DNA of 28,988 nt from positions 1 to 28,988 of the IMG/VR virus record IMGVR_UViG_3300043427_002472. The stretch is one strand, 5' to 3'. The translations under genes were made by a program, and so were the position numbers. The stretch comes from a virus. The notes under the pieces were generated by a model. The model did no database searches. It worked only from the letters and a program-made list of their open reading frames with translations, and had not been told where the DNA came from. Of the stretch, positions 1 to 28,988 are shown piece after piece (positions within the stretch are counted from its first letter, which is position 1; each line of letters opens with the position of its first letter).

Positions 1-376
1 CAACTTTTTTATCGATTTTTTCCCATTTTTTCCACTTGTAATAAGGATCTTCTTCATTTTTGGTACCCAAGACGACCAATTCTGACTCCTGATTCTTAAA
101 ATCAACACTCAGATGCTCTCCTGTAAAAATTTCACACCAAAATTCTGCCGGATGAATGTGATCTGTGTAGTGTTCAATCCATTCCTTACGAGAAAAACGC
201 CCCATTCCGAGTAAATTGAACGATGGGCGCACAATATAAAAATCGGGCTTTGGAACAGTGGTGCCAACAGGACCACATGTATACTCCAAAACCCGACTTA
301 AGAATAATTTATTGTAAATCCAGAGGTCTGATGAATGAATATTGCTCCATTCATCATTTCCATCTAAGAGATACAT
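1..376 (-). CDS. hypothetical cyanophage protein, 3' end beyond the window
   Basis: The gene starts at 376 behind a good Shine-Dalgarno sequence (AAGGAAGG) and runs off the left edge after 125 codons. Its ATG overlaps the stop of the gene at 376-519 (TAATG), so it is translationally coupled to it. The protein is mixed polar and aromatic (LDGNDEWSNIH near the N-terminus, PDFYIVRPSFNLLGMGRF in the middle, a Lys/Trp-rich end). It shows no signal peptide or membrane segment. From memory it resembles a conserved T4-like cyanophage protein of unknown function, and I cannot assign a role. An internal ATG at 205 is possible but leaves a conserved-looking N-terminus unused. Confidence 0.75.
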   Translation of the reverse strand, partial: MYLLDGNDEWSNIHSSDLWIYNKLFLSRVLEYTCGPVGTTVPKPDFYIVRPSFNLLGMGRFSRKEWIEHYTDHIHPAEFWCEIFTGEHLSVDFKNQESELVVLGTKNEEDPYYKWKKWEKIDKKV

Positions 377-519
377 TACCTTCCTTGTCCCCTATACTTC
401 TTACGAGCTTTATTACGAGACGTAGCAGAATACTTCGTATTTGCCCCATCACCTTGACGAGTGTTTTTGGGTTGAGACTCAATAATTTGCTTGGAATTTG
501 CCGATTTTTTAATTGCCAT
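376..519 (-). CDS. small basic hypothetical protein (47 aa)
   Basis: This is a very basic 47-residue protein rich in Lys, Arg, Asn and Gln, with the core KNTRQGDGANTKYSATSRN and an RKKYRGQGR tail. Such composition suggests a flexible nucleic-acid-binding or virion-associated peptide, but that is inference. The ATG follows AGGAGAAAATTG, and the start overlaps the previous stop (TGATG). Its own stop overlaps the next start. The motif KNTRQGDG is familiar from short T4-like cyanophage proteins of unknown function. It is reliable as a gene because of the overlaps, SD and composition. Confidence 0.75.
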   Translation of the reverse strand: MAIKKSANSKQIIESQPKNTRQGDGANTKYSATSRNKARKKYRGQGR

Positions 520-683
520 CAATTTTCTCCTATAATTTCAGTTTCAATATCATTTGGATTTGGAGAACCTGTCTGATAAAACTGATCTGACAAGTCCTCC
601 ATAGTGTTGAAGTACTCTTCTTCTGTAAGATTAGAATAAATTTTACGACCCTTACAGAGGATATTGTAAAATTCGTTAGACAT
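519..683 (-). CDS. small acidic hypothetical protein (54 aa)
   Basis: A 54-residue acidic protein with the pattern MSNEFYNILCKGRKIY followed by TEEEYFNTMEDL. It sits in the middle of a coupled operon: its ATG overlaps the stop of the glycosyltransferase-like gene (TGATG), and its own TGA overlaps the start of the basic 47-residue gene. I recognise the pattern as a conserved small cyanophage family, but its function is unknown. No membrane segment or metal-binding motif is visible. Confidence 0.75.
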   Translation of the reverse strand: MSNEFYNILCKGRKIYSNLTEEEYFNTMEDLSDQFYQTGSPNPNDIETEIIGEN

Positions 684-1441
684 CAAATCACTCTTGTCTT
701 TTCGTGACCGACTCTGATGCGAGGATCACACCAGATTTCAAAACCTGCTTCTTTTGCATCCAAACAGAACGATACATCTTCTCCACACATATCCTGAACC
801 TCACCGGATTCAAAGACCTGCATCTTTGGAGCAAACCAGGGGTACTTCATTTCTGGATGCTCAAATACTCCATTCTTAATGAGTAACCATCCAAAACCTG
901 CATAGTCAACCGTAAATGGCTTACGACGCTTCGAAATACTTTCTACCGTTTCATGATTCATGACTCCACCATTGTTACGGAAGTCATCCTCTTCCATCCA
1001 GTGAGCAACCGATGTGGTATATCCATCTTCCGTTGCATACCATCCAGAGGCAATGTCCTTATCCATTAGAATAAGTTGCCAGAACTTTTCGGTGTTAAAG
1101 ACAATATCGGAGTCAATCCAAAGTTGCCAATCGTACTTAAGTTTTCCATCCCAGGGCAGTTGATCCGGACCTCTGAGAACATTTGCTCCAAGGCACTTGC
1201 ATCTTGCAAAGTTTACCATGGAAGAATAATCTTGAGAAATTTGAATACTTGCACCAGACTGTACTAGATCAAAGCAAAGTTGGACGAAGTTTTTTAGATA
1301 AGTATAGGACACACCTCTTCCAGGAAGACAAAAGACAACAGACTTGCCTTTTACCATTTCTCTTGCAAGATTATAATCCCAGTCAGGTTCTTTATTTGAT
1401 GCCACAGGGGCATTTGCTTTTACGGTAAATCCTTTAGCCAT
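683..1441 (-). CDS. glycosyltransferase-like protein (family 2 / GT-A fold)
   Basis: The 252-residue protein has features of a GT-A glycosyltransferase. It has a hydrophobic strand and loop VVFCLPGRGVSYTYL (35-49), an NFARCKCLGANV segment (78-88) in the place where family-2 enzymes bind the nucleotide, and a DSD metal-binding motif (110-112, in WIDSDIVF). A late GEDVSFCLDAKEAGFEIWCDP block (220-240), followed by His246, is typical of the acceptor side. It would transfer a sugar from a nucleotide-sugar to an unknown acceptor, perhaps phage DNA, a virion protein or host surface. It is the first gene of the 1441-1 operon, behind a near-consensus promoter. The donor and acceptor cannot be read from the sequence. 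Confidence 0.72.
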   Translation of the reverse strand: MAKGFTVKANAPVASNKEPDWDYNLAREMVKGKSVVFCLPGRGVSYTYLKNFVQLCFDLVQSGASIQISQDYSSMVNFARCKCLGANVLRGPDQLPWDGKLKYDWQLWIDSDIVFNTEKFWQLILMDKDIASGWYATEDGYTTSVAHWMEEDDFRNNGGVMNHETVESISKRRKPFTVDYAGFGWLLIKNGVFEHPEMKYPWFAPKMQVFESGEVQDMCGEDVSFCLDAKEAGFEIWCDPRIRVGHEKTRVI

Positions 1442-1463
1442 AATTGAAAGTAGTTACTTCAGT

Positions 1464-1492
1464 ATCATACAATATTATGTAGCAATTGTCAA
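1464..1492 (-). promoter_or_regulatory. sigma70-type promoter for the glycosyltransferase operon
   Basis: On the minus strand TTGACA (1487-1492) is followed by 17 bases and TATGAT (1464-1469). This is a near-consensus host-type promoter, 22 bases before the ATG at 1441. The -35 box abuts the stop of the AbrB-like gene. Confidence 0.75.
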
Positions 1493-1666
1493 TTAGGATT
1501 CTTTTTCCGAGAGAATGACTTCCTCACCATCTAGCAGAAATTTAATCTCCGTATCTTCGTACCAGGAAAGTTCATTAATAATTTGCTCAGGAATAATTAC
1601 GAAATACTTTCCAGTAATTGGATCGACCTGTACGGGCTCAAAAATTTCTCCGGAATTTTTTTTCAT
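1493..1666 (-). CDS. AbrB/SpoVT-like small DNA-binding protein (57 aa)
   Basis: The 57-residue protein reads as a swapped-hairpin AbrB/MazE-type domain. PITGKYFVIIPEQIINELSW (16-35) matches the pattern of a beta strand, an IP turn and a helix ending in a Leu-Ser-Trp, and DTEIKFLLDGEEVILSE supplies the second hairpin. Members of this fold bind DNA as dimers and serve as regulators or antitoxins. No partner toxin is adjacent, so a regulatory role is an inference. A similar IP-turn hairpin occurs in the 229-residue protein at 21529-22218. The start at 1666 follows an AT-rich leader without a clear SD. Confidence 0.6.
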   Translation of the reverse strand: MKKNSGEIFEPVQVDPITGKYFVIIPEQIINELSWYEDTEIKFLLDGEEVILSEKES

Positions 1667-1703
1667 GCGATGTATTTTAAACGACCTTTTTCAAAATTAT
1701 ATA

Positions 1704-1724
1704 GTATAAAAAATTTTTTTATAC
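1704..1724. repeat. AT-rich perfect palindrome
   Basis: The 21-base sequence starts GTATAAA and ends TTTATAC around a central A/T run, with self-complementary arms. It lies 38 bases upstream of the AbrB-like start on the minus strand, next to a TATATAAT stretch. It could be a promoter/operator or a terminator. The function is unproven. Confidence 0.5.
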
Positions 1725-1786
1725 CGATGAATATATACAAGTCGATCTGGGTCGTTTATAGCTTAGGGTAGTTAGACGTTTTTATA

Positions 1787-1800
1787 CGGGGGCGCCCCCG
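1787..1800. repeat. GC palindrome at the edge of the GC-rich island
   Basis: CGGGGGCGCCCCCG is a perfect 14-base palindrome at the sharp change from AT-rich sequence (left) to the GC-rich small-gene island (right). It could fold as a terminator stem for minus transcripts leaving the island. The T run after it is weak (TATAAAAACG). Confidence 0.5.
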
Positions 1801-1881
1801 GTCAACGGACGCGGAGGGGCACTGCCGCCACACGAACGACCAGACTGCCCCCACACGAACGCAGGGGCAGGGGGCACCGGG

Positions 1882-2088
1882 TCACTGCCAACCCTTCCAC
1901 CCGCTGGTAGGGCACGGGGCGACATCACCGGCAAGGGTCTCAGAGTACTGGGCGGCGATGGCGGTAGCGGGCACACCCCAGTGAATGTACGCGGAGGGGC
2001 GGGATCCGTTCTTCAACTGATCGGCACGGGAGATCCATTTGATCTGACGGGTCACGATGTCGGAGCACTGAGCGAGGGGGAAACGCAT
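1882..2088 (-). CDS. small hypothetical protein (68 aa), GC-rich island
   Basis: The start at 2088 (MRFPLAQCSDIVTRQ) is chosen because the conserved promoter/leader of this region (TATCATTCGTTCAGTTCA) ends just upstream. Longer starts would place coding sequence over that promoter. The protein has 68 residues, is mildly basic and ends TSGWKGWQ. The function is unknown, with no recognised motif. It is the last gene of the GC-rich series. The 215 bases to its left, up to the AbrB-like gene, hold only the two palindromes. Confidence 0.55.
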   Translation of the reverse strand: MRFPLAQCSDIVTRQIKWISRADQLKNGSRPSAYIHWGVPATAIAAQYSETLAGDVAPCPTSGWKGWQ

Positions 2089-2100
2089 GAGAGGGGGGCG

Positions 2101-2119
2101 TGAACTGAACGAATGATAG
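2101..2119 (-). promoter_or_regulatory. family A promoter/leader, variant
   Basis: Minus-strand TATCAT (2113-2118) is followed by TCGTTCAGTTCA, a variant of the TACAATTCTCTCAGTTCA element used by eight other genes here. It lies directly upstream of the gene at 2088. Confidence 0.55.
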
Positions 2120-2144
2120 CACGAATCGGGGGCAACCCGAACCC

Positions 2145-2297
2145 CTAGGGGTTGGGCTCCACCACGTAGCGGGCGGACTTGCTGATCGCTTCCCACTCTG
2201 CCTTGCGACGCTCAGCGGATTCACGGGTATCGTAGACTCCCACAACCCAGGTGTCGGAGGTGGCGTTGTAGGCGCGGAGGCGGAACTGCAGGATCAT
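2145..2297 (-). CDS. small hypothetical protein (50 aa), GC-rich island
   Basis: The 50-residue protein starts MILQFRLRAYNATSDTW and contains VYDTRESAERRKAEWEAIS, a charged helix of the type seen in small phage inhibitors and modulators; its function is unknown. The start at 2297 is preferred over an upstream in-frame codon because the conserved leader lies immediately before it. It is a single-gene unit with its own promoter. The Tyr-Asp-Thr-Arg-Glu-Ser-Ala pattern resembles short domains in cyanobacterial and cyanophage proteins that handle a residue-by-residue column of Ala and Arg, but no family name can be given. Confidence 0.6.
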   Translation of the reverse strand: MILQFRLRAYNATSDTWVVGVYDTRESAERRKAEWEAISKSARYVVEPNP

Positions 2298-2311
2298 CGG
2301 AGGGGGGTTCG

Positions 2312-2330
2312 GAACTGAGAGAATTCTACA
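2312..2330 (-). promoter_or_regulatory. family A promoter/leader
   Basis: Minus-strand TAGAAT (2323-2328) runs into TCTCTCAGTTC, the conserved leader, just before the ATG at 2297. Confidence 0.6.
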
Positions 2331-2347
2331 GGGTCGGGGGGCAGGGG

Positions 2348-2536
2348 TCAATACCCCAGCCAGACCAGGAACTCCCCGGCATCCACGGGTCCGAACTTGG
2401 CGGTAACCCCATAGTCGGTGCGGAAGTCATCCCACATCCCATGATCCTTCGCTGCCTGGCAGGCGGCAGACCAGCGGATGCAACCGTTGGCGTCGGCGCA
2501 GTTCCAAACGATGGCGGGGAAGGTGGTGCAGTGCAT
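2348..2536 (-). CDS. small hypothetical protein (62 aa), GC-rich island
   Basis: The start at 2536 gives MHCTTFPAIVWNCADANGC and a 62-residue protein with four Cys/His-containing segments and an acidic, aromatic end (GEFLVWLGY). The Cys residues are not spaced as a classic zinc finger. The start is fixed by the family A promoter that ends 12 bases upstream. The function is unknown. Confidence 0.6.
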   Translation of the reverse strand: MHCTTFPAIVWNCADANGCIRWSAACQAAKDHGMWDDFRTDYGVTAKFGPVDAGEFLVWLGY

Positions 2537-2547
2537 GGGGGTTGTCT

Positions 2548-2566
2548 GAACTGAGAGAATCATACC
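2548..2566 (-). promoter_or_regulatory. family A promoter/leader
   Basis: Minus-strand TATGAT (2559-2564) followed by TCTCTCAGTTC, upstream of the ATG at 2536. Confidence 0.6.
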
Positions 2567-2571
2567 ATGGA

Positions 2572-2787
2572 TCAGGCGGGGTTCAGGTTGCCGTTCCGAT
2601 TGTGGCGCCCGGCACGTTGAGCACGGGCAGCAGGTTGCCAGCGGGTAGCGGCGCCTCCGATACGGTTTGCCAGTGCCTCACCCTTACGGGGACCACGGCG
2701 GGGGAGGCGGGTCACTTTCACCAGACCCTGAACCTCAGCGATCAGCAGGTCGGCGGCGGAAGCGGAAGCGAGAGCGGAGATGTCCAT
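2572..2787 (-). CDS. small basic hypothetical protein (71 aa), GC-rich island
   Basis: This 71-residue protein has an Ala/Leu-rich N-terminal helix (SALASASAADLLIAEVQ) and a strongly basic, Arg-rich second half (RLPRRGPRKG, then RWQPAARAQRAGRHNRNGN). The basic tail suggests nucleic-acid binding, which is an inference. It has its own family A promoter and lies between two other single-gene units. Confidence 0.55.
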   Translation of the reverse strand: MDISALASASAADLLIAEVQGLVKVTRLPRRGPRKGEALANRIGGAATRWQPAARAQRAGRHNRNGNLNPA

Positions 2788-2801
2788 TTGGGGGGGGGTG
2801 T

Positions 2802-2819
2802 GAACTGAGAGAATTGTAG
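2802..2819 (-). promoter_or_regulatory. family A promoter/leader
   Basis: Minus-strand CTACAATTCTCTCAGTTCA, the commonest form of the element (-10 at 2813-2818), upstream of the ATG at 2787. Confidence 0.65.
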
Positions 2820-2837
2820 CAGGTCGGCGGGGGGGGG

Positions 2838-3014
2838 TCAGTCCATCCCCAGTGCCTCCTTCAGGTCGTTGTATGCTGCCATCCAGTACTCTGCATCATC
2901 ACGGTTGCCCTTCGTGCTCTCATCACAGGCGATGCAGAGCAGGGCGGTCCGGATGGTGCCCCACTTGCCTTCGGGCAGGGTCACGGTGGTCAGGGTCTGA
3001 GGGTTGTAGGTCAT
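2838..3014 (-). CDS. small hypothetical protein (58 aa), GC-rich island
   Basis: The 58-residue protein reads MTYNPQTLTTVTLPEGKW and continues with a Cys pair (LLCIACDES) and a helical end (YWMAAYNDLKEALGMD). It shows no catalytic motif. Its start is placed by the family A leader 15 bases upstream. It lies immediately downstream of the HicA-like gene but is transcribed from its own promoter. It does not look like a HicB antitoxin, which would be larger and carry a ribbon-helix-helix or HTH domain. Confidence 0.65.
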   Translation of the reverse strand: MTYNPQTLTTVTLPEGKWGTIRTALLCIACDESTKGNRDDAEYWMAAYNDLKEALGMD

Positions 3015-3028
3015 CGGTCGGTGGTGGT

Positions 3029-3046
3029 GAACTGAGAGAATTGTAG
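3029..3046 (-). promoter_or_regulatory. family A promoter/leader
   Basis: Minus-strand CTACAATTCTCTCAGTTC (-10 TACAAT at 3040-3045), before the ATG at 3014. The -10 box lies only a few bases beyond the stop of the HicA-like gene. Confidence 0.65.
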
Positions 3047-3052
3047 CACGGA

Positions 3053-3277
3053 TCAGGCGGCGGATCGTGCGGCAAGCATGAGAGCGTGGAACTTGTGGAA
3101 CTCATGGGTCATGCCCGGTGAGAGGGTCGGGCGCCCCTTGCTGCCATGGGCGGGGAGGTGGAAGGTCTGAGGCAGTGCCGGGTGGGTCACTTTATCATGA
3201 CTGCCACCTGGTTTGATTGTGCCGCCCGCTTTCAGAATCAGGCGGCGGGCGTCGCGGATCTTGACGGGTGATGGCAT
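3053..3277 (-). CDS. HicA-like toxin-fold protein (74 aa)
   Basis: The start at 3277 yields MPSPVKIRDARRLILKAGG, matching the opening helix of HicA. GGTIKPGGSHDKVTH (18-32) then matches the strand and catalytic Gly-Ser-His (His27), and FHLPAHGSKGRPTLSPGM (39-56) matches the final strand with its P-H-G. HicA enzymes are small double-stranded-RNA-binding-fold mRNA interferases that are normally paired with HicB. No HicB-like gene is next to it, so it may be an orphan toxin or a repurposed RNA-binding protein. The promoter is TACAAT (3300-3305) with a diverged leader. The C-terminus (HEFHKFHALMLAARSAA) is longer than in minimal HicA. Confidence 0.65.
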   Translation of the reverse strand: MPSPVKIRDARRLILKAGGTIKPGGSHDKVTHPALPQTFHLPAHGSKGRPTLSPGMTHEFHKFHALMLAARSAA

Positions 3278-3299
3278 CGGGTGGGTTGCGGTTGATCGT

Positions 3300-3305
3300 A
3301 TTGTA
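3300..3305 (-). promoter_or_regulatory. -10 box of the HicA-like gene
   Basis: TACAAT on the minus strand, followed by ACGATCAACC instead of the usual TCTCTCAGTTC leader, 22 bases before the ATG at 3277. Confidence 0.5.
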
Positions 3306-3321
3306 GCAGGTCGGGGCGGGG

Positions 3322-3501
3322 TCAGCGCCACTCCAGGAAAGTGGAGGGGTTGCCGTAGTCTCCGATCACGACCCCGTTGCAGCGGACCTCAGCGTACCCG
3401 TATTCTTCGGACAGAGAGTAGCAGAGGTCCCAGGCGCGGTCCTGATCAGTGGTAGTGTTCTCCCAGGGGGCGGAGGGGCAGATCACATCGTAGCGGGTCA
3501 T
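3322..3501 (-). CDS. small hypothetical protein (59 aa), GC-rich island
   Basis: MTRYDVICPSAPWENTTTD opens a 59-residue acidic protein containing WDLCYSLSEEYGYAEVRCNG and ending in TFLEWR. The Cys/Trp/Tyr content suggests a compact fold, but I recognise no motif. The start follows a family A-like element (TATACT then a CTCAGTTCA leader). It is the rightmost gene of the most GC-rich stretch. Confidence 0.6.
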   Translation of the reverse strand: MTRYDVICPSAPWENTTTDQDRAWDLCYSLSEEYGYAEVRCNGVVIGDYGNPSTFLEWR

Positions 3502-3512
3502 GAGCGGTTGTT

Positions 3513-3530
3513 TGAACTGAGGTCAGTATA
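3513..3530 (-). promoter_or_regulatory. family A promoter/leader
   Basis: Minus-strand TATACT (3525-3530) followed by GACCTCAGTTCAAACA, upstream of the ATG at 3501. Confidence 0.6.
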
Positions 3531-3535
3531 GAGGC

Positions 3536-3559
3536 AAAAGGGAGGGGTCCGCCCCCTCC
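3536..3559 (-). terminator. probable intrinsic terminator
   Basis: A GC hairpin (GGAGGGG/CCCCTCC, 3541-3559) is followed on the minus strand by CTTTTG. It would end transcripts of the gene at 3597-3746 before the promoter of the next unit. Confidence 0.5.
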
Positions 3560-3562
3560 GTT

Positions 3563-3584
3563 GTGCCACTGCGCCGACCGGCAC
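3563..3584 (-). repeat. GTGCC...GGCAC palindrome, copy 1
   Basis: Arms GTGCC and GGCAC around a diverged centre. It lies 13 bases beyond the stop of the 49-residue gene at 3597, the usual position of this repeat. Confidence 0.6.
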
Positions 3585-3596
3585 AGGGGTTAGGTA

Positions 3597-3746
3597 TTAG
3601 AACTGAATTTCAATCAGAGTAGGAGCAGCAGCGGAATCAGCACTGCTACCACCAGAAACCCCGTCAGCAATTGTATCAAGAATTTGCAGAATTTGGTCAC
3701 CAGTGGAACCCTGACGCAGGAGCGAGAGAATGACATCGCGGGACAT
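3597..3746 (-). CDS. small hypothetical protein (49 aa)
   Basis: MSRDVILSLLRQGSTGDQILQILDTI forms an amphipathic helix, followed by a Gly/Ser/Ala linker and TLIEIQF. This helix-turn (GSTGDQILQILD) is familiar from cyanobacterial and cyanophage small proteins. Its function is unknown. The start at 3746 is chosen because it gives the conserved-looking helix. A further upstream codon would read through the promoter region. From here leftward the sequence is GC-rich, while from here rightward composition becomes ordinary. Confidence 0.6.
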   Translation of the reverse strand: MSRDVILSLLRQGSTGDQILQILDTIADGVSGGSSADSAAAPTLIEIQF

Positions 3747-3774
3747 AATTAATTTGGAAAGTGTAAGGAACGGT

Positions 3775-3800
3775 GAGCAGTTTAGAGTCATGCTCAGGAC
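3775..3800 (-). repeat. 26-base intergenic repeat, copy 1
   Basis: GAGCAGTTTAGAGTCATGCT followed by CAGGAC, repeated at 4020-4045 with two differences. GAGCA/TGCTC arms can pair, and each copy lies between the stop of one unit and the promoter of the next. The minus strand contains TAAACT, which may serve as the -10 box of the gene at 3746. Confidence 0.6.
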
Positions 3801-3806
3801 AGTGAA

Positions 3807-3983
3807 TCAGGCAGCAATCGGTTCAGGAATCAGGCGCAGGATATCATCTTCCCAACGGTAGAAAGTGAGAATTTCATCGTACAGATTGTCGGCAACTTTA
3901 GGTTGATCTGCCTTCAGGATTGCATTCCGGCACTGTTCGGCAACTTCATCCAGAGTGTAGAGTGCTTGGCAGTTGTAGCGCAT
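3807..3983 (-). CDS. small hypothetical protein (58 aa)
   Basis: MRYNCQALYTLDEVAEQCRNAI opens a 58-residue acidic, helical protein ending RLIPEPIAA. It shows no membrane segment and no recognised motif. The start follows the family A leader. It is a single-gene unit, bounded on its 3' side by the 26-base repeat. Confidence 0.65.
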   Translation of the reverse strand: MRYNCQALYTLDEVAEQCRNAILKADQPKVADNLYDEILTFYRWEDDILRLIPEPIAA

Positions 3984-4002
3984 TTGGAGTTCGGGGTTGT
4001 TT

Positions 4003-4020
4003 GAACTGAGAGAATTGTAG
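4003..4020 (-). promoter_or_regulatory. family A promoter/leader
   Basis: Minus-strand CTACAATTCTCTCAGTTC (-10 at 4014-4019), before the ATG at 3983. Confidence 0.65.
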
Positions 4021-4045
4021 AGCAGTTTAGGGTCGTGCTCAGGAC
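4020..4045 (-). repeat. 26-base intergenic repeat, copy 2
   Basis: Same element as at 3775-3800 with two transitions. It abuts the family A promoter at 4003-4020 and lies just past the degenerate GTGCCA repeat that carries the stop of the gene at 4058. Confidence 0.6.
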
Positions 4046-4057
4046 CCGTGTGCCAGT

Positions 4058-4330
4058 TTAGAGATCGGCCAGCATTTCGTTCATCTCATCGGCATCGATT
4101 GCCACGCTGTCCCATGCAACGCCATCCTTAGTCTGCCCAAGCATACGCCCGATCTGACCTTCAATCATACAGCGCACAAACTTGTCCCAAGGGGTCTCAT
4201 TCTCACCACAAAACTCTACACATGCCACAGCAGTATTGTAGAGGAAATCATCATTCTGAATCCACAGGGCAGCATTCCAGGTTTCGTAGGTTGCCCAACC
4301 GTTGTAGGTGCTGAGGGTGAGGTCCTTCAT
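4058..4330 (-). CDS. conserved phage protein of the YNGWATYETWN type (90 aa)
   Basis: The 90-residue protein carries YNGWATYETWNAALWIQNDDFLYN (9-32), the signature of a widespread phage family of unknown function (I recall the name DUF7249, unverified). The rest is helical and acidic, ending DEMNEMLADL. It has no catalytic motif. It sits behind a family A promoter as a single-gene unit. The stop codon lies within a degenerate copy of the GTGCCA repeat (4049-4071). Confidence 0.75.
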   Translation of the reverse strand: MKDLTLSTYNGWATYETWNAALWIQNDDFLYNTAVACVEFCGENETPWDKFVRCMIEGQIGRMLGQTKDGVAWDSVAIDADEMNEMLADL

Positions 4331-4341
4331 GGCGTTTGTTT

Positions 4342-4359
4342 GAACTGAGTTAATTGTAG
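4342..4359 (-). promoter_or_regulatory. family A promoter/leader
   Basis: Minus-strand CTACAATTAACTCAGTTC (-10 TACAAT at 4353-4358), before the ATG at 4330. Confidence 0.65.
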
Positions 4360-4362
4360 GGT

Positions 4363-4387
4363 ATGGGGTGGGGGTTCGGAACCCCCC
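4363..4387 (-). repeat. G/C hairpin of the transcription-unit boundary
   Basis: GGGGTTCGGAACCCCC can fold into a short tight hairpin. It stands between the stop of the gene at 4409 and the promoter at 4342-4359, the position where other units also carry a G/C-rich stem after the GTGCC repeat. Confidence 0.45.
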
Positions 4388-4408
4388 GTGTGCCAGTTTG
4401 CCGATTGG

Positions 4409-4648
4409 TCAGGGCAGCAGTGCCAGACGCTCAGCACGGCGGGCTTTCTCCAGAATCTCAGAAAGTGCGGGGGTTTGTTCAATCAAACGAAACTCACACT
4501 TAGAGTAATCGTAACCCTGTTCTTCGGTCAGTTCCTTAGCGTATGCCACGGCAGCAGAGTGATAATCGAACAGGCGCAGGGAGTTGAAATCTTCGCCTTC
4601 ATAATCCCATCCGCCGATGACAGCGTAGGCGCGGGGCGTGTCGGTCAT
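4409..4648 (-). CDS. conserved cyanophage hypothetical protein (78 aa)
   Basis: The start at 4648 gives MTDTPRAYAVIGGWDYEGEDFNSLRLF. The second half (YHSAAVAYAKELTEEQGYDY) is a familiar pattern from cyanophages and other phages. The 78-residue protein is acidic, with a beta strand-loop-helix look, and its function is unknown. A -10 box (AATACT) lies 25-30 bases upstream. The stop falls in a degenerate copy of the GTGCCA repeat (4388-4412). Confidence 0.75.
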   Translation of the reverse strand: MTDTPRAYAVIGGWDYEGEDFNSLRLFDYHSAAVAYAKELTEEQGYDYSKCEFRLIEQTPALSEILEKARRAERLALLP

Positions 4649-4711
4649 TTGATTTCCGTTTCGTTTGGTATGCCTTAGTATTGCAGCAAATGGGGGGAAC
4701 CGCAAGCGGGG

Positions 4712-4737
4712 GTGTGCCACCTATTCAACTGTCACAC
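4712..4737 (-). repeat. GTGCC...GGCAC palindrome, copy 2
   Basis: GTGTGCCAC on the left and GTCACAC on the right. The TGA of the gene at 4732-4935 lies inside the right arm. Confidence 0.6.
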
Positions 4738-4935
4738 GCCCTCCAGCAGGTCGGGATTGTATTCGGTAATCTCTGCAATCAGTTCCTCTTCAGTATAGCT
4801 ATTGAGATTATCTACCAGTGTATCAAATACAAACTGCTCCATCGTTTTCATGTCCATTCCATCCATAATCTGTTCGGCGTAACTCTCAATCAGAGTGCTA
4901 CGATTGTCAGTCCAGGATTTAATGTTGTTGTTCAT
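4732..4935 (-). CDS. conserved small cyanophage protein (67 aa), paralogue of 7637-7822
   Basis: This acidic helical protein starts MNNNIKSWTDNRSTLIESYAEQIM and ends EELIAEITEYNPDLLE. It shares the layout of the 61-residue protein at 7637-7822: a first helix, then LE(Q/E)FVFDTLVD-type second helix, then E(L/V)xxxxPELL at the end. The two are probably paralogues of a family common in cyanophages, function unknown. Its start overlaps the stop of the gene at 4932 (ATGA), so it is the last gene of the 5447-4732 operon. Confidence 0.75.
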   Translation of the reverse strand: MNNNIKSWTDNRSTLIESYAEQIMDGMDMKTMEQFVFDTLVDNLNSYTEEELIAEITEYNPDLLEGV

Positions 4936-5186
4936 ACAATCACCTTCAGTTCGCGGAGTTCGTTGTCGATGCAGTCAAAGATTTCAGTGTAGAGGTAATC
5001 GTATTCATCCAGATTGTTAAGAACTTTCTCTGCAATCTCACGGGGTTGTGTTACCTGATCGCAATTATCATCCATCACGAATACATCTTCGCCCGTGAAG
5101 ATAAATGCAGCAACAGGTGCGTCTTCACCTTGTTGTTGAATCAAACGATCAACAGATTCTTTAAGTTGTTGTAGAGTTCGTGCCAT
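4932..5186 (-). CDS. conserved cyanophage hypothetical protein (84 aa)
   Basis: MARTLQQLKESVDRLIQQQG is an amphipathic helix, followed by PVAAFIFTGEDVFVMDD, a beta hairpin, and an acidic helix (EIAEKVLNNLDEYDYLYTEI). The 84-residue protein resembles a common cyanophage family of unknown role. The start overlaps the preceding stop (TGATG) and its stop overlaps the next start, so translation is coupled through 5447-4732. Confidence 0.75.
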   Translation of the reverse strand: MARTLQQLKESVDRLIQQQGEDAPVAAFIFTGEDVFVMDDNCDQVTQPREIAEKVLNNLDEYDYLYTEIFDCIDNELRELKVIV

Positions 5187-5335
5187 CAGTGGTGCAGAGT
5201 GATAAGGGCAGAGGCAAACTTGTCCTCATCCAGAGTCTCCAACTCATCTTCGGTCAGAGACAGCAGCAGAGAAACAATTTCAGCAAACGACATGGTGGGT
5301 TCTTTGAGTTCGGGGTAGAGAGTTTCAGTAATCAT
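5186..5335 (-). CDS. small acidic hypothetical protein (49 aa)
   Basis: A 49-residue protein: MITETLYPELKEPTMSFAEIV, then a Leu/Glu-rich helix (LLSLTEDELETLDEDKFASAL). Two starts are possible in the same frame: 5335, which overlaps the stop of the preceding gene, or the internal ATG at 5293, which has ACCC upstream but no clear SD. I favour 5335 because the overlap matches the operon style. Its stop overlaps the next ATG. The function is unknown. Confidence 0.6.
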   Translation of the reverse strand: MITETLYPELKEPTMSFAEIVSLLLSLTEDELETLDEDKFASALITLHH

Positions 5336-5447
5336 AATCACCTTTCAGGTATTCATCAAGGTTGAAATCTTTGCTGTCCTGCATCTCAGGAATGTCGAAG
5401 ATTTCACCCGGAGCATCTTGAATCTCAGACCAGAGTTCGTCAAACAT
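5325..5447 (-). CDS. small acidic hypothetical protein (40 aa)
   Basis: MFDELWSEIQDAPGEIFDIP opens a 40-residue, very acidic peptide ending DEYLKGDYDY. It is the first gene of the 5447-4732 operon, behind a family B-like promoter (CATACT, then TTTGTTGAG). Its last codons overlap the start of the next gene by 11 bases. A longer in-frame start would run through the promoter and the GTGCC repeat. Acidity suggests a DNA-mimic or protein-binding peptide, which is only inference. Confidence 0.65.
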   Translation of the reverse strand: MFDELWSEIQDAPGEIFDIPEMQDSKDFNLDEYLKGDYDY

Positions 5448-5460
5448 GGTGGGTTTCCCT

Positions 5461-5479
5461 CTCAACAAAGATAGTATGG
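5461..5479 (-). promoter_or_regulatory. family B-like promoter/leader
   Basis: Minus-strand CCATACTATCTTTGTTGAG. A similar element precedes the gene at 6809. The -10 box is CATACT or TACTAT. Confidence 0.5.
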
Positions 5480-5507
5480 CACGGGTTGGGGGGCATCTCA
5501 ACCCCCC

Positions 5508-5533
5508 GTGTGCCACCTTGTCAACCGGCACAC
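5508..5533 (-). repeat. GTGCC...GGCAC palindrome, copy 3
   Basis: GTGTGCCACC on the left and GGTTGACA/GGCACAC on the right. The TGA of the ligase-fold gene is in its loop (5521-5523). A G/C hairpin (GGGGGGTTG...CCCCCC on the minus strand, 5486-5507) follows before the next promoter. Confidence 0.65.
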
Positions 5534-6417
5534 TGGAACCGACCGTGGTTGAAGTTAGCATAGCTGAAGACCTCACGATTCACCAGTTTGAACATACCAA
5601 ACTCATTGGTCATCACGTAACCCTCAGCATCAATACGGTTTCCGTTGATGTATGCTGCAGGACCATCATTGCGGCAGAGATGCAGACAATCATCTTTGAT
5701 AGACTTAACCAGTGCCCACAGTCCAATCAGGTTAGGGTCACAATCAAAGTCGGTGGCAACGATGTCATCACCGGCACGAATGCAGGCGTTCAGTTGCTGT
5801 TTGATCTTTGCCGCTTCCTTTACAGAAACAAACTCTACAGCAAGTGCCATCACACGGGCAAACTTACAGATTTCCTCAACATCAGCGAACGATTCTTGAC
5901 CGTGCAGAATGTATGCTTCAGGTTGCACAAACTTGACGTGTTCGGTATCATTCCAAATGCTACGGTCAGGCATTGCCACAGCATCACGAAGGTCGCTCTC
6001 GGCATAATAGCAAGTGTGAGGAGCGATGATAATGTTCTGGGTTACAATGTCACCGAACTTATAGGTAATGGTGTTCGGAGTGTACTCATTCAATCCACCG
6101 AAACCAATGAAATCACCCTGATAGATTGTCTTCACACGGGGCAGATGATCGAAGCAGCAGTGCAGAATCTGCGCTACATTACCCTCATGGTTTGCATCAA
6201 TGTCCTCATGCGATTCATTGATCTTAATTTTAACTTTGTTGAAGACACTTTTGGTGCCAACGAAGAAGTTTCCGGTGGCAGGATTGGTACCCCAAACAAT
6301 AGCAGGCGCACCATCAATCTTGACACTGAGAGTGCCAGAATTCACGAACCAATCCAGAACGGAAAGGTCTCCCGTCAGGATGGTGTCTTCGGGGTGTTCG
6401 AGGTGGGTGTTTTTCAT
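5521..6417 (-). CDS. nucleotidyltransferase/ligase-fold phage protein (298 aa)
   Basis: The protein contains the hallmarks of the nucleic-acid ligase fold: VKIDG (32-36), with the candidate adenylated Lys33, then YQGDFIGFG near residue 100, AEGYVM (264-269) as motif IV and FKLVNR (276-281) as motif V. It resembles the phage family I recall as DUF6267, whose members share the LEHPEDTILTGDLSVLDW opening; the substrate is not known to me. Activity as an RNA or DNA ligase is inferred only from the motifs. The start at 6417 is 7 bases after TACAAT, so the message may be leaderless. Hairpin sequence at its 3' end supplies the final Cys-Ala-Gly and the stop. Confidence 0.65.
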   Translation of the reverse strand: MKNTHLEHPEDTILTGDLSVLDWFVNSGTLSVKIDGAPAIVWGTNPATGNFFVGTKSVFNKVKIKINESHEDIDANHEGNVAQILHCCFDHLPRVKTIYQGDFIGFGGLNEYTPNTITYKFGDIVTQNIIIAPHTCYYAESDLRDAVAMPDRSIWNDTEHVKFVQPEAYILHGQESFADVEEICKFARVMALAVEFVSVKEAAKIKQQLNACIRAGDDIVATDFDCDPNLIGLWALVKSIKDDCLHLCRNDGPAAYINGNRIDAEGYVMTNEFGMFKLVNREVFSYANFNHGRFQCAG

Positions 6418-6423
6418 ACTGCT

Positions 6424-6429
6424 ATTGTA
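6424..6429 (-). promoter_or_regulatory. -10 box for the ligase-fold gene
   Basis: TACAAT on the minus strand with AGCAGT between it and the ATG at 6417. Transcription starting 6-8 bases after the box would begin at or next to the start codon. Confidence 0.5.
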
Positions 6430-6485
6430 AGGGGTCTGCAGGGGGTCTGGGGGGAACCGTGTGCAGTTCCCCAAGTGTCACAGTG

Positions 6486-6809
6486 TCAGTTGAGACGCAT
6501 ACCACTGAAGAAAGGAATTGCACCTCCATTCGGTACACTCACAAACCAATTAAAGTTCTTTTGAAATACACGCTCACCATCAATCCCGTGCCCACACAGA
6601 ATAGCATTCAGGCGAGATTTGGTCGTTTTGGTTTGATGATTGCCATCGAACAATTGAATCCAGCACGAACCAATCTTGGCAATCAGGTTACCGTGCAGAA
6701 AGACTTCGGCAACCTGAGCAGCACCATCCCAGCAGACTTGCGTATTATCAGAGCACCAATTCTTGCCAGCGGCAATAGCATCGTTCATTTGGCGTTCGAT
6801 CTTACGCAT
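6486..6809 (-). CDS. conserved cyanophage hypothetical protein (107 aa)
   Basis: The start at 6809 gives MRKIERQMNDAIAAGKNWCSDNTQV. This is followed by a hairpin with VFLHGNLIAKIG, then TKTTKSRLNAIL (a Ser/Arg/Leu/Asn block) and QKNFNWFVS near the end. I recognise this as a widespread phage and bacterial small family of unknown function, often found beside similar single-gene units. The promoter is a family B-like element (CATACT, then CGTTTGTTGATGAG). The final residues are FFSGMRLN. Confidence 0.7.
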   Translation of the reverse strand: MRKIERQMNDAIAAGKNWCSDNTQVCWDGAAQVAEVFLHGNLIAKIGSCWIQLFDGNHQTKTTKSRLNAILCGHGIDGERVFQKNFNWFVSVPNGGAIPFFSGMRLN

Positions 6810-6818
6810 CGGAGAAAC

Positions 6819-6840
6819 CTCATCAACAAACGTAGTATGG
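6819..6840 (-). promoter_or_regulatory. family B-like promoter/leader
   Basis: Minus-strand CATACTACGTTTGTTGATGA, close to the element at 5461-5479, upstream of the ATG at 6809. Confidence 0.5.
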
Positions 6841-6870
6841 CACGGCAGGGGCACCAGCGCAACCGGTAGG

Positions 6871-6892
6871 GTGCCAGTTCACGAAGTGGCAC
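6871..6892 (-). repeat. GTGCC...GGCAC palindrome, copy 4
   Basis: Arms GTGCCAGTT and AAGTGGCAC with a CACG loop. This copy is not attached to a stop codon. It lies in the 203-base gap between the candidate small RNA and the gene at 6809. The gap also holds a CCTATAATAGG palindrome (6914-6924) but no convincing gene. Confidence 0.6.
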
Positions 6893-7012
6893 AGGACCCC
6901 TTCCGCTGCCGCCTGGCTGCCCTATAATAGGTTCACAAGGGAGAGAGGGGCGGGGTAGCCCTGATGACGCAAACGGTCGCCACCGGGGCAGCTTTGAAAT
7001 AGTAGGTAAGAT

Positions 7013-7046
7013 ATAAAAAAAAGGAAAGGGCACCACCCCTTTCCTT
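7013..7046 (-). terminator. strong intrinsic terminator
   Basis: On the minus strand AAGGAAAGGG pairs with CCCTTTCCTT across a short loop (7021-7046), followed by a run of eight T (7013-7020). This is a textbook factor-independent terminator. Confidence 0.85.
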
Positions 7047-7127
7047 ATAACCTCTACCACCCATTCGATTGGTATAATTAGCACCACAGGAGTAACTTTC
7101 AATGAAGAGAGAGGCAAACTCATTCCT
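7013..7127 (-). ncRNA. candidate small RNA (about 115 nt)
   Basis: A consensus promoter (7134-7163) faces into this interval and a strong intrinsic terminator closes it. The predicted transcript starts with an AGAGAGG/CCTCTCT hairpin (about 7104-7128) and ends with the terminator stem. A reading frame starting near 7123 would read through the terminator, so protein coding is unlikely. It resembles neither a tRNA nor a family I know. It may be a phage regulatory RNA, or simply an attenuated leader of the gene at 6809. Confidence 0.55.
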
Positions 7128-7133
7128 CTCTGT

Positions 7134-7163
7134 ATTATATCACACCTCAGAAGTTACTGTCAA
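7134..7163 (-). promoter_or_regulatory. consensus sigma70 promoter for the candidate small RNA
   Basis: TTGACA (7158-7163, inside the last codons of the ArdA-like gene), 18 bases, then TATAAT (7134-7139). Both boxes match consensus exactly. Confidence 0.8.
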
Positions 7164-7563
7164 ACACGTAACCATCCACGAAATCAAAATCATAATAGAG
7201 ACTCTGCTCCCAAGTTGCCTCCCAATCAACGACAAGGAAGGAAGGAACATCACCGTAGACATCGTTATAATATTCTTCGGCAAAGTCAGCACCCGAATCA
7301 TAATGCCCACGGTAGGCGTCACGTACACTTTCAACGCAAGCGATGCCGTGATAACCTACGAATGCATCCACTACATCATAACCCAGGTCCTCACCTTGAG
7401 TCACGTACTCTTCATAGAATGCAACGAAATCTTCCTCGTTGTTGTTGTCGATGAACTCCAGGATATCATCGATGTAATAGTTGTCTTCCAGCAATTCATC
7501 GATCTTCTCAACAGTTTGAGCAGCGAAGATTTCTTTGTAGTTGGCGGTCAAGGTAACGCTCAT
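7147..7563 (-). CDS. ardA: ArdA-like antirestriction protein (138 aa)
   Basis: The start at 7563 gives MSVTLTANYKEIF. The C-terminal half matches the ArdA pattern: DAYRGHYDSGADFAEE (82-97), VDWEATWEQSL (112-122) and DGYVF (130-134), equivalent to the family's YxGxYxSxEDFA, DWExxA and GYVF blocks. ArdA proteins are acidic DNA mimics that occupy the DNA-binding site of type I restriction enzymes. This one has many Asp/Glu and very few Lys/Arg, as expected. The N-terminal part is shorter than in plasmid ArdA (about 165 residues). It has its own family B promoter and probably protects incoming phage DNA. Assignment is by motif only. Confidence 0.68.
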   Translation of the reverse strand: MSVTLTANYKEIFAAQTVEKIDELLEDNYYIDDILEFIDNNNEEDFVAFYEEYVTQGEDLGYDVVDAFVGYHGIACVESVRDAYRGHYDSGADFAEEYYNDVYGDVPSFLVVDWEATWEQSLYYDFDFVDGYVFDSNF

Positions 7564-7573
7564 CGGTGGTTTT

Positions 7574-7598
7574 CTCAGGAACGAATGTAATATAACAG
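7574..7598 (-). promoter_or_regulatory. family B promoter/leader
   Basis: Minus-strand TGTTATATTACATTCGTTCC then TGAG. The same element is found before the genes at 7822, 8274 and 8808. Confidence 0.6.
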
Positions 7599-7625
7599 GG
7601 TTGGGGGTCTCTTGCAACCCCCTGT

Positions 7626-7647
7626 GTGCCAGTTCCTCAACCGGCAC
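7626..7647 (-). repeat. GTGCC...GGCAC palindrome, copy 5
   Basis: Arms of nine bases, transcript sense GTGCCGGTT and AACTGGCAC, loop GAGG; one G-U pair on the minus-strand RNA. The TGA of the gene at 7637 is formed by the arm/loop junction. A second stem (GGGGGTTGC...ACCCCC, 7601-7623) follows before the promoter. Confidence 0.75.
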
Positions 7648-7822
7648 AAGTCAGCAGTTCAGGAGCACATTCCTTCACTTCCCCCAGGAAATGTTCATCA
7701 CTAAAATCTGCAAGATTTGCATCCATCAGAACGAATACCAATTCCTCTAGATCTTTACGATCCAGATTATCAATCGTGTGATTGATGTAAGCATCTTGGA
7801 GTTCTTCGCGGTTAAAAGTCAT
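7637..7822 (-). CDS. conserved small cyanophage protein (61 aa), paralogue of 4732-4935
   Basis: MTFNREELQDAYINHTIDNLDRKDLEELVFVLMDANLADFSDEHFLGEV describes three acidic helices; the end is ECAPELLTCAG. It aligns by eye with the 67-residue protein at 4732-4935 (LE(E/Q)(L/F)VF, then EI/VKE-type helix, PELL/PDLL). The last three residues are encoded by the GTGCC repeat. Single-gene unit, family B promoter, function unknown. Confidence 0.7.
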   Translation of the reverse strand: MTFNREELQDAYINHTIDNLDRKDLEELVFVLMDANLADFSDEHFLGEVKECAPELLTCAG

Positions 7823-7828
7823 GAGTGT

Positions 7829-7854
7829 CTCAGGAACGAATGTAATTTAACAGG
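7829..7854 (-). promoter_or_regulatory. family B promoter/leader
   Basis: Minus-strand TGTTAAATTACATTCGTTCC then TGAG, nine bases before the ATG at 7822. Confidence 0.6.
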
Positions 7855-7880
7855 ATCTGGGGCGGTTGTCTAGGGGGTAT

Positions 7881-7902
7881 GTGCCAGTTTCAGAATTGGC
7901 AC
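7881..7902 (-). repeat. GTGCC...GGCAC palindrome, copy 6
   Basis: Plus-strand arms GTGCCAGTT and AATTGGCAC, loop TCAG. It is one base beyond the stop of the gene at 7904. Confidence 0.75.
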
Positions 7903-7903
7903 A

Positions 7904-8038
7904 TTACACAAACTCGGCAATGTAATAATCTAGAGGCAGCTCCAATTCTGCCGCCTTACGTTCCCATTCTGCCCATTCTTCAGGTTCGGCATCATTAATA
8001 AAATCTTCGAAAGTGTAATCAAAAGCAGGTCCACACAT
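7904..8038 (-). CDS. small acidic hypothetical protein (44 aa)
   Basis: MCGPAFDYTFEDFINDAEPEE opens a 44-residue acidic peptide rich in Trp, Glu and Tyr, ending YYIAEFV. Its start is two bases after the stop of the 77-residue gene (TGATTATG), so it is co-transcribed and probably coupled. It has no recognised motif. Confidence 0.65.
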   Translation of the reverse strand: MCGPAFDYTFEDFINDAEPEEWAEWERKAAELELPLDYYIAEFV

Positions 8039-8040
8039 AA

Positions 8041-8274
8041 TCAAACAATCTCCGCAGTAACAGGGTTTTGAGCATCAGCAAGCAGAAGTTTATGAATACG
8101 ATCTGCTTCCTCTAAAACATCATCATCCAAACGATCCCACTCCACCCAATCATAAGCAGAATAGGTCGTTTCGTATGAACCATCGGACAGAAGCGGAGCA
8201 TACATCAGGACCCGGTTATTGTCAGGGTCCAGAGTGTACGTGCAACCGTTGATTTGAGAGATGGCAAAAACCAT
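8041..8274 (-). CDS. hypothetical protein (77 aa)
   Basis: The start at 8274 gives MVFAISQINGCTYTLDPDNNRVLMY, a beta-rich half, followed by an acidic helical half (YDWVEWDRLDDDVLEEADRIHKLLL). No catalytic residues stand out. The gene is first in a two-gene unit with a family B promoter. The function is unknown, though similar domains recur in cyanophage small proteins. Confidence 0.65.
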   Translation of the reverse strand: MVFAISQINGCTYTLDPDNNRVLMYAPLLSDGSYETTYSAYDWVEWDRLDDDVLEEADRIHKLLLADAQNPVTAEIV

Positions 8275-8281
8275 TGAATTC

Positions 8282-8306
8282 CTCAGCAACAAATGTAATG
8301 TAACAG
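8282..8306 (-). promoter_or_regulatory. family B promoter/leader
   Basis: Minus-strand TGTTACATTACATTTGTTGC then TGAG, upstream of the ATG at 8274. A GGGCGG/CCGCCC stem (about 8304-8330) separates it from the repeat at 8334. Confidence 0.6.
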
Positions 8307-8333
8307 GGGGCGGCGCATTCTGCAACCGCCCTT

Positions 8334-8355
8334 GTGCCAGTTCCTAGACTGTCAC
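8334..8355 (-). repeat. GTGCC...GGCAC palindrome, copy 7
   Basis: Plus-strand GTGCCAGTT and GACTGTCAC with loop CCTA. The TAG stop of the gene at 8344 is in the loop. Confidence 0.7.
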
Positions 8356-8520
8356 AGTATCACCAATCACAGAAACTTCCACGCTTTTAAGATTCAAACC
8401 AACCAATTGATTGTTAACACGTTGGCAAATAACTTCGGTAGGATTCTTCAACTTAGAGCGTTCATACCAGATAGTACAACAACCGTCGTTCGTTGTAACC
8501 TTAACACGAATGTCCTTCAT
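8344..8520 (-). CDS. small hypothetical protein (58 aa)
   Basis: MKDIRVKVTTNDGCCTIWYE begins a 58-residue, mostly beta protein with a vicinal Cys pair (14-15) and an end that reads EVSVIGDTVTV. The last codons and the stop come from the GTGCC repeat. It has no metal motif beyond the Cys pair. It is a single-gene unit with unknown function. Confidence 0.65.
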   Translation of the reverse strand: MKDIRVKVTTNDGCCTIWYERSKLKNPTEVICQRVNNQLVGLNLKSVEVSVIGDTVTV

Positions 8521-8559
8521 TGAGTGTTTTTGTTTGGTATGTAATTAAGATATCAGGTC

Positions 8560-8808
8560 TCAGCGGCGTTTGGTAGTTTTCTGTGCCACTTTCACAACCG
8601 GCACATCGGTATTCAATTGTGCCTGCAGTTTCTCCACAATATTGTCAACGAACTGCAGAACGGTTTGAATCACCTTACGAGTCCTTTCTGCCCCGTTGTT
8701 CTCATTGAACGAACGCACAGCAAATTGTACAATTCCCACAACAATTGCGGCGATGGTAGCAACATTTAAAACCAGAGTTTGATAGAATTTAGCGGCAAAG
8801 AGTTTCAT
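8560..8808 (-). CDS. small membrane-anchored protein (82 aa)
   Basis: The start at 8808 gives MKLFAAKFYQTLVLNVATIAAIVVGIVQF, a single membrane segment (about 10-32) with a basic cytoplasmic tail that includes a helix (RKVIQTVLQFVDNIVEKL). Near the C-terminus the GTGCC repeat is translated as VPVVKVAQ before KTTKRR. Similar one-helix proteins are common in cyanophages; the role is unknown. The start is preferred because the upstream in-frame codon lies on the promoter leader. Confidence 0.65.
   Translation of the reverse strand: MKLFAAKFYQTLVLNVATIAAIVVGIVQFAVRSFNENNGAERTRKVIQTVLQFVDNIVEKLQAQLNTDVPVVKVAQKTTKRR
8583..8604 (-). repeat. GTGCC...GGCAC palindrome, copy 8 (translated)
   Basis: GTGCCACTT and AACCGGCAC around TCAC, entirely inside the coding sequence of the 82-residue membrane protein. 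Confidence 0.7.
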
Positions 8809-8844
8809 AATATTTGGGGTGGGAGGAGAAAATGTAGAGAATTC

Positions 8845-8868
8845 CTCAACCACGAATGTAATCTAACA
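8845..8868 (-). promoter_or_regulatory. family B promoter/leader
   Basis: Minus-strand TGTTAGATTACATTCGTGG then TTGAG, 37 bases before the ATG at 8808. The promoter begins directly on the T run of the terminator at 8870. Confidence 0.55.
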
Positions 8869-8869
8869 C

Positions 8870-8893
8870 AAAAAACCCCCTGATCAAGGGGGT
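8870..8893 (-). terminator. intrinsic terminator
   Basis: ACCCCC/GGGGGT stem around TTGATCA followed on the minus strand by six T. It ends the unit of the gene at 8919. Confidence 0.8.
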
Positions 8894-8895
8894 CT

Positions 8896-8917
8896 GTGCC
8901 AGTTCTTAAAGTGTCAC
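8896..8917 (-). repeat. GTGCC...GGCAC palindrome, copy 9
   Basis: GTGCCAGTT and AAGTGTCAC with loop CTTA, two bases from the stop of the gene at 8919 and directly before a true intrinsic terminator. Confidence 0.7.
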
Positions 8918-8918
8918 A

Positions 8919-9071
8919 TTACGTATAGGGTTCGAATTCTTTGATGCTACTATAGACATCTTCGTCACCTTCGAGTTCTAGTAACTCTTTCCAATCCATA
9001 TTCTCTAGATCTAGATCATCATAACACATGATGTCTAGCGTAACACGTACTAGGCGTTTTTGTGCAATCAT
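8919..9071 (-). CDS. small acidic hypothetical protein (50 aa)
   Basis: MIAQKRLVRVTLDIMCYDDL, then MDWKELLELEGDEDVYSSIKEFE. The 50-residue protein has a beta strand and an acidic helix; from memory it resembles a recurrent cyanophage family with a VRVT(L/I)D start. It is preceded by GATATAATC and three CACATCA-type direct repeats in the leader (about 9074-9098). Function unknown. Confidence 0.65.
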   Translation of the reverse strand: MIAQKRLVRVTLDIMCYDDLDLENMDWKELLELEGDEDVYSSIKEFEPYT

Positions 9072-9073
9072 GA

Positions 9074-9109
9074 TACGTAATGTGTGATGTGTGATGTGTC
9101 TAGATTATA
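9074..9109 (-). promoter_or_regulatory. -10 box and short direct repeats in the leader
   Basis: TATAAT on the minus strand (9104-9109) directly follows the stop of the 49-residue repeat protein. Between it and the next ATG the leader repeats CACATCA and CACATTA. Confidence 0.55.
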
Positions 9110-9259
9110 TCATGCATAATGTCGATATGCAAGCGCTTCGAGATCATATGCATCTCGTGCGTAGTCCTCGTCGAGATCTAGTGCATCTTGTGCATAATAC
9201 TCGTCGAGATCTGCATAATCATTGGTGTATGTATAGTCGAGATCGTAGTCGTCGTACAT
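9110..9259 (-). CDS. Asp/Tyr-rich repeat protein (49 aa)
   Basis: The 49-residue protein is built from the repeat (Y/D)-A-x-D-L-D-E-x-Y-A, as in YADLDEYYAQDALDLDEDYARDAYDLEALAY, giving an extremely acidic and tyrosine-rich helix or calcium-binding-like array. The LDE units are encoded by CTCGACGAG, which is also repeated outside the gene. It has a TATACT -10 box upstream (about 9289-9294). The function is unknown. It may be a recently formed gene grown out of the repeats, and expression is unproven. Confidence 0.5.
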   Translation of the reverse strand: MYDDYDLDYTYTNDYADLDEYYAQDALDLDEDYARDAYDLEALAYRHYA

Positions 9260-9420
9260 AAGCTCGTCGAGATTGTATGAACGTTGTTAGTATAGCACAA
9301 AGCTCGACGAGATGCAAGTATGATGTCTCGTCGAGATTATGATAGTATATATGCATTCTCGACTAGATTTTATGTAGTATTGTGTATTTCTCGTCTAGGT
9401 TTGCTGATATTCTAGACTAG
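9167..9420. repeat. array of CTCGWCGAG palindromes
   Basis: Nine-base palindromes: CTCGTCGAG at 9167, 9200, 9263 and 9327, CTCGACGAG at 9303, and decayed forms CTCGACTAG (9358), CTCGTCTAG (9390) and CTAGACTAG (9412). Most are followed by AT. Spacings are 33, 63, 40, 24, 31, 32 and 22. The left copies code for Leu-Asp-Glu in the small gene and the right copies are non-coding. Confidence 0.75.
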
Positions 9421-9774
9421 ATTCTAAGGATTGTCAAGCCCTGAGGCGGTCTTATGTGGGTCTCGGCACATTTTCGCGGGGTGGGGGTTGACAAATTCGA
9501 AGTCTTATGGTACGCTCGCTTTACTCACAAGAACTCAGAGCATTTATCAATAATATCTCACAATAACTTAGAAGAATCAATATTTATAAGTATTCCACAG
9601 ATTTATACACTTCTCCACACCTTTTTCCACAGAATGTTATAGAACACTAACATACATTCTTTTAAACATTACAGAACGTAAACTCAATATTAAACAAATA
9701 ATCAATTCTCCTACACTATGCAATATATCAATTATACCATACTATATAATCAATAACAATACCATACAATACAC
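9421..9774. other. AT-rich spacer upstream of the homing endonuclease
   Basis: No gene is convincing here. The left part has a plus-strand TTGACA (9489-9494) without a good -10 box at 17 bases. The rest is very AT-rich with many TATA-like and CCACA-containing stretches and ends ACTATATAATCAATAAC, which may carry the endonuclease promoter. Divergent transcription starts here, so this is the switch point between strands. Confidence 0.5.
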
Positions 9775-10527
9775 ATGTCAAGAGGCATCATTTACCTCAT
9801 CATTAACAAACAAAACGGGCACAAGTTCATCGGAAACACCACACTTCCAATGAACAAAGAATGGGTGAATCACATTAATCACTCCAAGAGAATGTCCTCC
9901 GAACCAGTACACAAGGCATTCCGTCAGTATGGTGTACACAACTTCATGATAAAAGAATTAGATGAATGTGATACCTCAGAATTCAATGATAAAACAAACT
10001 ACTGGATTGAACAATACAAACCAGAATACAATCCCATCATTACTTCTCCTACTCCTATCATTGAACAGGTAAAAGAGATTAAAACTCCTCCCCCTCAAAA
10101 GGTAAAAAGAACACAACAGGCACCTCCACATCTTCAACCATGGAATGAACATACCCGTGGAGATGGTAAACACTTTGGTCTTAAGATACGTGGTAAGAAT
10201 CTTGAAACCGGTGTATGTACAGACTATGAATCAGCAAGAGTAGCGGCAGAACAGGTTACTGGCAATCCGAGAAACAATTCCAACATTCTACTTGCCGCCA
10301 GAACTGGTCGCAAGGCATATGGGCACAGATGGCAGATATTAGAAGATAAGAAGAAAAAGAAGGCGGTGTTTGGTGTAAGTAAAAGAACCGAACAAATTGA
10401 GGTTCGATGTGAAAGTATGTCAGCTGCTGTGCGTCAATTTGAGAGTACCGATAAGCAGGGTATTCTCAAGAGCTTACGCAATCCCGGACGTTACAGTTGG
10501 AAGGGTTATTATTGGTTTTATGCCTAG
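9775..10527 (+). CDS. GIY-YIG homing endonuclease with NUMOD-type C-terminus (250 aa)
   Basis: The N-terminal domain reads GIIY (4-7) and KFIG (17-20), the two halves of the GIY-YIG motif, and has a late acidic site (WIEQYKP, Glu79). The second Tyr is Phe, and the usual Arg after YIG (RWxxH) appears as KEWVNH, so catalysis may be altered. A basic, Pro-rich linker (90-130) leads to a DNA-binding half with two YGHRWQI/YYWFY-type repeats (NUMOD-like), with a Lys-rich patch between. Free-standing GIY-YIG genes in T4-like phages cut unoccupied alleles and spread by repair. It is one of two plus-strand genes, opposite to its neighbours, which fits a mobile gene. Confidence 0.82.
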   Translation: MSRGIIYLIINKQNGHKFIGNTTLPMNKEWVNHINHSKRMSSEPVHKAFRQYGVHNFMIKELDECDTSEFNDKTNYWIEQYKPEYNPIITSPTPIIEQVKEIKTPPPQKVKRTQQAPPHLQPWNEHTRGDGKHFGLKIRGKNLETGVCTDYESARVAAEQVTGNPRNNSNILLAARTGRKAYGHRWQILEDKKKKKAVFGVSKRTEQIEVRCESMSAAVRQFESTDKQGILKSLRNPGRYSWKGYYWFYA

Positions 10528-10548
10528 AGTCTCGGTCCCAGTCTCGGA

Positions 10549-10701
10549 TTAAAATACTGGCAGAACTTCGACTTCCTTACAACCCTGTGATTCAATTACA
10601 GTCTTCCAGAAGAATGCACTCTCCACATCTAAAAAGACAACTGACTGTTTACTGTACTTTCCTTTCTTCTTTGGTTTCTGATAGGTTACACTGTATTTCA
10701 T
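10549..10701 (-). CDS. conserved small cyanophage protein (50 aa)
   Basis: The start at 10701 gives MKYSVTYQKPKKKGKYSKQS, then VVFLDVESAFFWKTVIESQG and KEVEVLPVF. It is a beta-alpha-beta type small protein I recognise as widespread in cyanophages, function unknown. Its first 53 bases overlap the end of the membrane-protein gene at 10649. It is the last gene of the operon that starts at 12355, and it converges with the plus-strand endonuclease. Confidence 0.8.
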   Translation of the reverse strand: MKYSVTYQKPKKKGKYSKQSVVFLDVESAFFWKTVIESQGCKEVEVLPVF

Positions 10702-10882
10702 AATTTGGAAAATGATGAGTACGAAGAGCATTATACACAATGAATCCATTTGTGATTAAAATGGACAGAAACATAATCAGTCGAACAAGTGCAACCTGGT
10801 CCGCTTCTTTATCGGTCTTACCTGCCTTTTCACCTAATGACTTTGCAATGATTCTCCACAGATTATTTTTCGGTTTCTTCAT
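10649..10882 (-). CDS. small membrane protein (77 aa)
   Basis: MKKPKNNLWRIIAKSLGEKAG, an acidic-basic loop, then one membrane helix (VRLIMFLSILITNGFIVYNAL). The opening is typical of a small cyanophage membrane protein family. An alternative ATG two codons upstream (10888) overlaps the previous stop. The C-terminus (ALRTHHFPNYEIQCNLSETKEERKVQ) overlaps the next gene in another frame and may be an extension. Confidence 0.75.
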   Translation of the reverse strand: MKKPKNNLWRIIAKSLGEKAGKTDKEADQVALVRLIMFLSILITNGFIVYNALRTHHFPNYEIQCNLSETKEERKVQ

Positions 10883-11054
10883 AATCATTCACGATTTGAA
10901 TATCTTTCCATTGATCCGGATACACCAACATACAAACATCCCGGACCTTGTGCTCATAGGTTGCAACACAAATGGTAACGTACTGATTTGAAATGAATCT
11001 AATCACTCCGGTCTGTTCCTTGTACTTGACCAATAAACCCTCCGTAAATGTCAT
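10863..11054 (-). CDS. conserved small cyanophage protein (63 aa)
   Basis: MTFTEGLLVKYKEQTGVIRFIS reads as a small beta-barrel (a KOW/SH3-like start: G, V, I at strand positions). It continues YVTICVATYEHKVRDVCMLVYPDQW with an acidic end. The start at 11054 overlaps the stop of the upstream gene (TGATG). The family is common in cyanophages. An RNA- or protein-binding role is only a guess from the fold. Confidence 0.78.
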   Translation of the reverse strand: MTFTEGLLVKYKEQTGVIRFISNQYVTICVATYEHKVRDVCMLVYPDQWKDIQIVNDYEETEK

Positions 11055-11338
11055 CATACAAAACACATCTCCAGTGACGTTTTCTTCAGTGGCATTGCCG
11101 AATAAGGAGTTGTATTATCTATATGAACCTGATTGCCAATACTTTTGGAATTGACAGGGGCATAGTATTCTTTTTTCTTTAGAGAATAGAATCCCCATAT
11201 CGTTTTTGTCGGAGCACCCAGATTGTAATCAAACTTACGAGTACAACACAACCAAATACGAATCACTCTTGTATTGAATTGTTCGTACTCATAAAAGTAT
11301 TCTTTTGTGGGCGGTTTGTGTGGAAACTCGGCAATCAT
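11054..11338 (-). CDS. conserved cyanophage hypothetical protein (94 aa)
   Basis: MIAEFPHKPPTKEYFYEYEQFN opens a 94-residue, beta-rich protein with WLCCTRKFDYN, a WGFYS block and the DNTTPYSAMPL motif near the end. This last motif is familiar from cyanophage proteins, but the role is unknown. Its ATG overlaps the TGA of the preceding gene (TGATGATT). Confidence 0.75.
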   Translation of the reverse strand: MIAEFPHKPPTKEYFYEYEQFNTRVIRIWLCCTRKFDYNLGAPTKTIWGFYSLKKKEYYAPVNSKSIGNQVHIDNTTPYSAMPLKKTSLEMCFV

Positions 11339-11568
11339 CAGGTTGTAAATGCCTCCAGAATGCCGGACTCGTATTCATCAACAAGTGCAAATTTCTGGGC
11401 GTTCACCACACGTTCCATAATACGATCCGTATAGCGTTCATCAAACTGTTCCTCATTTGCAAGAATCTCAAATGCCTCGGTATCACTTCCGGCAATCAGA
11501 TTGACAATGCCACCGTATTCGGAAGAAGGAAACGGAACCCAGTAATCGACAATGTAAAGACTTTTCAT
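11338..11568 (-). CDS. conserved cyanophage hypothetical protein (76 aa)
   Basis: MKSLYIVDYWVPFPSSEYGG is highly characteristic of a small cyanophage family. The rest is an acidic helical domain with EAFEILANEEQFDERYTDRIMERVV. Its function is unknown. SD-like AAGGAGT lies upstream, at the end of the 56-residue gene. Confidence 0.8.
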   Translation of the reverse strand: MKSLYIVDYWVPFPSSEYGGIVNLIAGSDTEAFEILANEEQFDERYTDRIMERVVNAQKFALVDEYESGILEAFTT

Positions 11569-11581
11569 TTCTTAAATTAAA

Positions 11582-11752
11582 TTACTCCTTGATTTTAGCA
11601 GAATGTTGGTGACAAGTCAACTGGCGTTTGAGTTCAATCTGAATTGAAATTAAATGAGAATACAAATACTTTTGATACTCATTTCCGTGCAACAGAGATG
11701 TCAGATTATCCACCTGATCCAGTGCAAGTAAAATCTTAATTTGATCGGTCAT
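11582..11752 (-). CDS. small hypothetical protein (56 aa)
   Basis: MTDQIKILLALDQVDNLTSLLHG is a helix-loop-helix, and the middle (GNEYQKYLYSHLISIQIELKRQL) is strongly reminiscent of a common cyanophage small protein. The stop is followed after 13 bases by the ATG at 11568. Its ATG overlaps the preceding TGA (ATGA). Function unknown. Confidence 0.75.
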   Translation of the reverse strand: MTDQIKILLALDQVDNLTSLLHGNEYQKYLYSHLISIQIELKRQLTCHQHSAKIKE

Positions 11753-11952
11753 ACAAACTCCTGCAGATAATAATCAACACTGACATTCAGTTCGGATGCC
11801 TTTTTCTCAATTTCATTCTGAACAATTTCTTTGGCATTGTTTTCATATTTCAGATATGCCTGTCTACCCTCATGATAGTATTCCTCCACATCGGAATGCT
11901 TCATGAAGTCCTTGAATGCCTTGATAAACTCAAGAATGTCCTTATCGTTCAT
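11749..11952 (-). CDS. small hypothetical helical protein (67 aa)
   Basis: The start at 11952 (MNDKDILEFIKAFKDFMKHSD) overlaps the previous stop by four bases. The protein is almost entirely helical and charged, with YHEGRQAYLKYENNAKEIVQNEIEKKASEL as a probable coiled coil. No known motif is visible. Confidence 0.7.
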   Translation of the reverse strand: MNDKDILEFIKAFKDFMKHSDVEEYYHEGRQAYLKYENNAKEIVQNEIEKKASELNVSVDYYLQEFV

Positions 11953-12107
11953 TTGGCGTAACGGCAATCGGGGTGAGGTGAAGGAAGTGCGGCACATGCC
12001 TGATCATATGCTTTAAAGAGTTGTTGATCACGTTTAATCAACACTCCGTTCCACATGAGAATGGCAATGAATGCAAGAAAGATGTAGGTAACTTCTTTGG
12101 ATTTCAT
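11949..12107 (-). CDS. single-span membrane protein (52 aa)
   Basis: MKSKEVTYIFLAFIAILMWNGVLI forms an N-terminal membrane anchor, followed by a charged stretch and CAALPSPHPDCRYAK with two Cys. The end PHPDCRYAK is characteristic of a small cyanophage family. The start overlaps the upstream stop (TGATG). A spanin-like role is conceivable from the layout but I see no lipobox, so I do not claim it. Confidence 0.75.
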   Translation of the reverse strand: MKSKEVTYIFLAFIAILMWNGVLIKRDQQLFKAYDQACAALPSPHPDCRYAK

Positions 12108-12355
12108 CAGCAGGCACCTGCCATAGGGTTGACATTCTTCACTTCGGTATTGAATCCGGTCACTTCCCAACCCATACCAATACGCTCTTCCATCTCACGC
12201 TCAAAGTCACGTTTGGTGATACACTTGTAAGACATGGTATCCACACCCTGAAACTTCAGCACCTTGAACACAAACTGAGTGCTGTCTTTGATGGGATAGT
12301 AATCAACGGTCATGGAAGGTTTGCCGTCGATCTTGGAAATGCAGGACAGTTGCAC
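12107..12355 (-). CDS. conserved cyanophage protein with GTG start (82 aa)
   Basis: The gene is taken from GTG at 12355, because the conserved family C leader (TATAATACAAAGGTAATCAA) positions this codon as in the other two units of the family. A start at the internal ATG (12313) would lose CISKIDGKPS, which looks conserved. The 82-residue protein continues MTVDYYPIKDSTQF and YKCITKRDFEREMEERIGMGWEVTGF. The function is unknown. Confidence 0.72.
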   Translation of the reverse strand: MQLSCISKIDGKPSMTVDYYPIKDSTQFVFKVLKFQGVDTMSYKCITKRDFEREMEERIGMGWEVTGFNTEVKNVNPMAGAC

Positions 12356-12364
12356 GGGGCGCTC

Positions 12365-12386
12365 CGTTGATTACCTTTGTATTATA
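12365..12386 (-). promoter_or_regulatory. family C promoter/leader
   Basis: Minus-strand TATAAT (12381-12386), ACAAAGGTAATCAACG. It is shared with 13585-13606 and 15915-15936. The leader carries the SD-like AAAGG. Confidence 0.7.
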
Positions 12387-12388
12387 GG

Positions 12389-12601
12389 TCAGAAGGACGG
12401 CACGACATCGTACCGTAGACCAGTTTGCGAAGTGTCCACCTGCTCCCAGAGGGCATGAAGTTTGTCATACAGTGCCGGAACACTTCCGTAGTCTTTTGCA
12501 AGATAAATTTCGTCAATACTCTCCAGATTCTGCAGTGCCGACAGGAGAATACCTAACTCATGTGCATTTAGATTTACACTAATTTCTGCTTTTTTCTTCA
12601 T
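12389..12601 (-). CDS. conserved small cyanophage protein (70 aa)
   Basis: MKKKAEISVNLNAHELGILLSAL is a beta strand and a helix, followed by IDEIYLAKDYGSVPALYDKLHALWEQ, a common cyanophage pattern. Last gene of the operon that starts at 13573. Its TGA is directly followed by the -10 box of the next unit. A degenerate GTGCC arm encodes VVPSF at the end. Confidence 0.75.
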   Translation of the reverse strand: MKKKAEISVNLNAHELGILLSALQNLESIDEIYLAKDYGSVPALYDKLHALWEQVDTSQTGLRYDVVPSF

Positions 12602-12807
12602 ATACCTTTTAGAATAAGACGTTCGGACAAACACATTGTCAATTCGGCGGATACTTGCACATCCACATCACCAAGTTTAGCATGAATTGCATCAGGAATC
12701 AATTCGGTCATCAGTTCAAAGAACCGCTCATCATCCATAATATAATCGGCAACATCCTTAGAGAGTGCCTCGGACAGTTTGATGATTGTAGATTGAGAGA
12801 GTGCCAT
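12598..12807 (-). CDS. small hypothetical protein (69 aa)
   Basis: MALSQSTIIKLSEALSKDVADYI, then a stretch FFELMTELIPDAIHAKLGDVDVQVSAEL. It is helical with an acidic core and ends LSERLILKGI. The ATG at 12807 follows the previous TGA by two bases. Function unknown. Confidence 0.7.
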   Translation of the reverse strand: MALSQSTIIKLSEALSKDVADYIMDDERFFELMTELIPDAIHAKLGDVDVQVSAELTMCLSERLILKGI

Positions 12808-12809
12808 AA

Positions 12810-12977
12810 TCAAACAGGAGTGACTTCAACAGAACGGATCAGATTAGTGCGGTCTTGTGCCAAATAATCATCGGCAATTTTACCACAGGAAGAACGTGAA
12901 CGAATCAGTTTTTCCTCAAACAGATTCTCATCTTCATCAGGAACCCAATACTCAATCACCATGCGATAGTTGTTCAT
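12810..12977 (-). CDS. small hypothetical protein (55 aa)
   Basis: MNNYRMVIEYWVPDEDENLF opens a beta-alpha protein of 55 residues with KLIRSRSSCGKIADDYLAQD and a strand NLIRSVEVTPV at the end. Both ends overlap or touch neighbouring genes, so it is a coupled operon member. It has no recognised motif. Confidence 0.7.
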   Translation of the reverse strand: MNNYRMVIEYWVPDEDENLFEEKLIRSRSSCGKIADDYLAQDRTNLIRSVEVTPV

Positions 12978-13186
12978 TTGCGAGGAAACTTCAGGTTGTA
13001 CTTGGAAATCAGAAGATCACGGACAAGTTCACGATCAATACTATCACCACAGAACTCCTCATTCTTGATTTGAAGAATCTGAATGATGTCGTTGGTTGCC
13101 TGCTGAATCAGAGGCAGAGTTGCACCCATCGGATAGATGCCTTGAGGACCGTAGAAAGAAAGAACGTAATCGTAGAATTCAGTCAT
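12974..13186 (-). CDS. conserved cyanophage hypothetical protein (70 aa)
   Basis: MTEFYDYVLSFYGPQGIYPMGAT and SIDRELVRDLLISKYNL are characteristic of a cyanophage family of about 70 residues. The middle is a helix (LIQQATNDIIQIL). Function unknown. ATGA overlaps link it to both neighbours. Confidence 0.78.
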   Translation of the reverse strand: MTEFYDYVLSFYGPQGIYPMGATLPLIQQATNDIIQILQIKNEEFCGDSIDRELVRDLLISKYNLKFPRK

Positions 13187-13356
13187 TTTGGAATACAGAA
13201 TGCAGAGTAATTACCACCAACATAACCGCTAATCCATTTACCTCCATTGGAAATACAATTCACCTTATCCTGATGAATTCCGTTTGCAATCAGAATAAAC
13301 AGACCAACAAACAGAAGAATCACAAGAACAGGTTTTACAATGTCTTCGTCAATCAT
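13183..13356 (-). CDS. small membrane protein with a C-terminal Cys pair (57 aa)
   Basis: MIDEDIVKPVLVILLFVGLFILIANG is an N-terminal membrane helix (about 8-26). The short outer part NCISNGGKWISG...FCIPK has two Cys that could form a disulfide in the periplasm. The start at 13356 overlaps the stop of the preceding gene by one codon. Such one-pass proteins recur in cyanophages with unknown role. Confidence 0.72.
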   Translation of the reverse strand: MIDEDIVKPVLVILLFVGLFILIANGIHQDKVNCISNGGKWISGYVGGNYSAFCIPK

Positions 13357-13357
13357 T

Positions 13358-13573
13358 TCAGTTACCATCAGCAATGTCGTTGAGAATGCGGCGGGCAAAC
13401 TTCATAAAGTCGTATGAAGTTACAGTTTCAGTTTTACCGTGATCGAAGCAATAACCATCAAGCAGTTCAGATTGATTGTAGGTGTTGACAATCAGCAGGC
13501 AGGCATCATACAGTGCCGCCTGGTGCTCTTCCTTGGATCGAAACTGAATGGCGTTGTAGGAGGGGAGAGTCAC
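13358..13573 (-). CDS. hypothetical protein with GTG start (71 aa)
   Basis: The GTG at 13573 is chosen because it is the first in-frame start after the family C leader. The protein reads (M)TLPSYNAIQFRSKEEHQAALYDACLLIV and SYDFMKFARRILNDIADGN, a mostly helical domain. It is the first gene of the 13573-12389 operon. Function unknown. Confidence 0.68.
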   Translation of the reverse strand: MTLPSYNAIQFRSKEEHQAALYDACLLIVNTYNQSELLDGYCFDHGKTETVTSYDFMKFARRILNDIADGN

Positions 13574-13584
13574 GGTCGGGGTTC

Positions 13585-13606
13585 CGTTGATTACCTTGTA
13601 ATTATA
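13585..13606 (-). promoter_or_regulatory. family C promoter/leader
   Basis: Minus-strand TATAAT (13601-13606), TACAAGGTAATCAACG. The stop codon of the SprT-like gene is the TAA inside this TATAAT. Confidence 0.7.
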
Positions 13607-14078
13607 CTGCCCTCAGCAGGCGGTTCGGAAACCAGTGTGCCACCTCTTGAACTGGCACATCCTGCTTCTCCTGCAGGTACTCCAGATATAGCGTCTCTTC
13701 CTGTTCCCGTGCCTCTATTTCGTGTGGTTGATGCCAATACTCGTAATTTTCAACCGGTTCTTTAGAATAACACAATTTTCCGTAACGCATCCGCAGCGAA
13801 CCTGCCACCCATTGGCGCAGGTGGGTCAGTTCGTGCAAAAGAGTTTGTATATACAACTCCTCATCCATATGAGTCTGAAGTTCAATCAAAAACTCACGGG
13901 GGCGTTGAGTTTCTCCAGATACATCACAATAACCATAGGCACCCTCACGCTTCATTCCACGATGCAGAATTTCTACATCAATCTTATGGCGTGGAAGAAA
14001 CTTATTCAGAAACCAAAAGGTAACGTCCTCACAGAGGCGCTTAGAATAACCGTATCCAGAATGCGTGACGTAAGACAT
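13602..14078 (-). CDS. SprT-like zinc metalloprotease-type protein (158 aa)
   Basis: The HExxH zinc-binding motif HELTH (82-86) sits in YIQTLLHELTHLRQWVAG, the active helix of SprT/Wss1-type metallopeptidases. EARE (about 125-128) could supply a third ligand. The enzyme would hydrolyse proteins, perhaps DNA-protein crosslinks as SPRTN does, but no substrate is evident here. The last 20 residues are encoded across the GTGCC repeat (VPVQEVAH) and into the -10 box of the next unit. The start at 14078 is preferred; an in-frame upstream codon (14099) would add seven residues. Confidence 0.72.
   Translation of the reverse strand: MSYVTHSGYGYSKRLCEDVTFWFLNKFLPRHKIDVEILHRGMKREGAYGYCDVSGETQRPREFLIELQTHMDEELYIQTLLHELTHLRQWVAGSLRMRYGKLCYSKEPVENYEYWHQPHEIEAREQEETLYLEYLQEKQDVPVQEVAHWFPNRLLRAV
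13637..13658 (-). repeat. GTGCC...GGCAC palindrome, copy 10 (translated)
   Basis: GTGCCACCT and AACTGGCAC around CTTG, read in frame as Val-Pro-Val-Gln-Glu-Val-Ala in the SprT-like protein. Confidence 0.7.
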
Positions 14079-14126
14079 TGACCCCAGTGCAAAAACCAAA
14101 TGAACGAAGAAATGAAGACAAATTTA

Positions 14127-14219
14127 TCAGTTTTGGTCATTATCTGTTGAATGTAGACAGTAATTAAAGTACAATGCAAATGACGCCAATCCTAACCACC
14201 AGAGAAAAATTGTAATCAT
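14127..14219 (-). CDS. very small membrane peptide (30 aa)
   Basis: MITIFLWWLGLASFALYFNY is a full membrane helix with a short polar tail (CLHSTDNDQN). The ATG is two bases after the stop of the secreted-protein gene. Phage micro-membrane peptides of this kind are common, and its role is unknown. It is weak evidence on its own but fits the operon spacing. Confidence 0.5.
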   Translation of the reverse strand: MITIFLWWLGLASFALYFNYCLHSTDNDQN

Positions 14220-14221
14220 AA

Positions 14222-14641
14222 TCAGCAGGCGAATGCAAGTCCTCCAAGTGATGCTCCGAGAGCAGTTGCCCAACCACGATTGTTGGAATTATTAGGAGTG
14301 CTAGTCATAGAGCGTCCAATTGCTCCTCCAAGTGTAGCACCTAACAGAGTCCGAACTGGATTGCAGTTAGGGTTTGTTGCCCTTCCAACATAACCATTTC
14401 CTCCACCATAATATCCATTATTATATTGATTAGGGTTCCAACTACCACCGGCAACTTGATTGCAAGGAACATTATAGGATTGAGTCTGAACTCCACCCGG
14501 ATAATAGTTTCCGTACTGATCATAACCACCAGGAACATATACTTCCTGATATTGAGTACAGACTCCGTAGTTATTCACTTGCTGTGCCATCACGGGCATC
14601 GGAGCAAACAAAAGTGTAGAGAGAAGAAGAAGTTTTTTCAT
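14222..14641 (-). CDS. secreted Gly/Asn/Tyr-rich protein (139 aa)
   Basis: There is a clear Sec signal peptide, MKKLLLLSTLLFAPMPVMA, with predicted cleavage before QQ (about residue 20). The mature part is rich in Tyr, Asn and Gly (YDQYGNYYPGG, NQYNNGYYGGGNG) and has a C-terminal glycine-zipper-like hydrophobic stretch (LLGATLGGAIG and ALGASLGGLAFAC). Four Cys could form disulfides. Such proteins in phage usually act at the cell envelope, and no specific activity is claimed. The ATG lies just after the preceding gene's stop. Confidence 0.75.
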   Translation of the reverse strand: MKKLLLLSTLLFAPMPVMAQQVNNYGVCTQYQEVYVPGGYDQYGNYYPGGVQTQSYNVPCNQVAGGSWNPNQYNNGYYGGGNGYVGRATNPNCNPVRTLLGATLGGAIGRSMTSTPNNSNNRGWATALGASLGGLAFAC

Positions 14642-14644
14642 TGA

Positions 14645-15115
14645 TCAGCGAGCATACAGATAAGAACCTGCCCAATCAGCATTCTCAAACAACCATTCAC
14701 GCTGCTCAATGATGCGAAGGTCATAACGAACACCTTTGGCAGGAGATTTCCAACTGGCAGACTTATAAACTTCACCAGTCTTCTTATCTATAAAAGCGTG
14801 AACCGAACGAGAACCATTGGCATTCATAATGATCTTATGATACTTTCTACCAGTCTCAGGGTAGAATTCATAATCACAAGTACCTTGCTTCAGTTTAGCA
14901 ATACATTCTTCGTGGTAATCTGCACTACCACTATAAAAAGTAATAGCAGGATTTTCTTCACACAACTCAATGTTACGCTCATGATGTCGAATAGAGTAAT
15001 CAATGAAGTTCTGACGCAGTGCCTCACAAAGGGCGTAGGTGTGCCCCAGAACGGCAGTGGCGATGTCTTTCCGTGCCTCAGCAGCAGCGGCGTAGTCAGC
15101 AAAGGTGGTTGTCAT
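14645..15115 (-). CDS. conserved cyanophage hypothetical protein (156 aa)
   Basis: The 156-residue protein contains FYSGSADYHEE, FYPETGRKYHKII and VHAFIDKKTGEVYKSASWKSPAKGVRYDL, a set of beta-hairpin blocks I recognise from many cyanophage genomes. It ends ADWAGSYLYAR. It is not assigned to an enzyme class. The gene is first in the 15115-13602 operon. The start is 24 bases after TATAAT. Confidence 0.8.
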   Translation of the reverse strand: MTTTFADYAAAAEARKDIATAVLGHTYALCEALRQNFIDYSIRHHERNIELCEENPAITFYSGSADYHEECIAKLKQGTCDYEFYPETGRKYHKIIMNANGSRSVHAFIDKKTGEVYKSASWKSPAKGVRYDLRIIEQREWLFENADWAGSYLYAR

Positions 15116-15137
15116 TGGGTTTGTTGCGTATGAAGGT

Positions 15138-15143
15138 ATTATA
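15138..15143 (-). promoter_or_regulatory. -10 box of the 15115-13602 operon
   Basis: TATAAT on the minus strand with leader ACCTTCATACGCAACAAACC before the ATG. A GGGCACTCCAGA/TCTGGATGCCC stem (about 15143-15169) lies between it and the repeat at 15174. Confidence 0.6.
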
Positions 15144-15173
15144 GGGCATCCAGAGGGGTCTGGAGTGCCCTGT

Positions 15174-15194
15174 GTGCCAGTTACTGAACTGTCC
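15174..15194 (-). repeat. GTGCC...GGCAC palindrome, copy 11 (degenerate)
   Basis: GTGCCAGTT on the left and AACTGTCC on the right, around the TAA stop of the gene at 15181. Confidence 0.6.
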
Positions 15195-15339
15195 TAGGAG
15201 CAGGAAGTTTGGGTGCATTCATTTCTACAGTAGTTTTCTGTAGGTTAAGCATCATACCATCTAAAGCACCAGCAACCGGACTAAATCCAATGGTGGAAAC
15301 AATAATTCCGAAAATAGTCCCGGAAATAAAGTTAATCAT
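15181..15339 (-). CDS. small hypothetical protein (52 aa)
   Basis: MINFISGTIFGIIVSTIGFS is hydrophobic and probably a membrane segment, followed by LDGMMLNLQKTTVEMNAPKLPAP. It resembles cyanophage one-pass proteins. Its ATG overlaps the stop of the gene at 15336, and its stop is in the GTGCC repeat. Confidence 0.7.
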   Translation of the reverse strand: MINFISGTIFGIIVSTIGFSPVAGALDGMMLNLQKTTVEMNAPKLPAPRTVQ

Positions 15340-15458
15340 TTTCGAATTTCAACAGTGCTTTTCAAGAGTTCATCATACTTCTTTTTATTATGATAACTGA
15401 GAACAATATCGGCAACACAATAACCGAAGGCAAAACCTGCCATAATAGTAGTAACCAT
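15336..15458 (-). CDS. small membrane-type protein (40 aa)
   Basis: MVTTIMAGFAFGYCVADIVLS is a hydrophobic helix with a basic tail (YHNKKKYDELLKSTVEIRK). Its ATG lies 16 bases after the stop of the 143-residue gene, and it overlaps the next start by four bases (ATGA). Function unknown. Confidence 0.68.
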   Translation of the reverse strand: MVTTIMAGFAFGYCVADIVLSYHNKKKYDELLKSTVEIRK

Positions 15459-15473
15459 AATTAGTCTCCAGAA

Positions 15474-15905
15474 TTAAACAGCAAGAGCAGCAGAAGGAAT
15501 CTCAGCAATAGTGGGCATAGTGTTCTCTTCAAATTCATGACGATCCCAGCACACCCATTCACCGTTCAGAGTATAAAGATAGGCATACTCTTCACCTTCT
15601 GCAAGGTAATCATAACGATTGGCATCAAGGCGAGGAGGGCAATCCTCACCGCGCTGAGAATAATACATCGGACCGTACTTCTTCACGGTGCAATCATCAT
15701 TCTCATCACGTTTTGCGTCCCAAACTTCATCGGTCCAGCAGCAAGACATATCACCACCATCAATCAGTTCGGCAGCAAGTTCTTTGCTATTGTAGTGAGT
15801 GTTCAGGATACGACCCAACCATTCGGGATAACCATCCCAGTGATGGTAGGAAGACAGAACAGAACCGTCAGAGAGTTCAAGACCAATGCGAGAGCGGGTT
15901 GCCAT
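15474..15905 (-). CDS. conserved phage protein of the MATRSRIG type (143 aa)
   Basis: MATRSRIGLELSDGSVLSSYHHWDGYPEWLGRIL is one of the commonest small phage motifs (tyrosine/tryptophan-rich beta domain with YCHWDGYPE-like core). The middle carries a Cys-rich segment (MSCCWTDEVWD). The end is acidic, with EYAYLYTLNGEWVCWDRHEF. Its role is not known to me. First gene of the 15905-15181 operon, with a family C promoter. Confidence 0.85.
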   Translation of the reverse strand: MATRSRIGLELSDGSVLSSYHHWDGYPEWLGRILNTHYNSKELAAELIDGGDMSCCWTDEVWDAKRDENDDCTVKKYGPMYYSQRGEDCPPRLDANRYDYLAEGEEYAYLYTLNGEWVCWDRHEFEENTMPTIAEIPSAALAV

Positions 15906-15914
15906 GAGGCGTTT

Positions 15915-15936
15915 CGTTGATTACCTTGTTATTATA
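15915..15936 (-). promoter_or_regulatory. family C promoter/leader
   Basis: Minus-strand TATAAT (15931-15936), AACAAGGTAATCAACG. The stop of the methyltransferase-like gene is the TAA within TATAAT. Confidence 0.7.
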
Positions 15937-16450
15937 GAGTATCCTGCTGGGCGTGGAAGGTGCCTTGTGCCACTTCCTCAACTGGCACCCACTGATACGG
16001 AAATTTGATAGGTTGATCGAAAAAATATTCAATTTCAGGATGTAAGGCATCACATCTAAGGAAATTACCTTTTTTCAAGATATTCTTACCAGAAGAATCC
16101 ATAACATCTTCGGCATCACCAAAAATAGGATTAATTAAAACTAATTTATAGCAAATGTCACATACATTCAATCTATGACACATTTCATAAAAATTATCTT
16201 CCATATATTCAACACCATAGATGTTGCATAATGGTACACCCCTCTCAATCAGGGGTATAAGTAGATTTCCTGTGCCAGCACAAAAATCTATCCAGGTCTT
16301 ATCTGGATCAAATGCTTCAGAAGGAACTTGATCTAGAATTTCATTGACAAGAGATAGAGGAGTGAAAACTTCTCCAGTTTCATCAATCCGAGATTGATCT
16401 CTATCAATCTCGGATCCTGTATTTTTATTATGCTCATTAATTTTAGACAT
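15932..16450 (-). CDS. small methyltransferase-like protein, degenerate motif IV (172 aa)
   Basis: It starts MSKINEHNKNTGSEIDRD. The GEVFTPLSLVNEIL stretch (26-39) matches motif X, and WIDFCAGTGNLL (53-64) matches motif I (SAM binding) of N6-adenine methyltransferases. YGVEYMEDN (78-86) fits motif II. Motif IV, normally NPPY/F, is NPIF (107-110), and the protein ends shortly after, so it probably lacks full activity. It may bind SAM or act as a partner of the 426-residue methyltransferase. ATG overlaps the TAA of that gene by one base, so the two are coupled. Final residues come from the GTGCC repeat (VPVEEVAQ). Confidence 0.7.
   Translation of the reverse strand: MSKINEHNKNTGSEIDRDQSRIDETGEVFTPLSLVNEILDQVPSEAFDPDKTWIDFCAGTGNLLIPLIERGVPLCNIYGVEYMEDNFYEMCHRLNVCDICYKLVLINPIFGDAEDVMDSSGKNILKKGNFLRCDALHPEIEYFFDQPIKFPYQWVPVEEVAQGTFHAQQDTL
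15967..15988 (-). repeat. GTGCC...GGCAC palindrome, copy 12 (translated)
   Basis: GTGCCACTT and AACTGGCAC around CCTC, read as Val-Pro-Val-Glu-Glu-Val-Ala near the end of the small methyltransferase-like protein. Confidence 0.7.
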
Positions 16451-17730
16451 TATACAAATTGTTGTTGACTATTAATAGACACAAACTCAGAGCGTTTAGA
16501 AGTATATGGATGATTACCAGATTCAATCATTTCAATTTCATTGATTGCCTCTTCGGAAAGATTAAGTGCTTGGTAAATTTCCCCATCAGTGCTAGTAGGA
16601 TTCAATCCAAGTTTGTATGGATTAGGCACATACATAAACGTTCCTTTAGGAGTTCTGAAGTTACTCCACTTTGTTGACATTATAATTGCCCAACCAACTT
16701 TAGAACGAAGAAAGTTGATAATTGTTTGACCCTCTTCCTCAGACTCTACAATCATACTCAAACACCCACAACCACTTCCATGTTTACCATCATCGTAAAT
16801 TGCATAAGGATAACCACCTTCAGGAATCATTACTTTCTTTTTACCGGCAATTTCTTCTTGAAGTCTGCTGCTATAATGTTTTATCACTTTATCATGATTA
16901 ATGGTATTGATGATTAAGTAATCATGTCCTTCCTTGGGTTTTGTGGAAACCCAGTAGTTTTTGGCAATAGCATCGGCAGACCTATAACGAACGAAGTCCA
17001 AACCAGGAGTAAACTTTTTAAGATCTTTCCACATATGATATGCAAAGTTTGGAATACAATTCCAATCACTCAGATCAATCTCAATAAATTTACCTTCACC
17101 CTCAAAACGAATCTGAGTAGGTCCAACATAGGGTTCATTCTTAGTGATGTACCAATCATAACGAGTTCCTGCATTGAAAGTCTTAAGACCTTCGGTGGAA
17201 CTGTGTATACTCAGAACTTGAATATTCTTAGAGAAGAGAATGTCATGAATCTCAGAATACCGACCAGCATTACCATTACGCCACCCAGAAGGATGGATAT
17301 TTACAACATAACCACCTTCCTTAACACGGTTGAAGATCTCTTTGACGTGATGCTGCCAAATAGGATTACCGGTGTTTTGAGAGTTTTGGAACGGAGGATT
17401 GTTTACGGAAACATCAAATTTCATATTAGGAAAGGCAGTTTTAATTTCTTCTGAGGATTTTATGACGGTGAAGTTGTCGGGTTGCCAAAAAATCTTGGCA
17501 CGTTGAAGATACATTTCATTTTTTTCACCGCCATACAAACGACCAATGATATTTTCTTTGCTATGACCGTATTTAATCAGGCGAGAAAAGATACTTTTTA
17601 GGAATGTTCCAGAACCCATTTGAAAGTCTACAAAAGTGGTGGTAGAACTTACAAACAGTTCTTCAGGCAACAAATCAATCAGATCAACAATCAATTGTTC
17701 AGGGTGAACATCAAGACGAATAGAAGTCAT
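16450..17730 (-). CDS. N6-adenine-type DNA methyltransferase (426 aa)
   Basis: FVDFQMGSGTF (33-43) is motif I for SAM binding, and VSVNNPPFQN (107-116) holds the catalytic NPPF. IHPSGWRNG follows the NPPF region as in Eco57I/type I M-subunit relatives. It should transfer a methyl group from SAM to adenine N6. The second half (about 200-426) lacks the methylase motifs and may be target recognition, although no repeat typical of HsdS is clear. The gene overlaps the helicase C-part (ATGA) upstream and touches the small methyltransferase downstream, so all four genes form one unit. The role could be self-modification or a restriction system. Confidence 0.8.
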   Translation of the reverse strand: MTSIRLDVHPEQLIVDLIDLLPEELFVSSTTTFVDFQMGSGTFLKSIFSRLIKYGHSKENIIGRLYGGEKNEMYLQRAKIFWQPDNFTVIKSSEEIKTAFPNMKFDVSVNNPPFQNSQNTGNPIWQHHVKEIFNRVKEGGYVVNIHPSGWRNGNAGRYSEIHDILFSKNIQVLSIHSSTEGLKTFNAGTRYDWYITKNEPYVGPTQIRFEGEGKFIEIDLSDWNCIPNFAYHMWKDLKKFTPGLDFVRYRSADAIAKNYWVSTKPKEGHDYLIINTINHDKVIKHYSSRLQEEIAGKKKVMIPEGGYPYAIYDDGKHGSGCGCLSMIVESEEEGQTIINFLRSKVGWAIIMSTKWSNFRTPKGTFMYVPNPYKLGLNPTSTDGEIYQALNLSEEAINEIEMIESGNHPYTSKRSEFVSINSQQQFV

Positions 17731-19070
17731 TTAGTAAGATTCCAAGATGAATTTTGTCGGTCATTCCAAACTTTCATGTGCGATTCGATTATCTGTTTGT
17801 CAATGAAACCCTCAGAGACAAAAGTATTCAAATCGTTTGCACCCACACCCAACTCAGAACAAAAATCAAGTTCAAGTTCCGAGTTACTCTTTAGAACAGA
17901 AATTGCATCGTCAAAAGAGTTTGTTAGTGTTGCCTCTGCAAGATAGTGCATCTTGCTTGAAATTTGGCGGAGTTTATCATTTAATTCTTGATGAAGATTT
18001 TTCTTCAGTTTTTCAATTTTAGCATGTTCTTTCGATCCTGTGTCAAGAAATGTTTTTCCTTTTTTAAGGTCATTAGCACACTCAAGTTTTTGACGGAGTT
18101 TTACATTAAGACCTGCAAGAATTTCAACCGTCTCACTCTCAGGATTCATGATATCGACAGTCAATATTCTTTCTTTATTGACTATCATGTAGTGAGAACT
18201 GGAACTGTTAAAGATCTCACGACAGTAATCATCAACGGTCAGTTGAACTCGATGTCCATTTTCATCCAAATCCAAGAAAGGAAAAGTTGGAACAACATGT
18301 TTCAGTGCAGATTCAAAATCACATTGATGCTTATTGGCATACTTTTTTGCAGTTTCGGCAACAATATCGAACAACCGTGTATCACGTTGACCATCAATAC
18401 TCATTGTGACAACGTGCCCAACAGTTTTGTTGGCACCAATTGTTGAAACCCGACTGATTTTTTGAGTCAAAGGTCCAATTTCACCCCCATCATAGGCAAT
18501 TAGTACCACATTGATTTCTGGAATTGAGAAACTTCGTTGGCACATAGCGGACGAAATGATCCATACTCCCCTTTTGCCCTCAATTTTAGTGGCACGATTA
18601 ATCTCACCACGGACATATCTTTCAGATTCTCTGTTAGTAGTATAATCACCATTGACTACAATTACTTTATACTCGTCACCAAGACATACTCGTGCAATTT
18701 CAGCAAGTTTTTCCATCTCTTCTTTATTCATACTGACACACATCAAAACAGATTTGACGGTATCATTAATTTGATGCTCTAGTGCATATTTGTGTGTGTC
18801 ATAAATTTTTGCCTTGATCAGTTCTGGGGTAATTTTTCCAACAAGTGAATTGAAGAGGGATTTCCAGGTAGATTTATTGAAATTTACATCCTTAGAAATC
18901 TTAATAAGAGAAGGGTATAAATCGGGATCAACTCCCAAATTCATCATTGCTTGCGCTTCTTTATAGAAGGAAAAACGATGAAAAATAATTTCAACGATTT
19001 TTTTCTCTCTTTCAATATCACGCTCGATGGCATGAAGGCGTTGTAAAACGTCGTTAAGAATCAGGTTCAT
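17727..19070 (-). CDS. SF2 helicase second RecA domain plus C-terminal region (447 aa)
   Basis: The first 100 residues are a charged helical linker. SVLMCVSMNKEEMEKL (107-122) fits motif IV, and YKVIVVNGDYTT (134-145) a strand before motif V. WIISSAMCQRSFSIPEINVVLIA (170-192) and TQKISR (202-207) fit motifs V and VI of SF2 ATPases. No Walker A or DEAD is present, because they are in the upstream gene. The C-terminal third (about 300-447) is a Lys-rich coiled coil with no methylase motif. Together with the upstream gene it should form one ATP-driven DNA translocase. The ATG is two bases after the upstream stop, in another frame. Confidence 0.75.
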   Translation of the reverse strand: MNLILNDVLQRLHAIERDIEREKKIVEIIFHRFSFYKEAQAMMNLGVDPDLYPSLIKISKDVNFNKSTWKSLFNSLVGKITPELIKAKIYDTHKYALEHQINDTVKSVLMCVSMNKEEMEKLAEIARVCLGDEYKVIVVNGDYTTNRESERYVRGEINRATKIEGKRGVWIISSAMCQRSFSIPEINVVLIAYDGGEIGPLTQKISRVSTIGANKTVGHVVTMSIDGQRDTRLFDIVAETAKKYANKHQCDFESALKHVVPTFPFLDLDENGHRVQLTVDDYCREIFNSSSSHYMIVNKERILTVDIMNPESETVEILAGLNVKLRQKLECANDLKKGKTFLDTGSKEHAKIEKLKKNLHQELNDKLRQISSKMHYLAEATLTNSFDDAISVLKSNSELELDFCSELGVGANDLNTFVSEGFIDKQIIESHMKVWNDRQNSSWNLTK

Positions 19071-19072
19071 AA

Positions 19073-20074
19073 TTAGGAAGAAGCGGCACAGATCATATCA
19101 AAGTAAGAGTATGCAAGAAAAGCATCAGGAGGTTTTTTTCCTGCTGCCCTCTCACTGTTGGTTCCAGTAGTTAAAATGTGAACGTTGTCACCAATAAATT
19201 TGTTAAGAACTTCGGTGCTGTTATCAGTATGGGCACCGTAATCTGCTTCATCAGTCACAATAAATTTACTAGAGAAATTTTTGATGAGTGCTGAATTTTT
19301 ATCTACATTTGAACTACCGCATAGAGAGGCAACAATTACGATTTTAGCATCAGTTTCTAGTGCATCTTCAAATTTTTCTCCAAAGTCTTTATCAGACAAT
19401 TCAAGAAAAATCCAGTTCTCAAAGAGAGAATATCGGAAAAGTTCTTCCTTAAAACTATTGAAAGAACTCAAAAAATAGGAGGAAACTACCATGACTTTGT
19501 AGTCCAACAGACTGTGCAACACAAGGTAAAGCAAAGTTTTACCAAAACGTGCAGCAAGTTCTGCCATGATTCTAACTTTACCGCAGTAAATCTCCTTGAT
19601 AATGGATTCTAAAATTTCAATTTGCCAGATTACAAGTTTAATGTCCCTACGAATGTTTTTTCCTTCAAGTTCTGCTCTCCAAAGTTCTGCTGGATTATTA
19701 TTAGGAAAATATAGAAATTCGTTACCAGCAGAAGAATCTTTTAACCAAATTGCTTCTCCAGAGTCGTGCAATTTTTGCATGACTCGTTGGTCATACCTTT
19801 CGATTTTAGCAAATTCAGAAGGAATCCATGAAAAAATTACAAGCGGTTCACGATTATTGGTCAGATTTTTAAACCTTTTAGATACACATTCAGTCTGTCC
19901 GTTCTTGTAGATTCTTTTGGCGTAATCACTTTCATTTGTCCAAACATAGAATCCAACTTCACTAAACTTAAGGTCGTCCGCAACTTTTTGGTTGAGAGCA
20001 TAAACTCCTTGACGAATTTTAACGAAGTCTACTTTAAGATCCTCCCAATCTAAATCAATAACTTCAGAATCCAT
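19073..20074 (-). CDS. GIY-YIG-like nuclease domain fused to SF2 helicase first RecA domain (333 aa)
   Basis: Residues 41-125 look like a GIY-YIG nuclease of the T5orf172/MUG113 type: GFYVWTN (41-47), IYKNGQT (55-61), SKRFKNL (65-71) and GNEFLYF (117-123), in the usual order. Helicase RecA1 follows: Q-motif WQIEIL (150-155), Walker A ARFGKT (175-180), DEAD (275-278, in VTDEADYG) and motif III TTGT (302-305). The protein then stops at the usual boundary between the two RecA domains. It would cut DNA after ATP-driven translocation. The TAA is two bases before the next ATG. First gene of the cluster, behind TATAAT at 20097. Confidence 0.72.
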   Translation of the reverse strand: MDSEVIDLDWEDLKVDFVKIRQGVYALNQKVADDLKFSEVGFYVWTNESDYAKRIYKNGQTECVSKRFKNLTNNREPLVIFSWIPSEFAKIERYDQRVMQKLHDSGEAIWLKDSSAGNEFLYFPNNNPAELWRAELEGKNIRRDIKLVIWQIEILESIIKEIYCGKVRIMAELAARFGKTLLYLVLHSLLDYKVMVVSSYFLSSFNSFKEELFRYSLFENWIFLELSDKDFGEKFEDALETDAKIVIVASLCGSSNVDKNSALIKNFSSKFIVTDEADYGAHTDNSTEVLNKFIGDNVHILTTGTNSERAAGKKPPDAFLAYSYFDMICAASS

Positions 20075-20096
20075 AATCTTTGTTTTGTATGTACGT

Positions 20097-20102
20097 ATTA
20101 TA
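20097..20102 (-). promoter_or_regulatory. -10 box of the nuclease-helicase/methyltransferase cluster
   Basis: TATAAT on the minus strand, 23 bases before the ATG at 20074. No clear -35 box is visible. A stem in the G/C-rich stretch 20103-20130 separates it from the cp12 gene. Confidence 0.6.
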
Positions 20103-20133
20103 AAGGGTCCTCAGTGCCCTGAGAACCCCCTGT

Positions 20134-20154
20134 GTGCCACTTTGTAAACTGTCC
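20134..20154 (-). repeat. GTGCC...GGCAC palindrome, copy 13 (degenerate)
   Basis: GTGCCACTT and AACTGTCC around TGTA, starting at the stop of cp12 (20155). Confidence 0.6.
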
Positions 20155-20367
20155 TCAGTCGTCGTAGATTCTACACTCTAGTGCATCAGGATGGGTATCA
20201 CAATACAGTTCAAGAGGTGTAGGATCGTGATCATCTTCTGGATGATGTTGCTTATATACTTGCAATGCTTCTAATTCTTCTGCAGTATGACGGCGTGTCT
20301 GCGGAGAAATAGTAGGATCATCAAGAAGTTGCTTATCCTTCTCAATGTGTTGGTCGATGTTGCCCAT
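20155..20367 (-). CDS. cp12: CP12-type Calvin-cycle inhibitor (70 aa)
   Basis: The C-terminal CDTHPDALECRIYDD (56-70) is the conserved CP12 GAPDH-binding tail with its cysteine pair (Cys56 and Cys65). The middle TAEELEALQVYKQ (28-40) resembles the helix around the PRK-binding site. In cyanobacteria CP12 links phosphoribulokinase and GAPDH and shuts off the Calvin cycle. Cyanophages carry it to divert carbon and reducing power to nucleotide synthesis. The N-terminal cysteine pair seen in many host CP12 proteins is absent here, as in other phage copies. The start at 20367 (MGNIDQHIEK) is preferred because the longer frame overlaps the gene at 20399. Its stop leads directly into the boundary palindrome. 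Confidence 0.85.
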   Translation of the reverse strand: MGNIDQHIEKDKQLLDDPTISPQTRRHTAEELEALQVYKQHHPEDDHDPTPLELYCDTHPDALECRIYDD

Positions 20368-20398
20368 AGGACTTATAAGATGAGTTATAGTATTTATT

Positions 20399-20596
20399 TT
20401 AATAATTTGTTGGTTCTGTTTGTGAGGATACACAGTCACCTTTACCATAGAGTGACCTTACAAACAGTTCGGTGAATTTTTCCATTTTTTGAGGACAAAC
20501 TTGGCTTGGATCGTAATTAATTGCTTCTCTTAAAGCATTCAGTTCGTTCCACTCTTCTTTAGTAAGATAGTCTGCGCTTGTTTTGGAAAGTGTCAT
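20399..20596 (-). CDS. conserved small cyanophage protein (65 aa)
   Basis: MTLSKTSADYLTKEEWNELNALREAIN is the signature: LTKEEWNELNALR is common in cyanophages. The C-terminal half has CPQKMEKFTELFVRSL and ends TEPTNY. Function unknown. An AT-rich leader with TTAGAAT lies upstream. It precedes cp12 in the same direction. Confidence 0.78.
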   Translation of the reverse strand: MTLSKTSADYLTKEEWNELNALREAINYDPSQVCPQKMEKFTELFVRSLYGKGDCVSSQTEPTNY

Positions 20597-20653
20597 TTCT
20601 GTTAATTAGAATGTTAGGATTCTAACACAAATCCTTTACTATTATGTAGAAAC

Positions 20654-21031
20654 TTAAGAATCTCTTTTGTTTTCTGTAAACTTTTCTAAAGCATCCAAAT
20701 CATCTTTGAATTCCTTTTCTTTCTTTTGATCGTGATAATAATCCCACAGAGCATTATGAACTTCCATAAGATGATCAACCCAAAACCCCGAAGGATAGAT
20801 TCCTAAAGCATCTTGAAGACCTCTGTGAGAGGTTCCTTCACTTTCTGCTTTACACATAATATAGCAGATTGCCTGAACCATGTCAAGTTTATCTTCTTCG
20901 GAAAGCATAAAATACTTTCCTACTGCACGTTGTTTTTCCTCTTCATTTTTCTTCTGAAGTTCTTTGCAGGCATCAGAATCCCACCACCTTTGCAGTGCCT
21001 TACCAAGTTCATTAGGTTGCTTTTCGGTCAT
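20654..21031 (-). CDS. conserved cyanophage hypothetical protein (125 aa)
   Basis: A charged helical protein of 125 residues: MTEKQPNELGKALQRWWDSDACKELQ and VQAICYIMCKAESEGTSHRGLQDALGIYPSGFWVDHLMEVHNAL. The GTSHRGLQDALGIYPSGFW block is familiar from cyanophages. No enzymatic motif is evident. The start overlaps the stop of the gene at 21028 (ATGA). The end is Lys/Glu-rich. Confidence 0.78.
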   Translation of the reverse strand: MTEKQPNELGKALQRWWDSDACKELQKKNEEEKQRAVGKYFMLSEEDKLDMVQAICYIMCKAESEGTSHRGLQDALGIYPSGFWVDHLMEVHNALWDYYHDQKKEKEFKDDLDALEKFTENKRDS

Positions 21032-21261
21032 TCTTCCAAATCAGTAAAGAAACTACCCCACATTCCAGAGTCTCCAGGTTTACGGTTTTCCAGTTTGTCC
21101 AGTAGACTATCGGTACTAATTACACTATCAATTCGATGAATAATATCTGCAATTACAGAAATAACCACTGGTCTTTCTGTCCTTGAAGCAAAAGACAGCG
21201 CATTACGAAGATTACTCTCTGCTTCCTTTAAACTTTCTTCAACTTGCTTACCTAATGCCAT
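21028..21261 (-). CDS. conserved cyanophage hypothetical protein (77 aa)
   Basis: MALGKQVEESLKEAESNLRNALSFASRTERP is a helix of the kind seen in cyanophage proteins of about 75 residues. The next part is IADIIHRIDSVISTD followed by LLDKLENRKPGDSGMWGSFF, a well-conserved end. Function unknown. It touches both neighbours (ATGA and ATG-TAA overlaps). Confidence 0.78.
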   Translation of the reverse strand: MALGKQVEESLKEAESNLRNALSFASRTERPVVISVIADIIHRIDSVISTDSLLDKLENRKPGDSGMWGSFFTDLEE

Positions 21262-21527
21262 TAATTCATCCTCTCATAATTTTCTTGTAGCACTTTAATG
21301 AGTCTAGCAGTATTTTCTTTGTTTAGCAAGACTTCACTAAATGCCCCATCATTAAATCTTGAACGTTTTCCTAGAATGTAATAGAAAGAATATTTTAGAC
21401 GCTTCCAAAATCCAACGTTACTTAAATGAACTTGGACATAAAGGTATTCATATTCATCATAAAATCGAGAGATCACAAATTGATGACTTACATCTCCACA
21501 ATCACATACAAATAATTCATGTTCCAT
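21261..21527 (-). CDS. hypothetical protein with CDCGD motif (88 aa)
   Basis: The start at 21527 (MEHELFVCDCGDVSHQFVIS) keeps the CDCG motif and a following His, which might bind a metal. Strands (YLYVQVHL) and a basic stretch (FWKRLKYSFYYILGKRSRF) follow, then a helical end. I recognise this as a phage small family related to a Cys-Asp-Cys-Gly protein. The metal ligand set is incomplete, so this is not certain. Confidence 0.75.
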   Translation of the reverse strand: MEHELFVCDCGDVSHQFVISRFYDEYEYLYVQVHLSNVGFWKRLKYSFYYILGKRSRFNDGAFSEVLLNKENTARLIKVLQENYERMN

Positions 21528-21528
21528 T

Positions 21529-22218
21529 TTATTCTTTAATCCAAAATCCATCAGCAGTCATTGACCAACCATCATCAATCATTTCTTGATAGGTTTTAAC
21601 TCTTGCAATCTCATTACCAATCTCTTTATAACTTTTAACTCTTGCAAGTTCATCACCTATCTTTTTTAAAGTATAAGTTCCATCTTTATTATCAACCCAT
21701 TCAACTTGGTCACCTTCTGTTAGATTTGCTGCCTCTAACAGATCATCAGGAAAAGTAATAAAGTATTCTTGCTTACCAGTATCTCCATCTTCGATTTCTT
21801 CAACTGGAAGAATCCACTTTTTAACTTTATCTTGTTTTGAATTTGCAACAAGGTACTCCATATCACTGTGCCCCCAAGGACGCATCCCATCATCTTTTAC
21901 TTCTTCTGGATAATAATGTTCTTCCCAGAAGTCATTCCAAGAATTCTTACATTCTTCTGATGGATCGTCTTTATCACAAGTCAGTGTTGTACCACTATAT
22001 TCATCTTCATGTACCTTACAAACAGTTTCTTGCCAGGCATCATCAAACGCTTTGTCCTGAACTTCGATATAATGATCAAGCAAAGTAATTACACAATCAA
22101 GAAACTTATCGTTATTCTTATTGTGATGCTGAAGGAGTTTTTTAATTTCCATATAGTTGGTGATAGTTTCACTCAACTCATTCATAGAACTCCATACTTT
22201 CTCATAATTAAGAGTCAT
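21529..22218 (-). CDS. AbrB-like domain protein with duplicated tail (229 aa)
   Basis: A long acidic helical N-terminal half (1-140, with a Cys pair in TLTCDKDDPSEECKN) is followed by a swapped-hairpin-type DNA-binding segment, EYFITFPDDLLEAANLTEGDQVEWVDNKDGTYTLKKI. It has the FP/IP turn as in the small AbrB-like protein at 1493-1666. The tail repeats ELARVKSYKEIGNEIARVKTYQEM twice. It might regulate transcription or act as an antitoxin-like protein, but no partner is visible. The start at 22218 overlaps the stop of the gene at 22208 by a few bases. Confidence 0.68.
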   Translation of the reverse strand: MTLNYEKVWSSMNELSETITNYMEIKKLLQHHNKNNDKFLDCVITLLDHYIEVQDKAFDDAWQETVCKVHEDEYSGTTLTCDKDDPSEECKNSWNDFWEEHYYPEEVKDDGMRPWGHSDMEYLVANSKQDKVKKWILPVEEIEDGDTGKQEYFITFPDDLLEAANLTEGDQVEWVDNKDGTYTLKKIGDELARVKSYKEIGNEIARVKTYQEMIDDGWSMTADGFWIKE

Positions 22219-22396
22219 TTCGTTTAAGTTCCTCCTGAACTGCTTGCTGTACTATAATAGAGATTTCTTTGCTTGTCAACCCATTCAACCAAGACCAATT
22301 AGGATCTTCTTTATCCCAGTCCATTGTAAATGAACCATCAGGATTTTGGGTAATCTTAAGGGTATCAATCCCTTGGTTTGGGTTTGTTGCACTCAT
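22208..22396 (-). CDS. conserved small cyanophage protein (62 aa)
   Basis: MSATNPNQGIDTLKITQNPDGSFTMDWDKEDPNWSWLNGLTSKE is a highly characteristic beta-rich motif of cyanophages. The end EISIIVQQAVQEELKRNDS is helical. The start at 22396 lies within the last codons of the zinc-ribbon-like gene at 22365. Function unknown. Confidence 0.8.
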   Translation of the reverse strand: MSATNPNQGIDTLKITQNPDGSFTMDWDKEDPNWSWLNGLTSKEISIIVQQAVQEELKRNDS

Positions 22397-22511
22397 TGCA
22401 GTAATATGAATATCCGTGTTTAAATGATTTTACCACCTGATAGTGATTTAGGTCAAGAGGTTTTTCTTCACCACACTTAGAGCAAACTCTAATTTGGGAC
22501 GTAATCTCCAC
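22365..22511 (-). CDS. small Cys4 zinc-ribbon-like protein (48 aa)
   Basis: The likely gene begins at the GTG at 22511, where the frame becomes meaningful: VEITSQIRVCSKCGEEKPLDLNHYQVV, then SYYCNECNKPKPRD. Four Cys (CxxC...CxxC) form a zinc ribbon with the CSKCGEEKPL pattern of HNH-like and phage zinc fingers. It overlaps the preceding gene in another frame. No HNH catalytic His/Asn cluster follows, so it is not a complete endonuclease. Start codon uncertain. Confidence 0.6.
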   Translation of the reverse strand: MEITSQIRVCSKCGEEKPLDLNHYQVVKSFKHGYSYYCNECNKPKPRD

Positions 22512-22686
22512 CCCATTCTGCTTTCTCTTGTTTGCGAAGTGATTTAAGTTCTTTATAGAGTTCTTTGATTTGCTGATAAGCTTCTTCAGGAGAGATTTTG
22601 TCTGCAATCTCAAGTCCTGCAATGAGACCAACTTTATCACCAAAACGAGCGAGTGCTCTTTCAAATTCTGTGAGGGTTTCATACAT
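22489..22686 (-). CDS. hypothetical helical protein (65 aa)
   Basis: MYETLTEFERALARFGDKVGLIAGLEIADKI, then PEEAYQQIKELYKELKSLRKQEKAEWGGDYVPN. It resembles a short cyanophage family with a long charged helix. The ATG at 22686 overlaps the upstream TGA (ATGTATGA). Function unknown. Confidence 0.7.
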   Translation of the reverse strand: MYETLTEFERALARFGDKVGLIAGLEIADKISPEEAYQQIKELYKELKSLRKQEKAEWGGDYVPN

Positions 22687-22915
22687 TGTCAATGCATCCA
22701 CATTTTTCAACAAGAATATCTATACGAGCATCAAGTGAGTTTTCAAGACGATAGAGTTCGTTCGTTGTTGAAACATTTTCTTGCTCTAATACATCAATTC
22801 TTTCTTCAAGTTTTTTGACAACTTCGGTAAGTTTATTACAAGTTTCCATAAGAGATTGGTGAGTATCATCTATCTGATATGGTTTTAAAAGATTATTAAA
22901 AATGTTAAATCTCAT
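22679..22915 (-). CDS. coiled-coil hypothetical protein (78 aa)
   Basis: MRFNIFNNLLKPYQIDDTHQSLMETCNKLTEVVKKLEERIDVLEQENVSTTNELYRLENSLDARIDILVEK is a heptad-containing protein with a Leu/Glu pattern typical of a two-helix coiled coil. It ends in CGCIDNV. The MRFNIFN...KPY start is common in cyanophages. Role unknown, perhaps an oligomerising structural or inhibitor protein. Confidence 0.72.
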   Translation of the reverse strand: MRFNIFNNLLKPYQIDDTHQSLMETCNKLTEVVKKLEERIDVLEQENVSTTNELYRLENSLDARIDILVEKCGCIDNV

Positions 22916-23067
22916 TTAATGACTCCAATTTCTCTCAAGTAAGCATTATATCTTAGAAAACTTGTAACTCTTACTGGTCTACCCAAACTCCAGCAACATT
23001 CCTGATATGAGAGAAACTCAAACCAAGGAGTTGTTGGGTCTAATGTAGGAAACTTAGAGTTTTCCAT
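22912..23067 (-). CDS. small hypothetical protein (51 aa)
   Basis: MENSKFPTLDPTTPWFEFLSYQECC is followed by WSLGRPVRVTSFLRYNAYLREIGV. The protein is 51 residues and Tyr/Phe-rich. It lies between two overlapping cyanophage genes (ATGA to the 78-residue gene and a 14-base overlap with the 23054 gene). Function unknown. Confidence 0.65.
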   Translation of the reverse strand: MENSKFPTLDPTTPWFEFLSYQECCWSLGRPVRVTSFLRYNAYLREIGVIK

Positions 23068-23263
23068 CTACAGTTCCTTGATGAACGTTCACTTCTTCAA
23101 ATCCTTCTTGGAGACCTTTAAGGTAAAACCTTGTGGCATTAATACAAACTTGCTCAGTCGGGGAAGTAACTAAACACTTGCCATCTTTATCATAAGAATC
23201 CCAGGTTCCCCATTTTTTTTCTTCTACGTAGAAACAATCATCAATTAGTTTACGATCTTCCAT
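23054..23263 (-). CDS. conserved cyanophage hypothetical protein (69 aa)
   Basis: MEDRKLIDDCFYVEEKKWGTWDSYDKDGKCLVTSPTEQVCINATRFYLKG is a familiar cyanophage sequence. There is no transmembrane segment. The start at 23263 is chosen over two in-frame upstream codons because it lies beside the stop of the cupin gene and gives a conserved start. Function unknown. Confidence 0.78.
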   Translation of the reverse strand: MEDRKLIDDCFYVEEKKWGTWDSYDKDGKCLVTSPTEQVCINATRFYLKGLQEGFEEVNVHQGTVDGKL

Positions 23264-23594
23264 AATCATCCTCAAGTCTTACAATGTCTTCTTCTTCACA
23301 GATTACTCCTTCCTGAACTTCAATAAATTTAATGCCACTTGATCCCCCGGTCATTCGGTGAATTTCATTTTTACGAATGTGAATGTAATCTCCTTTAACA
23401 AGATCTTTTTTATATGTCGAAGTAGTTACTGTTCCGTCACCTTCAACAACAACCCAAAACTCTTGACGATAGATGTGTCTTTGTAGAGAAAATTGTTGAT
23501 TAGGATTTACATAAATGGTTTTTACTTTATAAAGAAGATCTGAACATTCTTCTAAAGTCTCATACCACCCCCAAGGTTTTTCAGTTCTTTTCAT
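23250..23594 (-). CDS. cupin, mannose-6-phosphate isomerase type II-like (114 aa)
   Basis: A beta-barrel cupin: EKPWGWYETLEECSDLLYKVKTIYVNPNQQFSLQRH (5-40), then YRQEFWVVVEGDG (42-54), GDYIHIRKNEIHR (68-80) and FIEVQEG. The metal-site residues His40, Glu45 and His79 are in the family positions, and the second motif is present. Type II PMIs convert fructose-6-P and mannose-6-P. A short stand-alone cupin of this kind is common in cyanophages, where it may help sugar-nucleotide metabolism. It lacks the nucleotidyltransferase half. Confidence 0.8.
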   Translation of the reverse strand: MKRTEKPWGWYETLEECSDLLYKVKTIYVNPNQQFSLQRHIYRQEFWVVVEGDGTVTTSTYKKDLVKGDYIHIRKNEIHRMTGGSSGIKFIEVQEGVICEEEDIVRLEDDYGRS

Positions 23595-23694
23595 CCTTTT
23601 CTTCGTGAAGTTCTTTTAATTGCTGAAGAAGTTCAACGGTTTCTTCCCATTCCCAAATGGTACCATCTTTTTGAGTGTAAGTACGTGTAGTCAT
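23581..23694 (-). CDS. small acidic hypothetical protein (37 aa)
   Basis: MTTRTYTQKDGTIWEWEETVELLQ, then KELHEEKDEKN. It starts four bases into the stop of the 63-residue gene (ATGA overlap). The first part reads as a beta hairpin with the tripeptide TIWEW, like the Thr-Ile-Trp of small WWE-like phage peptides. Function unknown. Confidence 0.65.
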   Translation of the reverse strand: MTTRTYTQKDGTIWEWEETVELLQQLKELHEEKDEKN

Positions 23695-23882
23695 TGTTCG
23701 TTCTTGTAAATGATTGTGTAATCTTTTTTCTTAAACTTGTTGCGGGCAATGTACTTTTGAGCGTGATCTTCTGTTTGAAAATAGCAGGTCTTTGAATCCT
23801 TTAATTGTTTACCATCTTTATGTACGATTTTAATTGGAAATCCATCACCGTGAGGGAATTCTTCTTTTACTGGTTTAATCAT
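23691..23882 (-). CDS. small hypothetical protein (63 aa)
   Basis: The start at 23882 gives MIKPVKEEFPHGDGFPIKIVHK. The later part KTCYFQTEDHAQKYIARNKFKKKDY is basic. An apparent TTG start four codons upstream is not preferred. It is the first gene of its unit, behind TTGACT, 17 bases, TACAAT (23905-23933). A diverged piece of an identical promoter and start recurs at 24640-24727. Function unknown. Confidence 0.7.
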   Translation of the reverse strand: MIKPVKEEFPHGDGFPIKIVHKDGKQLKDSKTCYFQTEDHAQKYIARNKFKKKDYTIIYKNEQ

Positions 23883-23904
23883 AAAGTGTTTCAAGTACAG
23901 TTCT

Positions 23905-23933
23905 ATTGTAGCAGAGTTTTAAGGAACAGTCAA
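23905..23933 (-). promoter_or_regulatory. sigma70-type promoter
   Basis: TTGACT (23928-23933), 17 bases, TACAAT (23905-23910) on the minus strand. Confidence 0.7.
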
Positions 23934-24026
23934 TCATACTTCTCCCTCCTTGCTTTAATATATGTAATTCATAAATTAATGAAATAATCGCATACTATAT
24001 ACTATTATCTATTTACGATTACCTTG

Positions 24027-24635
24027 ATGGAAACCCAGTATTTTGATGGTGAGTATTTTTATAAATCATACAATATTATTTCAGAATCTGATCGATTAGA
24101 TCTTATAGAAGAGTCGGAATTATATTTAAAAACACACCAAAAAATAGAAGAACTTCACCCGCCAGTGATGGCAGAAAATTTTTTAACAAATGAAATACTA
24201 AGTCATCGATGTTGGAAAAATTTACAAAAAGAAATTTCCACAAACATAATGAAATGCTCAAAATATTTTTTAAATGCAAATTTATGCTTACAATCTTGTT
24301 GGATTAATAAAACGGGTTATTATACCAAAGAAGACATAACAAATAACTTATATTTTGATGATAATCTTGAATCATATACCGATAATCACTATCACGCCCA
24401 TCCTGAAGATCAAGTGATTATTTGTATTTTTTATCTACAAAATTTTGACAAAAAGCATGGAACTTTAGTAAAAACTAAAAATGGATCTTTAGTGATGGAT
24501 GGAACAGAAAATTCATTAAGTATTTTTAATCCAAAATTATATCACTGTGCAGTAATACCAAGTCCAGAAGTATCCTTAAAATATCCTAGATATGTAATCG
24601 CAATGTCATTTACAAAAAATAATTTTGGTTCATAG
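24027..24635 (+). CDS. putative 2-oxoglutarate/Fe(II) oxygenase-like protein (202 aa), plus strand
   Basis: A jelly-roll pattern is visible: DNHYHAHPEDQVIICIFYLQNF in the middle supplies an HxH/HxD-type first metal site, and SIFNPKLYHCAV contains the distal His. An Arg follows in PRYVIAMSF. A Trp-rich half (SCWINKTGYY) precedes. The enzyme class is inferred from these residues, and a few family members differ enough that a catalytically dead copy is possible. The gene is AT-rich, on the opposite strand to its neighbours, and is followed by a repeat fragment, which suggests insertion. The ATG at 24027 is preferred over TTG at 24024. Confidence 0.5.
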   Translation: METQYFDGEYFYKSYNIISESDRLDLIEESELYLKTHQKIEELHPPVMAENFLTNEILSHRCWKNLQKEISTNIMKCSKYFLNANLCLQSCWINKTGYYTKEDITNNLYFDDNLESYTDNHYHAHPEDQVIICIFYLQNFDKKHGTLVKTKNGSLVMDGTENSLSIFNPKLYHCAVIPSPEVSLKYPRYVIAMSFTKNNFGS

Positions 24636-24727
24636 GAGGAAGAAACTCATCTTTAATAGGTTTAATCGCAATTTAGTGAAGTGTTTCAAATTTTCCATTA
24701 TTTTAGCAGGTATTTGAGATTGGTCAA
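24636..24727 (-). pseudogene. remnant of a gene start and promoter like that at 23691-23933
   Basis: On the minus strand a promoter (TTGACC, 16 bases, TAAAAT; 24700-24727) is followed by TTGAAACACTTCAC and ATTAAACCTATTAAAGATGA. This matches the leader and first codons at 23882 (TTGAAACACTTTATG, ATTAAACCAGTAAAAGAAGA). The rest of the frame is missing, cut off at the end of the plus-strand gene. Confidence 0.6.
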
Positions 24728-24731
24728 GGTT

Positions 24732-24914
24732 TTAAATTTTATTTCCCCATATCCATTTGGTTTCTCCTGTAGGATTTGGGTATAATTCATAATATTCATC
24801 ATCACCAAGTCTTCGGAACACATAATGAGTTCCATCCTCTCTTTCACAAATGTATTCACACTTATGAGGAGAATAAAGACGGGCTTGGATTATCCTATCA
24901 CTTTTGTTCAGCAT
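24732..24914 (-). CDS. small hypothetical protein (60 aa)
   Basis: MLNKSDRIIQARLYSPHKCEYIC, then EREDGTHYVFRRLGDDEYYELYPN. It overlaps the preceding 44-residue gene by 17 bases. Beta-rich with a CEYICERE segment. It does not match any family I know, but codon use and overlaps look real. Confidence 0.65.
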   Translation of the reverse strand: MLNKSDRIIQARLYSPHKCEYICEREDGTHYVFRRLGDDEYYELYPNPTGETKWIWGNKI

Positions 24915-25032
24915 CGTATGTAATTACAATTTTCTTATGCCTAGTATGAAGTGTAGAGCACACCCAATATTCTAACTTACCATCAAGTTGTTTGGCAATC
25001 TCATTCAATTGTTCTTTTTGTTCTTCTGTCAT
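24898..25032 (-). CDS. small hypothetical protein (44 aa)
   Basis: MTEEQKEQLNEIAKQLDGKLEYWVCSTLHTRHKK is a helix followed by a beta turn. It ends YDAEQK and its end overlaps the next gene. Function unknown. Confidence 0.6.
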   Translation of the reverse strand: MTEEQKEQLNEIAKQLDGKLEYWVCSTLHTRHKKIVITYDAEQK

Positions 25033-25073
25033 TTCTTTTACAACGTGTTTCTAACATTATAACATAAAACATC

Positions 25074-25673
25074 TTACCTAATGATTTCATAAGAAAGCCA
25101 TCCAGTACAGATATATTTTACTTCTGATTTCGGAGGTACTCCTTGATGCACATAAGTCCAAGTAGAAGGAAATATGAGCATCTTTCCCTCTTCTGGATTT
25201 ATCCTCATTCCATTAGAAAATTCCGTATATCCATCATTTTTAACATCATTCAAGTACCAAGTATAATTAATCACCCGAAGGAATTTATTTTCAATCCATC
25301 CGTCATGATGCCACTTGTAATATTCACCCGGTTTTGTTCTTTGAATTTGATATCCAGAATCTTTAGTACTTTCTTCCATATCGGCACAGAAAAATGCATG
25401 TGGAAAGTAACTATTGTGTTGATTACAGTGCTCTATGTACTCCTTAAAATTTTCATTGAGAGATTTGAAAAACACATTATCCACATCTGCCCAATCATTA
25501 TGATAGCTGATATTTAAATCAACTGATTTTTTATCGGGTGATGTTCGCCTGGAAAACCCAATTAATCCCTGATGTTTTCTTTCATCGTTTTCAAATCTAT
25601 TAATTACATACCGACAAAAATCCGAAGACAATGTGTTATTTTTAGTCCAGATAAGTGGATCCGTATAAGTCAT
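25074..25673 (-). CDS. 2-oxoglutarate/Fe(II) oxygenase, prolyl-4-hydroxylase type (199 aa)
   Basis: The DSBH core is clear: YKWHHDG with His122 and Asp124 as HxD, a long strand NYTWYLND, then YVHQGVPP with His176 as the distal ligand. A basic residue (Lys186) about ten residues later could bind 2-oxoglutarate. Such enzymes hydroxylate protein or other substrates with Fe(II), O2 and 2-oxoglutarate. The gene follows the other oxygenase gene at 25679 by five bases, so they are one transcript. A start at 25682 is possible but is TTG and overlaps the previous stop. Confidence 0.8.
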   Translation of the reverse strand: MTYTDPLIWTKNNTLSSDFCRYVINRFENDERKHQGLIGFSRRTSPDKKSVDLNISYHNDWADVDNVFFKSLNENFKEYIEHCNQHNSYFPHAFFCADMEESTKDSGYQIQRTKPGEYYKWHHDGWIENKFLRVINYTWYLNDVKNDGYTEFSNGMRINPEEGKMLIFPSTWTYVHQGVPPKSEVKYICTGWLSYEIIR

Positions 25674-25678
25674 ATTTC

Positions 25679-26290
25679 TCAATTCAACTGCAAATTAAAT
25701 GAAAACGTTACCCTCATTCCGTTTTCTTCTGTGATTTTCCGAACCGAATGCACCAAATATGCCGGGAATAATATAATATCGCCATCACTCACTTTTAGAG
25801 AGATTTCATGAGTAAAAAACTTTTTTAATTTACTCTCTTTTGCTCCTATAAAATTAAAAGAATCTCCATATGAACTTGGAGTAAAAAAAGAAGTAGGAGT
25901 GGCATTTTTAGCATAGTATACTCCTGACCAATATACTTTTTCTAATCCTAATCCACTGTGAGGCAAATGATGATGTGATTCCTGCCCCTGATTTAAGTGA
26001 TAAACATTATACCAAAAATTAGAAAAATTATATTTTGTTGGGAGATCAAGATTTTCAAACACATTATCAATACATTTTCTTATGTCAGATTTTAAAGAGT
26101 CTACGGTTTTAAGATCTATAAAATCATCGCTCTCAAGAATATTTGGAAAGGTCGTGTTTAATGGCAATTTCCAATGTCCAGGATATCTATCTTTCCTTCT
26201 AATGTCTTTGAATTTATATTTGTCGTGGTATTCGAATTTAATATTTAAAATAGGAGTTGAAAATACTTCGAAAATATTGCAATTATTCAT
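25679..26290 (-). CDS. 2-oxoglutarate/Fe(II) oxygenase-like protein (203 aa)
   Basis: The protein shows FWYNVYHLNQGQESHHHLPHSGL (92-114), with histidines at the first metal site, YWSGVYYAKN (120-129) as the strand after it, LFPAYLVHSV with distal His181, and Arg193 in GMRVTFSFNL, which would hold 2-oxoglutarate. This set resembles the cyanophage/bacterial oxygenase family recalled as TIGR02466-like. The exact substrate is unknown. It stands directly before a second oxygenase gene, and its coding region is AT-rich. Confidence 0.75.
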   Translation of the reverse strand: MNNCNIFEVFSTPILNIKFEYHDKYKFKDIRRKDRYPGHWKLPLNTTFPNILESDDFIDLKTVDSLKSDIRKCIDNVFENLDLPTKYNFSNFWYNVYHLNQGQESHHHLPHSGLGLEKVYWSGVYYAKNATPTSFFTPSSYGDSFNFIGAKESKLKKFFTHEISLKVSDGDIILFPAYLVHSVRKITEENGMRVTFSFNLQLN

Positions 26291-26293
26291 TGG

Positions 26294-26533
26294 TCATTTT
26301 TTATCATTACAATATAAAAAGTATTTGTATTCGGCAAATCGATTGTAGTTCCAGCGTACCACATCACATCCTTTATACTTATCAACCACCACGAAGTTTG
26401 GTTGTGGTGCCGGAAATTTAGATTGTGATGCTGGTGATTTATCTTCTGTCGTAAATATATAAAATCCAGTAATAAACACCACACCAATCACAACACCGGA
26501 CAACACAGCCCGGTAATAATCAATTCTGGACAT
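26294..26533 (-). CDS. single-span membrane protein (79 aa)
   Basis: MSRIDYYRAVLSGVVIGVVFITGFYIFTTE has one membrane helix (about 10-28), followed by a Pro/Ser-rich linker and the conserved end KYKGCDVVRWNYNRFAEYKYFLYCND with two Cys. The end resembles a family found in many cyanophages. The ATG at 26533 overlaps the preceding stop (TGATG). Function unknown. Confidence 0.72.
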   Translation of the reverse strand: MSRIDYYRAVLSGVVIGVVFITGFYIFTTEDKSPASQSKFPAPQPNFVVVDKYKGCDVVRWNYNRFAEYKYFLYCNDKK

Positions 26534-26715
26534 CAAATATTACCTCCAAAAGAACGGTAGAGTGCATACCATATTGAACTCATTATACCAAGAAAAGACA
26601 CAATTAGCAAGGGAATTAGAAGTATTATAGGATGAGTTATTACAAGATAATAAGCAAGTACAACAGAGGCAATTGTAAATGGAAGTGCAATTGTTGCTTT
26701 CATTGCCGGTTTCAT
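26533..26715 (-). CDS. small two-helix membrane protein (60 aa)
   Basis: MKPAMKATIALPFTIASVVLAYYLVITHPIILLIPLLIVSFLGIMSSIWYALYRSFGGNI contains two hydrophobic stretches (about 8-26 and 29-50). Membrane topology and role unknown; holin-like in size, but no evidence for lysis function. Confidence 0.68.
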   Translation of the reverse strand: MKPAMKATIALPFTIASVVLAYYLVITHPIILLIPLLIVSFLGIMSSIWYALYRSFGGNI

Positions 26716-26894
26716 TCTGTTACCTCAAAATCTTCAAGTTGATCAGAGGATACTTCGTGCTGACCATCAATTAGATACCAATGATGCCCGGCACGTTTTC
26801 CAAGATATTGAAGTTGGTCTTCGGCAAATACATTCTCTCTCATTGCTGCCTGAATCTTAAGATGAAGTAATTCTTCTTTAGATGGTACTTTCAT
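26712..26894 (-). CDS. small hypothetical protein (60 aa)
   Basis: MKVPSKEELLHLKIQAAMRENVF is a helix, followed by LGKRAGHHWYLIDGQHEVSSDQLEDFEVTE. The start at 26894 is preferred; an upstream in-frame TTG is possible. ATGA overlap to the next gene. Unknown function. Confidence 0.68.
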   Translation of the reverse strand: MKVPSKEELLHLKIQAAMRENVFAEDQLQYLGKRAGHHWYLIDGQHEVSSDQLEDFEVTE

Positions 26895-26896
26895 AA

Positions 26897-27259
26897 TCAA
26901 TCATCCCAAGGTGCTGGCCTACTTAAAAGTTGTCTTAAAAATGGAGTCGGTGGTTCCGGATTTTCTATCCGATCCATTATAGCATCATAATCCTCTGCTG
27001 ACAAGTAGATAGTATCAGGCATATCCTCAGGAGAACTTATACTCATTGCTGCTTCATCTACCCCTGGACTATGAATAAAAGCATCATACTCCATAGTCCA
27101 CCAACCATAGTTCAATTCATACCAAAAGTCAGCAGATAGATGCCTATCATCAAGTCGCATATCATTGTGGCACATGAATCTATACCACCACCAGAATGGA
27201 GTATACTTAATCGGTTTAAATCCGATTATCCACTTGTTTATGAACGTCGGAAAGTTCAT
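26897..27259 (-). CDS. aromatic protein fused to a DUF1778-like C-terminus (120 aa)
   Basis: The N-terminal half (MNFPTFINKWIIGFKPIKYTPFWWWYRFMC, then SADFWYELNYGWWTMEYDAF) is very aromatic and similar to the paralogue at 27436. The tail DTIYLSAEDYDAIMDRIENPEPPTPFLRQLLSR strongly resembles the end of DUF1778-type antitoxins ((V/I)xLSxEDxxAxxxxLxxP). No toxin (for example a GNAT) is adjacent. The fusion of a phage-specific domain with an antitoxin-like tail is odd. Confidence 0.68.
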   Translation of the reverse strand: MNFPTFINKWIIGFKPIKYTPFWWWYRFMCHNDMRLDDRHLSADFWYELNYGWWTMEYDAFIHSPGVDEAAMSISSPEDMPDTIYLSAEDYDAIMDRIENPEPPTPFLRQLLSRPAPWDD

Positions 27260-27263
27260 CAAA

Positions 27264-27431
27264 TCATTTTTCTTTCACAACACAAGAGCCGCCAGAACAG
27301 TTCAAGTCACCAGAAGTTCCAGAGACAGTAAAAGTATGTTGCGGTGTCTTTTCTGTGGATACATTACCATAAATCAAACCACCAACACAGACACCAAGAA
27401 GTGTGAAAAAGATAAAATTGCAGATTTTCAT
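27264..27431 (-). CDS. small secreted or membrane-anchored protein (55 aa)
   Basis: MKICNFIFFTLLGVCVGGLIYGN is an N-terminal signal anchor (about 5-22), followed by VSTEKTPQHTFTVSGTSGDLNCSGGSCVV with two Cys. It may be exported. Its stop lies four bases before the next ATG. Function unknown. Confidence 0.7.
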   Translation of the reverse strand: MKICNFIFFTLLGVCVGGLIYGNVSTEKTPQHTFTVSGTSGDLNCSGGSCVVKEK

Positions 27432-27435
27432 TTGA

Positions 27436-27663
27436 TTAACTCCATCTACCTAATCGTAGTTTGCGTTCTTTTGATATATATGGGTTATATGGATCATCAT
27501 AAGGATAGATGTATTCGCACATCCATCCCCAACTGAGTGCCTCCCAGAAGTCATCAGGAAAGTGCTCAACGGTCTCATAACAATCTAGGATATACCTAAT
27601 GTTGAAAAATCCCTCACGGAACCATTCCCATTTGGTCATTTGCCAGTATTCTTTCCAAGTCAC
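27436..27663 (-). CDS. paralogue of the aromatic N-terminal domain (75 aa), GTG start
   Basis: The protein, starting at GTG 27663 (MTWKEYWQMTKWEWFREGFFNI), contains DDFWEALSWGWMCEYIYPYDDPYNPY, clearly similar to SADFWYELNYGWWTMEYDAFIHSP of the neighbour at 26897. It lacks the DUF1778-like tail. GTGA overlap with the upstream gene supports the GTG start, though an internal ATG at 27639 is possible. Function unknown. Confidence 0.65.
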   Translation of the reverse strand: MTWKEYWQMTKWEWFREGFFNIRYILDCYETVEHFPDDFWEALSWGWMCEYIYPYDDPYNPYISKERKLRLGRWS

Positions 27664-27845
27664 GGTGTTTCATCGCTCCAATAGTATCTCAGTTTATCAC
27701 CATCTGCAGAAATATTCAAGTGATAGATTTTACCATCCTTACCATAAACACCACACCAGAGGGTGCGTTCATTCATACTTTCAAGGTGAAACATTTGAAC
27801 GTCTTCAAGGACAATCTCATCGGGATTTTCAGTAAATCTGCTCAT
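27660..27845 (-). CDS. small hypothetical protein (61 aa)
   Basis: MSRFTENPDEIVLEDVQMFHLESM, then WCGVYGKDGKIYHLNISADGDKLRYYW, an all-beta protein. TATAAT (27867-27872) is 22 bases upstream. Role unknown, but strand pattern and overlaps support it as real. Confidence 0.7.
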   Translation of the reverse strand: MSRFTENPDEIVLEDVQMFHLESMNERTLWCGVYGKDGKIYHLNISADGDKLRYYWSDETP

Positions 27846-27866
27846 TTTGTCTCTTAATATTCCGAT

Positions 27867-27872
27867 ATTATA
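27867..27872 (-). promoter_or_regulatory. -10 box containing the stop codon of the upstream gene
   Basis: TATAAT on the minus strand; its TAA is the stop of the gene at 27868-28146. The leader ATCGGAATATTAAGAGACAA precedes the ATG at 27845. Confidence 0.65.
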
Positions 27873-28146
27873 GAATGTCCAAGTCCTTACCGTGCCGTTC
27901 CTGTGCCACTTTCATAACTGTCTGGTGCTTCTGGATACTCTTATTACCTTGTGCTTCAATTTGTTTTGCAAGGAGTTCCAAATCTTCCACATAAATCTTA
28001 TCTTTCATACCATACTTACGGGCAAAGGCATAGAGTGCTGCACGAATAGTAATTGCCTGCATATGTTCCATAGATACAGGCATACCGTGTGGTAGAGAAG
28101 CACACTCATCGTTGTAGTATTCGTTATAGCGGTCGATTAGTTTCAT
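27868..28146 (-). CDS. conserved cyanophage hypothetical protein (92 aa)
   Basis: MKLIDRYNEYYNDECASLPHGMPVSMEHMQAITIRAALYAFARKYGMKDKIYVEDLELLAKQIEAQGNK is a helical protein of a familiar cyanophage type. The end HQTVMKVAQERHGKDLDIL runs through a degenerate GTGCC repeat and stops inside the next -10 box. Its ATG overlaps the previous stop (TAATG). Function unknown. Confidence 0.75.
   Translation of the reverse strand: MKLIDRYNEYYNDECASLPHGMPVSMEHMQAITIRAALYAFARKYGMKDKIYVEDLELLAKQIEAQGNKSIQKHQTVMKVAQERHGKDLDIL
27903..27922 (-). repeat. GTGCC...GGCAC palindrome, copy 14 (translated, degenerate)
   Basis: GTGCCACTT and AACTGTC around TCAT, coding for Thr-Val-Met-Lys-Val-Ala near the end of the 92-residue protein. 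Confidence 0.6.
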
Positions 28147-28316
28147 TAGATGCCTTCCTCTCCAAGTGCTACTTTAAGTGCGGTTTGAATTACCAAATAA
28201 GAACTCATAAAATCATCCTCATCTTGTCCTCCAGCAGCAATCTCATCCAATTCATTCAGAGCATCCTGATACAACTCATTTGCTGCTTCTCTTTTTTCTG
28301 TTTCTTCGGGGTTCAT
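28146..28316 (-). CDS. small acidic hypothetical protein (56 aa)
   Basis: MNPEETEKREAANELYQDALNELDEIA is an acidic helix; the rest reads GGQDEDDFMSSYLVIQTALKVAL. The ATG has no strong SD, but its stop overlaps the next start (TAATG), so it is coupled. Function unknown. Confidence 0.7.
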   Translation of the reverse strand: MNPEETEKREAANELYQDALNELDEIAAGGQDEDDFMSSYLVIQTALKVALGEEGI

Positions 28317-28325
28317 AAGTTTTAA

Positions 28326-28925
28326 TTACAATCCGTTAAATGTAGTATTATACCACCAAAAAATTAAAGTATATCTGTGTTTGTATTTAACTTCACGAAC
28401 TCCATGATAAGTTGTTAACCCATTAAAAAATGTTAACATACCTGTTTCTGGATTAATAGTTAAATCTTCAGTAATAAATTCACCTCCCTCAAAATTATCA
28501 TTCAAATATAAGAGAGAATTATAGTCACCACCACCTCTACCCAAATCTTTATGAATATGCAATTCTGAGGAGGAATTTACGGGCCACATCTGTATTTGTG
28601 CAGAAGAGCAATTAAGTTTACAATTACAAGTCTTCTCTAAGAAATTTTTAACTCTAGTGACTATATCATGGTCCGTAATATCCAAAACACGATCTTCAAA
28701 ATCATATGAACCTGTGAATTTTGGTGCTTTATCTATCCATTCTTTACATTCACTTTCCTCTAAAAAGTTTTTAAAGATACTAACCTTACCAGAAGTTTTT
28801 TTTATGAGTTTCCTCAGTTTCTCTTTGCCGTATTCAGTCAGTTCGTGTTTTTGTTTGCGGAGTTCTTCTACTTCTTCTGGATTGAGTAGAAATCCATCAG
28901 GAATGTGCCCGTATTCTTCAGTCAT
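28326..28925 (-). CDS. 2-oxoglutarate/Fe(II) oxygenase, prolyl-4-hydroxylase type (199 aa)
   Basis: The second half contains a complete DSBH: ELHIHKDLG with HxD at His125 and Asp127, YNSLLYLND and FEGGEF as strands, TTYHGV with distal His174, and HRYTLIFWW with Arg184 for 2-oxoglutarate. The first 55 residues are a charged helical leader. This P4H-type enzyme is a common cyanophage gene. The substrate is unknown. It is the rightmost gene here; the remaining 63 bases carry its leader. Confidence 0.85.
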   Translation of the reverse strand: MTEEYGHIPDGFLLNPEEVEELRKQKHELTEYGKEKLRKLIKKTSGKVSIFKNFLEESECKEWIDKAPKFTGSYDFEDRVLDITDHDIVTRVKNFLEKTCNCKLNCSSAQIQMWPVNSSSELHIHKDLGRGGGDYNSLLYLNDNFEGGEFITEDLTINPETGMLTFFNGLTTYHGVREVKYKHRYTLIFWWYNTTFNGL

Positions 28926-28988
28926 CTTTGTATTGTTGTGCGTTAAGTGTTCTCCACATTACAATCTGCTCAAAACATTCTCCAAGAC

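What the first reader, a model, noticed from the sequence alone, without database searches (positions are those of the whole stretch)
15932..20074. Four-gene split nuclease-helicase/methyltransferase system with ISP-like order
Seen: GIY-YIG-like domain plus RecA1 (Walker A ARFGKT, DEAD, TTGT), then RecA2 (motifs IV-VI), then a methyltransferase with NPPF, then a small methyltransferase-like protein with NPIF, all coupled by overlaps or two-base gaps. Known: type ISP enzymes such as LlaBIII carry nuclease, helicase and methylase in one chain in this order. Inference: this is an ISP-like module split into separate subunits, with GIY-YIG in place of the Mrr-type nuclease. Splitting exactly between the RecA domains is unusual. 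It could restrict competing DNA or methylate the phage genome.
Basis: partly seen in the sequence, partly recalled or inferred. Interest (0 to 1): 0.88.

Follow-up and report, generated by a model that had tools for sequence, protein, structure and literature searches.

The report
Phage split translocating restriction-modification system
A virus of bacteria carries a four-gene DNA-cutting and DNA-marking machine, related in layout to a known one-piece bacterial defence enzyme but built from separate parts, and dozens of other viruses carry rearranged versions of it, probably to tell their own DNA from that of rivals or the host.

Summary
Four coupled minus-strand genes encode a GIY-YIG-like domain plus RecA1 (A), RecA2 plus a helical tail (B), an NPPF adenine methyltransferase (C) and a small protein (D). 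One correction: D's NPIF is not motif IV. All 33 D proteins aligned carry SAM-binding motifs X and I-III and lack NPPY/F.

The split is not a frameshift. The same A|B|C|D order occurs in Synechococcus phage S-CAM7. Among 54 viral loci, split and fused A/B forms alternate at least 8 times on a tree, always between the RecA lobes. Fully fused A-B-C chains also exist. A fused relative's model matches type ISP enzyme LlaBIII. The window's N-domain model matches viral T5orf172/GIY-YIG proteins.

Two comparisons support restriction-modification. The sister phages use the same genomic slot but carry Mom or Dam modification genes in place of C and D. One contig has five tandem C genes with near-identical catalytic halves and divergent recognition halves.

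It works like a type ISP enzyme but is not a member: no Mrr nuclease, no single chain, and the GIY-YIG catalytic Glu is an Asp. I found no published description. Cleavage, translocation and methylation are untested.

The parts
19073..20074 (-). Gene A (333 aa): GIY-YIG/T5orf172-like domain (about aa 40-125) followed by RecA1 / N-core of an SF2 translocase (motif I AARFGKT, DEAD, TTGT)
   Evidence: (model, pLDDT 89)
17727..19070 (-). Gene B (447 aa): RecA2 / C-core (QKISR motif VI) plus C-terminal helical region that may correspond to the ISP coupler
16450..17730 (-). Gene C (426 aa): gamma-class adenine methyltransferase (motif I VDFQMGSG, motif IV NPPF) plus C-terminal target-recognition region
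15932..16450 (-). Gene D (172 aa): SAM-binding half of a methyltransferase (TGEVFTP motif X, motif I DFCAGTG, II, III), no motif IV
20134..20154 (-). Operator-like repeat (GGACAGTTTACAAAGTGGCAC) upstream of gene A, one of about 14 in the window
   Evidence: 22 matches counting both strands against 0.03 expected
20097..20125 (-). Promoter-like TTCTCA-17-TATAAT upstream of gene A (sequence match only; matches in this region are not above chance overall)

Best explanation
The four genes encode one phage restriction-modification machine that works like a type ISP enzyme divided into subunits. C and D bind and methylate adenine in a short asymmetric target. A and B assemble into one two-lobed, ATP-driven double-strand DNA translocase. 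When C meets an unmodified site the A/B motor starts, and the GIY-YIG-like domain of A cuts non-self DNA. The phage's own DNA is spared because C/D methylate it. Shown here: domain identities, gene order, recurrent fission at the RecA1/RecA2 boundary, C/D co-occurrence, and swapping of modification genes in the same slot. Inferred: A-B assembly, translocation, cleavage, the target, and that rival or host DNA is the substrate.
For: Same split A|B|C|D order in S-CAM7. 54 viral loci with split, AB-fused and ABC-fused forms. Split/fused state changes at least 8 times on the tree and window A/B nests in a starred clade with fused relatives. Fused AB model matches Snf2-type translocases and the type ISP enzyme LlaBIII (4xqk, E 1.5e-10) and SauUSI. 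N-domain model of window A matches viral T5orf172/Bro/GIY-YIG proteins; Pfam MUG113 and T5orf172 above cutoff on family members; Y43, K57, G59 and D95 invariant in 44 of 44. C profile hits CamA, M.TaqI, BsaXI, BrxX and HsdM in the PDB. L024 has five tandem C genes with N-halves 71-82% and C-halves 18-43% identical, as expected of a target-recognition domain. In the same genomic slot the sister phages pair AB with Mom (9 loci) or a D12 Dam methylase (1 locus).
Against: No activity has been measured. The GIY-YIG catalytic Glu is replaced by an invariant Asp, and a PDB fold search finds no GIY-YIG match, so the domain could bind DNA without cutting. AB also matches chromatin remodellers better than LlaBIII. 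PADLOC and NCBIfam do not recognise A or B. No link to exclusion of competing phages has been observed.
Confidence: 0.7

Rival explanations
1. Modification-only or anti-restriction module: C/D methylate phage DNA to evade host restriction and the A/B translocase only helps C scan or release DNA, with a GIY-YIG-like domain that binds but does not cut.
For: Catalytic Glu replaced by Asp. C/D-like pairs occur in cyanophages with no A/B seen nearby (P-SSM2, S-CAM7 0910SB42).
Against: A/B is kept when C and D are replaced by Mom or Dam, which a purely C-serving motor would not predict. Y, K-x-G, R and D positions of the N-domain are conserved across very diverged members.
Confidence: 0.14
2. Host-takeover nuclease: the machine degrades host chromosomal DNA for nucleotide recycling while C/D or Mom protect phage DNA.
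For: Phage DNA modification can license attack on host DNA (discussed in PMC7824862). The module lies among many small unassigned phage ORFs.
Against: Presence is patchy even within one phage species (S-CAM7 isolates), unlike core host-takeover genes. Recognition-domain arrays suggest variable non-self targets.
Confidence: 0.1
3. DNA repair or recombination machinery: a UvsW/Snf2-like helicase with a T5orf172-type resolvase domain, with the methyltransferase neighbours coincidental.
For: T5orf172 proteins have been proposed to act in recombination (PMC7824862). Top fold matches of AB are Snf2 remodellers.
Against: Conserved coupling or outright fusion to methyltransferases, and replacement by other DNA-modification enzymes in the same slot.
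Confidence: 0.04
4. The A/B split is a frameshift or assembly artefact of a single helicase gene.
For: Fused relatives exist and the closest ones are fused.
Against: Same split in S-CAM7 and 15 other tree rows, with own start codons and junctions from short overlaps to +48 nt. Several have TATAAT-like boxes before B. At least 8 state changes on the tree. A second contig is identical at the junction.
Confidence: 0.02

Closest known systems
Type ISP restriction-modification enzymes (LlaGI, LlaBIII)
   Same: Domain order nuclease - RecA N-core - RecA C-core - helical segment - gamma adenine methyltransferase - target-recognition region. LlaBIII 4xqk is among the best PDB matches of the fused AB relative.
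   Different: GIY-YIG-like domain instead of Mrr-type PD-(D/E/Q)XK (order and nuclease type per PMC3874165 and PMC4872093). Split into separate chains in the window. Extra SAM-binding subunit D. Virus-encoded.
Synechococcus phage S-CAM7 genes CC030809_00053-00056 (annotated hypothetical)
   Same: Same A|B|C|D order with the split at the same place.
   Different: About 30% identity for A and B. N-domain more diverged. Not functionally described in the papers searched.
Synechococcus phage MA01 1074-aa protein and S-CAM7 0910CC49 704-aa protein ('type II R-M system restriction subunit')
   Same: RecA1 matches the AB profile (E 6e-16 and 6e-14), followed by NPPY methyltransferase and D.
   Different: Motor lobes fused, very diverged. 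Methyltransferase motif I degenerate or missing.
Mom-linked restriction systems of jumbo phages (PMC7824862)
   Same: A phage nuclease paired with its own DNA modification. The window's sister loci pair AB with Mom.
   Different: Those reported have an REase-fold nuclease fused to Mom. Here a GIY-YIG translocase is a separate gene, and the window itself uses a methyltransferase.
Type I restriction-modification (HsdRMS)
   Same: Separate restriction/translocation and methylation polypeptides; weak HsdM-type matches for C and D.
   Different: No HsdS-like subunit and no HsdR PD-(D/E)XK. Recognition is apparently within C.

Membership tests
Type ISP R-M enzymes | SF2 RecA1-RecA2 translocase motor | tested here: met
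   Motifs I, II, III in A and V, VI in B; fused AB model matches 4xqk at E 1.5e-10
Type ISP R-M enzymes | Order nuclease - motor - gamma methyltransferase - TRD | tested here: met
   Gene order A-B-C; single-chain relatives in that order (L049, L055, LR756508)
Type ISP R-M enzymes | N-terminal Mrr-family PD-(D/E/Q)XK nuclease | tested here: not met
   N-domain matches T5orf172/GIY-YIG proteins
Type ISP R-M enzymes | All functions in one polypeptide | tested here: not met
   Separate ORFs in the window
Type ISP R-M enzymes | Alpha-helical coupler between motor and methyltransferase | tested here: inconclusive
   Fused AB model ends in a mostly helical stretch, about aa 606-760; not compared on its own
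Type ISP R-M enzymes | Gamma-class adenine methyltransferase with C-terminal TRD | tested here: met
   Motif I before NPPF; M.TaqI and CamA hits; C-terminal halves hypervariable in the L024 array
Type ISP R-M enzymes | ATP-driven translocation and cleavage between head-to-head sites | not testable with these tools
   Biochemistry needed
GIY-YIG nuclease superfamily (T5orf172/MUG113 type) | Fold of the GIY-YIG core | tested here: met
   Model of window A 1-167 (pLDDT 89) matches T5orf172/Bro/GIY-YIG viral proteins, prob 0.9-1.0; no PDB match
GIY-YIG nuclease superfamily (T5orf172/MUG113 type) | Tyr of the first motif, (Y/K)-x-G of the second, Arg of helix 1 | tested here: met
   Y43, K57, G59 in 44/44; R67 in 34/44
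GIY-YIG nuclease superfamily (T5orf172/MUG113 type) | Catalytic Glu in the third helix | tested here: not met
   Asp95 in 44/44 at the presumed position (equivalence inferred from the model's helix 94-105, not from a structural superposition); E119 conserved nearby (38/44)
Type I R-M (HsdRMS) | Separate HsdS specificity subunit | tested here: not met
   No such ORF in the module; recognition half appears to be part of C

The most novel reading that the evidence does not exclude
A virus-restricted family of motor-driven restriction systems with interchangeable parts: one GIY-YIG translocase core, recurrently split between its two motor lobes, combined with swappable protection chemistry (adenine methylation by C/D, Mom acylation, or Dam) and with arrays of target-recognition modules. 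D supplies the SAM-binding half to partners that keep only the catalytic NPPY half, a methyltransferase active site assembled from two chains.
Probability: 0.35. Interest if true: 0.88.

Novelty: new variant of a known kind. Interest (0 to 1): 0.72.

Why it matters
It would show that viruses of bacteria carry their own translocating restriction machines, not only solitary methyltransferases, and diversify them by gene fission, fusion and cassette exchange. A motor cut between its RecA lobes in many lineages offers a natural two-chain system for studying how SF2 translocases assemble. The swap of methyltransferase for Mom in one genomic slot makes it testable whether one restriction motor can read different self-marks. 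S-CAM7 and MA01 are named isolates infecting Synechococcus, so phage-phage exclusion by such systems can be examined directly.

Tried and rejected
Simple frameshift: rejected. NPIF as a methyltransferase motif in D: rejected. Bacterial origin or bacterial homologues: two scans of 84,980 species genomes gave 72 and 157 pattern matches and no confirmed relative; these scans need exact short peptide patterns, so distant relatives could be missed. DNA-level relatives among named phages: none. PDB sequence search for A/B and for the N-domain: nothing useful. PDB fold search for the N-domain: no GIY-YIG hit. The about 290-aa protein C' after AB in L009-L018 as a degenerate C: suggestive only (hhalign probability 27-38%), so not claimed. 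B-based scans of viral contigs found only the near-identical contig, because B is too diverged for the pattern method. P-SSM2_035 as a fused form: rejected, no profile match. Promoter and terminator matches in the module region are not clearly above shuffled counts. PADLOC and NCBIfam gave no system assignment.

Full report
WHAT IS THERE. The window is a 28,988-bp IMG/VR virus record. On its minus strand four genes run head to tail: A 20074-19073, B 19070-17727, C 17730-16450 and D 16450-15932, with a 2-nt gap, a 4-nt overlap and a 1-nt overlap. A second contig, IMGVR_UViG_3300044701_002984, is identical over 10,620 bp and includes all junctions.

DOMAINS. A: the first 167 residues give a confident model (pLDDT 89). 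Its fold matches in the viral library are dominated by T5orf172, Bro and GIY-YIG proteins (prob 0.9-1.0). Family members pass Pfam cutoffs for MUG113 (L051, 1.7e-5) and T5orf172 (L055, 1.1e-5; L056, 9.2e-6). The window's own T5orf172 score is marginal (0.094), and a PDB fold search finds nothing. Y43, K57, G59 and D95 are invariant in 44 sequences, and R67 is present in 34. The usual catalytic Glu appears to be this Asp, so nuclease activity is plausible but unproven. RecA1 motifs follow (AARFGKT, DEAD, TTGT). B carries the RecA2 motifs. A 761-aa fused relative (L009; about 42% identical to A and 34% to B) was modelled as one chain (pLDDT 81.5, pTM 0.79). It matches Snf2-type translocases and, at E 1.5e-10, the type ISP enzyme LlaBIII (4xqk), then SauUSI. 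Window A and B align to L009 residues 7-332 and 347-755, so the break falls between the two lobes.

C is a gamma-class adenine methyltransferase: motif I VDFQMGSG precedes NPPF, Pfam Eco57I 8e-6, and the family profile hits CamA, M.TaqI, BsaXI, BrxX and HsdM. D has motif X (TGEVFTP), I, II and III but no motif IV; 0 of 33 aligned D proteins have NPP[YFW].

RELATIVES. tblastn found the same four-gene order, with the same split, in Synechococcus phage S-CAM7 isolate 0809CC03, and a 1255-aa single chain (GIY-YIG-like, RecA1, RecA2, NPPY methyltransferase) in a 484-kb uncultured phage, LR756508. A profile scan of 2.9 million viral contigs gave 54 loci. ORF analysis shows four architectures: A|B|C|D; AB|C|D; ABC|D (L049, L055, L056); and AB fused without C/D (L009-L018). 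Two scans of 84,980 bacterial and archaeal species gave no confirmed relative, so the family looks virus-restricted within the reach of that method.

THE SPLIT. In a 43-row maximum-likelihood tree, split and fused states change 10 times, at least 8 on well supported branches, and the window (split) lies inside a starred clade with nine fused sequences. Junctions range from short overlaps to 48-nt gaps, and several B genes have a TATAAT-like box before them. The boundary between the RecA lobes is therefore a recurrent fission/fusion point, not a lesion in one genome.

EVIDENCE FOR RESTRICTION-MODIFICATION. (i) Synteny: the genes on both sides of the window module also flank the AB module of L010, L011, L012, L017 and L018. 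In that slot AB is followed by an about 290-aa ORF (C', relation to C unproven) and then a Mom acyltransferase (L009, L010, L012-L018: Pfam 2e-36 to 2e-18 where scanned, otherwise by tblastn) or a D12 Dam methylase (L011, 2e-20). In this clade the motor-nuclease is thus always paired with some DNA-modification gene. (ii) L024 carries A|B, five tandem C genes and then D. The N-terminal halves of the five C proteins are 71-82% identical and the C-terminal halves 18-43%, and each gene after the first is preceded by a repeated TTGACTT...TATAAT-like sequence. This is what a set of alternative recognition modules serving one motor would look like. (iii) Fully fused chains reproduce the type ISP order.

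D. In several cyanophages (S-CAM7 0910CC49, Bellamy, ACG-2014f, MA01, P-SSM2, S-CAM7 0910SB42) the partner gene matches the C profile only from about position 68-101 of 400 onward, while D matches positions 4-67; LR756508 shows the same division by alignment. D may therefore be the SAM-binding half of a two-chain methyltransferase. In the window C keeps its own motif I, so D could be accessory there. This step is inference.

MECHANISM. Most likely A and B form one ATP-driven translocase with a GIY-YIG-like nuclease domain, recruited to unmodified sites by C (with D). Modified sites are ignored, so phage DNA is spared. Domain identities, order, recurrent splitting and modification-gene exchange are shown; assembly, translocation, cleavage and the biological target are inferred.

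COMPARISON. Type ISP enzymes are defined as a single chain of Mrr nuclease, motor, coupler, gamma methyltransferase and TRD (PMC3874165, PMC4872093). Motor, order and methyltransferase class are met; Mrr nuclease and single chain are not. It works like an ISP enzyme without being one. A survey of jumbo phages (PMC7824862) predicted Mom-linked nucleases and noted T5orf172 proteins, but the passages read do not describe this module. The searches made in the held library found no paper describing these parts together; subscription papers and preprints were not searched.

Noticed in passing
window, about 14 sites including 6872-6892, 15967-15987, 20134-20154: A 21-bp operator-like repeat, TGCCAGTTNNNNAAGTGGCAC with up to 3 mismatches: 22 matches counting both strands against 0.03 expected. 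One copy lies upstream of gene A and one overlaps the 3' end of D, upstream of the next gene; it may mark transcription units of this phage.
   Followed up: partly
window 16386-16415: A 13-bp inverted repeat with a 4-nt loop (ATCCGAGATTGATCTCTATCAATCTCGGAT) inside the first codons of D, just after the C/D junction; it could affect D translation.
   Followed up: no
L024 3311-9817: Five tandem C genes with near-identical catalytic halves and divergent C-terminal halves, each after the first preceded by a repeated promoter-like intergenic sequence; a possible specificity array.
   Followed up: partly
L009-L018, e.g. L017 4570-6091: AB is followed by an unassigned protein of about 290 aa and a Mom (or, in L011, D12 Dam) modification gene, in the same genomic slot as the window's C and D where synteny could be checked.
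   Followed up: yes
window 9775-10527: HNH/homing endonuclease-like ORF (phrog_3404, 4e-33).
   Followed up: no
window 25074-26290: Two adjacent ORFs with 2OG-Fe(II) oxygenase matches (phrog_61 6e-40; phrog_81 2e-28).
   Followed up: no
L063, L065, L067, L068: D-like genes beside or near NPPY-bearing genes in cyanophages; in P-SSM2 and S-CAM7 0910SB42 no A/B-like gene was seen in the stretch read, which suggests an independent two-gene methyltransferase.
   Followed up: partly
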